Source: Botryococcus braunii (lineage: Eukaryota; Chlorophyta; Trebouxiophyceae). From it: a DNA stretch of 64,000 nucleotides. Positions within the stretch are counted from its first letter, which is position 1. Every line of letters starts with the position of its first letter. Under the pieces are notes generated by a model. It had not been told where the DNA came from, searched no databases, and worked only from the letters and a program-made list of their open reading frames with translations. Below, piece after piece: positions 1-64,000 of the stretch. A program made the position numbers and the translations under genes. The stretch lies in assembly GCA_002005505.1 (NCBI GenBank), contig MVGU01001123.1, forward strand, positions 128,501-192,500. Direction: 5' to 3'.

Positions 1-1480
1 CGCCATCATTTTGCTCTTTTCTCTCTAAGCCTTTTGCAATCTGACTCGGTAGATCTATCTTGGGAAAAAAAAACAAAAAGGATCACTTGGGCTATTTGCT
101 GGTGACATACATAAGGTTAGCACTTCTGACAATAGTTTTTGTTGCTCATTCAGGGGTTTAAAGCTGACATGTCGGTGCGTGATCAGATTCCCAGCTCAAA
201 AGGATGTCTTAGGCTTAAGGGCGGTCTTGCTGGGCTGATTTGCCATTCTTGTCATCCTCGGGAGCTTTCTACATGTGGTGGACCTCCTAACCATGGTCAC
301 AGCGGCCGCACTCATCAAGTGGCAGCATGGTGGGAGATTTGGAACAGCAAAAAAGGGTGTTGCTCAGGCTTAAGGGGGGACGGACTGGATTTGCATGATC
401 TCGACATCATCATGAGCTGTAGGAGGGGTCGCAAGTACAGAAACTGAAGCAGGTTACAATTGTTGCCAAATATGCTTTTCCATTGAGGAGTGAGGTTCCA
501 TTCTTAGGGTCTGTTCAGCATTAGTTTGAAGGGTTAAATCTGCACTCTTACTGTTTATAATGGGACTAGGTGTGGTGAGTATAATCTTCAATCAGAGTGT
601 ATTGTTCCACTGTTACAGATATGTGCACAGCAGGAACTTGAAGAGTGTTGTGACATTACTCTTGTTTTGTAGTAGAATGCGGTCACTGAAATGCATAGGC
701 CCCTTTAGGGCTTCTATTATCTGGTGTCCTTGATCTGAGATTTTGAAGGGGTTGAAGTAAAATTTTTAAAGGGTTCAGTTAGTGGATACTAGAAAGGAAC
801 TTTCTAGTTGCTTTGGTGATGGTCTTGAAGGAGCTGTAAGAATCTGCAGAGGACCCTATGGGGTTGTCCAAAACCTCTGTAATTTTTGTAAAATTCCTGC
901 CACCATTTCTTTTCACCTCCTGGCCTCTTTCCGCCTCCATATTTTTTCACCTCGCCCCCCCTTTTTCCTCATTTTTTCACCTCGGTTCTAGAGGTTTTGC
1001 CAAAGACAGAGAAATCGCGGTCACCGTCAGGACCATGACCTACCGTACTCGTCCAAATCCCGCTTTGCAACGACGCTTCCCCAGGAGAAGTCCCTGTTTG
1101 CGGACGGCTAAACCTGCGGAAAAACCATATCACGGGGTTCAAGTTATAACTGAGTCGTTTTCACATGGTCTCTGGGCTGTTTTAATTATCTTACACTATG
1201 TTTTCGTGAGCGATTTCGTACGGTCGAGGTTTATGGGACCTAATGGCCGCAATAGGAAGGGACACTACACAACACAGTGGCCAACGTTGGGTACAACAAC
1301 AACAAGCCGTTCTTGGACGGCATCCTGCCGCGAGAAATAATGTAGCTGGCAGGTAAGCGTGTTTTCCGTGCGTCAGAGATTAGGTGAATCCGTCTCTTTT
1401 AACAAACCACTGCGCTTGTACGTTGGGATTTAGAAAGATAACTTCAATTAATATAATATCCTGCAATTTCTCAAGATTCG
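1..1480. other. Unassigned left flank
   Basis: I see no recognisable protein, RNA gene or repeat here. The longest open frames (about 160 aa or less) lack family motifs and start in low-complexity or C/T-rich sequence. One weak gene-like signal is a strong donor-like site (CAG|GTAAGC at about 1353) followed by a pyrimidine-rich acceptor-like site (ending GGCAG at 1520) just inside inverted arm L. This could be an intron of a host transcript, but no coding exon can be defined. Confidence 0.4.
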
Positions 1481-1547
1481 GGCCTCTGGTTTGTATGATA
1501 TTCGTCTTTCTCTTGGCAGGTGTACTGGGCCAATGTTTAGGAGTAAC
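1481..1547 (+). repeat. Inverted-arm element L, left arm, piece 1
   Basis: These 67 bp are the outer end of a 355-bp arm whose reverse complement is the outer end of the right arm (to 62157). The arm was split here by solo LTR H, with TSD GTAAC at 1543-1547 and again at 40233-40237. It contains an acceptor-like stretch, TCTTTCTCTTGGCAG. Confidence 0.85.
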
Positions 1548-2139
1548 TGTTGAGTTCTGAACATTAATAGTGAATGCCTTGTGCTTTAAGTGATCTTCAT
1601 GTGTGCACTATTAGGATAGGGGTCCATTGAGAACCTAAGATACCTTGAGACACATTAGTTTGTGGACGCTTTTAAACATAAGGTACAATCTGATCTAGAT
1701 TACACGTTTGTCGGGTGAACTCTTAAGGCTGCCCCACCGGTGTGAATGCCAACTGGTTGTGAAAGATGCTGGGCATTTCCAGATGCTAGCCTTGTCCAAC
1801 AGTTGTGCATGATACTCAGCAGACAGTCGTACGGACTGCAGCGGGAATACCTGCATCTACTGACGACCTGTCTGCCGTGTACAGGTACGGTGCGGGAGTG
1901 TGTGTTGTATCATTGTTGCTGGAGTGAGAGTGAACAAGCTTAGTGTACCCTGTAGTCACTTAAACAGACAAGGGACAGTTACTGCAGGGAGTATAGGCAT
2001 GTACTTGAACGTAGCCGCCTAGAGCCTTATTTAGTACTTGCTTGATCGGTGCTTGAGTGCCATACAATGATGTAACGGAACTGGTTGTGAAAGATGCTGG
2101 GCATTTCCAGATGCTAGTCTTGTCCAACAGTTGTGCATG
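1548..2139 (+). repeat. Solo copia LTR H, first part
   Basis: H starts TGTTGAGTTC and is the plus-strand counterpart of the LTRs of element D (reverse complement of 22978-23671). It shares the U3 motif GTACCTTATG, here seen as CATAAGGTAC near 1680. R1 lies at 1751-1884, ends GTACAG and is followed at once by GTACGG. R2 starts at 2079 and is broken at 2139 by element K (TSD GCATG at 2135-2139). The LTR resumes at 40125. Without the insert it is about 700 bp and is flanked by TSD GTAAC, so it is a solo LTR left by recombination. Confidence 0.88.
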
Positions 2140-2147
2140 TGTGGATC

Positions 2148-2437
2148 CTGCAAGATCCAGTTTGGATTTAATGTTATATGTCACAAATAATTAGACACAC
2201 ACAAGTGTCATCCAGATAAGTAAACAATGTCAACATCAACACCATCACTATGTGAAAGCAGTTAAAAGGTCAGACTGATCTCTCTTGATCTGAACACATG
2301 CATCCACGATGCCAAACACAGATGAGAGTTAATTTAGATCAGGCTGTGAGTCAGAGTTTTTGACAACACGATGTTTCAAAAACACTATCGATTGACTTAC
2401 ACGGGCAGTATACGACACTGACCTATCTAACGATTAC
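2148..2437 (-). other. Predicted R1-to-R2 intron of K (290 bp)
   Basis: Minus strand: the donor GTAATC follows the CAG at the end of R1. The acceptor is the CAG at the end of R2, followed by GATCCACA, the LTR end. Splicing would remove the spacer plus all of R2, leaving R1 (itself spliced) joined to the last 8 bp of the LTR. This is inferred from sequence only. Confidence 0.6.
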
Positions 2438-2502
2438 CTGCAAGATCCAGTTTGGATTTAATGTTATATGTCACAAATAATTAGACACACACAAGTGTCA
2501 TC

Positions 2503-2588
2503 CTGTGCATATTGATCACATTAGTACCTTGCTGGTAACCATCTTACGACCATTTCTCATATGCTAACGTGCAGCATTAACTGCTTAC
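2503..2588 (-). other. Predicted intron in R1 of K (86 bp)
   Basis: On the minus strand this segment begins GTAAGC and ends TGCACAG. It is absent, to the base, from the paired repeat R2 at 2212/2213, where the flanking blocks of 65 and 58 bp are joined directly. The clean boundaries and consensus splice sites indicate an intron rather than a random indel. Confidence 0.85.
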
Positions 2589-2646
2589 CAGATAAGCAAA
2601 CAATGTCAACATCAACACCATCACTATGTGAAAGCAGTTAAAAGGT

Positions 2647-2735
2647 CTGCACGTAAGCAACATTATCATTAGTTCAAAATCAGATGCAGCACTTATGGCT
2701 GTCACAACAACGTCAGCGACGAACGTATGCCTTAC
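2647..2735 (-). other. Predicted intron in R1 of K (89 bp)
   Basis: On the minus strand this segment begins GTAAGG and ends ACGTGCAG. It is precisely missing from R2, where the 58-bp and 127-bp blocks meet at 2270/2271. With the 86-bp intron it accounts for the whole length difference between R1 (425 bp) and R2 (250 bp). Confidence 0.85.
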
Positions 2736-3101
2736 CAGACTGATCTCTCTTGATCTGAACACATGCATCCACCTTGCCACACACAGATGAGAGTTAATTT
2801 AGATCAGGCTGTGAGTCAGAGTCTTTTGCAACACGATGTTTCAAAAACACTATCGATTGACTGCCTGAGGCTTCGTTCAGTCGCAGCTAGTATTATCAGA
2901 TCAGCGCGTTGAATTGCGCTGTTCTGACCCTTTTTTCACGAATTCCTATCAGGATCTAAGTTCAGGGCCTTGGAAATAGGCCCTTATCCTAATATGGGTC
3001 CATCATTTTATTAGCTGTTAGGATAAGCCCATGTCTGATAATCACAAACATTCTGCAGGACGTTCTCTGCCTTGTTCTTAAATGTCTCTATCATCAGTAC
3101 T

Positions 3102-3793
3102 TGTTGTAGTAGATGAATAATTTATGCCTTTCCCTCAGTGGAGTAATAGTGGCTTTTCCGTCAGTGACAATAATAAGGGACAAATAGGGCGAAACGGTAA
3201 AGACATGGTAGTCATGGTCAATTTGAATGTAGATAAAGGTAACGCAAGTTACAGACACGTTTAGTGCAGGAAGGTACTGTTGCTTGGACGGAGAGGCAAG
3301 GCACTTGATTGGGACTACACAAGCACTCCGGGTGTTTCCTCAAAGTTGCCCAATCAGTCCTTGATTGTTCATGTCCTAGACTCTACTCATCATCGTACAG
3401 TAGAGCGGACCTTGACTTACACCCTCCGTGCCGCCACTGCACAGGTAACGTTAATATGATTGGAATAAGAAATTTGAGGCTCTGCTAGCCTTTAGTATTG
3501 CATGTTATGTGTATGTGCTTGGCTTTCTTATCATCGGACAATGAGATTGTTGCTTTCTGAGTGTGTACCAGTTAGGGTAGTTTGAATTCCGTTGTTAAGA
3601 GAGTGAGAGAGAGCAATTGTAATAGACTTGATTGGGACTACACAAGCACTCCGGGTGTTTCCTCAAAGTTGCTCAATCAGTCCTTGATTGTTCATGTCCT
3701 AGACTCTACTCCTCATCGCACAGTAGAGCGGACCTTGACTTACACCCTCCGTGCCGCCACTGCACAGGAATACGCCAAGCCCATAACCTAACA
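3102..3793 (+). repeat. Element A 5' LTR
   Basis: This 692-bp LTR runs TGTTGTAG...CCTAACA. R1 is 3303-3444 and R2 is 3626-3767, both 142 bp and nearly identical. R1 ends CTGCACAG followed by GTAACG; R2 ends CTGCACAG followed by GAATAC. The predicted intron is therefore 3445-3767 (323 bp). U5 ends with CCCATAACC (3780-3788), complementary to the core of the adjacent primer-binding site. Confidence 0.92.
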
Positions 3794-3806
3794 GCTTATG
3801 GGCCCA
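3794..3806 (+). promoter_or_regulatory. Element A primer-binding site (tRNA-iMet anticodon type)
   Basis: The sequence GCTTATGGGCCCA directly follows the LTR. Eleven bases (TTATGGGCCCA) are complementary to the eukaryotic initiator tRNA-Met anticodon stem-loop (UGGGCCCAUAA), not to its 3' end. Drosophila copia and yeast Ty5 are known to prime from a tRNA-iMet half molecule in this way. Confidence 0.8.
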
Positions 3807-3859
3807 CCACTCTCCCGTTGAGTGTGGGTGGCTCTGAGAACGGAGGAAGACAGCCGTGA

Positions 3860-4138
3860 ATGGCTAAGAAACGCCGCACGAAGCAGACGGCAAGAAAAAC
3901 TACCTGTGTCAACGTTCCTGTTCACCTAAGGACCGGACCTCCTTCATACAATGATCGAATCAAGGCTGGGGGACCTCGAGGAGATCGTACACCAGACGAG
4001 CGAGCACTCATCGTCATCTGTACGCTGGACGCCCGCTGCCTCGACCAACGTGGTTTGAGGAACGATTTCCTGTATATCCAGCTTACAAGTTTACCTCTTG
4101 GGGGTGACCCCGTGGGAGGTCTCGTTTGTGAATCTTGA
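3860..4138 (+). CDS. Element A leader ORF with histone H3-tail-like N-terminus
   Basis: This 92-aa ORF lies between the primer-binding site and gag and starts at an ATG 53 bp after the PBS. Residues 1-15 read MAKKRRTKQTARKTT; RTKQTARK is identical to residues 2-9 of the histone H3 tail. A conserved stretch follows (NVP, then GPPSYN, then RGDR and PDER) that is shared with the leader ORF of element F. PPSY fits the PPxY consensus bound by WW domains. The rest of H3 is absent, so this is not a histone gene. After about residue 53 (PDERALIV) the A and F proteins diverge, so the C-terminal part here may be read-through of unrelated sequence. Function is unknown; chromatin or reader-protein mimicry is inference. 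Confidence 0.65.
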   Translation: MAKKRRTKQTARKTTCVNVPVHLRTGPPSYNDRIKAGGPRGDRTPDERALIVICTLDARCLDQRGLRNDFLYIQLTSLPLGGDPVGGLVCES

Positions 4139-5925
4139 GCCTGGGTTCATCACGAAGGCTAAGTTCCTGAAGTATTGGCGTGCCATCGTTTGGCTGAACA
4201 GAGAGCAGGAAACAGCTGAAATTACAGCGTACAACTCAGTGGAGTTAGCATTGTCCACTATCCCTGTGGCTGCTTTCAAAGACACCCTGTCTCTGAGTGT
4301 TCGATGTGAAGCTGACTGGGAGACGGAGTCAGACAGTTGTGACGATATAGCAGGTGCCTGTTATACTAAGTAGCCATTATGGATTTCGAACAGAATATGT
4401 CCTTTCCGGGTGCCCTGGAGACCGGGAAGACTGCGCCCTCGAGTCGGGACTTGCGCGATTCGAGAGGATTGTGTACTGCTTAATAAAACCCTCAATCTTG
4501 TGCCCTTTCAAGTCCCAGCCCCGCACGTGTTGGTCTGGAGTGGGACTTAGAAGGAAATCTGCTGTTTTACACGTTGTGGGCCCGCTTGAAGGCCAGTTTT
4601 AAGGTGCAGTTCATAAGCGGCTGCTAAACAGTCCCTTGATGTTTCAGGAATCAGCTCGTACTTTCTAGAAAAGTGGTGACGTGTAATGTTTAGCGTCTCT
4701 TCATTGTGAACTTCATGTTCAGGATCTGCTTGATTTAACCAGAACTATCTAGATTCTCTTTACGTGTCAAGTGATCCTGCTTTGTGGATTACGTGGCAGC
4801 TCAGAATCAGTTGTAACCTGGGCACTAGAGGAACGTGATCCCTCTGGACACTTCGTTCCAGCGGGGTCCTGAAAGGTCCCGAATCCCCGCGTAAGTTCGG
4901 GGAATACCATTTAAGGGCGACCAGCCGTCCTCTAAACCACGCTGTGCTAGGAAGTTAGGTGAGGGAAACCTCTGTCGTGAGTCTTTGTAACCGCACAAGT
5001 TTGAATCCCAACATTCCTACTAGCCTCGTCCGTGACCACTGCGTTAATGTGCCTGACCGTTTGTCCTTGAATGTCCTAGTCGTAACTTGATCTACCCCAC
5101 TTGCCTGTCGTAACTCGTCGCAATTGTGAAGCAACACCTCTGAAACTCAGTGCCAGTATTGATTTGGATATCTTCTATCAAATCTTAATAGTATCAGTGA
5201 GCATTCCACCCTTTTAGCACGGACCGAAGATCAATACCAAGATCTAGCCGTCCCACCTTCGTGCAGTAACAATCAATTTACCTGTTCCAGTACCTATAGT
5301 AATTCATTCTTTATCATATAGTCGTTCATAAATTTCATTTAACAAGCGCCGCAAGTAATTTGGTACGAAGCCACCACACCTAAGTCGTAACATCACGCAC
5401 AGTAGTACCAACCCGGATCCTGAAAAGGAGCATCAAACCCTAACAGTAGGATTAGAATAAAATAGATTAACACCTTTGAAAGTGAAATATCTGATTTATA
5501 ACTCCAGTTAAGATCATACTCCAGCCGTCAACCCCCAAAGTCCGATAGCCCGGCCTGCGATAGGCCGTAAGCCGGTGACCCCGACTACGGATCCCCGACT
5601 AAAACATCCGAGACTTGAACCGCAGCAGTCTCCGATTGTAACCTCCAGCCTTCGAATCGCACAATCGTAAGTACCAGTAATCCAGTAATCCGGTAACCCA
5701 GGTCTCAAGGCCGAATCCTTGAGTGGCGATCCGCATAATTTACCTTGATACAGAAGCCGCAGCCCAGCTATTACTAATCGTAGTGCAAAATCTCTAATTT
5801 TCAATCAGAAAAAAATTTGTCTACCTTGGGTAACGGGAACCCTATATAAGGACGTGACACAGTGACGAGTCCGTTGATTGAGGTGATTGTCTAAGTTTCC
5901 TTGTTCATCGTAAATATTGCAGACA
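4139..5925 (+). other. Element A extended leader
   Basis: In element F the leader ORF abuts gag, but in A an extra 1.8 kb lies between them. It contains a 91-codon open frame (4098-4373, no ATG start) reading NLEPGFITKAKFLKYW and similar, which I cannot assign, then AT-richer sequence with no coding signal. A TATA-like CTATATAAGG lies at about 5842 and an acceptor-like TATTGCAG just before the gag ATG. It may be captured or inserted DNA, or a long intron. Confidence 0.45.
5842..5851 (+). promoter_or_regulatory. TATA-like box upstream of element A gag
   Basis: CTATATAAGG lies about 80 bp upstream of the gag ATG at 5926. Position and sequence would fit an internal promoter, but there is no independent evidence of transcription. 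Confidence 0.3.
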
Positions 5926-6479
5926 ATGACATCAAAAAAGAAAGGGCAGTCAACGAGTGGGGCTTCGACCTCAAACAGTGAGACCACCACCTCTACACCT
6001 GTTCGAGAACCCTGCACCCCAAGTACATCAAGGGGGGAAGCAAATGAGTTGCCTAAAGTCATCCCCACTCAGGTGAAAGTACACATCAAACTGAGGGACA
6101 ATGGACATAATATTCTGATCTGGAAGAGTGCATATGTGGCAGCTAATGAGGCAAAGGGGTCTCTTCCTGCAGTGCTGGAGGCCATGCCAGGCACGTTGCA
6201 TGATGCAGCAGCTCTGTTACTGTTGCACGAATTTGTGCCAGAGGGGTGGCAGGGAGAACTGGCTGAGTTGGCATCAGCATATGATGCTTATGAGTACATA
6301 TGCAGAAAATTCATTGGTGGCCACAATCTTCAGGCAAACATGGACTGGTTGCAAGAAATGGGACAAGGGATGAGACATGATGAAACAATTTCTCAATATG
6401 TGAATCGCATGCTCAATCTCAAAGCCTGCCTCCACAGGAATAATCATCATCTGATGGATGGGTTTGTAGCGACCCAAAT
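5926..6479 (+). pseudogene. gag: Element A gag, N-terminal part
   Basis: The ATG at 5926 (MTSKKKG) matches the gag start of element F; the upstream in-frame codons are not ATG. The product is the copia capsid-type Gag: a Ser/Thr-rich N-terminus (about 45 aa) followed by the UBN2/Retrotran_gag-like region with motifs such as WLQEMGQGM and ETISQYVNRM. Gag packages element RNA into cytoplasmic virus-like particles. The frame is cut at 6479 (...ATQI) by gypsy B, which duplicated CAAAT, and resumes at 15146 with VQGLPEAAKEPG. Confidence 0.9.
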
Positions 6480-6957
6480 TGTAACGGAATGCGAGGATTT
6501 CCGAGCATTTCGGGACATTTGCAGGAGACGCCCTTTGGCGCCATACTGCGCGCCCGTGGGAGCCACGTGGTTAGCCGCTCGAACGAGAGTAGCACCTTCC
6601 GTCGGTGATGGTTGCTTACGCCATGCATAGTTGGCACTCCGTCATTGCGTGTGTTTGATGACAATAGTTGTCACCGTTAGCACGCCAACAAGTGGACGAT
6701 CTAGGGCTCTCACGAAGGATAGAGAGACATAAGTCGTACATGGGCCGAGTTCGAATCATAGGCGTCCCCTGGCTAGGAACCCGCGTGCCGAGTAGATTAA
6801 CACGAGAGGACAGAACTGGAGAAACCACAAGTGTAAGCTGTGTGGTGGGGTGGTTCTTGTAAACGCTTGCTTGCCCCAAGTGACGGACCTCGTGTCGCGC
6901 CTCGCTCCTTGCTCCCTTCCTGCCTTACTTCCTTATAAATTCCGCTGAGTTATTACA
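6480..6957 (+). repeat. Gypsy B 5' LTR
   Basis: This 478-bp LTR runs TGTAACGGAATGCG...TTATTACA. A TATA-like TTATAAAT lies near the 3' end (about 6933). There is no internal R1/R2 duplication, unlike the copia LTRs in the window. Confidence 0.93.
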
Positions 6958-6959
6958 TT

Positions 6960-6970
6960 TGGTATCGGCG
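6960..6970 (+). promoter_or_regulatory. Gypsy B primer-binding site
   Basis: TGGTATCGGCG starts two bases after the LTR. The leading TGG pairs with a tRNA 3' CCA. The same or a near-identical site occurs in gypsy G (31792) and J (50266). It resembles the plant initiator-Met PBS (TGGTATCAGAGC) only in its first seven bases. Confidence 0.7.
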
Positions 6971-7063
6971 AAAGCCGTTATCAATCCTTTGGGGTTTTCG
7001 ATCAAGTTGTTGGAAGTTGGCAGATGCCGATGCAAGGATCTAACTTTGGGATGCCCCTCGTAG

Positions 7064-7780
7064 ATGAGCTCGGTGACATCAGATAGGTTTAAAAACCTTT
7101 CTGAAGACGACCGAAGCCTTTTGGAAGGTTCTTTGCGGGAAGGCTTCGAGGTTACGGATTTGTTAGAGGAGGACGTCGATTCCATGAACCCGATCGCCCC
7201 TACAACCGAGGGATCGGAAGGCAAAAGGAAGAAACGCCCCTTGTCAAAGGATGAAATTGAAGAATACATTAACACGTTAGTCGAACAAAAGTTGGAGGCT
7301 CGGCAGGCTGAGGCCCAAGCACCGATCCTCAAACCGGTGCAAGGAGGTCCCCCCAAGAGGAGGACACTATCAAACTTCCACACCAATCTTGGTGCAGCTC
7401 ATATCCCAGAGGAAGTTCAAGGGTCACCACCCTTCTGGGGAGCTGTTGGAGGACCCCCTGATGCACCAGGGAAAGGAAAATTGGACTCTCGGAAGGTCAT
7501 CCCCACTAATAGGGAGTGTTACTTTTGCAAACAGTTGGGCCATGAAGCATGGCAATGTCAGTTGAAAAGGGAGTGGTTGGCTGCTAAAGCTAAAGCGGGA
7601 GGGTTCCAACCACCAGTTTTTCAACCGGGTTACTTTCCCTCTGCACCACAGGCCCCACCAGTGGTGGCACTAGTGCAAGGAGGGCTTCCACCACCTCAAG
7701 GAGGGCAAGGTAATTGGCAAGGGAAAGGAAAGGGAAGAGGGAAGTGGAAGGGGAAAGGGAAGGGGAAACCCAAAACTTGA
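7064..7780 (+). CDS. gag: Gypsy B Gag fragment with zinc knuckle
   Basis: This is a 238-aa frame from an ATG at 7064. It is acidic at the N-terminus, then has a basic stretch and, at about residues 151-164, the CCHC zinc knuckle CYFCKQLGHEAWQC (C-x2-C-x4-H-x4-C) that binds element RNA. It ends in a Pro/Gly/Lys-rich tail (GKGKGRGKWKGKGKGK). It lacks a recognisable capsid domain and is short for a gypsy Gag, so the capsid-coding part may have been lost. It ends at a TGA (7778-7780) that is in frame with the following segment leading to the protease. Confidence 0.75.
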   Translation: MSSVTSDRFKNLSEDDRSLLEGSLREGFEVTDLLEEDVDSMNPIAPTTEGSEGKRKKRPLSKDEIEEYINTLVEQKLEARQAEAQAPILKPVQGGPPKRRTLSNFHTNLGAAHIPEEVQGSPPFWGAVGGPPDAPGKGKLDSRKVIPTNRECYFCKQLGHEAWQCQLKREWLAAKAKAGGFQPPVFQPGYFPSAPQAPPVVALVQGGLPPPQGGQGNWQGKGKGRGKWKGKGKGKPKT

Positions 7781-8192
7781 CTCGCAAGGGTCATGGATCC
7801 CCATTGTTTGGCCTATTTGTCTTCACTCTCTGAACCCTTTGAGTTGGTAGTACCTAAGAAAAATTGTGCAGAGGCTTGCTTGCATGATTTCTTTGCAAAG
7901 AGAAAACATGATCCCAGCCTTGGTGCCTGCTTTGTTATTAGTCAAAAAGTCTGGAAAAGCAGGAGGTTTTTCTTAGAGTACAGGACAAAGGCCAAACTAA
8001 AAGTTCTTGCTCGGGGATGTAGGGGAGAACAATTTATGTTTTCGGGCAAGGCAGGAATATTTCCTTTTTCATTTGTGCTTGCATGTGTCATGCCACAACC
8101 ATCTTGTCATGTAGGGCATGTGGGAAATCTCTCACCACTCGACCTGACTTTTGCCGTGACTGTTCGAGGCATGGAGTTTCGTGCACTAATGG
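7781..8192 (+). pseudogene. Gypsy B Gag-protease junction segment
   Basis: This is open in the same frame as Gag after one TGA. It encodes about 135 aa without a clear motif and ends ...FRALM immediately before element b2. Across b2 the frame resumes with DTGATHSF, the protease active site, so b2 (TSD AATGG) entered at the codon before the catalytic Asp. Whether the TGA is a mutation or a suppressed stop cannot be told from one copy. Confidence 0.6.
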
Positions 8193-8396
8193 TGTAACAG
8201 GGAAAATCACACAATGGCACGGAGACCAAGAAATAGCAATAATAGTCTGTTACAAACAGACGGCATCCACCTCATGCTCTATCTTCTCTTGTGTCTTCTT
8301 TTCGTTCCTTATGCTCGCGACATTAGGGGCACATTCGAGACACCTACAACGCGTACACGCGCTACCAAACCGCTAGGGACCAAAACACCTATTACA
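8193..8396 (-). repeat. b2 left terminal repeat (inverted LTR)
   Basis: 204 bp, TGTAACAGGG...CACCTATTACA. It is the exact reverse complement of 9713-9916 as far as I can read. Confidence 0.9.
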
Positions 8397-8615
8397 TGGA
8401 GGTGGATGAAAAATGTAGAGACGCTTGTCGTGACGCCTCCCGTCGTCGATGTGTCAGATTTAGCAGTGGCAGCGGTAAACTTCAAGCGCCGAGCAGACAC
8501 AGAGCTACCTTATGTGCTGCGTTGTCATAAGTGTACTGGCTTTGGGCATAAGCAGAGTGTCTGCCCCTCAAAAGATTACTTTGATCAGACTGGCCTCAAG
8601 AAGAAGCGTTGGTAA
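8214..8615 (+). CDS. b2 ORF: hydrophobic segment plus zinc knuckle
   Basis: This is a 133-aa frame from an ATG inside the left terminal repeat. The N-terminus (MARRPRNSN) is basic; about residues 18-34 are strongly hydrophobic (LMLYLLLCLLF). After the repeat ends the frame runs on into the interior and reaches a CCHC zinc knuckle, CHKCTGFGHKQSVC (C-x2-C-x4-H-x4-C), near residues 107-120, then a Lys-rich end. The knuckle identifies a retrotransposon nucleocapsid remnant. The N-terminal part is terminal-repeat sequence and may be open only by chance. Confidence 0.5.
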   Translation: MARRPRNSNNSLLQTDGIHLMLYLLLCLLFVPYARDIRGTFETPTTRTRATKPLGTKTPITWRWMKNVETLVVTPPVVDVSDLAVAAVNFKRRADTELPYVLRCHKCTGFGHKQSVCPSKDYFDQTGLKKKRW

Positions 8616-9712
8616 TATGGTAAGTATTTGTTTTGATATTGCTCTGTGTTGATTCATGCACTTGTCAGCATGGTCTGAGCGAATGGGAGCTCAGGGTTGC
8701 CTTGCTTGTGATTGCTGCATGCTGACCTGTGCATAAGGAGGCCGGACCCGTGTCGAACGGTAGGCCTTGGCACGTCCCGTAGGATTTAGGGGCCTGAAGC
8801 ATCGACGAGGACAGAGTTAGTTTTATCCCTAGACTAGAGGAGTCTCTCTCTCATACTTTTTCTTAACCCTTACTTCACTGAGCAAGTACGCAGGGGCGGA
8901 GTCTAGCCATACTGACAAAGGGTGTTTTGCACCCTCACAGGTGCCTGCTAAAATGCCAACTGCACTGCGGTGGCAGGAGGGGTTCTGCGTGCTCGTCATT
9001 CAGTTCTCCTTCAGCAGGTACCCGGGGAGTTTCTCTCCGTGTCAGGGCTTTACGATGCACTGGGAGTAGGGGCCCCTGCTACTCGGTGACCCTTGTGGTT
9101 TTGTTCAGTGGGGTACCAAACAAGCTTAACACTAGTTACGCATGCGTACGTCGATGTTCTAAGGGGGCTAGTGGGGCTCCTGGGGTTAAACCACAAGTCC
9201 TTACGGGAGGGGCTTGGCAGGTCGGGTGGGCCCTCTGGCATCCCTTAGTCACTGGGGGAAGGCTCTATGTGTGCCAACGGAGTCGCCGAAGAGGGGTTCT
9301 CCAGGAGTTAAGACTCCCGAAGACGAATGGAAGGGGGCTGGGCCAACGAGGGAGTCGCCCCTAGTCTGTGCATGCCTAGTGGATGAGATGAATGTGCCCC
9401 AGCAGTGACAATGGGATCCATCCAGGAGGATAATTAATGCTTGATTGAACCGGTTAAGATATTTTATGCTTGTCATGTCATGGAGTTGTTTGTGTAAGTT
9501 GGACTTGGACTCGGACTTGGACGGGACTTGCTTGCATGTGTGCCTGCCTTGTTTGTCTGTATTGTTGTTATATGGTGGGGACCCCGAATAGACGGCAGAA
9601 GGCCGGGGTCTGACGGGAGTGGAGGATGCCCAAGTTTGGGCGTGGCCCGTCTGTTCTATCCGTGTCTCATATTGCTCGGTGAGCGAGGACGCTCACAATA
9701 AGGGGGGGAGGA
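8616..9712 (+). other. b2 non-coding interior
   Basis: About 1.1 kb has no coding motif on either strand. It ends in a G-rich polypurine tract (about 9700-9712) abutting the right terminal repeat. Confidence 0.55.
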
Positions 9713-9916
9713 TGTAATAGGTGTTTTGGTCCCTAGCGGTTTGGTAGCGCGTGTACGCGTTGTAGGTGTCTCGAATGTGCCCCTAATGTCGCGAGCATAA
9801 GGAACGAAAAGAAGACACAAGAGAAGATAGAGCATGAGGTGGATGCCGTCTGTTTGTAACAGACTATTATTGCTATTTCTTGGTCTCCGTGCCATTGTGT
9901 GATTTTCCCTGTTACA
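9713..9916 (+). repeat. b2 right terminal repeat
   Basis: 204 bp, TGTAATAGGTG...CCCTGTTACA. It is preceded by the purine tract expected before a 3' LTR and followed by TSD AATGG. Confidence 0.9.
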
Positions 9917-10340
9917 AATGGACACTGGGGCTACCCATTCCTTTGTCCGAGGCAAAGTACTACAAGGGCTTAGGTATCACAAGGAAGCAACAACAGTAGT
10001 CCTTGCAGATGGGTCATTGTCTGAAACCAAGGGGAAGGTTGACCTTAGTGTTAGGTTCACCCCTTCGGTAGTCACCCGCCATACTTTCTTTGTATGTGAT
10101 TCTATCATGGAGGGAGTGGATCTCATTTTGGGTCAAGACTGGATGTCTCCCAGGGAAGCCACAGTCAGTGTTGGGGTTGGGAAAGCACAAATAAAACATC
10201 AAGGGAAGTGGGTAACGTTGGACCCTCACAAGGAAAGTCTTACCCTGCACGTTGCAATGGGGTATGAACATAGTGAGGAAGGGGATGAACAAAGTAGATC
10301 AATGGAAACTTTGTCTGTTGAATGTTGTCATGAGACCTGA
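9917..10340 (+). pseudogene. Gypsy B aspartic protease
   Basis: The segment resumes after b2 with the retropepsin active site MDTGATHSFV and continues with a flap-like region and GVDLILGQDWM, the hydrophobic ILG motif typical of gypsy proteases. The enzyme cleaves the Gag-Pol polyprotein inside particles. The frame ends at 10340, while RT is read in the next frame (open from 10252), so there is either a frameshift mutation or a recoding site in the overlap. Confidence 0.8.
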
Positions 10341-12990
10341 AGAGTATGCATGGGATGAGCAGGAGTCATCCCGGGAGGAAAACGGGCTCGATCCCTCCGA
10401 CGACGAATTTCACATCTCCTCAACCAACTCCACGGGACCGGGTACCCAGGGCGGGCCGGTCCCGGAATTATTCTCGGAACCCCCAGTGGAGGGGGAGGAA
10501 GAGGGAATAATAGAGGAGGAGGAGGAACAAACGTCGTCGTCGGATAAGCTCACGGGATCTTTGGGACTGGAGGAGGTGTTGAAGGGCAAACCGGAACAAT
10601 TGGGGGTGCTCCTTAGGGAGTACAGTGATTTGTTTCCTCAAGGTTTGCCAGGATTGCCACCGCACAGACAGGTGCATCACACCATCAGGATACAACCTGG
10701 CTCTGTACCTCCTAATAAGCCTGCTTATCGTTTATCTTCTCTAGAAATGGAAGAGTGTACTAAAACAGTGGATGAGCTTCTCGCATTAGGGCACATCCGG
10801 CCCAGTCACTCACCTTATGCATCTCCTGTTCTTTTTGTTAAAAAGAAGGAAGGAACTTATAGGATGGTAATTGATTATAGAGCTGTCAACCAGATTACCA
10901 TTCCGGATAGGTACCCCTTGCCCCGGATTGATGATTTGCTTGATAGGCTCAAAGGAGCAAAGGTCTTCTCAAGCCTGGACTTATTGAGCGGATACCATCA
11001 AGTCCGGCTTAAAGAAGAAGATATCCCAAAGACAGCATTTAGAACACCATTTGGGTTGTACGAGTTTCTGGTGCTCCCCTTTGGTTTCACGAATGCTCCG
11101 GCCACTTTTCAGCGGCTGATGAATGAAATCTTCCATAATTTCATTCGGGAGGGATTTGTCGTTGTCTATTTGGATGATGTGCTCACTTTCAGCAAGGATG
11201 AAAACATGCATTATGTTCATTTGGAAAAAGTCTTTGCTCGCTTGTGAGAGAAGCAACTCTTTGCCAAGCTACCCAAGTGTGAGTTCATGCGTTCTGAACT
11301 TCGATACTTGGGGCATATCATTGGAAGGGATGGATTAAAGGTGGACCCACAAAAGGTGGAAGTAGTCAAGGAATGGCCCGTACCCAAAAACACCACGGAT
11401 GTCCGTAGGTTTCTGGGCCTTGCAAACTACTTCAGGAAGTTTATCAGGGACTTTAGTGCCGTCGCTGCTCCTTTAACAAAGTTGTCAAGCAGCAAGAGGG
11501 CATGGGAATGGGAATTGGAACAGGAGGAATCTTTTTCAGCATTGAAGACTGCTTTGGTAGAGGCCCCTATCTTATCACTACCTGATCTTCGGAAACCATT
11601 TCAAGTGACATGTGATGCAAGTGATTTTGGGGTGGGAGCAGTTCTCATGCATGACGGGAAAGTAGTAGCATACTATAGCAAAAAGTTGAATAGTGCAGAG
11701 CGTAACTATTCTGCTACGGAAAGGGAATTGCTGGCTGTAGTGTATGCTCTACAGGAATGGAGATGTTATGTGTTAGGAAAACCTCTCACTGTAACCACTG
11801 ACCATAAGTGTAATACCTTTTTGCAACAACAGGCAGGACTTAGCCCGAGAAGAGCTAGGTGGGCTGAGCGATTGCAGGAGTTTGACATACTCTGGGTTTG
11901 GGAGCCAGGCAAGACTAACGTCGCAGATGCCTTGTCCAGGGTCCCAATCCTCGCGGCCAGGCAGCTCCGACGCAACGGCGAGCCAGCGGAGCCCGAGCTC
12001 AGGAGTGTCAAGCCCCGGGTCGCAATGGACTCCGGCGGGAGGGCCCGCCCGAGCGGAGTCACCCAGCAGCTTGACACGTGTGAACCCTTCCTGGAGTTAG
12101 TAAAGAGGGCTTACATGGATGATGAGTGGTTGGGAAAGAGGTCGAACAGAAGGAAGGTGCATTTCAGGAATGGGATATGGGAATATGGGAAGGAGGGACG
12201 GAAGTATGTCCCAGGGCATTATGAGGTGAAGGATGGGGAAGGAGTCGTGGGGAGAAACCTAAGACAAGATATACTCAAGGCATTGCATGAACCTTTGTAT
12301 GTGGGACACCCTGGTTTTGCCAAGATGTATGAACTGGTGAAACGGGAATGGTGGTGGCCGGGAATGACAGAGGACGTGCGGGAATATGTTGCCTACTGTG
12401 ATTCTTGTCAAAGGGTTAAAGCTTCAAACAAGTTGCCCGCAGGCCTCCTTCACCCCTTGCAAATCCCGACTAGGAAATGGCAAAGCATTTCCATGGATTT
12501 CATAACAGGGTTGCCACGGAGTGCAAACGGGAATGATGCCATATGGGTTGTGGTGGACCGGTTAAGTAAGTGTGCTCACTTTGTGCCCACCACCACAAAA
12601 GCTGACTCATATGATGTAGCAGTTTTGCTAAGGGATAAAGTCTGGAGATACCACGGATTTCCAGAGGAACTTGTGTCGGATAGGGATCCTAAGTTTGTGA
12701 GTAAATTTATGGATATACTCCTAAATTTAACAGGCTGCAAACCTGCACGGTCTACAGCCTATCACCCACAATCTGACGGACAAACGGAACGGGTTAACAG
12801 GATTCTTGAGGACTACCTCAAACATTATGTTTGGGATAAGCCTAAAGAATGGGAAAACCATCTGGCTGTTGCAGAGATTGCCTATAACAATACCTGGCAA
12901 GCCTCGATCAACACCACACCGTTCCGCTTGACATATGGACAGGACCCAAACATTCCATTTGCTATGGGACACATGGGGGGGGGGGTGTAA
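10341..12990 (+). pseudogene. pol: Gypsy B reverse transcriptase, RNase H, integrase
   Basis: The acidic linker is followed by RT (about 10600-11245) with [45 protein letters not shown] and the catalytic YLDD box. A TGA at 11245-11247 replaces a codon in the conserved RL-REK segment; the same frame continues after it. RNase H follows (VTCDASDFGVGAVL, TDHKCN, NVADALSR), then the integrase HHCC zinc region (HPGF...CDSCQRVK) and catalytic core (SMDFITGL, VSDRDPKF, HPQSDGQTERVNR). An 11-G run at 12975-12985 throws the frame off, ending it at 12990; the tail continues in another frame. Confidence 0.9.
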
Positions 12991-13630
12991 AGCAGATCGG
13001 GCAGATCTTCTCCTCCGGAAGATGCAAGACTCCCTTACTCTTGCACGGAAGTTTTTGGCTGCAGCTCAGGAGCGGCAGGCGGCCCAGGCGAACCGCCACC
13101 GCCGGGCTGTGATCTATAAGGAGGGGGACCTTGTTCTCCTTCGGACGAAGTTCCCAGCCGCCCTGACGTCGCAGAAGTACATAAAGCTTGCCAGGCGCCG
13201 GATTGGACCCTTCCGGGTCACTGCCGTCCATCCCAACTCTGTTGAGCTGGACGTCCCCGCCGCCCTGAAGTTTCACCCACGCATAATCGTGGAATATGTG
13301 GACCTCTACAAGGGGCCACGTAACCCAGACCGCCTCAGCATTTACAAATACAAGCCGGGGCCACGCATGGTCAAGGGCGATGACGGCACGGAGAATGCCG
13401 AGTACGTCGTGGACGGCATCCTCGGTCACCGTCCCTTGATGAAGGGGAACCGGGCCCTCCACTTCCCGGACGGTACCCCAGCCTACCAGTACTGGGTACT
13501 GTGGTCAGGTTATGACGTCAGAGACAACTGGGAGCCCTTGGGCATGTTCGACCACGCAAAGGACACCATCAACGCCTACCACCGTCACCAGGAGTTGGGC
13601 CCGCCCAAGTGGGGCGAGACGGCCGTTTGA
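12991..13630 (+). pseudogene. Gypsy B integrase tail with chromodomain-like end
   Basis: This is in the frame shifted after the G run (open from 12935). It encodes the GPY/F-type integrase C-terminus (GDLVLLRTKFPA, RRIGPFRV, ELDVPAALKFHP), then a segment with YWVLWSGYDVRDNWEP, the aromatic/acidic signature of a chromodomain. In chromoviruses this tail guides integration toward particular chromatin. It ends at a normal stop, 13628-13630. Confidence 0.8.
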
Positions 13631-14662
13631 GGCCTTCCCCCTGCTGCCCGCTCCTCCGGTCGGTTACCTTGTCTTTGCTCTCTTTAGGAGGGAGCCCTTG
13701 TCGGGTACGCAAGGATCTGCACAGGCAAGCCGGTGGTAGGATTGCAAATGTGTGCACCCCCTCGGGATGGGATTGGGAGTGGGTCGCCCACTCCGGTGTG
13801 GGTGGACAGATGTCACACACCATGGCATGTTGCGGCCCGGAGTCTGCACGCTTTGGATAGGTGGGGGGGGGTGGGGCGTACACCTGCTAGCACAAGCAAT
13901 CAGTTGTGGATCCTGGGCACTTTTCTGGTGATTGGTGGACTATGTGACTAGAGGGGACTTGGAAATTGGAGAGAGATTGGGGATTCTTCTATGTAACTGG
14001 CAGGTCTTGGACTGTCTATGTCAATAGGGGGGACTTGGACTCTCTTGAAATCTTGGACCTTGAAAGTTTGTGTTGTTGGGACTTTTGGGAACGTTGGACT
14101 TTGTTTCCTTGTTTGTTTGTTTGTTCCTTTTGGATCATGATTCAGAGCCAACGCAACCCGAGTCGTTCGGCATGAACTGGAATATGTACCTTATGCGGAT
14201 TTGTACAGTATGTTGACTTGGGATCATCCATTACGGGAACGGGACTCATTGGGAGCATGGAACTTCTCCATGGAAGTTCCCTACATTTTGGACTTAAGCA
14301 CTTTAATTATTCTTTTGTGTTGTATGTTTTTGGATTAGATTTTTCTGTTCTCTTGGACTTGGGAAATGGGACACTTGTTTTTCATGTTTGAACGTTTATT
14401 TCTTCATGTTTGTTCTTCGAATAAGATTAGACGCAAGTCTACCTAGTGTACCGGAAAAGCCACAAATAAATAAATGGCAAGTGTTTACTTGGAGATATTA
14501 TACATTGGAAGTGGGGACCCCATGAACCACCAATTCGGCAGGGGTCAGACGGCAGTTGGAGGTTTGGGCCGTCCAGTTTACCGGTTTCTCTGGTTGTTCT
14601 TCTCAGTGAAAATCCTCGAGTGGGTTTGCATGAGGACATGCAAAGGACTAAGGGGGGGATAA
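13631..14662 (+). other. Gypsy B 3' non-coding region and PPT
   Basis: About 1 kb is without coding motifs and includes a short TTTG repeat near 14110. It ends in the polypurine tract CTAAGGGGGGGATAA (14648-14662), which primes plus-strand DNA, directly before the 3' LTR. Confidence 0.7.
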
Positions 14663-15140
14663 TGTAACGGAATGCGAGGATTTCCGAGCATTTCAGGACA
14701 TTTGCGGGAGACGCCCTTTGGCGCCATACTGCACGCCCGTGGGAGCCACGTGGTTAGCCGCTCGAACGAGAGTAGCACCTTCCGTCGGTGATGGTTGCTT
14801 ACGCCATGCATAGTTGGCACTCCGTCATTGCGTGTGTTTGATGACAATAGTTGTCACCGTTAGCACGCCAACGAGTGGACGATCTAGGGCTCTCACGAAG
14901 GATAGAGAGACATAAGTCGTACATGGGCCGAGTTCGAATCATAGGCGTCCCCTGGCTAGGAACCCGCGTGCCGAGTAGATTAACACGAGAGGACAGAACT
15001 GGAGAAACCACAAGGGTAAGCTGTGTGGTGGGGTGGTTCTTGTAAACGCTTGCTTGCCCCAAGTGACGGACCTCGTGTCGCGCCTCGCTCCTTGCTCCCT
15101 TCCTGCCTTACTTCCTTATAAATTCCGCTGAGTTATTACA
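14663..15140 (+). repeat. Gypsy B 3' LTR
   Basis: 478 bp, nearly identical to 6480-6957, followed by TSD CAAAT (15141-15145). Confidence 0.95.
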
Positions 15141-15145
15141 CAAAT

Positions 15146-15470
15146 AGTGCAGGGTCTCCCTGAAGCAGCTAAGGAGCCTGGCAGCTTGTCCACAGCTGTC
15201 GCACACCCACTCAACAAGCTGGCTGAACTCCTGCGTACTACTGCAGCAGCCCTGGGTTTTGATGAGACAGCTCCCCGCCAGCCCAGAGTCCTGGCCATTA
15301 CCCCAGGCACTAGTGGAGCCAGCAACCCGCCAGCAGCGAGTGCAGCCACCACTCAGCAGTCCTCTGGTCCACCTGATCCCAAGGGAGTATGCAAATACTG
15401 CAACAAAAAGGGCCACTACTGGAGAGACTGCAGAAAGAGGCGCAGGGACCAGGAGACCCAGAGGAGGTAG
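15146..15470 (+). pseudogene. gag: Element A gag, C-terminal part
   Basis: The gag frame continues from 6479 as VQGLPEAAKEPG through a Pro/Ala-rich spacer to the zinc knuckle CKYCNKKGHYWRDC (C-x2-C-x4-H-x4-C), which binds RNA. Compared with F, a small deletion near 15466 shifts the frame, giving an early stop at 15470; the protease lies in the next frame. Confidence 0.85.
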
Positions 15471-16915
15471 CAGCAGTCCAGCAACTGCAAGGCATGTGGC
15501 CTCAGGGCCAGCCTCCAGTGGGTGGCCCCCATCCTCCAGTAGCACAACTGGCCCATCACGGTGCAGAAGCCTTCCCTGCATGGTTTCAGCCTCCTGCTCC
15601 ACCTCCACCTCCTCCAGAAGGTATGCAGTACACAATATCCCACAATGTTCTGGACAGTACGATCAGTAAACCCTTACTGCACTCCTGGCTAGTAGACAGT
15701 GGGGCGTCAGTGCATCTAGTAAATGACGTGGCATTGCTGCATAATCCAATCATCCATGCCAAACCAATCCCCCTGCACTTGGCTGCCTCTGATGCCACTG
15801 GTTGTATTATTGCATCGGGATCAGTCTATATTTTGAGTCCTCAACGCATTCCCCTCTGGATTCACCATGTGCAGTGTGTTCCCTTAGCTACCACCAACAT
15901 CCTCTCAGTGTCTGCTGCCCTTAGGGACGGTGCAGTGTTCCAAACAGACAATGTGGGTGCCTTTTCGTATGTCAGTGGACCAAACCACTGGAGGGCCCAG
16001 GTCACTACAGAGATGGGACTTTACTACATTCACAGTGTAGTTGCAGTGAGAGGGACCAGCACGTTAAAGCATGCAGCTAGTGCAACCAAACAGTCAAAGT
16101 CCAGTCCTCTGTCACACAACTGTGCCAGACGTTGCTTATGGCACAGCAGAATGGGACACCCTGGAGACACGTGGATGCAGCGTCTAGCTAAGGAGAACCT
16201 GGTGTCTGGGATTGACACCTCTCTCTCTCCCTGTACTGACTGCCCAGTGCACTGTGAAGCTTGTATTGAAGGAAAGATTGCCAGACCCTCTTTTGGAACC
16301 AGCACCAGAACCCCTGGACCGAGTGCACATAGATACTGTGGGTCCCATTACACCTGCAACTATTACTGGGGAACGCTTGTGGGTCACTGTACTAGATGAA
16401 GCCTCTCAGTGGAAAGCTCTTGTCCCAGTAAAGTCCAAAGACACCATCAGCGCAGCAGTCAGGGACTTACTCGTTTACTGGCAGACACAAAGGAAAAATA
16501 CTGTGAAGTGTATCAGATGTGACAGAGGAACTGAATTTATCAATGCTCGGTTGCAGCTTAGTCCCCAAGCTGCAGACCTCTGCTCCCTACACCCCACAGC
16601 AGAATGGAGTGGCAGAACGAGCCAACCGAACCATGAAGGAAAGAACCCGGACCGTCCTGGCCTTTGCTGCAGCCAGTCCCACCCTCTGGAAAGAAGCACT
16701 GGAGACAGCATGCACCCTGCTCAACATGGGCCCAAGTACAGGCAGGGACCTTACCCCCTTTGAGTTATTCTGGGAATATAAGCCTGATGTCTCACTTCTG
16801 CGCACATGGGGTTGCCTAGCATATGTGCATATCCCAGATGTACAGAGGCCAGTCTTTGCACCTAAAACTGTGCCGGGAATGCTCACCGGGTATTCAGCTT
16901 CCTCCAAAGCTTATC
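15466..16915 (+). pseudogene. Element A protease and integrase
   Basis: Copia order is visible: protease active site DSGASVHLVND near 15700, the GAG-pre-integrase zinc region (WHSRMGHPG...CEACIEGK) near 16140-16270, and the integrase core with RVHIDTVGP, RCDRGTEF and TPQQNGVAERANRT (D, D, E). Reading it needs three frames, so at least two indels lie in the integrase (near 16290 and 16545). The protein is cut at 16915 inside SSKAY, where copia C entered, and resumes at 22796 with RIYKGGG. Confidence 0.88.
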
Positions 16916-17667
16916 TGTTACATTTTGTGACATATAGTGAGATTGCCTTCCTCTTGAACAGACATGAACTCTTGAAAGGAACTGATAAACATTGGCATGA
17001 ACAAAGGCATACATGAGACGATTATCACAGAGAAGTGTAATTGAGCACAAGGTCATGTTATGAATAGTGTCGTACGGTATTCGCACGTGGTTGCCAGATC
17101 AACGCGTGATCTTGCAACGCTGGTATTTGAAAGGCAAGCAGCGGAGTTGAATGTCACTTGCCTAGCACTATCAATGATTGATGCATGTGTGAAGACAGCA
17201 AGTGTTTTGCTTATGGCGTAAGGCCGTCACACGGACTGCCTAGCCAACTAAGACAACTGATCACTCGCTCTGCTCGTGCTTGCAAGTAAGGCCGATTGGC
17301 CTAGTTAGACATGTTAAGACATGCATGGACAAGTTACTTGCTTACTATAACTTAATTGTTGAACATCTGTATCTTCATCGGTTGTGGGTGTCATACCTAT
17401 GAGTGAAGATCAGGGAGACAAGTGTCGTGCAAGATATTTGTTAGCGTATGCAAGGATTTATGTTATGGAGGCTCAACTGCGTTAGCATAAGAAGACTCTA
17501 AATGTAAACACTTGCCTAGCACTATCAATGATTGATGCATGTGTGAAGACAGCAAGTGTTTTGCTTATGGCGTAAGGCCGTCACACGGACTGCCTAGCCA
17601 ACTATGACAACTGATCACTCGCTCTGCTCGTGCTTGCAGGTCTTCAGCCCATAACCTAAATGTAAGA
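16916..17667 (+). repeat. Copia C 5' LTR
   Basis: 752 bp, TGTTACATTT...ATGTAAGA; the last two bases are GA rather than the usual CA, in both LTRs. R1 is 17155-17285 and R2 is 17509-17639, both 131 bp. R1 is followed by GTAAGG and R2 ends CTTGCAG|G, so the predicted intron is 17286-17639. In this copy R1 ends CAA rather than CAG, the base that differs from the 3' LTR. U5 contains CCCATAACC. Confidence 0.92.
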
Positions 17668-17680
17668 GGTTATGGGCCCA
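17668..17680 (+). promoter_or_regulatory. Copia C primer-binding site
   Basis: GGTTATGGGCCCA follows the LTR directly and is a 13-base complement of the initiator tRNA-Met anticodon stem-loop. Confidence 0.85.
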
Positions 17681-17698
17681 CGCTCATCCGCATGAGTG

Positions 17699-19474
17699 AT
17701 GGTGATGCCGACGCCCGCGATCATCGACTATGAAGCAAGCACTGGCGCTATATCAGCTCCTTCCAACACGACTGGAGCAATGTTTATGCCAGCAGATGCA
17801 CAGCTCAGCATGACAGCTCATATGCAGAGCTCAGATGAGCTCAGATGCACAGCTCATGCAGTTTCCACCACCCTTTATGCCAGATGCCAGTCCCCTACCG
17901 CTCTGGCATGGCTCCTAGACAGTGGCGCATCCATCCACTTGGTGAACAATCCCCAATACTTGCACAATTCAGTTGTGTACCAGTCCCCCAGACCTCTCCA
18001 CCTGGCGACCAGTGATGCAGTGGGGGGGATTATTGCAAAGGGGTCAGTCTGCCTTCTTGATGCACGTGGGTCCCAGCTCTGGCTCCATGATGTACAGTGT
18101 GTACCATCTGCAACGACAAACCTCATTTCAGTGTCAGCAGCTATTAAAGATGGATGCCAGTTTCGCACTGACAGCAGAGGAGCACATGTGCAGATGATCG
18201 GTCCTGAAACTTGGGAGTGTGCAGTTGCCATGTCTAAGGGCCTTTACTACCTGCAGCGCGTTCAGTGCAGATCCCTGTCAGTGCCCAGAGCATCCTCCCT
18301 GCCAGACAGCGCAGAAGGACCGGTAAAGCTTCCTCACAATTGTCAGCAGAGAGACCTCTGGCACAGACGCTTGGGCCATCCAGGAGAGACAGCCATGTCC
18401 AGGATCACAAGAGAAGGATTGATCAAGGGTATCCCTGTGTCCCTTATACCCTGTGCAGACTGCTCCTCTGCCTGTGAGGCCTGCCTTCAGGGAAAGCTGC
18501 CTCGCCCACCATTTCCAATCAGCACAAGGCCTGCCAGTCGTGTCCTAGAACGCATACACCTGGACACAGTTGGAGAACTGCCTGTCAGAGCACTCACTGG
18601 AGAGAAGTACTGGGTCACAGTTCTGGATGAAGCGTCACACTGTGTTGCAGCTATTCCTGTGAAGTCCAAGGCAGAGATCCCCAGGAAGCTGAAGGACTTG
18701 CTCACATTCTGGCAGAAGCGACTGAACCTGCAGATCAAATCCATACGGTCTGACAGGGGCACAGAGTTTCTCAACCAGGAGTTCAGGTCATTTTGCATCG
18801 TCCAGGGTATTGAGGTGGAAACCTCTGCGCCTGGAACGCCCCAGCAGAACGGAGCAGCGGAGCGCATGAACCGCACACTCAAGGAGCGTGTCAGAACCCT
18901 ACTAGCAGCAGCGCAAGCCAAACAGTCGCTATGGAAGGAGGCCCTCCAAGCAGCAGTCCTCCTGTGCAACATTGTGCCTGCCAGCAACAGGAGCGTCACC
19001 CCATATGAGGCCTTCTTTGGCATCAAGCCACCAGCAGCTGTCCTTCGGATCTGGGGATGCAAGGCATTCGTCCTACTTCAGAAGCCACACATGACCGCAA
19101 CTGGACCAAGGTCACTGCCTGGGATGATGGTGGGATACGAGGTGGGATCCAAGGCCTATCGCATCCTCACCGCCCAAGGCATAAAGGTGTCCCGGGACGT
19201 GCGCTTCATCGAAGAGGAGCTTGGAGCGCCAGCAGTGGGCTACTTGGACCTTCGCACATGGGGGCGCCATCAAGCGCAGCCTCCACCAGGTCCTGCTGCA
19301 CAAGGCAATCAGTCCCCTGCCTCCAGAACTGCCCCAGCAGTGGAGGCGCCTACTGGACCAAGACCCATGGACCCTCTGCAAACAAGTCCCAGCACGTCTT
19401 GGAGCAGGACCATCACCCGGACCTTCTGGCGCAACCAAGCGGACCCCTGGATCACCTGCAACTGGCAACGATGA
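17699..19474 (+). CDS. Copia C protease-integrase polyprotein (no gag)
   Basis: The frame starts at the first ATG (17699; an upstream in-frame GTG is less likely). After about 65 residues of unassigned sequence comes the protease site LLDSGASIHLVN, then the GAG-pre-integrase zinc region (WHRRLGHPG...CSSACEACLQGK), and the integrase core with RIHLDTVGE, RSDRGTEFLNQ and TPQQNGAAERMNRT (DD35E-type triad). It continues through KPPAAVLRIWGCKAF and VSRDVRFIEEE. The end of the frame (after about 19250) is out of phase with the conserved linker, which is read in another frame, so the last 60-70 residues are probably a frameshift product. Confidence 0.85.
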   Translation: MVMPTPAIIDYEASTGAISAPSNTTGAMFMPADAQLSMTAHMQSSDELRCTAHAVSTTLYARCQSPTALAWLLDSGASIHLVNNPQYLHNSVVYQSPRPLHLATSDAVGGIIAKGSVCLLDARGSQLWLHDVQCVPSATTNLISVSAAIKDGCQFRTDSRGAHVQMIGPETWECAVAMSKGLYYLQRVQCRSLSVPRASSLPDSAEGPVKLPHNCQQRDLWHRRLGHPGETAMSRITREGLIKGIPVSLIPCADCSSACEACLQGKLPRPPFPISTRPASRVLERIHLDTVGELPVRALTGEKYWVTVLDEASHCVAAIPVKSKAEIPRKLKDLLTFWQKRLNLQIKSIRSDRGTEFLNQEFRSFCIVQGIEVETSAPGTPQQNGAAERMNRTLKERVRTLLAAAQAKQSLWKEALQAAVLLCNIVPASNRSVTPYEAFFGIKPPAAVLRIWGCKAFVLLQKPHMTATGPRSLPGMMVGYEVGSKAYRILTAQGIKVSRDVRFIEEELGAPAVGYLDLRTWGRHQAQPPPGPAAQGNQSPASRTAPAVEAPTGPRPMDPLQTSPSTSWSRTITRTFWRNQADPWITCNWQR

Positions 19475-19967
19475 ACTGCAGCAACCACGAGAGCCCTGCA
19501 ACACACATCAACACTCAACGGGAGGACCAGAGACAAGGTCTCCTTCCCCTGTTCAGCCTGCAGGCTCACCAGGGACTGACACTGAAGCCGCTGTACATCC
19601 TGAGGGGCGCAGCTGGTCCTTCCTTGACAGATTGAGAGACTGTGCACGTGGTGGGGAAGGACAATTGGGTCAAGATGAGCGTCTGCAGGCGACCCAGCAA
19701 TTGCTCAGACCCCCTTCAGGGGCTCCTACAGCAGGGGAAGCCCAAAGGTCAGCTGTGCAAGCACAGCAAAGGCAAGAGAGAGCTGAGAGGCGAACTCTCG
19801 TGTGGGAGCTGAAATCCAGAGTACAGATGTCTCCCTCTGCATCTCCTTCTGAGAGAATTACTGAGTGCCTGAGTAGAGGGAGCGGGAGCCCTTCACAAGC
19901 CACAGGTCATGGCTCAGGAGGAGGGAAAGCTGTAGAGAGAGAGAGAGTCAGGAAGCAGGGGAAGTGA
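19221..19967 (+). pseudogene. Copia C integrase-RT linker
   Basis: This is the linker frame between integrase and RT. It contains SWSFLDRLRDCARGG, matching the SWSVL...NLARGG motif in the linkers of D and E, so this frame is the genuine one here. It is rich in Glu/Arg/Gln (charged repeats such as VERERVRK). It ends at 19967 and the RT frame begins at 19964, so one indel lies on each side of the linker. Confidence 0.65.
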
Positions 19968-22030
19968 ATTCCCAGCATGGGTGCCTTAAAAAAGGGGAAA
20001 TGGGGCCTTCAGCCATCCCTGAAAATAAGGTACAACAGGATGTACAGCATAAGGTACAACAGGATGTACATGCTGAGCATCCTGCCCCTCATTTACCCCA
20101 TCCCGAGAGTGAGTCAGTGGAAGTCAGTGAGACAATCCCCTTGGCAATTGAGAGCACATGTGAGAGAATGGAGACAGCACCAGGTGCTGGAGCACACATG
20201 GGCCCAGAGAGGGAGATGCCAGCATCTCAATTGTCACAAGATCACAGTGCTCGACTGTCAACTGCCAGGTGTGAGTCTGGCAAGGAGTGCAAGAGACACG
20301 TGCCTACTACAGAACACTCTGTGAGGATGTGTGGGGAGGAGGCTGAGAGAGATGGATTCACCGAAGAAAGATTTTATGTCTTTCAATGTGAAGACAGGCC
20401 ACCCAATGAAGGGGAACCTGGGGTGAAATTCAGCAAAATTTCAGTCCCCAGAAATTATCGTGAGGCTCGACAGTCAGACCAGTGGTCTTACTGGGAGCAA
20501 GCTATGAATGAGGAAAAGAACTCATTGGACGCTCACGACACCATGGAGTATGTAGAGCGCCCATGGGGCAAGAAGGTCATTCCAGTGCACTGGATCTATT
20601 CTGCCAAAGTTGATAATTTTGGCAATGTCCTTAGATTCAAAGCACGCCTGGTAGCCCAAGGATGTCGTCAAATTCCTGGAGTAGATGTTGATGAAGTATT
20701 TGCTCCCACTAGTAGCTTTGCTGCTAGACGTGTAATTCTGAGCGTGGCTGCCCAGAGGGATTATGAAATCCATCAAGTCGACATCAAGACGGCGTTCTTG
20801 AATGGAGACTTAGAAGAGGAGGTTTACGTAACACAGCCTCCTGGGTTTGAGAATGGTGATCCCCGCGTCGTTTGCAAGCTCAACAAAGCCCTTTATGGGT
20901 TGAAGCAATCCCCTCGTGCATGGCACAAGAAGCTGGATGCTGAGATGTGCGCACTGGGCTTTGTTGCTTGTAAAAGCGATGCTGGTGTATATGTGAGGAA
21001 GAGAGCAGGAGAGAAGCCCCTGTTTATTCTCGTGTATGTGGATGATCTACTCATCATATGTAAAGATCTCAGCCTAGTGGAGTGGTTCAAGGAGCTCCTA
21101 AAGAGCAAGTTCACCATCCATGATCTAGGTGAGGTCAAAGATTTTTTGGGTTGCCAAGTCCGTCGTAACCGACAGGATAGGCAAGTTTCTATCAGCTGCA
21201 TCCCAAAGATTGAGGCTCTGCTAGATAAGTTCGGTGTGAGCGATGGCGGAAGAGTAGTGGACACTCCCATGCAAAAGGGATTCGTTCCTACTCGGATGCC
21301 CTTCGTAGAGGATGAGCGTGATGGTTCGGGTGCTGGGGTCCCCTTAGATCCAGGTCATAGATATTGTGAGCTTATTGGGTCACTGCTGTATATAGCCAAT
21401 ACAACACGACCTGATATTGCACAAGCTGTCGGCGTTCTCTCTCGCTATAGGTGTAATCCCACCACTGCCCATTGGAATGCAGCAATGCGTGTGTTGCACT
21501 ACCTTAGGGATACGAAGGACAAAGTCCTTGTACTAGGTGGCAACTCCAGTGTAGTCTTGGAGGGTTATGTAGATGCCGATTTTGCAGGTGACCTAGATAG
21601 TAGATTTTCTACGTCTGGGTATGTATTTTATGTCTTTGGCGGTGCTGTGTCATGGACCAGCAAGAAGCAAAACTCTGTGGCTACCTCAACTGTTGAGGCA
21701 GAGTTCATGGCTTCCAGCCTTGCCATCAAGGAGGCCAACTGGCTGAGGTCCTTCTTGGAGGAGATTGGAGAGCCACCTTGGAATGTTAAGATTTTCATTG
21801 ACAACCAAGGGTGCATCAACAATCTTAGGAACCCTGTGAACTCTAAGTTCACAAAGCATATCGCAGTGGCATTCCACTACGCACGTGAGGCCATTAAGTT
21901 GTGCCAAGTTGATATCCAATATGTGGAATCAGCTAAGAACCGTGCAGATGTGATGACCAAGCCATTGGTTGGTCCCGTGTTCAGGAAACATGTCGATGCT
22001 CTAGGTCTACTCACTCTGTATCAAGAGTGA
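19964..22030 (+). CDS. Copia C reverse transcriptase and RNase H
   Basis: This 688-aa frame opens with a variable charged region containing the repeat KVQQDVQHKVQQDV. RT follows: KVIPVHWIYSAK, FKARLVAQGCRQ, DVDEVFAPTSS, HQVDIKTAFLNG, YGLKQSPRAWH and the catalytic LVYVDDLLI. RNase H follows with LEGYVDADFAGD, STVEAEFMA and KHIAVAFHYAR. Both catalytic regions look intact. The stop at 22028-22030 is followed by the polypurine tract GACAAGGGGAAG and the LTR. The enzyme copies element RNA into DNA in cytoplasmic particles. Confidence 0.9.
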   Translation: MNSQHGCLKKGEMGPSAIPENKVQQDVQHKVQQDVHAEHPAPHLPHPESESVEVSETIPLAIESTCERMETAPGAGAHMGPEREMPASQLSQDHSARLSTARCESGKECKRHVPTTEHSVRMCGEEAERDGFTEERFYVFQCEDRPPNEGEPGVKFSKISVPRNYREARQSDQWSYWEQAMNEEKNSLDAHDTMEYVERPWGKKVIPVHWIYSAKVDNFGNVLRFKARLVAQGCRQIPGVDVDEVFAPTSSFAARRVILSVAAQRDYEIHQVDIKTAFLNGDLEEEVYVTQPPGFENGDPRVVCKLNKALYGLKQSPRAWHKKLDAEMCALGFVACKSDAGVYVRKRAGEKPLFILVYVDDLLIICKDLSLVEWFKELLKSKFTIHDLGEVKDFLGCQVRRNRQDRQVSISCIPKIEALLDKFGVSDGGRVVDTPMQKGFVPTRMPFVEDERDGSGAGVPLDPGHRYCELIGSLLYIANTTRPDIAQAVGVLSRYRCNPTTAHWNAAMRVLHYLRDTKDKVLVLGGNSSVVLEGYVDADFAGDLDSRFSTSGYVFYVFGGAVSWTSKKQNSVATSTVEAEFMASSLAIKEANWLRSFLEEIGEPPWNVKIFIDNQGCINNLRNPVNSKFTKHIAVAFHYAREAIKLCQVDIQYVESAKNRADVMTKPLVGPVFRKHVDALGLLTLYQE

Positions 22031-22043
22031 AGACAAGGGGAAG

Positions 22044-22795
22044 TGTTACATTTTGTGACATATAGTGAGATTGCCTTCCTCTTGAACAGACATGAACTCT
22101 TGAAAGGAACTGATAAACATTGGCATGAACAAAGGCATACATGAGACGATTATCACAGAGAAGTGTAATTGAGCACAAGGTCATGTTATGAATAGTGTCG
22201 TACGGTATTCGCACGTGGTTGCCAGATCAACGCGTGATCTTGCAACGCTGGTATTTGAAAGGCAAGCAGCGGAGTTGAATGTCACTTGCCTAGCACTATC
22301 AATGATTGATGCATGTGTGAAGACAGCAAGTGTTTTGCTTATGGCGTAAGGCCGTCACACGGACTGCCTAGCCAACTAAGACAACTGATCACTCGCTCTG
22401 CTCGTGCTTGCAGGTAAGGCCGATTGGCCTAGTTAGACATGTTAAGACATGCATGGACAAGTTACTTGCTTACTATAACTTAATTGTTGAACATCTGTAT
22501 CTTCATCGGTTGTGGGTGTCATACCTATGAGTGAAGATCAGGGAGACAAGTGTCGTGCAAGATATTTGTTAGCGTATGCAAGGATTTATGTTATGGAGGC
22601 TCAACTGCGTTAGCATAAGAAGACTCTAAATGTAAACACTTGCCTAGCACTATCAATGATTGATGCATGTGTGAAGACAGCAAGTGTTTTGCTTATGGCG
22701 TAAGGCCGTCACACGGACTGCCTAGCCAACTATGACAACTGATCACTCGCTCTGCTCGTGCTTGCAGGTCTTCAGCCCATAACCTAAATGTAAGA
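22044..22795 (+). repeat. Copia C 3' LTR
   Basis: 752 bp. It is the same as the 5' LTR except that R1 ends CAG|GTAAGG here. It ends ATGTAAGA and is followed by TSD TTATC. Confidence 0.93.
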
Positions 22796-22977
22796 TTATC
22801 GTATATACAAGGGTGGGGGTATATGGCGAGAGAGCAGAGATGTCATCTTTGTGGAGCACCTCAGAGGGGCCTCTCGTATCGGTCTCAGTGTGACTCCAGC
22901 TCAGTCTGAGGAATTTCTGTGTCCTGTTTCCCCTGAGACCAGCATCTCCCAACAGTACCCAGAGATAGTTCATGTAT
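22796..22977 (+). pseudogene. Element A integrase end
   Basis: The A frame resumes after C with RIYKGGGIW, VIFVEHLRGASRIGLSV and the start of the linker, matching F. It is cut again at 22977 by copia D (TSD TGTAT), then continues at 30011. Confidence 0.85.
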
Positions 22978-23671
22978 TGTAAAAGGTTATGGGCAATCGG
23001 CTTTCCCTGTACAAAGCAGACAGGTCGTCAATAGACGAAGTTACTCCAGCTACAGTCCGTACGACTGTCTGCTGAGTGCCACACACAACTGTTGGACAAG
23101 ACTAGCATCTGGTAATGCCCAGCATCTTTCACAACCAGTTCCGTTACATCATTATCTTGTACACAAGCACCGATCAAGCAATCACTAGATAAGGCTCTAG
23201 ACGGCTACGTTCAAGTACATGCCTATACTCCCTGAAGTCACTGTCCCTTATCTGTTTGAGTGACTACAGGGTACACTAAGCTTGTTCACTCTCACAATAG
23301 CAACAATGATACAACACACACTGCCGCACCGTACCTGTACAAAGCAGACAGGTCGTCAATAGACGAAGTTACTCCAGCTACAGTCCGTACGACTGTCTGC
23401 TGAGTGCCACACACAACTGTTGGACAAGACTAGCATCTGGTAATGCCCAGCATCTTTCACAACCAGTTGGTATTCACTCCGGTGGGGCAGCCTTAAGAGT
23501 TCATCCGACAAACGTGTGATCTAGATAGGATTGTACCTTATGTTCGAAAACGTCCAGAATCTGCCGTGTCTCAAGGTACCTTATGTTCTCAATGGACCCA
23601 TATCCTAATAGTGCACACATGAAGATCACTTAAAGCACAAGGCATTCAATAATAATGTTCAGAACTCAACA
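22978..23671 (-). repeat. Copia D 3' LTR
   Basis: 694 bp; minus strand TGTTGAGTTC...CCTTTTACA. R1 is 23335-23468 and R2 is 23007-23140, both 134 bp and identical as read. R1 ends TGTACAG followed by GTACGG; R2 ends TGTACAG followed by GGAAAG. The predicted intron is 23007-23334 (328 bp). Confidence 0.92.
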
Positions 23672-23691
23672 CTTCCCCTTGCCTGCATGCT

Positions 23692-25932
23692 TTATGTGTA
23701 TCTTCTCAAATCTAGTGAATCACGATGACCAACAAACACGGGCTTGGCAAGTGGCTTGGTCATAATGTCAGCCACATTGCGAGCAGATTCCACATAGAGG
23801 ATATCTACCTGCCCAAGTGCCATAGCTTCCCTAGCGTAGTGGAAGCTTACTGCAACGTGCTTTGTGAATTTGGAATACAGGGGGTTCCGTAAATTATCCT
23901 TGGTTGTCATCCATCCTTGGTTGTCACAGAAAATTTTGACCCTCCAAGGTGCAGCCCCTATCTCTTCCAAGAAGCCCCTTAGCCAGTTGGCTTCCTTCAC
24001 AATATGGCCAGCTGCCATAAACTCAGCTTGCACAGTTGAGGTAGCAACTGAGCTCTGCTTCTTGCTTCCCCAAACCACGGCACTACCATAGACTGATAGA
24101 ACATAGCCAGTGGTGGAATACCTGTGGTCCAGGTCCCCAGCATAGTCGGCATCAACATAGCCTTCTAGCTCAGGGCCCTTTCCACCCAGAGTAAGAGCTA
24201 ACTCTCTGGTATCTCTCAAGTACTTCAGCACTCGAATGGCCTCATTCCAGTGTGAGGTAGTGGGTGTCATTCTATACCTTGACAACACTCCAACAGCCTG
24301 AGAAATGTCAGGCCGGGTCGTATTGGCTATGTACAGCAACGATCCAATTAACTCACAGTATCGATGACCAGGTGGCAGAGGGGTACCAGCCCCATGTGAC
24401 ATACCATCTGAGGACTCGGGTCTGCTGCTAGCCACGAAGTCCTTGGACATGGGGGTATCAACCCCACGTCCATCATCAGCAACGCCAAACTTCTCCACAA
24501 GAGCATCAATCTTGGGAGTGCAACTCATGGAAATAGTGCCCTGAACTCTATTGCGTAGGACCTGACACCCCAGGAAATCATTCACCTCTCCCAAATCATG
24601 GATGGTGAAGTCCTTCTTCAATAACTCTTTCCCCCAATCAATCTCTGCAACCACTCTGGCAACTATGAGAAGATCATCGACATAAACAAGAATAAACGAC
24701 AGATTACCATCAGGGGCCCTCCTGATGTATACCCCAGCGTCGCTCTTGCACACACTATACCCCATCACGCTCAACTTGTCGCTCAAGGTCTTGTGCCAAG
24801 CCCGTGGGGCTTGCTTAAGACCGTAGAGTGCCTTCCTGAGCTTGCACACAACTCTCGTGTTGCCATTCTCAAATCCTGGTGGTTGGGTCACATAGACCTC
24901 TTCCTCCAACTCCCCATTGAGAAAAGCTGTCTTGATATCCACTTGGTGGATCTCAAGATTTTGTGTGGCAGCCACTGCCAGCACAGCTCTCCTAGCACCA
25001 TAGCTGCTGGTAGGTGCAAAAACCTCACCAACATCTATACCAGGAATCTGTCTGCAACCCTGGGCAACCAATCTTGCTTTAAACCGAGTGACATTCCCAT
25101 GTGCATCGTTTTTTGTAGAAAAAATCCAATGAACAGGGATAACTTTCTGCCCATGGGGTCTTTCCACATACTGCATAACCTCATGGGTGTCTAAAGACTC
25201 CATCTCCTCTTGCATTGCCTGCTGCCAGAACTCCCACTGAGGTGAGCGCTGGGCTTCCCTCAAGTTTGAGGGCACGTGAACTTTTCCCAACCTGACAGAA
25301 GGTACACTCTGTACCTTATGCTGTGGTGCAGCAGGGCTGTCAGCCTTACTGGTGCTGTTCCCTTCTCTCTCTCTCTCTCCCTGGTTGCCAGAATAAGGTA
25401 CATTATGTACCTTATGCTGGGACTGGGCAGTACTGCCGGGATTATCTGATTCCTTCTCAAGTCTCTCTCTCTCTCCTTGACTACTGGACTCATGTGCAGC
25501 ACCCTTACATTCTCGCACCTTCCGCAATGCAGAGGGGAGCAGCAGCTCTCTCTCTCTCTCTCTCCTAGACTCACACTTGGGCACACTACCCAGACTTGCC
25601 TGAGCTGCGCCTACAATGTCAGCCTGCACACCATAAGCATGACTAGCCAGTGACTGGGATTGGGCACCAGCTTCCCCTACTGCTGGCATGTCTAACCCAC
25701 TACTCTCATCTCTTACATTTGCACCGAACATAGCCTCGACTGTTTCAACCTGCCCCTGCATATCAGGGAGACCAACCATGTTTGGCTCACTCACAATTGC
25801 CTGACCTGGGTCAGGGGCATGCAATGGGATGTCAGAATGCTCTCTCCTAGCCACGCGCTGTACATAACGCTGCTCCCTTGTAAGGGTGGTCCCTGGAGGA
25901 AGGGGAATTTGTGACTTCCCCTGCATTCGCAA
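23692..25932 (-). CDS. Copia D linker, reverse transcriptase and RNase H
   Basis: This 746-aa frame continues in phase with the integrase frame after a single TAG. The N-terminal linker (about 230 aa) holds charged Arg/Glu repeats encoded by CT-rich DNA and two copies of HKVQ-VP encoded by palindromic GTACCTTATG repeats. RT has KVIPVHWIFST, FKARLVAQGCRQIPG, HQVDIKTAFLNGE, YGLKQAPRAWH and LVYVDDLLI. RNase H has LEGYVDADYAGD, STVQAEFMA and KHVAVSFHYAR. A short oddity, MTTKD in place of IS after CDNQGW, appears to be a small insertion near 23900. A conserved DIMTKPLAKPVF end precedes the PPT. Confidence 0.85.
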   Translation of the reverse strand: MRMQGKSQIPLPPGTTLTREQRYVQRVARREHSDIPLHAPDPGQAIVSEPNMVGLPDMQGQVETVEAMFGANVRDESSGLDMPAVGEAGAQSQSLASHAYGVQADIVGAAQASLGSVPKCESRRERERELLLPSALRKVRECKGAAHESSSQGERERLEKESDNPGSTAQSQHKVHNVPYSGNQGEREREGNSTSKADSPAAPQHKVQSVPSVRLGKVHVPSNLREAQRSPQWEFWQQAMQEEMESLDTHEVMQYVERPHGQKVIPVHWIFSTKNDAHGNVTRFKARLVAQGCRQIPGIDVGEVFAPTSSYGARRAVLAVAATQNLEIHQVDIKTAFLNGELEEEVYVTQPPGFENGNTRVVCKLRKALYGLKQAPRAWHKTLSDKLSVMGYSVCKSDAGVYIRRAPDGNLSFILVYVDDLLIVARVVAEIDWGKELLKKDFTIHDLGEVNDFLGCQVLRNRVQGTISMSCTPKIDALVEKFGVADDGRGVDTPMSKDFVASSRPESSDGMSHGAGTPLPPGHRYCELIGSLLYIANTTRPDISQAVGVLSRYRMTPTTSHWNEAIRVLKYLRDTRELALTLGGKGPELEGYVDADYAGDLDHRYSTTGYVLSVYGSAVVWGSKKQSSVATSTVQAEFMAAGHIVKEANWLRGFLEEIGAAPWRVKIFCDNQGWMTTKDNLRNPLYSKFTKHVAVSFHYAREAMALGQVDILYVESARNVADIMTKPLAKPVFVGHRDSLDLRRYT

Positions 25933-25935
25933 CCC

Positions 25936-27336
25936 CTACTGTACCTTCTGCATTTTTTCTACCTGGGATTGAGTTTCTACACCCCCCCTGGCCAGATTCT
26001 GCATATGCTCAAGCACCGACCATGAGTGCTGAGATGGTTCTGGGGTCCCAACAGTAGAATCCAGGCTGGTGGGGGTTCCTTGGTCATGTGCTGCTATGGT
26101 CCCGTCTCCAGACTGATCCCCAGCACAAAGTCCAGAGGTCCCAGGAGCCCCAGTGGAAAGCGTCTCCACTCCATGGTCATCCTCCTCATCCCAGAACGTG
26201 GGTGGAGCAGCAGAGGGAATTGCTTGAGGCGTTGCCAGATTCTCACTGCCAAGGGGGGGTGATATCCTAGAATCATAGACAGACCCAGGCTGGACCTTTG
26301 ATAGACCCACTCTCTCAGCCCCCCTCAAGTGCTCGATAAAGCTGACGTCCCTACTCTCCTTCCACACTCCATTCCCCACGTACACACGATACGCTTTAGA
26401 CTCGGGACAATAACCAGTAAACATCCCAGGGATGGTCTTGGGCCCAAAAACAGACCTTTGGCCACTGGGAATGTGCACATGGGCTACACAGCCAAACGTG
26501 CGCAGCACAGACACATCAGGTTTGACACCAAAGAATAATTCCATGGGGGTCAGGGACCTGCCTGAAGTAGGACCCACATTGTAGAGGAGGGTAGCTGTCT
26601 CAAGCGCCTCCTTCCAAAGGGAAGGGTCTGCTGCAGCATGGACCAACAGAGTCCTTGTTCGCTCCTTCAGGGTCCTATTCATCCTCTCCGCCACCCCATT
26701 CTGCTGAGGCGTGTAGGGCGCTGAGGACTCCATCTTAGTGCCCTGCTGAGCACAAAACTCTTTGAATTGCTGGTTCAGGAACTCTGAACCCCTGTCAGTC
26801 CTCACACACTTCACAACCGTGCCTCGTTGGGTCTGCCAAAAACGGAGCAGGTCTATCACAGCCTGTGGGATGCAATCCTTTGACTTCACAGGCAGGGAGG
26901 CAACTTGGTGTGAACTTTCATCCACTACAGTGACCCAATATCGTTCACCTGTGATGGTAGGAGGTGATATGGGACTCACAGTATCCACATGGACTCTATC
27001 GAGTGGGTTATGGGCAGGCCTGGAAGATACAGGGAAAGGAGGTCTGGAGTGTTTCCCTTGTATACACGATTCACAGTGCTTGGGGCACTCAGAGCAGGGA
27101 GCAAGGGAGATATTGATTCCTGTAACCAGATCTTCCTTGGAGAACCTCTGCATGCTGCTGGCACCAGGATGACCTAACCTAGCATGCCACAGAGATCTCT
27201 CGCTACACACGTGTCCTTTCTTAAGATGAGACGCCTCAGCCATGTGATCAATATGTCTGCAGCCAACTTGCTGCCCTCTGACAGGACTAACAAACTCCAA
27301 AAAAAAACAGACCTCGTGCGCGGGTGATATCTCCAC
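25936..27336 (-). CDS. Copia D integrase
   Basis: This 466-aa frame opens where the gag-protease frame ends after a T-run indel. It contains the GAG-pre-integrase zinc region (WHARLGHPGASSM...CPKHCESCIQGK) and the integrase core: RVHVDTVSP, RTDRGSEFLNQ and TPQQNGVAERMNRT, giving D, D and E at DD35E-type spacing. It then has the conserved GVKPDVSVLRTFGCVAHVHIP and the SWSVLEHMQNLARGG linker motif. It ends KMQKVQ at a TAG (25936-25938), after which the same frame continues into RT. Integrase inserts the cDNA and leaves 5-bp duplications, as seen around every element here. Confidence 0.85.
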   Translation of the reverse strand: MEISPAHEVCFFLEFVSPVRGQQVGCRHIDHMAEASHLKKGHVCSERSLWHARLGHPGASSMQRFSKEDLVTGINISLAPCSECPKHCESCIQGKHSRPPFPVSSRPAHNPLDRVHVDTVSPISPPTITGERYWVTVVDESSHQVASLPVKSKDCIPQAVIDLLRFWQTQRGTVVKCVRTDRGSEFLNQQFKEFCAQQGTKMESSAPYTPQQNGVAERMNRTLKERTRTLLVHAAADPSLWKEALETATLLYNVGPTSGRSLTPMELFFGVKPDVSVLRTFGCVAHVHIPSGQRSVFGPKTIPGMFTGYCPESKAYRVYVGNGVWKESRDVSFIEHLRGAERVGLSKVQPGSVYDSRISPPLGSENLATPQAIPSAAPPTFWDEEDDHGVETLSTGAPGTSGLCAGDQSGDGTIAAHDQGTPTSLDSTVGTPEPSQHSWSVLEHMQNLARGGVETQSQVEKMQKVQ

Positions 27337-28921
27337 ACCACCCTTCAGGTCCCTTCATGGCTGTGTAACCACCTGCAGTGTCAGTAAGGAAAGATGCTCC
27401 ATCCTGAATTGCACCAGTGACTGAAATGAGGTTGGTATGCGCAGAAGGAACACACTGCACATTGTGCAGCCAGAATACTTCGTGCCTTGCATTCACAAGG
27501 CATACAGACCCAGATGCAATGATTCCTCCCTTGGCGTCTGAGGTTGCCAAGTGCAGAGGAAGAGGCTGTCCATGCATAACTGGATTATGGAGCAATGAGA
27601 GATCATTGACTATATGCACAGAGGCACCATTATCTATTAACCAAGATGTGCTGCTAGCTCCATGCGAAGTTGGGGCAAGCACATTGAGAGAGATAAACAT
27701 CGCCTCACCAGAAGGAGGGGGTGGAGGTGGTAAATGCCACCCCGGAAACGTGTGTTGACTTGTTGGATAGTTATATGCTGAAGGTGGTCCAGGGCTGGAA
27801 GCGGATGAAGGCGGGCCACCCCGGCCAGATCCATGGTCCCACCAGGCTTGAGGAGACGACTGTGGGCCTCCCTGGCCCCAGTAAGCTGCAGGCCCAACGC
27901 TTGCCGCTTGCATGTTTTGATGCAGAGCCTGCAGCTGCCTGAGCGGTCCGCAGTCAGTCATGAAGTGGCCCTTTGCCTTGCAGAAGTGGCATGTAAGCTC
28001 CTCTCTGGGCCTTCTTGCCCTGCCAGGTCCACGCCCCCTGCCACCAAAAGTAGTTGCAGAGGGGCCAGCGGGAGGCTGTTCGTTTGCTGGTAGTGCTGCT
28101 CCAACTCCCGGTACTGCTCCCACTCCTGGTGCAGCTCCAGCGCTTGATGACGCTCCAGCTACCCCCCCAGAGGGACCAGCCACTGCTGCAGCTGCCATGG
28201 CCTGAGGTGTTCCCTCTGCAGGTGGGTCCTTGTACCCACGGCTGGCTGCGGCGCGCAGGATTCTTTGAATCAGCTCCAATGGCGGCTTGTCGGTTGCCAT
28301 AACCTTCAGGGACTCGATCCTCAGCACAGGAGGGAGGCCCTTCACCATCAGCTCCCCAACATTGTGGTCCAAGAGGATGAACGCGTTGTTTCTGAGACTT
28401 GTAGCCAGATCCATCATTCTGTAGAGGTAGACCTTGAGTGTCTCCCCTGTCTTGATGCCCTGCTCCATTTCCTTGTACCACTCAAGGTTGATGTCTTGGT
28501 TGCTCCCTCCAGTGTGACTGTCCTTCACCCACGTGATGAAGTCGAACGCTGCTTTGTGGCATGAGATCTGAGAATGCCAGATGACTGGAACTGACTGGAT
28601 CAGCCACTGCTTGATGGCTGAGTTCTCCACCGACCCTGGCATTGGCCTCTCCAAAGCTGCTCTGACCCCCTTGGTGTTTGCGCACGCCTCCAAAGCTTCA
28701 TACCAAAATTCAAAATTGCGCCCTCCATCATCAAGCATGACGGTCATCTTTGGATTAGAGGTATTGGGGATGTAGGCTGCCTTGTCAATCTCCACCTTTG
28801 GTTCTGCAGTGGCTGATTGTGTCCCGGTCATAGACTGCCCTGGAGTGGCCCCACTGACTTCTCCAGGTTGAGACATTGCTGTTTCACTGCTACTTTCCTT
28901 TTCTTTGCCCCTTTTTGTCAT
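27287..28921 (-). CDS. gag: Copia D Gag and protease
   Basis: 544 aa from the ATG at 28921 (MTKRGKEKE). The Gag capsid region (about residues 50-260) includes FEFWYEALEA, WYKEMEQGIKTGETL and LIQRILRAA. An Ala/Gly/Pro-rich stretch leads to the zinc knuckle CHFCKAKGHFMTDC. The protease site is WLIDNGASVHIVND: Asn replaces the usual Ser/Thr of D-S/T-G, a change likely to impair catalysis. The frame runs off at 27287 after a 9-base A run on the plus strand (27299-27307). Element E reads through the equivalent place (LFFLEWV), so this is an indel rather than a designed end. Confidence 0.85.
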   Translation of the reverse strand: MTKRGKEKESSSETAMSQPGEVSGATPGQSMTGTQSATAEPKVEIDKAAYIPNTSNPKMTVMLDDGGRNFEFWYEALEACANTKGVRAALERPMPGSVENSAIKQWLIQSVPVIWHSQISCHKAAFDFITWVKDSHTGGSNQDINLEWYKEMEQGIKTGETLKVYLYRMMDLATSLRNNAFILLDHNVGELMVKGLPPVLRIESLKVMATDKPPLELIQRILRAAASRGYKDPPAEGTPQAMAAAAVAGPSGGVAGASSSAGAAPGVGAVPGVGAALPANEQPPAGPSATTFGGRGRGPGRARRPREELTCHFCKAKGHFMTDCGPLRQLQALHQNMQAASVGPAAYWGQGGPQSSPQAWWDHGSGRGGPPSSASSPGPPSAYNYPTSQHTFPGWHLPPPPPPSGEAMFISLNVLAPTSHGASSTSWLIDNGASVHIVNDLSLLHNPVMHGQPLPLHLATSDAKGGIIASGSVCLVNARHEVFWLHNVQCVPSAHTNLISVTGAIQDGASFLTDTAGGYTAMKGPEGWCGDITRARGLFFFGVC

Positions 28922-29128
28922 ACTATTGTCACTTCACCAGCCAAACTTACTCATAAACTTCTGGAATGCAGCAATACCCTACAATTCCCTCCATGTCATG
29001 GAAATTTACCAGCCAGTCTTGCACAGTAGTAGCAGATATGTTCCCCTCAGAAGTTTGCGCCGGAGTCCGGCCCGACTCACTCAGTGCTTCTAGACAACGT
29101 CTATGAATGATAAAGCACAGCTAAAACT

Positions 29129-29212
29129 TCAATTATGAATTTCCCAGAAAGGTAAACTGTGAGTAAGATAATGGTCCTGGTACACTCGAGTTCCCTTGCG
29201 CCGCTGCGCCAT
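29129..29212 (-). CDS. Copia D short basic leader ORF
   Basis: A 27-aa ORF, MAQRRKGTRVYQDHY..., lies between the primer-binding site and gag. It sits where elements A and F have the H3-tail-like ORF and shares a basic MA-x-R/K start, but has no H3 match. It may be an unrelated upstream ORF. Confidence 0.25.
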   Translation of the reverse strand: MAQRRKGTRVYQDHYLTHSLPFWEIHN

Positions 29213-29298
29213 GCTCGAGCTCCTTTGTTGACGCTTACGTCTGACCCATCCGTAGACGACCTTCACTCCTGCTTTTACTTGGCTCAGCTGGAAGCGCG

Positions 29299-29311
29299 TG
29301 GGCCCATAACC
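29299..29311 (-). promoter_or_regulatory. Copia D primer-binding site
   Basis: Minus-strand GGTTATGGGCCCA abuts the 5' LTR and complements the tRNA-iMet anticodon loop. U5 ends CCCATAACCTTTTACA, giving an inverted repeat across the junction. Confidence 0.85.
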
Positions 29312-30005
29312 TGTAAAAGGTTATGGGCAATCGGCTTTCCCTGTACAAAGCAGACAGGTCGTTAATAGACGAACTTACTCCAGCTACAGTCCGTACGACT
29401 GTCTGCTGAGTGCCACACACAACTGTTGGACAAGACTAGCATCTGGTAATGCCCAGCATCTTTCACAACCAGTTCCGTTACATCATTATCTTGTACACAA
29501 GCACCGATCAAGCAATCACTAGATAAGGCTCTAGACGGCTACGTTCAAGTACATGCCTATACTCCCTGAAGTCACTGTCCCTTATCTGTTTGAGTGACTA
29601 CAGGGTACACTAAGCTTGTTCACTCTCACAATAGCAACAATGATACAACACACACTGCCGCACCGTACCTGTACAAAGCAGACAGGTCGTCAATAGACGA
29701 AGTTACTCCAGCTACAGTCCGTACGACTGTCTGCTGAGTGCCACACACAACTGTTGGACAAGACTAGCATCTGGTAATGCCCAGCATCTTTCACAACCAG
29801 TTGGTATTCACTCCGGTGGGGCAGCTTTAAGAGTTCATCCGACAAACGTGTGATCTAGATAGGATTGTACCTTATGTTCGAAAACGTCCAGAATCTGCCG
29901 TGTCTCAAGGTACCTTATGTTCTCAATGGACCAATATCCTAATAGTGCACACATGAAGATCACTTAAAGCACAAGGCATTCAATAATAATGTTCAGAACT
30001 CAACA
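29312..30005 (-). repeat. Copia D 5' LTR
   Basis: 694 bp. R1 is 29669-29802 and R2 is 29341-29474, 134 bp each with about two differences. The predicted intron is 29341-29668, with donor GTACGG and acceptor TGTACAG. U3 holds two copies of GTACCTTATG (near 29867 and 29910). Confidence 0.92.
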
Positions 30006-30010
30006 TGTAT

Positions 30011-31590
30011 CCTGTGAAAACGACAATGAGGCAGAGATCCAGGATTCAGCCAGTGAGTCCTTACACCCTCACATTTCCCAGAAAGATGCAGACTCAGAAA
30101 GTCCAGGACCCTCTGGGAAGGCTGAGCCCGAGCCTGACCCCCAGAGATCCCCTGCTCCCGCGGAGATCCGAAGGACCATCGAAGCAACTCTGGACCTGGC
30201 CCGCGGCACTCATTCGGACCCGGTTCTGCAGCAACAAATGATGCGAGCTCAGGAGACACTCAGACCAACTGGTCTGGAGAATACCAGTCTGTCTGCTCAT
30301 GGGCTGACCAGAGCTCAGAGGCATGAGCAACGAACACTTGCAAGGGAACTCCTGCTGTCACAGGAGATGGAAGAGAGCAGAGGTAGAGTGGGGCTGACTG
30401 GAAGTGACACACCGTCACCGGGACCAGGGGAAGTGCAGGTAAATGGGTGTCAGTCTGAGAGCTCTGATTTACATGTTAGTGATGAGAGGGGGGCAGCCAC
30501 AATCATTATTGCACATGGTCCCAGGGAGCTGAGTCGCATGGGTGGGTCCTGTCCAGTGAATGAGCATCACGTCAGCGATGAGACTTGTGTGGAAAAGTCT
30601 GGCTCTCCCCACAAGTGGTGTGGACTGGTAGTGGAAGGTGGTGACAGCCACAGACCTGAGAAGAGACATCCCACTCTCTCAGAAACAGCCAGAAATGTCT
30701 GTGAGAGCAGTACTGGGTCTGCATCCCAGTACCTGTGTGAGAGACGAGAAGAGGAGGTGAATCAGGTGCACAGACAGTGTGTGATACCACCAAATTACAA
30801 GTGCAGCCTGAGAGGTACCTGTGTATGGGAGAAGGATGTCAGGGATGAGAGGTCACAGACTGTTGTGACACAATGTGGAAGTCAGAGACACACAAGTCAA
30901 GCATGGGAGGGAAAGCTCAGTGGTGATCAGAGCCCACCTACTCCTGACTGTGAGAGCCCTCGAGAGCCTGAGCTTGAGAGGATGTGTAAGCGTGTGGATG
31001 TGGAGGTGAACCGGAAGCCCAGACAATGTGAGAAACCTCCTGATTATGGAAGCTACCCGGGAGGTACCTGTGTCTGGGAGGAAGATGTGAGTGTGCGAGA
31101 CAGTAAACTGAGCAGTGCAAAGTGTGAATCTAAGCGAGAGAGAAGCATGAGAGAAAGTTCTGATCCCACTGAGAGAAAAGCTAGTTGTAGTGCGGCGAGT
31201 GTCAGTGGAAGAGTAGTGGGTTCTGAGGGTGCAGCCATCAACTCTCCCAAGGTTAAGGGGGAGGAGGGGAAGCACACTGGTGTCAGATTTCGTAAAATCC
31301 ATGTTCCCTCTAACCTAAGGGAAGCTCAGATGTCCCCTCAGTGGGAATATTGGAAGGCTGCTATGCAAGAGGAGCAGAATTCCTTAGACACCCATGAAGT
31401 TATGGAATATGTTCCTAGACCTCATGGGCACAAGGTGATACCAGTGCATTGGATTTTTTCAGTGAAAATGGATGCACATGGCAACGTTGTGAGATTCAAG
31501 GCAAGATTGGTTGCTCAGGGATGCAGACAAATTCCTGGAGTAGATGTCATGGAGGTAATTGCACCAACTAGCAGCTATGGGGCTAGAAGA
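30011..31590 (+). pseudogene. Element A integrase-RT linker and RT start
   Basis: The A frame resumes after D and stays open for 526 codons. The linker (about 430 aa) has the conserved LDLARGTHSD and LTRAQRHEQRTLARELLL blocks seen in F. It then has two tandem Cys-containing repeats of about 85 aa, centred near 30800 and 31060, each reading EVN...QC...PPNY/PDY...GGTC/RGTCVWE-DV. RT begins with KIHVPSNLREAQMSP and runs through FKARLVAQGCRQIPGVDVMEV to GARR at 31590, where gypsy G entered (TSD GAAGA). The function of the linker repeats is unknown. Confidence 0.85.
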
Positions 31591-31788
31591 TGTAACGGCA
31601 GGAAGCTGCCAGGTCCATTGCCAGGATTTCAGGCAGGAAGCTGCCGGGTCCTGAAATGAAGGCTCTGGAAAGTGGCACGCGTCTTGGCGTCGCAGGAAGT
31701 CCCGGTGCTGACCGGCTTGTAACAGATTCCGCTGAATGCTCTAACCTGACTGGTGTCTCGTCTCTCTCTCTCTTCCTTTGCCACCACA
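31591..31788 (+). repeat. Gypsy G 5' LTR
   Basis: 198 bp, TGTAACGGCAGG...CCACCACA, with a (TC)n tract near the 3' end. No internal duplication. Confidence 0.92.
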
Positions 31789-31791
31789 AGG

Positions 31792-31802
31792 TGGTATCGG
31801 CG
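31792..31802 (+). promoter_or_regulatory. Gypsy G primer-binding site
   Basis: TGGTATCGGCG, three bases after the LTR, is identical to the gypsy B site. Confidence 0.7.
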
Positions 31803-31840
31803 AGTAAAGCAAGGTTTTGCTAATCTACCTGTTGGGTAAA

Positions 31841-33361
31841 ATGTCGGCAACTACTTTCACCACGTTGGTTACGTCGTACTGTGAGAAGTTGGGGGCGGCC
31901 AGCGATGTTGCCGAGCTTGATGCACTTGATCTCACGCTTGATAGTGACTACCCAAGGTTTCGTAGGAAGGATTTTGATGAACTGATGGCGAAGTGTAAGG
32001 TCGAGGTGGCGGGCGATAACTACGATGTCGGCGATCATACGGATCTGATCATTAGTTCGATTGCCCAGTTTTATGTCGCTACTGTTAAATTTCTAAAGAT
32101 AGGTGCTCTTGCTGCTTTTCGTCCTGTCTGGGCTACAAGTTATGCGCGGAAGGTTTTCATGACGGAGGTTGCTCGTGATCCTGCGGTGTCGCACAAGCTT
32201 CCGTCTAATGCGTTAGGCAAGCCGCCGGTGTTCACGGGAAATAACACTAGGCACTGGGTTTCCATTGTTAAGAATTATGTTGAGGCACAGGGAATCAACG
32301 ATGACCAGCAAAAGCTTCGCGTTGGCGTCTCCTTTCTGTCTCCCAACATTCAGGGTCACTGGTCCTCGTATGTCGTAACCCATCCTTCCCCTACTTTCGA
32401 AGATTTTCAGCAGTTCCTGTTTGATTTTTATGACAAGAATGTCGGGGTGACGGAGGCCCGCCGCCACTGGCAGGGGGTTCGTCAAGGCTCGAGGTCTGTT
32501 CAGGAGTATGCCTTGGAGTTTAACTCCGCTCTTGCCGATCTGAATTCCATGCCTGGTGGGGAGGTCACTGAGAATGAGAAGGTTACGAATTTTCTGAATG
32601 GGTTGCGTGCATCGTTGCATTCTCAGTGTCGAATTAATCACAAAACTGGCCGTGCTTTCGATTCGTATATGGAGCTCTACCAGATCGCTCATGGGCTCGA
32701 TGATACTGTCGCTGAAGGGGTTCGTTCGCGCGGTTCCGATATGTTTCCTTCGAATCACCATGCTTATCGTGGGTTTGGTCGTTTCGATCGTGGGTTTGGT
32801 CGTTCTCGCGGTGTGTTTAAGGCTCGTGGGTTTCGTGCTCGTGGTCGCGGTTTTGATCGCGGTGATCGCTCGCATCATCGCCATGTCCCCGGTTTTCATC
32901 ATGGGTCTTTTCCATCCCAGTCCATGCCGCTCACTTGTTATGGGTGTGGCCTCCCTGGCCACAAGCAGTCCGAGTGCCCTATGACTCCCCGGTTCTCGCA
33001 AGGATCTGCACAGGTACCGCAAGCCCCAGCACATCACGCCGGTCCCCCAAATTCTGGTCGCGGCAATGCACCGAGTGGGCGTGGATCCTCTCGTGGGCGT
33101 GGACGCTTCGGCTGGTATGACGACTTATCTTTCTCAAAACTTGTGGCTGCTCATGTTTGTTTGGCATGGGGACGTGGAATTGAACTTCTTGTTTGTGAAG
33201 ATACCCCGCAAGTGACCATGCAAGATGGTCATGTGTATGCGTTCGTGCTTAAGCCCGAAAAAGCCCATGAAGTGCTCTCCGAGTATAATGCCCTGAAGAA
33301 GAATGCCCCTGTCAGATTGGCGCTTTTTTTGTTTTGCCCAAACGAGTTGCTAAGGCAGTAA
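31841..33361 (+). CDS. gag: Gypsy G Gag
   Basis: About 506 aa from the ATG at 31841 (MSATTFTTLV). The N-terminal region is followed by a Retrotrans_gag-like capsid domain (about residues 130-290; ARRHWQGVRQGSRSVQEYALEFNSAL). Then comes an Arg/Gly/Phe-rich stretch (RGFGRFDRGFGRSRG) and a CCHC zinc knuckle CYGCGLPGHKQSEC, then another RG-rich tail. The frame ends at 33361 and overlaps the protease frame. In the overlap lies T-TTT-TTG (33325-33331), a classical -1 slippery heptamer in the correct phase, so Gag-Pol could be made by programmed frameshift. Confidence 0.85.
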   Translation: MSATTFTTLVTSYCEKLGAASDVAELDALDLTLDSDYPRFRRKDFDELMAKCKVEVAGDNYDVGDHTDLIISSIAQFYVATVKFLKIGALAAFRPVWATSYARKVFMTEVARDPAVSHKLPSNALGKPPVFTGNNTRHWVSIVKNYVEAQGINDDQQKLRVGVSFLSPNIQGHWSSYVVTHPSPTFEDFQQFLFDFYDKNVGVTEARRHWQGVRQGSRSVQEYALEFNSALADLNSMPGGEVTENEKVTNFLNGLRASLHSQCRINHKTGRAFDSYMELYQIAHGLDDTVAEGVRSRGSDMFPSNHHAYRGFGRFDRGFGRSRGVFKARGFRARGRGFDRGDRSHHRHVPGFHHGSFPSQSMPLTCYGCGLPGHKQSECPMTPRFSQGSAQVPQAPAHHAGPPNSGRGNAPSGRGSSRGRGRFGWYDDLSFSKLVAAHVCLAWGRGIELLVCEDTPQVTMQDGHVYAFVLKPEKAHEVLSEYNALKKNAPVRLALFLFCPNELLRQ

Positions 33362-34368
33362 GTGTTGCTCCCCTTTTAAAAAGTAAAGAGAGAATTATGG
33401 AGGGGAGGCGCAACGAAAGTGTAGCTTTGAAAAGTGCGCATTGGGAAGAGAGAATTGTGGCCCCATGGTCTTTTGAAGTGTGGTATGACAAGAAGAGGCC
33501 CAGTATATCAATGGTGAGAAAAGCACACCCCGAAGCGCAAATGGTCTTGCGCGGTATGGTTGCAGGGGGAACCGCTGATTGTGCAGTTGATACCGGGGGA
33601 GAACTCTCATTCATCTCGGCAGAATTTCTGAAGAAAGTGAACATAACCCCGCAACAAGTGGATGAATTGGAAGTGGAAGTGGCCACGGGTGACATTGCAA
33701 AAGTGGTGCATCAAGTGAAGTTGAGAACAGTTTTCAAGTCTTTGCCTTGTGTGCATACTTACTATGTGCTACCAAAATTGGCTGGTGACTGTGATGTCTT
33801 GCTGGGCATGGATTTCCTTAAGCGTTATAAGGCCAAGATTGATGTAGCGGAAGATACGTGTACATTTTGGAACAGAGGGCGAGTCGTGATTGTTAAGTCC
33901 ATTTCTGCTACTGCTAAGAGCGCTAGAAAGAAGTCCCCTGTCATCTCTGCGAGGCATTTGGCGCGCTGTATGAAGCAAGGCTGTCTAGTGTTTGTGGGCA
34001 TGGTAAGCAAGAATGAAGGGCATGATAACGAGACACGCTCGGATGAGCAAGGGCATGAACATGTTGATGGGCAAGAGGGCAACGAAGCGCGTAACGAAGG
34101 GCATAGCGAATATGATCATGATGTTAAAGAGTTCGAACCTGCTTTTGGGCCTACAAACAAGGCCGATGTCCCTTCTGACAAAAGTGGATTGAATCACCCC
34201 ATATGTCAACATCTTCGTGCTGAGTTCAGTGATGTCTTTTCTGAGAAATTAGAAGGCCTACCTCCTGACAGACATCTGTTCCACACTATCCCATTGTATA
34301 GTGAACATGTTCCTCCATCCCGACCTGGTTACCGTTTAGCTTTGCCTGAGTTGCAAGAAGCACAGTGA
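33334..34368 (+). CDS. Gypsy G protease and RT N-terminus
   Basis: This frame is open from the gag overlap (the first codon is not ATG, fitting expression by frameshift). The protease has ADCAVDTGGELSFIS, with the D-T-G active site, and CDVLLGMDFLKRY. A basic/acidic spacer leads to FSDVFSEKLEGLPPDRHLFHTIPL and RPGYRLALPELQEAQ, the start of RT. A TGA at 34366-34368 then interrupts; the same frame continues with QVLEQGLIQP. A C-to-T change of CGA (Arg) would explain it. Confidence 0.8.
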   Translation: MPKRVAKAVSVAPLLKSKERIMEGRRNESVALKSAHWEERIVAPWSFEVWYDKKRPSISMVRKAHPEAQMVLRGMVAGGTADCAVDTGGELSFISAEFLKKVNITPQQVDELEVEVATGDIAKVVHQVKLRTVFKSLPCVHTYYVLPKLAGDCDVLLGMDFLKRYKAKIDVAEDTCTFWNRGRVVIVKSISATAKSARKKSPVISARHLARCMKQGCLVFVGMVSKNEGHDNETRSDEQGHEHVDGQEGNEARNEGHSEYDHDVKEFEPAFGPTNKADVPSDKSGLNHPICQHLRAEFSDVFSEKLEGLPPDRHLFHTIPLYSEHVPPSRPGYRLALPELQEAQ

Positions 34369-36990
34369 CAGGTTCTTGAGCAGGGATTGATTCAACCAAG
34401 TTGCAGTCCGTTTAGCAGCCCTGTTCTGTTTGTGAAGAAAGAGGATGACACGTTGCGTATGGTTATCGACTATCGTGCGTTAAACCGCATTACTATTCCT
34501 TATCGTTATCCTCTCCCGCGGATTGATGAGTTGCTTGATAAACTGCAAGGTGCTGTGTGCTTTACAAGTCTTGATTTACTCTCTGGCTATCATCAAATTC
34601 GCTTGCAAGAGGAAGATGTTCCCAAAACTGCTTTCCGTGACCCTTTTGGCCATTATGAGTTCAAAGTTCTAACCTTCGGTTTGACAAATGCCCCCGCTAC
34701 TTTTCAACGTATGATGAATCGCGTATTCCATGACTTTGTGGATGAAGGCTTTGTGGTAGTGTACCTTGATGATGTTTTGATCTTCTCTAAAACCGAGGAA
34801 GAGCATAAAAAGCATTTGCAAAAAGTTTTCGAGCGCCTACGTGAAGAGAAATTGTTTGTGAAGCTAAAGAAGTGTTCTTTTTGTCAGCCTGAACTACGCT
34901 ATCTTGGCTTTATTGTGGGGAAGCATGGAATCAAGATTGATCCGGATAAAGTCGCAGCAGTGATGAAGTGGGTCGTACCGACGACGGCCACTGAGGTACG
35001 ACAGTTTTTGGGCCTCTGCAATTTTTCGCGGATATTTGTACAAGGGTATAGCCAACTTGCTGCCCCGTTGAATCACTTATTGCGCAAAGGTGCCCCTTGG
35101 CTGTGGACTGATGCATGTCAAAAAGCCTTTGATGGGTTGAAGTGGGCCATCACAAATGCCCCAGTGTTGGCAATCCCTGATCTCTCCCCGGATGCGCCTA
35201 AGTTTCGGGTCGTGTGTGATGCCTCAAAGAATGGTGTTGGTGCTGTGCTTGAGCAAAATGGACGCCCATGTGCCTATATGAGCCGGAAATTTTCTGATGC
35301 TGAGAGAAATTATCATGTCACCGAGCAAGAGTTGGCTGCAGTGTGTATGGCATTGACTGATTGGCGATGTTATCTCCTTGGGAAACCCTTTGAAGTGGTC
35401 ACTGATCATGCAGCAAACACGTTTTTGCCGTCCCAATCAGTTTTGAGCCCTCGGCAAGCCAGGTGGTCGGAGTTGCTCCAGATGTACTCTATAGAGTGGA
35501 AGTATGAGCCCGGTCGTACTAATGTTGCGGACCCTTTGAGTAGGAATCCAGCGTTCGTCGTTAGTTCTTTGGTGCACACTCCTAGGGGCTCTGTTCAGCG
35601 TAGGGCCGCGATGGGGGGGCGCGGCATAGGTCATCGTATTAGGTGTGCTGTACTTACGCGCAAGGGGGCGCGGTCCACTGGAGGCGGTACGGCCCCGCCA
35701 TTAGGTGGGGTGGTCCCTGGAGCAGCAAGTGACTCGGGCGACGCGTGCCCGGATGGGTTCACCATGTGGTGCCCCGAGGGGGAAGACTGGTTGCACCGCA
35801 TACGGACCGCGTATGAGAAGGATCATCTTCTAAGGGATGGGAGTAAAAGACAAAGAGCGAAGTTGGTCGCTAAAGATGGTTACTGGTTCCGTGGAAAAGC
35901 AATGTATGTTCCCGAAATGGCAGATGGTAAAGATAAAGAGCTCAAAGAAGCCATTCTCAAAGAAAACCATGAAGTGCCACAGGCAGGCCTTGTGGGCCGG
36001 ACTAAAATGTTGGAGAAAATACAACGGTATTTTTGGTGGCCGAAGCTGAGGGAAGGTGTTGAAGATTATCTTCCCGTTTGCGATGCGTGCCAGCGCAACA
36101 AGGTGGATACCTCACTGCCAGCTGGTCTGCTGCAGCCTCTACCAATTCCTTCACGAAGGTGGGAAAGCATCTCCATGGATTTTATTACTGACTTACCCAA
36201 AACGGTGAACGGGAATATGCTATCCTTGTGGTTGTGGACAGACTGTCTAAATATGCACATTTCATCCCAACAACTGATCAGCTGTCTGCTGAAGGTCTTG
36301 CTGATGTGTTTGTGGATCGTGTGTTTAAGCTGCACGGTATGCCTAAAGAGGTGTTGACTGATCGCGGAACGGTGTTCACGAGTGCCTTCACTAAAGCGTT
36401 GTTTAAAATTTTGGGCACGAGGTCTGTCTTTTCAACGGCTTATCATCCACAGACTGATGGACAAACTGAGCGTGTGAATCGCATTGTGGAAGACATGTTG
36501 GGCATTATGTTAGCCCTACCCAACATGATTGGGATGTGCATGTGCCAGCCGCAGAATTTGCTTATAACAATGCTTATCAAGAATCCGTTCGCACTACTCC
36601 CTTCCGGTTGGTGTATGGGGAGGATCCTATTGAGCCGTTTGCAGTGATTTCTGGGACCACTTTCCCGTCGGCTAAAAGATATGCTATAAAGTTGCATGAT
36701 GATCTTGCGTTAGCGAAGCGCAACCTGATTGAGGCACAAGATAGGCAGCGCACTTATGCTGACCAGGGGCGCAGACATGTTGAGCATGAAGTTGGGGAAG
36801 AAGTACTATTGTCCACTAAGAATATTCGTTGGAAGCATCCTGGCACCAGAAGTTTTTGCCTCGTTTCATTGGGCCATTCAAGATTTTGGCTAGGATTGGC
36901 GCTGTTGCATATAGGCTGGAGTTGCCTGATGAGTACACCATTCACAATGTGTTTCATGTGTCGCTGTTGAAGCTATAAAATAAGGGTGTC
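34369..36990 (+). pseudogene. pol: Gypsy G reverse transcriptase, RNase H, integrase
   Basis: RT has [46 protein letters not shown] and YLDDVLIFS. RNase H has VVCDASKNGVGAVL, TDHAANTF and NVADPLSR. Integrase begins with the zinc region (VCDACQRNK) and SMDFITDLPK, then a frameshift near 36213. The core continues in a second frame (VVDRLSKYAHF, LTDRGTVF, HPQTDGQTERVNR), shifts again near 36510 (FAYNNAYQESVRTTPF) and again near 36850. The domains are clear but the protein is dead. Confidence 0.88.
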
Positions 36991-36993
36991 AAT

Positions 36994-37344
36994 GTGGCTC
37001 CCTCACCTCCGCCAGATTGGATTGATGGTGATTGGGAATACGAGGTGGAGTGTATTTTGATGCATCGAGAGAAGAAGGCTGCGCACCATGCGCCGAAGAA
37101 AGAATACTTGGTAAAATGGAAAGGCTACGGGCCTGAGCTTAACTCATGGGAACCAGAAGCAGGATTCATAGAACATGCCCAAGAGGTTTTCCAGGAGTAC
37201 TGGGCTGGTCGCGCTCTCAATGAGAAGGTGGGAACACGGAAGCGCACGAATGGTGTCGCGGCTGCAGGCAACGGTACTAAGAAGCGAAGTAATGCGCATG
37301 CCTCAGCAACTACGAATACTGCGCCTAAGAAGAGGCTGAATTAG
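36994..37344 (+). pseudogene. Gypsy G chromodomain
   Basis: This is the C-terminal part of integrase. YEVECILMHREKK, then YLVKWKGYGPELNSWEPEAGF is a textbook chromodomain with the aromatic cage positions (Y, W, W). A Lys/Arg-rich tail (TKKRSNA, PKKRLN) follows. The stop is at 37342-37344. Chromodomains bind methylated H3 tails, which is of interest beside the H3-like leader ORF of the host element A. Confidence 0.88.
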
Positions 37345-37771
37345 ACACGGCGAGGCGATCTTTTCCTTCACTTGTTTGTTGCGGGTACAGCATTGCTGCC
37401 CGCCGGGGGGAGGGAGAAGGGCTTAGTTGCTCCCCGCGTGTCACCCCGTTGTTATACAAGTGGGAAGTTCAGTACGGTGAGCTGTATAGCGCGCGCATGA
37501 TGTTAAGTGTAGATCATCGATCCACTTTGAAGCCCGCCATGACAATTTCAAGCAATGAATGATGATGAACAAAGCTCACTGACGTACCCTGGCGTACCTC
37601 ACCATTGGAGGCTCAACAAACTTGTCGCCAAAGCTATGTGTGTAAAAAAAATATGTTGCTTGAGTGTAGACGGCATGTACACTGCTTGTGGAACTCTTAC
37701 CTTATAGAGTCTTGCTCGTGATGACTGCTCTGATGTGAGCGAGGACGCTCCCATGTAGGGGACGGGGAAGT
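37345..37771 (+). other. Gypsy G 3' non-coding region and PPT
   Basis: No coding motif. It ends in the polypurine tract TAGGGGACGGGGAAG just before the 3' LTR at 37772. Confidence 0.65.
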
Positions 37772-37969
37772 TGTAACGGCAGGAAGCTGCCAGGTCCAAT
37801 GCCAGGATTTCAGGCAGGAAGCTGCCGGGTCCTGAAATGAAGGCTCTGGAAAGTGGCACGCGTCTTGGCGTCGAAGGAAGTCCCGGTGCTGACCGGCTTG
37901 TAACAGATTCCGCTGAATGCTCTAACCTGACTGGTGTCTCGTCTCTCTCTCTCTTCCTTTGCCACCACA
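37772..37969 (+). repeat. Gypsy G 3' LTR
   Basis: 198 bp, nearly identical to 31591-31788, followed by TSD GAAGA. Confidence 0.93.
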
Positions 37970-37974
37970 GAAGA

Positions 37975-39263
37975 GCCCTGCTAGCAGTGGCTGCCAGGGA
38001 AGGTTACGAGATTCATCAGGTGGATGTTAAGACAGCCTCTCTTAATGGTGAGTTGGAGGAAGAAGTGTATGTAACACAACCTCCAGGGTTTGAGAATGGT
38101 GATCGTAATACAGTGTGTCGACTGAGAAAGGCACTGTATGGCCTGAAGCAGGCCCCACGTGCTTGGCACAAAACCCTTAATGACAAACTTGAAGTCATGG
38201 GGTATGAGGTGTGCAAGAGTGATGCTGGAGTTTATGTGAGCTGCTCTGCAGATGGAGGTAAATCATACGTGCTGATTTATGTAGATGATCTCTTGATTGT
38301 ATCCAAGGGCATGTCAGAGGTGGAGAGAGAGTGAAAGACCTCCTTAAGAAAGAATTCACCATCCATGATTTGGGGGAGGTGAAGGATTTCTTAGGTTGTC
38401 AAGTCATGAGAGATAGAGAGAAGGGGTTAATCTCCCTGAGTTGCATTCCCAAGATAGATGCATTTGTGGAGAAGTTTGGTCTTGATCTTGAGTCAGTTGG
38501 GCCCGATACCCCAATGACAAAGGATTTTGTTATGTCCCAGATGCCTGCAGCTAAGGATGGGAGTGATAGTATTGGTGCTGGGAGCGTTGTGCCTCCTGGG
38601 CACCGATACTGTGAGCTAATTGGATCACTACTTTACACAGCTAACACCACTCGTCCTGATATATCCCAGGCTGTAGGAGTTCTGTCGAGGTACCGGATGT
38701 CACCCACAACAGCAACTGGGAATGAGGCTATCCGTGTGTTGAAATATCTTAGGGGAACCCGAGACCTGGTTCTGATCCTTGGAGGAAAAGAAATAGAGTT
38801 GGAGGGATATGTTGCTGCTGACTACGGTGGTGATCAAGACCACCGTTTCTCCACCACCGGCTTTGTCCTCACAGTGTTTGGAGGGGCAGTTGTGTGGGGA
38901 AGCAAAAAGCAATCTGCTGTTGCTACTTCTACAGTAGAAGCCGAGTTCATGGCAGCAAGTGCTGTCGTGAAGGAAGCTAACTGGCTAAGGGGATTTCTAG
39001 AGGAAATTGGTGTGTCACCGTGGATAGTGAAGATCCATTGTGATAACCAAGGGTGCATCAACCACCTCAGGAATCCAGTGTATTCTAAACATACCAAGCA
39101 CATTGCAATCAGCTGTCACTTTGCACGTGAAGCTATTGCAAAGGGGCAGGTTGACTTCCAATATATTCAATCTGCCAGAAATGTGGCTGATATCTTTACC
39201 AAACCACTTGTGAGATTAGTGTTTCAGGGTCATCGAGACTCACTGGGACTTGCCAAGTTCTAG
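37975..39263 (+). pseudogene. Element A reverse transcriptase and RNase H
   Basis: RT resumes after G with ALLAVAAREGYEIHQVDVKTASLNGE, YGLKQAPRAWH and LIYVDDLLI. A 2-bp change near 38330 ends the frame at 38334; the rest is open from 38331 (LLKKEFTIHDLGEVKDFLGC) to the stop at 39263. RNase H has LEGYVAADYGGD where F, D and E have GYVDADY. The changed Asp is a catalytic metal ligand position, so RNase H would be inactive even without the frameshift. It ends LGLAKF, like F. Confidence 0.88.
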
Positions 39264-39269
39264 TGAGGA

Positions 39270-39284
39270 AAAGGCAAGGGGAAG
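39270..39284 (+). promoter_or_regulatory. Element A polypurine tract
   Basis: AAAGGCAAGGGGAAG lies directly before the 3' LTR; the same core (AAGGGGAAG) precedes the 3' LTRs of C, D, E and F. Confidence 0.8.
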
Positions 39285-39978
39285 TGTTGTAGTAGATGAA
39301 TAATTTATGCCTTTCCCTCAGTGGAGTAATAGTGGCTTTTCCGTCAGTGACAATAATAAGGGACAAATAGGGCGAAACGGTAAAGACATGGTAGTTATGG
39401 TCAATTTGAGTGTAGATAAAGGTAACGCAAGTTACAGACACGTTTAGTGCAGGAAGGTAGTGTTGCTTGCACGGAGAGGCAAGGCACTTGATTGGACTAC
39501 ACAAGCACTCCGGGTGTTTCCTCAAAGTTGCCCAATCAGTCCTTGATTGTTCATGTCCTAGACTCTACTCCTCATCGCAGAGTAGAGCGGACCTTGACTT
39601 ACACCCTCCGTGCCGCCACTGCACAGGTTATAACGTTTATATGATTGGAATAAGAGATTTGAGGCTCTGCTAGCCTTTAGTATTGCATGTTATGTGTATG
39701 TGCTTGGCTTTCTTATCATCGGACAATGAGATTGATCCTTTCTGAGTGTGTACCAGTTAGGGTAGTTTGATCTCCGTTGTTAAGAGAGTGAGAGAGAGCA
39801 ATTGTAATAGACTTGATTGGGACTACACAAGCACTCCGGGTGTTTCCTCAAAGTTGCCCAATCAGTCCTTGATTGTTCATGTCCTAGACTCTACTCCTCA
39901 TCGCACAGTAGAGCGGACCTTGACTTACACCCTCCGTGCCGCCACTGCACAGGAATACGCCAAGACCATAACCTAACA
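39285..39978 (+). repeat. Element A 3' LTR
   Basis: 694 bp. R1 is 39486-39626 and R2 is 39811-39952; R1 ends GCACAG followed by GTTATA and R2 ends GCACAG followed by GAATAC. U5 has a mutated ACCATAACC. TSD GTACT follows (39979-39983). Confidence 0.92.
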
Positions 39979-39983
39979 GTACT

Positions 39984-40119
39984 TGTGGCCAAGAGGCCAC
40001 TGGCTGTTTATCAAAGAGTTTTTCCCTTGAGTTAATCACGTGGATTGACTATACAGCTACTTTATTCTGACTGAAAGTTGTACCCTTTGGATTGACCTGA
40101 CAGTACACAAATTCCAACA
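39984..40119 (-). repeat. LTR-like element K, second part
   Basis: The 136-bp remainder of K after element A ends CCAACA and is followed by TSD GCATG (40120-40124). Confidence 0.78.
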
Positions 40120-40124
40120 GCATG

Positions 40125-40232
40125 ATACTCAGCAGACAGTCGTACGGACTGCAGCGAGAGTACCTTCATCTACTGACGACCTGTCTGCCATGTACAGGAT
40201 ACGTATACGCCAATGCCCATAACCTTTTTACA
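40125..40232 (+). repeat. Solo copia LTR H, second part
   Basis: R2 of H continues from 2139 (to 40197, ending GTACAG|G; total 134 bp, equal to R1). U5 follows with CCCATAACC and the end TTTTTACA. TSD GTAAC is at 40233-40237. Confidence 0.88.
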
Positions 40233-40237
40233 GTAAC

Positions 40238-40281
40238 CTTTTCTTCACTCACCACATGTTTTCATTCCTGTCGACTCATAT
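40238..40281 (+). repeat. Inverted-arm element L, left arm, piece 2
   Basis: 44 bp that continue the arm from 1547 and match, in reverse complement, the right arm just inside 62090. Cut by copia E (TSD CATAT, 40277-40281 and 61107-61111). Confidence 0.85.
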
Positions 40282-40982
40282 TGTAAAAGGTTATGGGCAG
40301 CGGCGTATCCTGTAAGCAAGCAGACAAGTCGTAAGTTCGTGCCTCTCCAGCTACAGTCCTTGACGACTGTCTGCTCTTTAGACACATGCAACTGCATGAA
40401 CAAGACTGGCATCCTTATGTGCCCAGTATCTTTCCAAACCAGTTCCCTTACATGTTGATCTGTCAATGAGCATCTACACACGGATAAGCTCCTGACGGCT
40501 GAAAGCAAGTACCTTCCTATACTCAATAAAGACTCCGTCCCTTAGCTGTTTGGGAGACTTGATCGTACACTGAGATGGTTCACTTACAAACAAGCAATCA
40601 AACATGAACACATTACCAATACACACCCTACGTCACCGCACCTGTAAGCAAGCAGACAGGTCGTAAGTTCGTGCCTCTCCAGCTACAGTCCTTGACGACT
40701 GTCTGCTCTTTAGACACATGCAACTGCATGAACAAGACAGGCATTCTTATGTGCCCAGTATCTTTCCAAACCAGTTGCTCGACTATGCGGTGATCGCAGC
40801 TTTAATAGTCCTTTCACACTAACGCGTAATCTAGATCATATTGTACCTTATGTTCGAAATAGACCTCATCCGAACGTGTCTCGAGGTACCTTATGTGGAT
40901 AGTGGACCCGTATCCTAATAATGTACATTTGAAGATCACCTAAAGCACAAGGCATTCTATAATGTATGTTCACAACTCAACA
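40282..40982 (-). repeat. Copia E 3' LTR
   Basis: 701 bp; minus strand TGTTGAGTTG...CCTTTTACA. R1 is 40642-40776 and R2 is 40310-40444, both 135 bp. R1 ends CTTACAG then GTGCGG; R2 ends CTTACAG then GATACG. The predicted intron is 40310-40641. Confidence 0.9.
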
Positions 40983-41002
40983 CTTCCCCTTGCCTGCATG
41001 CT

Positions 41003-41661
41003 TTATGTGTATCTTCTCAAACCTAGTGAATCACGATGACCAACAAACACGGGCTTAGCAAGTGGCTTGGTCATAATGTCAGCCACATTTCGAGCAGATT
41101 CTACATAGAGGATATCTACCTGCCCAAGTGCCATAGCTTCCCTAGCATAGTGGAAGCTTACTGCAACATGCTTTGTGAATTTGGAATAAAGGGGGTTCCG
41201 TAAATTGGAAATGCATCCTTGGTTGTCACAGAAAATTTTGACCCTCCAAGGTGCAGCCCCGATCTCTTCCAAGAAGCCCCTAAGCCAGTTGGCTTCCTTC
41301 ACAATATGGCCGGCTGCCATAAACTCGGCTTGCACAGTTGAGGTAGCAACTGAGCTCTGCTTCTTGCTTCCCCAAACCACGGCACTACCATAGACTGATA
41401 GAACATAGCCAGTGGTGGAATACCTGTGGTCCAGGTCCCCAGCATAGTCGGCATCAACATAGCCTTCTAGCTCAGGCCCCTTTCCACCCAGAGTAAGAGC
41501 TAGTTCTCTGGTATCTCTCAAGTACTTCAGCACTCGAATGGCCTCATTCCAGTGTGAGGTAGTGGGTGTCATTCTATACCTTGACAACACTGCCCCATGT
41601 GACATACCATCTGAGGACTCGGGTCTGCTGCTAGCCACGAAGTCCTTGGACATGGGGGTAT
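41003..41661 (-). pseudogene. Copia E RNase H segment
   Basis: Joins upstream RT sequence at 48809 across element F. It encodes TPMSKDFVASSRPESS, then jumps from SHGA to VLSRYRMTP. Relative to D, the block containing GHRYCELIGSLLYIANTTRP is missing in frame. The RNase H motifs LEGYVDADYAGD, STVQAEFMA, CDNQGCISNLRNP and KHVAVSFHYAR are intact. It ends LGLRRYT before the PPT and 3' LTR. Confidence 0.85.
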
Positions 41662-41666
41662 CAACC

Positions 41667-42357
41667 TGAAATATTCTGGGCTTGGCGTATCCTGCATGGT
41701 GGCGGCACGGAGGGTGTTAGACGATGTCCTCCTACTTGTGCGTTGTTAAGTAGGCACGGACATATACAAGTCAAGGACTGGTTAGCAACTGATTGATAGA
41801 CACCCGGAGTGCCACTATAGTTCCAACCAAGTGTTACAATATCTCTCATCTCTCCTAACAAGGTGACGCAGTTCAAACACGCCTAACCTGCTCTCACCCA
41901 GGTCGTGTTCATTACTTTGTCCGATGAGCTAAACTCAACTCTATATGTCTAACATGTTCTAACAATGTTCATCTGAGTGCTAAATCCAGGAATACAATAA
42001 GGATTAAGTCACCTGCATGGTGGCGGCACGGAGGGTGTTAGACGATGTCCTCCTACTTGTGCGTTGTTAAGTAGGCACGGACATATACAAGTCAAGGACT
42101 GGTTAGCAACTGATTGATAGACACCCGGAGTGCCACTATAGTTCCAACCAAGTGCCTTCCCTATCCGTGCTTGCCCCATATGCCTCCTTTCTACAAACGT
42201 GTCTGTAACTTGCGTTATGATAGTCTTCGTTCAAATGCATGTATTGCCTGGCAGAACTCAGGGTTCTGCCTCTCTTTCCTAATTGGTATTGTCTTCATAC
42301 GGAGACTTGCCATTATTACTCCTCTGAGGGAAAGGCATAAAATTAATTAACACAACA
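41667..42357 (-). repeat. Copia F 3' LTR
   Basis: 691 bp; minus strand TGTTGTGTTAATT...ATATTTCA. R1 is 42013-42154 and R2 is 41692-41833, both 142 bp. R1 ends CATGCAG then GTGACT; R2 ends CATGCAG then GATACG. The predicted intron is 41692-42012 (321 bp). Confidence 0.93.
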
Positions 42358-42375
42358 CTTCCCCTTGCCTTTACC
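42358..42375 (-). promoter_or_regulatory. Copia F polypurine tract
   Basis: Minus strand AAAGGCAAGGGGAAG immediately precedes the 3' LTR. Only 18 bp separate the gag-pol stop from the LTR. Confidence 0.82.
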
Positions 42376-45300
42376 TCACAGAAACTTGGCCAGTCCCAGT
42401 GAGTTACGATGTCCCAGAAACACTTGTCTAACTAGTGGTTTGGTAAAAATGTCAGCCACATTTCTAGCAGATTGAATGTACTTGAATTCAACCTGCCCCT
42501 TTGCAATAGCTTCACGTGCGAAATGACAGCTAATTGCAATATGCTTTGTGTGTTTGGAGTACACCGGATTCCTCAGGTGGTTTATACACCCTTGGTTGTC
42601 ACAATGAATCTTCACTATCCACGGTAACACTCCAATTTCCTCCAGGAAACCTCTCAGCCAATTTGCTTCCTTCACAACAGCACTTGCTGCCATGAATTCA
42701 GCCTCCACTGTTGAAGTGGCAACAGCAGATTGCTTTTTACTTCCCCACACTACTGCTCCTCCAAACACAGTGAGGACAAAGCCAGTGGTAGAGAAGCGAT
42801 GATCCTGATCACCTCCATAGTCGGCATCCACATAGCCTTCTAGCTCTATCTCCCCCCCTCCGAGAGTTAGAACCAAATCTCGGGTTCCTTTCAGATACTT
42901 CAACACACGGATGGCTTCATTCCAATGTGCTGTGGTGGGAGATATGCGATAACGAGACAATACACCTACTGCCTGAGCTATATCGGGACGTGTGGTGTTG
43001 GCTATATACAGAAGAGACCCTACTAACTCACAGTAACGGTGACCTGGAGGTAGTGGACTGCCAGCACCAATGCTGTCGCTCCCATCTCTCGGTGCAGGCC
43101 TTTGGGACATTACGAAATCTTTTGTCATGGGAGTATCAGGTCCCGCTGACTCAAGATCCAAGCCAAATTTCTCTACAAGTGCATCGATTTTAGGGATGCA
43201 ACTCAGGGTGATCAGCCCTTTATCTCTATCTCTCATCACTTGACATCCCAAGAAATCCTTCACTTCCCCAAGATCATGGATGGTGAATTCTTTCTTGAGA
43301 AGTCCCTTCACTCTCTCGATTTCTGACATACCCTTGGAAACTATCAGAAGATCATCAACATAGATCAGCACATAGGACTTTCCTCCATCAGTAGAGCATC
43401 TCACATACACTCCCGCATCACTCTTGCACACCTCATACCCCATGACTTCAAGTTTGTCATTCAGGGTTTTGTGCCAGGCACGTGGAGCCTGCTTCAGGCC
43501 ATACAACGCCTTTCTCAATCGGCACACAATATTCTTATCACCATTCTCAAAGCCAGGAGGTTGCGTTACATATACTTCCTCCTCAAGCTCACCATTCAGA
43601 AAGGCGGTCTTAACGTCCACCTGATGAATTTCACAGCCCTCTCTTGCAGCAACAGCAAGCAGAGCTCTTCTAGCTCCATAGCTACTAGTAGGAGCAAAGA
43701 CCTCCATCACATCCACTCCAGGGATTTGTCTGCATCCCTGTGCCACTAATCTGGCCTTGAATCTCACAACATTGCCATGTGCATCCATTTTCACTGAAAA
43801 TATCCAGTGAACTGGAATAACCTTATGTCCACGAGGTCTCGGAACATACTCCATGACCTCATGAGTATCTAGAGAATTTTGCTCTTCCTGCATAGCTGCC
43901 TTCCAGTATTCCCACTGGGGAGACATCTGTGCTTCTCTCAAATTAGAGGGAACGTGAATTTTCCCAAATCTGACACCTGTGTGCTTTTCCTCTGAATTGC
44001 CTGATTTTCTCTCACTTTGTCCAGAACCCACTACTCTTCCACTGACACTCGCTGAGTTACACATCACAGGCTCTCCAGTAGAAGTAGAATGCTCTCTCAT
44101 AGCACGCTCTCGTTTGGACTCACACTTGGCTTTGCACAAGTTACTCTGCTCATCCCTCACATCATCCTCCCATGCACAGGTACCTCTCGGACAGTCTTTG
44201 TAATTTGGAATTCCTTCACATTGTCCAGACTTCCGATTCACCTCCTCAGACACACTCTGACATGCCTGCAAGAGTTCAGACTCTTCAGGTCTCTCACAAG
44301 CAACATCGGGATATGGCAGAGTGTCTGCATACTTCCCCTGATTTATGTGATCCACATGCCTCTCAGACCGACTGCATGTCACTGTTGGGAGTGACCTCAC
44401 ATCTCTGACATCACTCTCCCAGGCACAGGTACCTCTCAGTGAGCACTTGTAATTTGGTCTGTCTCCACAATGTCTGTGCTCCTGATTCACCTCCTCTCGT
44501 CCCTTACATGGAGTCAAGGATGCAGATCCTGTCTCCCGCTCACAATCATGTTTGGCTGGTGCAGAGAAAGCATATGATGCTTCCTCTGACCGGTGGCTGC
44601 CACCACAGTCCCGTCCAGGAGTGCTCTGACTGGACGGGTTGCCAGAAGAACTCTGCATGGTCACATCTCTTACATTTCTCTCAGTCACTGAACAAGACCC
44701 ACCCATACTGCTCAGCTCCCCGGGACCATTTGCAGCTTTGCATGTAGCTGCCCCCCTCACTGCACTCACATGCAATTCATGCCCCTCATGTGAATCACCC
44801 TCTAGCTGCACTTCCCCTGGTCCCTGTGACAGAGAGTCACATTCAGTCAACCCCTCTCGCTCTCTGCTCTCTCCCTTCTCCTGTGGCAGCAGGAGGTCTT
44901 TGGCGGCAGTGCGTTGTTCGTGTCGTTGAGCCCGGGTCAGGCCATCCAATTGGTGGTTGCGGCAATCAGACCTAGTTGGTCTGAGGACCTCCTGGGCTCG
45001 CTCCATCTGCGGTCGAAGGTGGGAGTCCTGTCTCACTCCTCTGGCTAAGTCCTGTACTGCCTCCAGGGTTTGATCCATCTCCACTGGGTCACACAGTCTT
45101 CTGGATTCAGGCTCGGGCTCAGCCTCACTGGGGGGTCCTGTGACAGGCTGTGTGGGGAGGTTGCTGGAGGCTGGCAGGTACTCGGGCTCACTGTGTGGGT
45201 CATCAAGATCTGTCTCAAGGCTGATGTTGGTTGTGCCAGGGGAGGTGCCGGGAAAGACTGGGGGAGTGTCACTTGCAGAGGGCTCAGGACACAGAAACTC

Positions 45301-47775
45301 TGTAGACTGTGTTGAGGAAACGCTCATGCCAACCCGAGAGGCTCCCCTGAGGTGCTCCACGAAAACCACATCTCTGCTCTCCTTCCAGATACCCCCTCCC
45401 ACATAGATCCGATAGGCTTTGGAGGAGGCTGAGTAACCAGTAAGCATCCCTGGCACAGTTTTAGGGGAAAACACAGAGCGCTGGACATCAGGAATGTGCA
45501 CAAAGGCCAAGCAACCCCAGGTACGCAGTGGGGTTACATTTGGTTTGTAGCCAAAAAATAATTCTGATGGCGTGCGGTCCCTCCCGGTACTGGGACCCAT
45601 GTTCAGTAGGGTGCATGCAGTTTCCAGGGCCTCCTTCCACAACGTTGGACTGGCAGCTGCAAAAGCCAGAAGAGTCCTGGTACGTTCCTTGAGGGTGCGA
45701 TTGGCTCTTTCAGCCGCTCCATTCTGTTGCGGGGTGTAAGGAGCTGAGGTCTCCAATTTAGTCCCCTGGGATGCACAAAATTCTTTGAACGCGGCATTCA
45801 GAAATTCAGTTCCACGATCACACCGGACACACTTCACTTTGGTTTTCTTCTGGGTCTGCCAGTATAGAATGAGGTCCCTCACAGCAGCACTGATGGCATC
45901 TTTGGACTTCACAGGCAGGACCGCCTTTAACTGAGATGACTCATCCAAAGCAGTCACCCAGTAACGTTCACCAGTTACTGCAGCAGGAAAAATGGGGCCC
46001 ACAGTGTCAATATGTACTCTGTCAAGTGGTTCAACAGCTGGTCTACTGCTTACTCCAAATGGAGGCCGAGACGTCTTTCCCTCAATACATGCTTCACAGT
46101 AGACTGGACAATTGGAGCAGGGACATAGGGATGTATCAAGTCCCGAGACCAGGTCCTCATTGGTTAGGCGCTGCATCCATGTTTCACCTGGATGTCCCAT
46201 TCTGCTATGCCAGAGGTATCGTCTGGCACAGTTGTGTGAGTTTTGGGTGGGGGTTTTGGACTTCACAGCAGCTGAAATTCTTCTGTGGTTAACACTGGGA
46301 CTCAGAGCTACAACTTGATGAATATAAAATAGCCCTTTCTCTGCACTGATCCGAGACCTCCAGCTGTTTGGACCACAGACTTCAGTGAACGCTCCAACAT
46401 CATCTGTGCGAAAGACTGCCCCATCCCGCAATGCTGCAGATACTGACAGTATGTTTGAGGTTGCAGAAGGAACACACTGAACATGATGTATCCACAGGGG
46501 AACTCCCACTCGACTGAGGATGCAGACAGAGCCTGATGCTACAATTCCTCCAGTGGCATCTGAAGTGGCCAGATGTAATGGGATGGGTTTGGCATGCACA
46601 GTTGGATTATGTAGTAGGGTCACATCATTCACCAGATGTACAGATGCTCCACTGTCCACCAGCCAGGATTGCAGAGACGAATTTCTGACAGGAGTCTTCA
46701 GGATGTTGAGGGAAATTATGTATGGCATACCTCCAGGTGGTGGAGGTGGGGGAGCTGGGGGTTGGAACCATGCCGGAAAGGCATCCAGTCCAGGGTGCGC
46801 CAGCTGGGCTGCAGGAGGGTGTGGGCCACCCATATGTGGAGGTCCCTGTGGCCACATTCCCTGCAGTTGTTGGACCGCTGCCACTACGTTCCGTTGGGTC
46901 TCCTCGTCCCGCTTCCTCTTTCGACAGTCCCTCCAGTAATGCCCCTTCTTATTGCAGTAGTTGCAGATGCCCTTAGTCTCGGACTTGGCCTCAGAGACAG
47001 TTGGTTGGGCCTGCTGATGGGCTGCACTGGCAGCTGGTGGGGTATTGGCTCCACTGGAGCCTTGTCCAAGAGCCAAAACCCTTGGTTGGCGAGGAGCATA
47101 TTCATCAAAACCCACTGCAGCTGCTGTGTTGCGCAGAAGTCCAGCCAGCTTCTCCAGGGGTTGTGCTGCAGCAGTTGTGATCATTCCTGGCTCTTTAGCT
47201 GCATCAGGCAAGCCCTGCACAATCTGGGTTGCAACGTGTGCATCCAGTAGAGCATGGTTGTTCCTGTCAAGGCATGCCTTCAGGTTGATCATTCTGTTGA
47301 CATATTGCGAAATCGTCTCGTCATGTTTCATTCCCTGGCTCATTTCTTGGAGCCAATCTGCATTGGCCTGGATATTATATCCACCAATAAACTTTCTGCA
47401 GATGAACTCATATGCATCATAAGCAGAGGGCAGATTAGACAGAGGTCCCAGCCATTCCTCTGGGACTGACTCATAAATCAGTAACATTGCGGCTGCGTCA
47501 TGTGCTGTACCAGGCATAGCCTCCAGGATGGCAGGCAGAGACCCTTTTGACTCATTTGCTGCCAAAAATGCATTCTTCCAAACAATAATATTTGTCCCCC
47601 GTTCCTTCAGTTTTATGTGTACCTTGACATTTGTTGGGATAATCTTGGGCAGCTCATCTCCGCTGCCTCTTGAGGTGCTGGGAGTACACGGTTCTCTGAT
47701 GGGTGTGGATGAGGCTCGTTCACTGCTTGACGTTGATGCTCCACTAGCTGATGATCCTTTCTTCTTGGAAGTCAT
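42376..47775 (-). CDS. gag-pol: Copia F Gag-Pol polyprotein (1,799 aa)
   Basis: One open frame from ATG 47775. Gag capsid lies at about residues 50-200 and the zinc knuckle CNYCNKKGHYWRDC at about 271-284. A proline run leads to the protease DSGASVHLVND (about 374). The GAG-pre-integrase zinc region (WHSRMGHPG...CEACIEGK) spans about 520-567. The integrase triad is D590, D653 and E689 (exact DD35E spacing for the last two). A linker of about 450 aa holds two Cys-containing repeats (RGTCAWE-DVRD). RT has KVIPVHWIFS, HQVDVKTAFLNG and LIYVDDLLI; RNase H has LEGYVDADYGGD and STVEAEFMA. The length fits a full copia Gag-Pol. All catalytic residues checked are present. The start overlaps the leader-ORF stop (ATGA). 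Confidence 0.95.
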   Translation of the reverse strand: MTSKKKGSSASGASTSSSERASSTPIREPCTPSTSRGSGDELPKIIPTNVKVHIKLKERGTNIIVWKNAFLAANESKGSLPAILEAMPGTAHDAAAMLLIYESVPEEWLGPLSNLPSAYDAYEFICRKFIGGYNIQANADWLQEMSQGMKHDETISQYVNRMINLKACLDRNNHALLDAHVATQIVQGLPDAAKEPGMITTAAAQPLEKLAGLLRNTAAAVGFDEYAPRQPRVLALGQGSSGANTPPAASAAHQQAQPTVSEAKSETKGICNYCNKKGHYWRDCRKRKRDEETQRNVVAAVQQLQGMWPQGPPHMGGPHPPAAQLAHPGLDAFPAWFQPPAPPPPPPGGMPYIISLNILKTPVRNSSLQSWLVDSGASVHLVNDVTLLHNPTVHAKPIPLHLATSDATGGIVASGSVCILSRVGVPLWIHHVQCVPSATSNILSVSAALRDGAVFRTDDVGAFTEVCGPNSWRSRISAEKGLFYIHQVVALSPSVNHRRISAAVKSKTPTQNSHNCARRYLWHSRMGHPGETWMQRLTNEDLVSGLDTSLCPCSNCPVYCEACIEGKTSRPPFGVSSRPAVEPLDRVHIDTVGPIFPAAVTGERYWVTALDESSQLKAVLPVKSKDAISAAVRDLILYWQTQKKTKVKCVRCDRGTEFLNAAFKEFCASQGTKLETSAPYTPQQNGAAERANRTLKERTRTLLAFAAASPTLWKEALETACTLLNMGPSTGRDRTPSELFFGYKPNVTPLRTWGCLAFVHIPDVQRSVFSPKTVPGMLTGYSASSKAYRIYVGGGIWKESRDVVFVEHLRGASRVGMSVSSTQSTEFLCPEPSASDTPPVFPGTSPGTTNISLETDLDDPHSEPEYLPASSNLPTQPVTGPPSEAEPEPESRRLCDPVEMDQTLEAVQDLARGVRQDSHLRPQMERAQEVLRPTRSDCRNHQLDGLTRAQRHEQRTAAKDLLLPQEKGESREREGLTECDSLSQGPGEVQLEGDSHEGHELHVSAVRGAATCKAANGPGELSSMGGSCSVTERNVRDVTMQSSSGNPSSQSTPGRDCGGSHRSEEASYAFSAPAKHDCERETGSASLTPCKGREEVNQEHRHCGDRPNYKCSLRGTCAWESDVRDVRSLPTVTCSRSERHVDHINQGKYADTLPYPDVACERPEESELLQACQSVSEEVNRKSGQCEGIPNYKDCPRGTCAWEDDVRDEQSNLCKAKCESKRERAMREHSTSTGEPVMCNSASVSGRVVGSGQSERKSGNSEEKHTGVRFGKIHVPSNLREAQMSPQWEYWKAAMQEEQNSLDTHEVMEYVPRPRGHKVIPVHWIFSVKMDAHGNVVRFKARLVAQGCRQIPGVDVMEVFAPTSSYGARRALLAVAAREGCEIHQVDVKTAFLNGELEEEVYVTQPPGFENGDKNIVCRLRKALYGLKQAPRAWHKTLNDKLEVMGYEVCKSDAGVYVRCSTDGGKSYVLIYVDDLLIVSKGMSEIERVKGLLKKEFTIHDLGEVKDFLGCQVMRDRDKGLITLSCIPKIDALVEKFGLDLESAGPDTPMTKDFVMSQRPAPRDGSDSIGAGSPLPPGHRYCELVGSLLYIANTTRPDIAQAVGVLSRYRISPTTAHWNEAIRVLKYLKGTRDLVLTLGGGEIELEGYVDADYGGDQDHRFSTTGFVLTVFGGAVVWGSKKQSAVATSTVEAEFMAASAVVKEANWLRGFLEEIGVLPWIVKIHCDNQGCINHLRNPVYSKHTKHIAISCHFAREAIAKGQVEFKYIQSARNVADIFTKPLVRQVFLGHRNSLGLAKFL

Positions 47776-48044
47776 AATTCCCCAGTTGTCTTATAACTCC
47801 AGTACTCGCAAGGTAGCAGCAAGATCTTACTTCTGAACCAGGTGGGTTGAGCTAACGGACAGCCAACGTGAAGGTGAAAGATGTAGTCTTTGACGATAAA
47901 GGCTCTCTCGTCAGGATTGCGGTCTCCACGTTGTCCTCCTTCTCTGATTAGTTCGTTGTATGACGGAGGTCCTGATCTCAAGCGCGCTGGAACGTTGAGG
48001 TTGGTGGTCTTCCTGGCTGTTTGCTTTGTCCGCTTCTTCGCCAT
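47772..48044 (-). CDS. Copia F leader ORF with histone H3-tail-like N-terminus
   Basis: A 90-aa ORF begins 55 bp after the primer-binding site. Residues 1-14 read MAKKRTKQTARKTT; RTKQTARK equals H3 residues 2-9, including the counterparts of R2, K4, R8 and K9. Conserved NVP, GPPSYNE (a PPxY motif), RGDR and PDER follow, as in element A. The codons for the eight H3-like residues differ from those of A at seven positions, all silently, which indicates selection on the protein. The TGA stop overlaps the gag-pol ATG as ATGA, suggesting coupled termination and re-initiation. There is no histone fold. The role is unknown; mimicry of the H3 tail or recruitment of chromatin readers is inference. Confidence 0.75.
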   Translation of the reverse strand: MAKKRTKQTARKTTNLNVPARLRSGPPSYNELIREGGQRGDRNPDERAFIVKDYIFHLHVGCPLAQPTWFRSKILLLPCEYWSYKTTGEL

Positions 48045-48099
48045 TCACAGTCTAGTGAGCTCCGATTTAGGCGCCACCCACTCTCAGCATCCGAGCCCG

Positions 48100-48112
48100 T
48101 GGGCCCATAACC
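48100..48112 (-). promoter_or_regulatory. Copia F primer-binding site
   Basis: Minus-strand GGTTATGGGCCCA abuts the 5' LTR and complements the tRNA-iMet anticodon stem-loop. The U5 partner is degenerate in this family (CCCAGAATA). Confidence 0.85.
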
Positions 48113-48803
48113 TGAAATATTCTGGGCTTGGCGTATCCTGCATGGTGGCGGCACGGAGGGTGTTAGACGATGTCCTCCTACTTGTGCGTTGTTAAGTAGG
48201 CACGGACATATACAAGTCAAGGACTGGTTAGCAACTGATTGATAGACACCCGGAGTGCCACTATAGTTCCAACCAAGTGTTACAATATCTCTCATCTCTC
48301 CTAACAAGGTGACGCAGTTCAAACACGCCTAACCTGCTCTCACCCAGGTCGTGTTCATTACTTTGTCCGATGAGCTAAACTCAACTCTATATGTCTAACA
48401 TGTTCTAACAATGTTCATCTGAGTGCTAAATCCAGGAATACAATAAGGATTAAGTCACCTGCATGGTGGCGGCACGGAGGGTGTTAGACGATGTCCTCCT
48501 ACTTGTGCGTTGTTAAGTAGGCACGGACATATACAAGTCAAGGACTGGTTAGCAACTGATTGATAGACACCCGGAGTGCCACTATAGTTCCAACCAAGTG
48601 CCTTCCCTATCCGTGCTTGCCCCATATGCCTCCTTTCTACAAACGTGTCTGTAACTTGCGTTATGATAGTCTTCGTTCAAATGCATGTATTGCCTGGCAG
48701 AACTCAGGGTTCTGCCTCTCTTTCCTAATTGGTATTGTCTTCATACGGAGACTTGCCATTATTACTCCTCTGAGGGAAAGGCATAAAATTAATTAACACA
48801 ACA
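48113..48803 (-). repeat. Copia F 5' LTR
   Basis: 691 bp; no difference from the 3' LTR noticed. The R1 and R2 repeats and splice-like junctions are the same. Confidence 0.95.
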
Positions 48804-48808
48804 CAACC

Positions 48809-49975
48809 ACACGCCCATCATCAGCAACACCAAACTTTTCCACAAGAGCATCAATCCTGGGAGTGCAACTCATGGAAATAGTGCCCTGAACTCTATTGCG
48901 TAGGACCTGACACCCCAGGAAATCATTCACCTCTCCCAAATCATGGATGGTGAAGTCCTTCTTCAACAACTCTTTCCCCCACTCAATCTATGCAACCACT
49001 CTGGCAACTATGAGAAGATCATCAACATAAACAAGAATAAAGGACAGGTTGCCATCAGGGGCCCTCCTGATGTATACACCCGCATCACTCTTGCACACAC
49101 TATACCCCATCACGCTCAACTTGTCGGTCAAGGTCTTGTGCCAAGCCCGTGGGGCTTGTTTTAGACCGTATAGTGCCTTCCTGAGCTTGCACACAACCCT
49201 CGTGTTGCCATTCTCAAATCCTGGTGGTTGGGTCACATAGACCTCTTCCTCCAGCTCTCCATTGAGAAAAGCCGTCTTGATATCCACTTGGTGGATCTCA
49301 AGATTCTGTGTGGCAGCCACTGCCAGCACAGCCCTCCTTGCCCCATAGTTGGTGGGTGCAAATACCTCCCCAACATCTATCCCAGGGATCTGTCTACACC
49401 CTTGGGCAACTAACCTCGCTTTAAAGCGAGTAACATTCCCATGTGCATCAATTTTAGTGGAGAATATCCAAGGGACAGGAATAACTTTTTGTCCATGTGG
49501 TCTGTCCACATACTCTAGAACCTCATGGGTATCAAGGGAATCCATCTCTTCCCTCATTGCCTGTTGCCAAAAATCCCATTGAGGGGAGCATTGGGCTTCC
49601 CTCAGATTAGATGGCACGTGAATCTTTCCCAGCTTGACATAAGGTACATTTTGTACCTTATGCTGAGACTCTGCAGTACTGTCAGCACTCCTGGGACTGT
49701 TGTCTTTTATATCCCTCTGATCCTGGTTCCCAGAATAAGGTACATTTTGTACCTTATGTTGAGATCCTGCAGTACAGCCAGAACTGCCAGAGCCCCCTCC
49801 CCAACGCTCTCTCTTGAACTGCCAGACTCATGCGCTCCACCATTACAATCTCTCACCTTTCTCAATGCAGGTGGAAGCAGCAGCTCTCTCTCTCTCCTGG
49901 ACTCACACCTAGGTACACTACTCTGACTTTCCTGAGCTGCGCCTATTGTGTCAGGCTGCACCCCATAAGCATTAT
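48809..49975 (-). pseudogene. Copia E linker end and reverse transcriptase
   Basis: After J the E frame resumes (NAYGVQPDTIGAAQ) through a charged linker with GTACCTTATG palindromes, then RT from MPSNLREAQCSPQ (open from 49617). Motifs include KVIPVPWIFST, FKARLVAQGCRQIPG, HQVDIKTAFLNGE, YGLKQAPRAWH and LVYVDDLLI. A TAG replaces the Glu codon of the VVAEIDW segment (stop at 48988-48990), and a shift separates the linker and RT frames. It runs up to the F insertion at 48808. Near 49355 the SSYGARR motif has lost residues (TNYGARR). Confidence 0.85.
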
Positions 49976-50263
49976 TGTAACGGTCTCCTCGTATTGCTGT
50001 AGTCATAGCTTCCGCCTGTGACATGTGGGGATTCTACTCGTTACCCGTTACAAGTGCTCCACCGGCTCTTGGCGGGATATTCCTAGCTGGCTCCTATGTA
50101 CCTCCTATCGGGGGGGTACTCGCCCGAGCCTATGGAGGGAAGTAGGGCGCCATGCTATGGCATTGGGCATTGATTACTGACTCAGAGAGTAATCTTACTT
50201 GTAACGAGCTCCGTGTCTCAACTATTATTCCCTTTCTCTTCCCTTGCATTGCTGAGTACTACA
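49976..50263 (+). repeat. Gypsy J 5' LTR
   Basis: 288 bp, TGTAACGGTCTCC...GAGTACTACA. No internal R1/R2 duplication. Confidence 0.93.
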
Positions 50264-50265
50264 AG

Positions 50266-50276
50266 TGGTTTCGGCG
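50266..50276 (+). promoter_or_regulatory. Gypsy J primer-binding site
   Basis: TGGTTTCGGCG, two bases after the LTR; one base different from the B and G sites. The gag ATG follows at 50279, almost without leader. Confidence 0.7.
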
Positions 50277-50278
50277 TT

Positions 50279-53065
50279 ATGGCTACGACAACCTCTGATG
50301 TTAATACCAACATCGTTTTTTCCGCTGATTTCTTAGCCGCTGTCAAATCTGCAATTGAATCTTCGGACATTAGATGTCCATTTAGGAAAGATCTGGTTCA
50401 TTTTTTATCGCACACACATGAGTATTTACCCCAACATGAAGTGCTCTTGTTAGCAATCGTCAACAATTCTCGAATTTTTGCTCACTGGGCCGATAAGTTT
50501 AAGGAACTTGCAAAAGCGTTTAAGGACAAAGATGATCACGAATTGTGTGAGCGAATTATGACGGACCACCTCAGCAGAGTGGATACCGCCAACTTCGCGG
50601 GCTGGGTCGCAGCGGCCCAGGGCATTTACGAAGACTGGCTGACACGAACAGTAGGTGATTATGATTGGGACGACAATGGTAATGAGGAAGGTCCCTCCCC
50701 TACGTCGAATGTTGTTCCTGTTGGACCTGTGCCACCTGTGGAACCCGTGCCCATGGAGACAGAGCTGGGAGCACCGAAGCTGATTGACCTGTTTACGAAA
50801 GAAGATTTATATCATGTAGCACTAACCACAAAACCAGCGGCGGTTTCCATTAAAACGTGGCTATCACTGAATAGCCAGGAGAGGCGCCTCATGCTGACTG
50901 GCGCGGACTGTACGGGTACACCCCCACCGATGTCTTTGCCTTTCAATTTGGATGCTTTAGAACCCACAATACCTTTGATGAATACTGAAATGCAAATTCC
51001 GAAGACATACAAGCACAGGTACAGTGATAAGATGCTCCCGCCACCCGAGAAATTCACTGGCGCGCTCGAAGGTGCTTCTATCTCTTTGTTTTTAACACAG
51101 ATACGTGCATACTTGTGTACACAATTGGGAGTATCTCAACCTCTTGAATCAGAATGGGGAACATTACTTTTCAATCATTTGAGTGGTGACGCTCTTGATT
51201 TGGTACACGCTACGATGGAATCTGTTAAACGACCTTTAACGTGGTCAGAAACATGTGATTTACTGACCAATGCATTTGTGGACGTTTCTCACAATGCCAT
51301 CCACTTGGGGGAACAACTGGATTCCCTTACGTTAAAAGAATTTGACGGAAAAGGCGGGCTCATTGCCTTTTGTCATAAATACCAATCTTTGGCCACCAAA
51401 TTGGGGTCACGCAGGTCTGACGAGGACCATGTAAAGCATTTATATGACATCTTACCTGGACGCATGTGCGCCATGTTGACTGCAAAGTTCGATTTTACAA
51501 CCTCTGTCAAACTCGTGGATGTATTGCGTGCTCTACGCACCTCCCGTTTTGGTTTGGAAAGCACAGCCAAACCATCAAAAGACTCACGGACGCACGCAGG
51601 TAATGGCCATACTCGTTATGGTCCATCAACGAGGGGAGGCTTCACTCCTCGGGGAGGCTCGACTCACCGGGGATCTTATCAAAATCGTGGTGGCTTCAAC
51701 CACAATCGTCACTGGCAAGCTGACGGACCTACCACGCCGGACAACAACCAAGCAAACTCCAACAATGGCAACCATGGCCACGATAATAAGCGCCGTCGCA
51801 CGGCTTTTCAATATCTGAGGGAGAATAAGGTAGCTTCCCCTCATCTTTGTGCTCTTTCCGCAAGATCGCAAGGCAACGCAACACAGTTGGCCTCGAGTTG
51901 TGACGTCTCTTGCAACATGCCTTGCAGTAGCAACCTCAATAAATCTATCTTAGAACCACATTCAACTGCTCGTGACCTTCGTAATGCAGTCGATTGCTCC
52001 AAGCAGTCACTCCGGTTGGGAGATAACTCGCAGTTCAGTCGTGTGTTCGCCTCCAAGTACGAACCCTCTTTTGACATGTCAGCCCCGGGGTCTATTGCAG
52101 GGCAACAAATAAATGTGAAGTTAGATACGCAAGCTTCTACGTCATATCTGCCTAGCCATATTGCTGCCAAGGCTGGCGTGTGCCTGGGAACACCGGACAG
52201 AACCTTGCAAGCTTCTGTTGCGGATGGACATAAGTTGAATGTGTATGGGATTTATGAATGTGTTTTCCAACTTCAGGGACAAAACCTGAAAGCTTCTTGC
52301 ATTGTCGCAGACCTTCCAGGAGATATCTTGTATCTTGGTAGAGACTGGCTCACAAATATGGGTGCAAGGCTGGACTTTGTGGATGGTTGTTTCTCGTTGC
52401 AAATCGGCAAAGACGAATTAGTATTTAAAGCTGAAGAGGACTCTCCAGAGACGATCCAAGGCATACGATCAGTTTTATGTGCTTTGAACTTGAATGGTCC
52501 TAGTGATCTTCATCAACGCTTGTCCTCTGTAAATCCTTTGATTGCTGACCTCCTCCGGGAGTTTGAAGATTTGTTTCCAGAGTCCTTGCCTGCCGGTTTA
52601 CCTCCATATAGGGGAACCCACCACGTGATTGATCTGGACCCCAACATACCCATCAAGCCAGGCTACACACCACGCCATTCTCCAAAGGAAAAAGCTGCAA
52701 TTGAGGCTACCATCCTTCAACTGTTGGCTCTGGGCCTGATTGAGGACAGTACCCACCCTTTTTCTGCCCCTGTTTTGTTAGTTGAGAAAAAGGATGGGTC
52801 TTTGCGCATGGTGGTGGATTATCGCAAATTGAACAGTGCCACCATCAAAAATAGCACACCCTTACCTAGGTTAGATGAAACCTTAGATGAGCTTGCTGGT
52901 GCTAAATACTTTACGTCCTTGGACCTCCATAGTGGGTACCATCAGTTGAGAATTGATGATAGTGATGTCCCAAAAACCTCTTTTAAAACTCATATGGGCC
53001 AATTTCAGTTTAAGTGTTGCCATTTGGCCTGTCTAACGCTCCAGCCACCTTTCAAACAGCAATGA
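50279..53065 (+). pseudogene. Gypsy J Gag, protease, RT N-terminal half
   Basis: ATG 50279 (MATTTSDVNT) is chosen over the upstream in-LTR start. Gag has a capsid-like region (about residues 260-430; LNSQERRLML, then SLFLTQIRAYLCTQ and FCHKYQSLATKLGSRRSDEDHVKHLYD). In place of a zinc knuckle there is an RGG/Asn-rich segment (GGFTPRGGSTHRGSYQNRGG). The protease-like domain reads VKLDTQASTSYLPS, with DTQ where D-S/T-G is expected, then LYLGRDWL. RT follows (APVLLVEKKDGSLRMVVDYRKLN, FTSLDLHSGYHQ) until a one-base loss near 53015 shifts the frame just before LPFGLSNAPATF. Confidence 0.85.
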
Positions 53066-54180
53066 ACAGAGTATTTGCCAAGTATCTTCATAAATTTGTA
53101 GTCATCTATCTAGATGACATCATGATATATAGTAAGACCAAAGAGGAACATCTTAAGCATCTGCAACTTGTTTTCCAACTTCTCAGAGACAATCGTTTCT
53201 ATTTGAAACTCTCCAAGTGCTCATTCATGGAAGATTGGACCCTATTTTTAGGATACTATGTGGGGCCCGAGGGCATTAAACCGGATCCTGCAAAAATTTC
53301 TGCTGTCAAAGATTGGCCTATCCCTTCAAATGTTACTGAAGTGCGCGCATTTTTGGGGCTTTGCAATTTCTTCAGGAGATTTGTGCAGGGCTTCTCTGCA
53401 CTAGCGCTCCCCCTCGTCAATCTCACCAAGAAGCATGCAGTATTTAGTTGGACCATTGCATGCCACGAGGGATTTGAAGGGCTGAAGACGGCCCTTACTG
53501 AAGCGCCAATTCTCCAAGCGCCTGACCCCTCTCTCCCTTACACTCTTGTCACAGATGCTTCTTGATTTGGGATGGGTGCAGTTTTATTGCAGAATGACAA
53601 ACCCATTGCATACTTGTCTAAGCGTTTCTCTGCAGCAGAAATGAACTATTCAGTGTCTGAGCAGGAATTGTGTGCCACCATATATGCGCTGAAAGCTTGG
53701 AGACATTACCTTGAAGGTTGTGACGGTCTTACTATTATCACAGATCATCATCCAAATACTTTCTTTCAAGGCACTCCTGTTCAGAGCAGGAGGCAAGCAA
53801 GGTGGTATGAAACTCTGCAAAGGTTCCACTTCAGCTGGAAGTACGAGCCTGGACACACAAATGTGGCTGATCCCTTGTCAAGATGCTCTAACCTTTTGAA
53901 TACTGTTGCGGAGCACAGGCAACACATTCTCGCGGCGTTTACTCGCGCACAGGCCCGAGCTGCGGATCTCGATCATGCAACGCTTTCGGGACAACAGAGT
54001 GGTCCGGTTACTTCCGCGCCATTTCAGAACACCATCTTATTTCAAGATAAGTCTATTTCTCATTCGAAACCGAACTTACCTGTAACGGTACCCGGTTGTG
54101 CGAGTCACCTGCAGTCTAACGACCTGCAAGTTCAGTCCCACCCCACAACGCTAGAATGTGAAGTTTTTCAAGTAATTTAG
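53014..54180 (+). pseudogene. Gypsy J RT C-terminal half and RNase H
   Basis: This is the continuation frame: LPFGLSNAPATFQTAMNRVF, VIYLDDIMIYS (catalytic DD), LKLSKCSF, and RAFLGLCNFFRRFV. At VTDAS a TGA (53563-53565) stands where Asp of the RNase H DAS-D-x-G motif is expected; the same frame then continues GMGAVLLQ, SVSEQELCA, TDHHPNTFF and NVADPLSR. The frame ends at 54180 and integrase is in another frame. Confidence 0.85.
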
Positions 54181-54200
54181 GCTTCAGTATACCAAATGAG

Positions 54201-55775
54201 TTGAACCAACACCTTTCGGGGAAATTCCGTTCCCACAGCATACATTTTCCAAGTGAGCTGCAACTTCCAGGCCCACCCCTGCTTGACAAACTTAAAAGGG
54301 CTTATCAGAAAGACCCTAAGTTCTCGATGACCTCTACAACTGATAAATTGAAGTTTCATGATGGATTTTGGTGGAAGACGGTGAAGCAAGGGCACCAACG
54401 CATCGTGGTACCCTGTGACGCTGAAGTGAAGTGTGGGCTCATCGCAGAATTTCATGACACACCTTCATATGGGCACATGGGAAGTAAGAGGACTTTGGAA
54501 GTCTTACAGCGCCATTTTACATGGCCAGGCATGGTTGGGGACGTCAAACGTTTCATTTCCAGCTGTGACAGCTGCCAACGCAACAAACCCGACACAGCCG
54601 GCCCAAAAGGCCTACTCCGGCCTCTTCCAATCCCAGATAAGCCCTGGAATTCACTCTCATTTGATTTTATCACTTGCCTACCACCCACGAATGATGGTCA
54701 TAATGCCCTTTTGGTGGTGGTAGACCGTCTCACCAAGATGTGTAGATTGGTCCCTTGTGATTTTCATTGTTCGGCAGAGGATGTAGCGCGCCTCCTCTCT
54801 ACTGCTGTGTTCAGCATCTTTGGGGTACCCGAAACACTGATTTCTGATAGGGACCCTCGTTTCACATCCCAGTGGTTTCAAACCTGGTGTAAATCCATTG
54901 GGATCAAACAGTGCATGTCCTCACCTTACCATCCTCAGACGGATGGACAAACCGAACGCATGAATAGGGTAGTGGAAGACATGCTAAGACACTTTGTGAA
55001 CCCAAGGGGTTCTGACTGGGACACCTTTATCCCTGCAGCGCAACTTGCAATCAATAACGCATACCAACACAGCATCAAATCGACACCCTTCTTTGTCAAT
55101 TTTGGCAGGCATCCCCGAGTCCCCGGGTCATTAGCAAACGATCTGCCAAGTCCCCCTAGTGCTCCTGGCACTTCTGCCCTGCTAGCCTCTCATTTGCATG
55201 ATGCAAACATATTGTTGAAAGCCGCCCAAGACAGAGTTGTCGCTTGGGAGAATGCAAAGAAGCATATTGCTTTAGCACAAGAGGCACAGCAAAAACATTA
55301 CAATAAGGGCAGACGGGACATTTCTTTTGCTGTGGGTGATAAAGTGTTGTTTTCGACCCGAAACGCTGGCCTCAAATCCACACTGTGCAGAAAATTGCTA
55401 CCCAAGTGGATTGGCCCTTTCTCAATTGTCAAAGTCATCAACCCTGTTGCCTACAAGCTCTCCTTTCCATCCCATGTGAAATGGCACAATGTTATACATG
55501 TATCTTCCTTGCGGAAGTACGTTCCGGGACGGAACCCCCCTCCTCCCTTGCCACTTATCATTGATGGGGAAGTCAATTATGAGGTTGAGGCCATCTTGGC
55601 CCACATGAAAACCGGGAGTAGGAAAGGGAAACCTACTTTCAAATACCTCATCAAATGGGAAGGATATGGCGCAGAGCATAACTCTTGGGAGCCAGAGAGC
55701 AACTTGGTAGGTACTTGTGATAGCCTTTTGTCACCCTACAAACTCTCTCACGGGCTTGATAGCTGGGAGGGGTAG
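54201..55775 (+). CDS. Gypsy J integrase with chromodomain
   Basis: 524 aa open to the stop; the start codon is not defined because this is an internal Pol segment. The HHCC zinc region (HDTPSYGHMGSKRT...CDSCQRNK) is followed by the core SFDFITCLP, ISDRDPRFTS and HPQTDGQTERMNR (D, D, E). The GPY/F-type region follows (GDKVLFSTRN, PKWIGPFSIVKVINPVAYKL), then a C-terminal chromodomain (YEVEAILAHM, FKYLIKWEGYGAEHNSWEPESNL). The domain is complete and intact within this segment. Confidence 0.88.
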   Translation: MNQHLSGKFRSHSIHFPSELQLPGPPLLDKLKRAYQKDPKFSMTSTTDKLKFHDGFWWKTVKQGHQRIVVPCDAEVKCGLIAEFHDTPSYGHMGSKRTLEVLQRHFTWPGMVGDVKRFISSCDSCQRNKPDTAGPKGLLRPLPIPDKPWNSLSFDFITCLPPTNDGHNALLVVVDRLTKMCRLVPCDFHCSAEDVARLLSTAVFSIFGVPETLISDRDPRFTSQWFQTWCKSIGIKQCMSSPYHPQTDGQTERMNRVVEDMLRHFVNPRGSDWDTFIPAAQLAINNAYQHSIKSTPFFVNFGRHPRVPGSLANDLPSPPSAPGTSALLASHLHDANILLKAAQDRVVAWENAKKHIALAQEAQQKHYNKGRRDISFAVGDKVLFSTRNAGLKSTLCRKLLPKWIGPFSIVKVINPVAYKLSFPSHVKWHNVIHVSSLRKYVPGRNPPPPLPLIIDGEVNYEVEAILAHMKTGSRKGKPTFKYLIKWEGYGAEHNSWEPESNLVGTCDSLLSPYKLSHGLDSWEG

Positions 55776-55852
55776 GGCATCCAAGGGCATCCGGGAATCC
55801 TTACTGGGGACCCTCTCTGTGTGTCTCAAGGATTTGGCAAACGTTGCCGAGT

Positions 55853-55894
<42 letters not shown>

Positions 55895-56398
55895 TGACCT
55901 TGGGTTGGCACGTGACCAGGGACATCACGGGACGCCGTCGTTCCTGCAGCACGGACAACCCAGACTCAGCGTGGATCCTGATCAAATCCACGCTCGCATG
56001 CCCAAATGTGGGGCATAACATGGTTCCCAAGGTGAACCAAGATGGAAGCGCACCATCTTTATTTGGCTCGCAGCACTTCAGGAGATCACCCAAATGGGAA
56101 ATTCCGGACTGAAGTGGGCTGAAGCCCTGGTTGTGTAGGAGTAGTACACCCCAGTAACTTAACCCAATGTCATGGCAGTAAGGGTCGTTCCCTTACTGAT
56201 TTCCCTCGGTGGCTAACTAATTACAGCACCGTGCACGTGAACGTGCCGTGCACGTGTAGACATGTCGCATTCACAAGTCCCTGGCTAGGTTGTCATGGTA
56301 TGGGACATGTACAGCTTCAGTCATACTGCCATTTGTATCCCGTTAGTGCCCATTTCAGGCAGTTACCGAAGGGGGGACGCGACTTAAGGGGGGGGAGA
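55776..56398 (+). other. Gypsy J 3' non-coding region, A39 tract and PPT
   Basis: Contains a run of 39 A (55854-55892), then unassigned sequence, ending in the polypurine tract AAGGGGGGGGAGA (56386-56398) before the 3' LTR. The final coding residues actually lie upstream of the A run. The A run may reflect slippage or a captured poly(A). Confidence 0.65.
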
Positions 56399-56686
56399 TG
56401 TAACGGTCTCCTCGTATTGCTGTAGTCATAGCTTCCGCCTGTGACATGTGGGGATTCTACTCGTTACCCGTTACAAGTGCTCCACCGGCTCTTGGCGGGA
56501 TATTCCTAGCTGGCTCCTATGTACCTCCTATCGGGGGGGTACTCGCCCGAGCCTATGGAGGGAAGTAGGGCGCCATGCTATGGCATTGGGCATTGATTAC
56601 TGACTCAGAGAGTAATCTTACTTGTAACGAGCTCCGTGTCTCAACTATTATTCCCTTTCTCTTCCCTTGCATTGCTGAGTACTACA
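56399..56686 (+). repeat. Gypsy J 3' LTR
   Basis: 288 bp, same as the 5' LTR as far as read, then TSD ATTAT. Confidence 0.94.
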
Positions 56687-56691
56687 ATTAT

Positions 56692-59600
56692 TGGCTCCCA
56701 GCTCAACTTGGCTACGTGCTTCCCCTGCTGGTGGCACTTCTAGCCCACTACTCTCCTCGCTAACATCTTCTCCAAGCATAGCCTCCCCTGTCTCATCCTG
56801 CCTCTGCAAATCAGGGAGACCTACCAAGGGTGGCTCACTCACAAGTACCTGGCCTGAGCCAGGGTCATGCATGGGGACCCCTACTGAGTCCCTCCTAGCC
56901 TGGCGCTGTTCATAACGCTGATCCCTTGTGAGGGTGGTTCCTGGGGGAAGTCTATGTTGAGACTTCCCCTGTAACCTGACCCCCTCCTGCATCTTCTGCA
57001 GTTTGTCCAGTTGCGAGTGCGCTTCAGCACCCCCCCGAGCTAAATTTTGAAGATGGCCCAGCACTGACCAGGACTGCTGTGAGGTCTCTGAAGTGGCAGG
57101 GGAACCATCCTGGCTGCTGGGGGCTCCAGCCACTGGTCCGACTGAGCTCCTCAGCCTGCTGTGATCCTCTGGAGATCTGTTTGTGGTAGCAGGAGATCCT
57201 TTGGGCTTGCACTCCACCACTGGGTCATCCTCTGCTTCCCAAAAATTCACGGGAATGGCTGTTGGTGAGCTGGGGACATTGGAATTGCCTCCCCTGCCCT
57301 GCGAGGACGCTCCTGAGAGCGATTGAGAGGATCCAGGTTGCACCTTAGACATACCCACTCTCTCCCCCCCTCTCAAATGCTCAAGGAATGTAACGTCCCT
57401 GCTCTCTTTCCATACACCATTGCCTACGTACACTCTATAGGCCTTAGACTGTGGGCAATACCCAGTGAACATGCCTGGAATGGTCTTTGGTCCAAATACA
57501 GACCGCTGACCTGGGGGAATGTGAACATGTGCCACACAGCCCCATGTGCGCAAGGAAGCAACATCAGGCTTTACCCCATAGAACATCTCAGTAGGGGTTA
57601 GAGGCCTGCCTGTGGTGGGGCCCACGTTGTAAAGCAGGGTGGCAAACTCCAGTGCCTCCTTCCACAAGGAAGGGTCTGCTGCAGCGTGCACCAACAGGGT
57701 CCTTGTGCGCTCCTTCAGAGTCCGATTCATGCGCTCAGCAAGTCCATTTTGCTTAGGCGTGGATGGAGCTGAGGTCTCCATTTTAGTGTCCTGCTGAGCA
57801 CAAAATGCTTTGAACTGCTGATTCAGAAATTCTGTCCCTCTATCAGATCTCACACACTTCACCACTTTCTCATGAAATGTCTGCCAGTACTTCAAGAGCT
57901 CAATGAGGGCCTTGGGAATGGCTTCTTTCGACTTCACTGCCAATGAGGCTATCAGATGGGATTTTTCATCAACCACAGTAACCCAAAAACGCTCTCCCGT
58001 GATGGCAGCTGGTGAAATGGGCCCCACAGTGTCCACATGCACTCTATCTAACACACTCTCTGCAGGCCTAGAGGAAGCTGGAAAGGGGGGGCGAGAATGT
58101 TTCCCTTGTATACATGACTCACACTGGGGAGAACACTCTGAGCATGGAGCAAGGGACACATTGATCCCAGTGACCAGATCTTCGTTGTCCAACCTTGTCA
58201 TACTCTTAACCCCATGATGACCCAACCTTGCATGCCACAGTAGTCTATCTATACACACGTGCCCTTTCCTGGCATGATACGAGGCAACATGAGGACTGGA
58301 CTGTGGCTGCGCATCATGCTGGCTCTTAACTGGACACACCCATTCTAAAAAAAATAGCCCTCGCTCTCTGGCTATGCGACCAGACCAGCCTGCTGGGCCT
58401 TTCATGGTCGTGTACCCACCTGCACTGTCAGTGAGGAATGATGCTCCATCCTGAATGGCTCCTGTGACAGAAATCAGATTAGTGTGTGCAGTGGGCACAC
58501 ACTGCACATTATGCAGCCAAAACACCTCTTGTCTGGCATTGACCAGACACACAGACCCAGTTGCAACTATCCCTCCTTTGGCGTCAGAAGTGGCCAAATG
58601 AAGAGGGAGGGGTTGGTCTTGCATGACTGGGTTGTGTAGTAAAGACAGATCATTTACAAGGTGCACCGATGCCCCACTATCTATCAGCCACGAGGCACTG
58701 CAAGCCCCATGAGACGTAGGGGTAAGCACATTCAACGACACGAAAATAGACTCACCACCACCTCCTCCAGGTGCTGGTGAGATGCCAGCCTGGGAAGAAG
58801 GGGAAGATAGTGGACACAGATCCAGGAGCATATGAGGTTGACCCGGGAGGGCCTCCTCTGGATTGGCCAGCATCTCACCAGCTGGCTTGTTGCTAAGGAG
58901 CTCCAGTGCCCCACCACGCAGCTGGGCCCGCACTTGCATTGTGCCATGTAGAGCTTGCAGCCTCTTCAGATCCAGGCACTCCCTCCAGAAATGTCCCGTC
59001 CTGTTCCAGAAGCGACACGCCAGTTCCTCCTTTGGCCTCCTGCCACGTCCAGACCCTCGCCCCCTGCCTCCAGCGTTGTGAGCAAAAGGGCCATAGGGGG
59101 CCTGACCATCAGCAGGTGCTCCAGCTCCCACTCCTGGTGCTGCTCCAGCGCCCGGTGCAGCTCCAGCGCCTTGGGAAGGCCCAGCGATTCCACCCTGAGG
59201 TGGCACGGCTGCTGCTGCTGCTGCCATAACTGCTGCAGCTGATGCTGTGACTTGCACTGACTCTGCCAACGGGATATCCTGGTACTCCAAGTTCTCAATG
59301 GCAGTGAGGATCGTCTCTAGCATGTTGTAGGGGTCTGACTTGGCGGAGGTAATTGCCCAAGCGTCGTTCTGCAAGACTGCAGGTAGCCCCTTATACATAT
59401 ACCTGCAGATCTGGCGGTCGCTCAGCTGATGGTTATTGGCCTCCAGGGAGGCGGCAATACTGATGACTCGGTGGCACCATTCTTGCACTGTCTCTCCCTT
59501 TACCATGCCTTGTTTGAGCCCCTTGATCCACTTCTCGTTGATTTCCCTGTCCTTCCCTCCGGTGCAGCGGTCTGCCATCCACTGAATGAAGTCAAAAGCG

Positions 59601-59980
59601 CTCCCCCGCTGTTTGACTTCGTCGTGCCACATGGACGGGACAGACTGCAAAATGAAATGTTTTACTGCTGCGTTCTCTGCGGTCTTAGGCATGGCTGTCT
59701 CCAACGCTCCCATTGCTCCTTTTTGCATTGCGCAGGACTCCAGCTCTTCACGCCAGGCCCTGAAATTAGTGCGATCAGCCTTCAGCTGCGTAGACATCTT
59801 GGGATTGGACGAGTTCATCGTGTATGCATACGAGCTGGCTGCAATGCCTCGAGTGGTCTGTCCTGACTGTCCAGCTCCTGAGGAGGCCGTGCTGCCTCCT
59901 GCTGGTGTTGCCATAGTCTCTGTACTACTGGGATTACTTTCAGAAACCTTGCTTTGAGAACGAGTTTGAGGTCTGGTCAT
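56692..59980 (-). CDS. gag-pol: Copia E Gag, protease, integrase
   Basis: The frame starts at ATG 59980 (MTRPQTRSQSK; the in-frame GTG at 59989 is rejected). Gag capsid covers about residues 50-240 (FRAWREELESC, WIKGLKQGMVKGETV). The zinc knuckle reads CRFWNRTGHFWREC: the second Cys is Trp (TGG), so it cannot form a normal CCHC site. The protease is LIDSGASVHLVND. Integrase has WHARLGHHG...CESCIQGK, RVHVDTVGP, RSDRGTEFLNQ and TPKQNGLAERMNRT. The linker has SWSVLGHLQNLARGG and RDQRYEQRQARR. The frame is intact until it is cut by J at 56691. Confidence 0.88.
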
Positions 59981-60192
59981 ACACTTCACTTCCTCTCACA
60001 GCGTTCAGCCTGACACAGCTGATTTAAGTATACCCTTCCGGCGTACACCACAGCACTTTCAAGTATTGCACCCTTTCGAGGTCTAGCATGTAACCTTAAT
60101 ATGCAAGATATGCAAAATATTCTTCAGCAATTCAATTGCCTGACCACCCGGACCTACTGACGGTCGGGTGATAATCTCAGGTCACTTCACGG

Positions 60193-60224
<32 letters not shown>

Positions 60225-60382
60225 CAAGAGATTGAAGACTCTGTAGGTAGGCCTTCTGAGTGAATATCCAGTTGTTCCTTTTTACTTCTTCTTACCGTCA
60301 GGCGAGTCCGTGGAAAACCCAGTACAGATGCATCCGATGATGCCAAGCACTCCTGTCTGCCCTTGGCTCAGCTGGAAGGGCG
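59981..60382 (-). other. Copia E leader, with homopolymer run
   Basis: The leader between PBS and gag is about 400 bp. It has a T30 run in element orientation (A at 60193-60222) and no H3-tail-like ORF. Confidence 0.6.
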
Positions 60383-60395
60383 TGGGCCCATAACC
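60383..60395 (-). promoter_or_regulatory. Copia E primer-binding site
   Basis: Minus-strand GGTTATGGGCCCA beside the 5' LTR; tRNA-iMet anticodon complement. U5 has the matching CCCATAACC seven bases from the LTR end. Confidence 0.85.
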
Positions 60396-61106
60396 TGTAA
60401 AAGGTTATGGGCAGTGGCGTATCCTGTAAGCAAGCAGACAGGTCGTAAGTTCGTGCCTCTCCAGCTACAGTCCTTGACGACTGTCTGACACATGCAACTG
60501 CATGAACACATGCAACTGCATGAACAAGACTGGCATCCTTATGTGCCCAGTATCTTTCCAAACCAGTTCCGTTACATGTTGATCTGTCAATGAGCATCTA
60601 CACACGGATAAGCTCCTGACGGCTGAAAGCAAGTACCTTCCTATACTCAATCAAGACTCCGTCCCTTAGCTGTTTGGGAGACTTGAATGTACACTAAGAT
60701 GGTTCACTTACAAACAAGCAATCAAACATGAACATATTACCAATACACACCCTACGTCACCGCACCTGTAAGCAAGCAGACAGGTCGTAAGTTCGTGCCT
60801 CTCCAGCTACAGTCCTTGACGACTGTCTGCTCTTTAGACACATGCAACTGCATGAACAAGATTGGCATCCTTATGTGCCGAGTATCTTTCCAAACCAGTT
60901 GCTCGACTATGCGGTGATCGCAGCTTTAATAGTCCTTTCACACTAACGCGTAATCTAGATCATATTGTACCTTATGTTCGAAATAGACCTCATCCGAACG
61001 TGTCTCGAGGTACCTTATGTGGATAGTGGACCCGTATCCTAATAATGTACATTTGAAGATCACCTAAAGCACAAGGCATTCTATAATGTATGTTCACAAC
61101 TCAACA
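60396..61106 (-). repeat. Copia E 5' LTR
   Basis: 711 bp. R1 is 60766-60900 (135 bp). R2 is 60424-60568 (145 bp), longer because a short block around CATGCAACTGCATGAACA is duplicated. The predicted intron is 60424-60765. It carries two GTACCTTATG motifs near 60970 and 61010. Confidence 0.9.
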
Positions 61107-61111
61107 CATAT

Positions 61112-61355
61112 ACATAAGAAAATGATGTGGACGTAGTTTTTGGGAAGTTCTTGGTTGCTGTGTCTCTAAATCAATATGATCGTTTTGTGATCAACCATGT
61201 TCAACCCCATGACGCTGACAGAATGAGTGGGGTGCAGGAATAGGCTCTAGGAAATAGATGCTTTTGCATGACTTTCTGTGGATGGTGTAAATCTTGGCAC
61301 CGCGCGTGGTATGGCTCAAACTGAAGGTACGGTTCATGTACAAGTGTTGGACACT
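61112..61355 (+). repeat. Inverted-arm element L, left arm, piece 3
   Basis: The inner 244 bp of the left arm. With pieces 1 and 2 it totals 355 bp and pairs with 61802-62157 in reverse complement with few mismatches. Confidence 0.85.
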
Positions 61356-61801
<446 letters not shown>

Positions 61802-62157
61802 AGTGTCCAACACTTGTACATGAACCATACCTTCAGTTTGAGCCATACCACGTGCGGTGCCAAGATTTTTACCATCCACGGGAATTCATGCAAAAAGCAT
61901 CCTTTTTTTGGAGCCTCTTCCTGCACCCGACTCATTCTGTCAGCGTCATGGGGTTGAATATGGTTGATCACAAAACGATTATATTGATTTAGAGACACAG
62001 AAACCAAGAACTCCCCGAAAACTACGTCCACATCATGTTCTTATGTATATGAGTCGACAGGAATGAAAACATGTGGTGAGTGAAGAAAAGGTTACTCCTA
62101 AACATTGGCCCAGTACACCTGCCAAGAGAAAGACGAATATCATACAAACCAGAGGCC
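61802..62157 (-). repeat. Inverted-arm element L, right arm
   Basis: 356 bp, reverse complement of the three left-arm pieces. It shows what the left arm looked like before H and E inserted. No clear target duplication flanks the outer ends (ATTCG on the left, TCACT on the right). Confidence 0.85.
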
Positions 62158-63968
62158 TCACTGTGACGAAGGAAGTTGTCGCAAAGGCTTCGCAATCCTG
62201 TCGTACCGGTTTGCGAAGTTCGTAAGCGTCGCCAAAATTTCGGATTATTTCCGACGCGAGATTGGCCCAACTTTTTGCGAAGACTTTGCGAAGGGTTTAC
62301 GAAGACCTTCGTATTTCCTTCGTAATCCATCGGAAAAGTTTCGTATTTTTTGGGAACTTGTGACATGAGTGAGTATGCTGCAGACATGCTTCTTATGCAC
62401 CCAGTATGTGATTTTGATGTGTCCCAGAAATCCATCATGCCCTTGTGATGTCTGTTCTCTGAGCACTCGGTGGGGATCAACACATCAATGGTAGTGAATG
62501 CCTATATTGGCACCCTGGAGTACCACACTGTTAACATGCATGTTACTGCACATATTACTGACATAGTAAACATTGCTCCATGCACGTGGCAGAGTTCACT
62601 GGTGAGAATACGACATGTATGGTGTCATGTCAAGAAAGTTCAGCTGAATAGGAAAAAAGTCCAGTACTGCAGTACAAGGTGGGGCACCGTAGCCTTGTGT
62701 GGGATTTGAGGCCAGATTTTAGAGGCAGATATACTGCAGTTACATTTGTGAGATGTTTAGGTACCATGGCAGGTCCTTCACATACCCATACGTGGATACA
62801 CACTGATGTATCTAATAAGCATCAAGTGGCACCTAAACCAGACATATTAAGCTGCTGAGCTAATGCAAACAACTAATTATTGTACAGATTGACTCCATAA
62901 GTACACTCTTGAATTTCGGCTGCACACTAGTGTATTGCCATATCCAATTGTCTGCCATATGCAGGCCCCAGGAACAGCAGCCTGTCGGCCTAGCTAGGCC
63001 TGGACAGCAATGCACTTCAAAGACAAGCACTTCCAACTTCATTTGTACAGATGGATGCACTGCACTGCCATGCACAGCTCAAACTTCCCGGTGGAACGCT
63101 CCCCCGCCCCCCTCTTGTTCAGAAAATGGAAGTGCCTGCCTCCCTCTCTGTCCTACCCTCCTCACCCCAAGGCCAAATGCTAAATAAACAAGCGCAGGTT
63201 ACAGCGCTTTTAGCTGAAAACAGTGGAGCCTTCCCCGCGCATTGATGTCCAGCTCGTGTTGGCGCCTTGAGCTGAAGATGTACCTTATAGAAAACATTAG
63301 GTCTGCAGTACATCGGAAAAAAGTAACGTGCACACCCTGAACTTCAAGCTGCACCGTTGCCAGCCCTTACTAGGTTTCAACATTTCAATGAATGTGGCAG
63401 GCTGCAATGTCCAAGTGTCTGTGGTCCCCTGGCCACAGAAAGGTCACATCATGTCAAGGAACATTCCCCTAAACTCTGTCACTGTAATGGCAATTGCATT
63501 GATGGTTCTTATACCTTGTGCTAGCTTGCGCTGACAGTATGCACGTGTGTGTGCAATAAATACTTCTCATTATTCGTACGCTCAAACTTCGAAAAAGGGG
63601 TCCTGCTATGTGCCAGACATGTTAGAGGAGGGCATGATCCATACACGCTTTCCCAATGGACCTGCCATTACATGCTTGTCAAGCATGTAAGAAAACAAGA
63701 CAGGGTAATATTCAATCGTAAACTTCCCCACCTCTTCTGCTGCCCACATACTGCCAATGGCCTCCGACTGTAAATGGTCACTATGCATGTGACAGATGGC
63801 CACCTCAACGGCTGACATGTGGGAGCCCTCACTTCGATAAAGAATTGAATCAATGCAACAGAAAAACCATGCCTGCCATCTTCTACATACTGAACCAGCA
63901 CATTACATGATACTCTGGACTTTGGTGGCTTGTAATCCTATGGGTGGACAACATCTTTCCCCTTTGGA
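62158..63968. other. Unassigned right flank
   Basis: I find no gene or known repeat. 62170-62360 is dense in TTCG/CGAA words (TTTGCGAA, TTCGTA) in both orientations, resembling subterminal repeats of small DNA transposons. The remaining open frames are short and without motifs. Confidence 0.4.

Positions 63969-63969
<1 letters not shown>

Positions 63970-64000
<31 letters not shown>
63970..64000. repeat. (CA)n microsatellite at window end
   Basis: About 31 bp of pure CA reaching the end of the window. Confidence 0.95.

Follow-up and report, generated by a model that had tools for sequence, protein, structure and literature searches.

A Ty1/copia-type LTR of Botryococcus braunii with two R copies, one bearing introns and the other apparently remade from a spliced leader

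The stretch of Botryococcus braunii DNA analysed here (64,000 nucleotides, positions 1-64000, hereafter the window) is occupied by nested LTR elements: an outer LTR contains an LTR called K, K contains element A, and elements B, C, D and E are also present. A reverse transcriptase-integrase frame at 10216-13630 was assigned to the Ty3 type by eye. The window copy of K is a solo LTR with the target duplication GCATG and is located in the second leader repeat (R2) of the older outer LTR; it is itself interrupted in its U3 by element A, which has the target duplication GTACT. The features of K are listed below.

2861..3101, minus strand: promoter-proximal part of the K U3
39980..40119, minus strand: 5' part of the K U3 (TGTTGG...), cut off by the insertion of element A
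2736..2860, minus strand: R1 exon 1, 125 nt; its 5' end is the putative transcription start, with a conserved stretch upstream
2647..2735, minus strand: R1 intron 1, 89 nt, GTAAGG...GTGCAG, with the branch-point-like word ACTAAT
2589..2646, minus strand: R1 exon 2, 58 nt
2503..2588, minus strand: R1 intron 2, 86 nt, GTAAGC...GCACAG, with the branch-point-like word TACTAAT
2438..2502, minus strand: R1 exon 3, 65 nt, CTTGCAG at its end, followed by the GT donor
2148..2437, minus strand: putative intron 3, consisting of the spacer and the entire R2; donor CAG/GTAATC, acceptor CTTGCAG/GATCC
2396..2437, minus strand: spacer between R1 and R2, 42 nt; mean pairwise identity 92% in 17 copies
2397..2401, minus strand: TGTAA, the chlorophyte poly(A) signal word, just ahead of R2; found in 33 of 35 K copies
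2148..2395, minus strand: R2, the R1 exons without introns, 125+58+65 with no gap
2140..2147, minus strand: 3' end of the LTR, GATCCACA, the 8 bases after R2

The first-pass annotation had described R1 as three exons and two GT-AG introns of 89 and 86 bp on the minus strand, and these coordinates and sizes hold. Its exon lengths of 58 and 65 bp were retained, while the 127 bp given for exon 1 was reduced to 125, the two extra bases being upstream bases shared by both units. R2 had been read as the fused exons with about seven substitutions; spliced R1 and R2 indeed differ at 7 of 248 aligned positions. The ACTAAT and TACTAAT words were judged against the branch-point consensus, and no clear branch point was seen in the sequence of intron 3. 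The end of exon 3, CAG before G, forms the donor side in R1 and the acceptor in R2, so that every renewal of R2 would also renew the acceptor.

The layout was then compared among 35 two-unit K LTR copies parsed from the genome, several of which are the two LTRs of one element, so that they do not represent 35 independent insertions. Two three-unit LTRs (L009 and the second copy in L015), four one-unit LTRs (L030-L033), the fragment L029 and a partial second copy in L018 were excluded before this count. Both introns were present in R1 and neither in R2 in all 35 copies, and the terminal GT and AG of each intron were likewise kept in 35 of 35, as was the spacer word GTAATC. Because the intron pattern and the GT and AG ends hold throughout, the layout is not a chance match. 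TGTAA was found at the end of the spacer in 33 copies and was absent in two, and R2 ended in AG in 34 and lacked it in one. Introns in R2 or ragged gaps, which would have spoken against a copy of spliced RNA, were sought in the fetched K copies and none were seen; nor did any of the 35 parsed copies have an intronless R1 that still carried the spacer. The derivation of R2 from spliced R1 was thereby extended from a single LTR to fusion at both GT-AG junctions in every parsed two-unit copy, and the expectation that every R1 has both introns and every R2 has none was borne out in these copies, with one-unit and three-unit LTRs existing beside them. A genome search with R2 gave 151 candidates, 40 of which were scored; all 40 were unbroken over at least 256 of 258 bases, and four of them were one-unit LTRs. 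Five R2 matches with no R1 match (C222, C25:781726, C153:13947, C114 and C79) proved to be the four one-unit LTRs and one fragment. Unit lengths co-vary between R1 and R2, exon 2 being 57, 58, 59 or 60 nt and exon 1 125 or 126 nt, with the exceptions of L017, L026, L037, L041 and L042.

Complete elements such as L024 carry two K LTRs of about 1101 bp each, which start with TGTTGG, end with CCACA and flank a copia-type gag-pol whose coding strand is also that of the introns. The frames of L024 contain GAG-pre-integrase, integrase (rve) and then RVT_2, which places integrase ahead of reverse transcriptase. The paired, near-identical TG...CA LTRs with a primer site directly after the 5' LTR are features of Ty1/copia elements, and the short target-site duplications are 5 bp in both K and A. 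The primer-site word is complementary to a 14-nt stretch surrounding the anticodon in tRNA-Met genes predicted with ARAGORN (L058 and L060), which we take to be initiator tRNAs from their general features; at L059 the 14-nt word is present with no ARAGORN tRNA call. At the LTR ends near 3798, 17672, 60391 and 29307, GCCCATAACC stands a few bases ahead of the primer-site word GGTTATGGGC (GCTTATGGGC in element A), so that pairing between the two could form a hairpin. Matches to ATGGGCCCA at window positions 16726 and 20198 were dropped, as they lie inside reading frames and lack the rest of the primer-site word. A primer-site scan of viral contigs returned three contigs sharing one stretch, in which the repeat layout was absent.

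Twenty LTRs with a primer site were examined for the same arrangement: five in the window, two in fetched loci, one K site and 12 genome places, the last being the first of 1898 places of the word GGTTATGGGCCCAC, all 12 on contig C1 (a control with the word read backwards gave 0). The canonical U3-R-U5 order with one R was not the rule among them, as the leader unit is repeated, as an R1-spacer-R2 pair, in 19 of the 20 LTRs, L052 having one unit. The repeat pairs of the outer LTR and of elements A to E in the window are as follows.

1751..1885, plus strand: R1 of the outer LTR, which is similar to family C; GT follows
2079..2139, plus strand: first part of R2 of the outer LTR, broken by K with the target duplication GCATG; the rest lies at 40125-40198
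3303..3445, plus strand: R1 of element A, 143 nt, intronless, CACAG/GTAACG
3626..3768, plus strand: R2 of element A, TGTAA just ahead, then the LTR end and the primer site at 3798
17155..17285, plus strand: R1 of element B, which ends in CAA instead of CAG
17509..17639, plus strand: R2 of element B; primer site at 17672
29668..29802, minus strand: R1 of element C, member of a repeat pair
29340..29474, minus strand: R2 of element C; primer site at 29307
60765..60900, minus strand: R1 of element D, member of a repeat pair
60423..60568, minus strand: R2 of element D, 90% identical to R1 in a gapped alignment; primer site at 60391
48458..48600, minus strand: R1 of element E, member of a repeat pair
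48137..48279, minus strand: R2 of element E, identical to R1 at 143 of 143 positions; primer site at 48108

TGTAA was located at R2 or no more than 15 nt before it in all 19 pairs, and before R1 in none. A script recovered R1 followed by GT together with R2 ending in AG in 15 of the 19. Of the four others, L012 conforms on visual inspection, family B misses by a single base, and an intact site is lacking for the acceptor in L044 and for the donor in L011. In family B, R1 ends CAA/GTAAGG and R2 ends CAG, and the one mismatch between R1 and R2 occurs in both LTRs. Grouping the R sequences of the examined LTRs at 70%, 80% and 90% identity gave 7, 10 and 11 groups, respectively, and the order of donor, TGTAA, R2, acceptor and primer site is evident from the sequences of about ten families. 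R1 is a single piece of about 130-150 nt in most of them. The distant family L046 has three exons like K, and its spliced R1 and R2 are identical across 239 positions if the ends of intron 1 are set, by eye from the alignment, at GTAAG...TTGCAG; gapped alignments of its exons with those of K give only a loose match (75/125, 39/63 and 47/65).

Divergence between the units was determined for the 32 K copies with complete units (L025, L026 and L028 were dropped). Spliced R1 and R2 differed by 1.87% on average within a copy versus 9.8% between copies, and the lowest mean obtained in 10,000 random pairings of R1 with R2 was 6.7%. Minor states occurring in at least three loci were shared by both units in 326 cases and confined to one unit in 28; for states private to one locus, the corresponding counts were 25 and 127. 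No fixed difference between R1 and R2 was detected in 262 columns. The R2 nearest to a given R1 was its own, or that of its own element, in 24 of 32 copies and that of another element in eight. For twelve elements treated as two-LTR elements (seven from K and five from other window families), mean 5'-3' LTR divergence was 0.79% versus a mean R1-R2 divergence of 0.85%, with a Spearman correlation of 0.84. Since the two divergences are about equal, R1 and R2 must have been nearly or fully alike at insertion and have since drifted as two LTRs do. Young element pairs have 0 to 2 R1-R2 differences per about 250 positions. In the window, R1-R2 divergence falls from the outer LTR (5/135) to K (7/248) and on to A (4/285), consistent with the order of nesting, although the numbers are small. 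These comparisons demonstrate at the sequence level near-identity at birth and co-evolution of R1 and R2, and R2 has apparently been renewed at every transposition. The first-pass annotation had proposed that the spliced form is written back into the LTR; this proposal is supported and may be widened from one past event to every cycle: in young copies few or no differences separate R1 from R2, and between subfamilies the two change together.

Signals expected of a transcribed leader were examined around the units. The interval from -61 to -2 upstream of R1 is 93-96% alike in 17 copies, above the remaining U3 except for a 93% bin at -121. TATA-like scores have a weak highest bin near -30, an equal or better score lies further upstream in eight of 11 families, and three of the 11 lack a convincing TATA-like site near -30. 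In chlorophytes, UGUAA is described as peaking near -17 from the cleavage site (PMC1868727), which would place cleavage about 10 nt inside R2. Matches to RuBisCO small-subunit exons at two places of one contig, together with TGTAA, are suggestive of a green algal host.

K is the LTR of a Ty1/copia retrotransposon, which most probably replicates through a spliced RNA template. The DNA points to splicing of K transcripts, and we infer the start site, RNA splicing, poly(A) use and strand transfer of the following cycle. Transcription would start at the 5' end of R1. Removal of introns 1 and 2 and of a third intron, which comprises the spacer with the poly(A) signal and the entire R2, would connect leader exons 1-3 with the final bases of the LTR. 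In the 3' LTR, the same poly(A) signal would direct cutting of the RNA a few bases into R2. Reverse transcription primed by a half-tRNA would copy the spliced leader up to the cap, and the resulting strong-stop DNA would pair with the start of R2 at the RNA 3' end, replace R2 and be extended through the spacer, the intron-bearing R1 and U3. The daughter LTR would thus read U3-R1(introns)-spacer-R2, with R2 newly made from spliced R1; as R1 would be copied from the 3' part of the RNA and R2 from the spliced leader, R1 would be inherited and R2 remade in each cycle. Without a spliced template, strong-stop DNA would be expected to yield three units or to leave R2 unchanged.

Several observations stand against this cycle. 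In K it needs the introns of the 3' R1 to stay unspliced while those of the 5' copy are spliced, an asymmetry for which the cycle does not account in K; in families with a single R1 exon, the acceptor of the 3' copy would be lost through poly(A) cleavage. Its cause might be selection for the introns or a cap dependence of first-exon splicing, both of them conjectures. The eight of 32 copies to which a foreign R2 is nearer than their own also count against it, as do the exceptions in family B, L044 and L011, the two K copies without TGTAA and the one whose R2 lacks AG. Under the cycle, the family B mismatch could stem from a difference between the two LTRs of the parent.

Other origins of the layout were weighed against the spliced-template cycle. 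Template switching during reverse transcription or gene conversion might maintain the similarity of R1 and R2, if an intronless R2 arose once, in an ancient event, from spliced RNA, with no further need of a spliced template. Long near-identical direct repeats can recombine, and one-unit and three-unit LTRs exist; exchange of this kind would, however, bring introns into R2 or strip them from R1, neither of which occurs in the 35 parsed copies. Ongoing genomic conversion is also not evident, as R1 and R2 diverge after insertion about as fast as LTR pairs, and neither process predicts the placement of GT at R1 and of AG and TGTAA at R2 in about ten families, which leaves this explanation improbable. 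The fusion of the exons, taken alone, would equally suit a piece of processed cDNA inserted once beside R1, both units now being ordinary parts of the LTR. Such an event predicts that R1 and R2 differ according to the age of the duplication in every copy, which is already contradicted by the 0 to 2 differences per about 250 in young pairs and by the absence of any column separating R1 from R2 among copies that differ by 9.8% on average; it is therefore very unlikely.

The reverse polarity, with R2 original and R1 having gained two introner-like insertions, would accord with the occurrence of intron 1 at 40 genome places, 25 in known K LTRs and 15 elsewhere. In four of these 15, intron 2 follows at 58 bp as in K, in one (C311:124557-125003) it lies 271 bp away, and 10 have intron 1 only. 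The search with intron 2 returned 18 genome places. Insertion does not explain why the R1 exons and R2 change together, and three exons with two introns are also present in the distant L046; we consider this origin extremely improbable.

Spliced LTRs with one unit comprise the four in K (L030-L033) and L052, and a primer site follows the LTR in L031. L052 has a single R with no spacer immediately before the primer site and resembles family D by eye. Three-unit LTRs with the order R1-spacer-R1-spacer-R2 were observed at L009:4429-5985 and L015:7746-9309, and L015 contains a two-unit LTR with a primer site and a three-unit LTR in apparently one element. The one-unit LTRs fit either strong-stop transfer to R1 or recombination between copies of exon 1. 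LTRs of both kinds would be by-products allowed by the spliced-template scheme, and recombination between exon 1 copies explains them equally. An interpretation of the three-unit LTRs as products of unspliced strong-stop DNA was set aside; later recombination is as good an explanation, because the two-unit and three-unit LTRs of L015 look like parts of one element.

Drosophila copia and Volvox Osser are Ty1/copia elements primed by a half-tRNA-iMet, and K shares with this group the domain order, the TG...CA LTR, the 5-bp duplications and a primer site matching the anticodon region of tRNA-Met. It differs in that R occurs twice in a K-type LTR, with a donor, a spacer and a poly(A) signal in between, that R1 in K and L046 has introns missing from R2, and that only 8 bases follow R2 in K. 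In textbook retroelement replication, the genomic RNA is unspliced and has one R. Penelope-like elements can keep introns, and have a different reverse transcriptase and no LTR strand transfer. K resembles them as a retroelement whose copies retain spliceosomal introns; unlike them, its introns would persist because one of the two copies escapes the spliced template, and rve and RVT_2 were found instead of a Penelope-type reverse transcriptase. Processed pseudogenes are exon-fused DNA copies of spliced RNA, as R2 appears to be; unlike them, R2 would be remade each cycle at a fixed place in the LTR of its own source.

The foamy virus LTR, as described in one account, has its major splice donor within R, ahead of the poly(A) signal, and an unspliced genomic transcript is needed (PMC3694450). 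Judged by sequence alone, the placement of a GT donor ahead of TGTAA inside the LTR appears analogous to the foamy virus arrangement given there; unlike in that account, the reverse-transcribed RNA here would be spliced and R is present twice. The intronless state of R2 in all 35 parsed copies argues against unspliced genomic RNA as the template in K. No report of a doubled R combined with a spliced template was found in the literature titles and abstract openings searched, subscription papers and preprints being outside the scope of that search.

K and its relatives probably represent a class of LTR retrotransposons with an obligatorily spliced template, in which a gene-like R1 is inherited and a cDNA-like R2 is remade from the spliced leader in each cycle. 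Spliced RNA is apparently the required template, and the introns would survive through inheritance of the other R copy. If this is true, the intron that removes the 5' poly(A) signal solves the polyadenylation problem of two LTRs, and the R1-R2 difference provides a dating clock for solo LTRs that lack a partner. Avoidance of a 5' poly(A) signal by intron placement becomes testable, as do the selective splicing of the 5' copy of a sequence that one RNA carries at both ends and the recording of splice patterns in DNA generation after generation.

An additional open frame was observed downstream of the 5' LTR in five K elements. In L024 (positions 1704-2369) it has 222 codons from the LTR end, or 206 from the first ATG after the LTR, has no Pfam match and overlaps the start of the gag frame.
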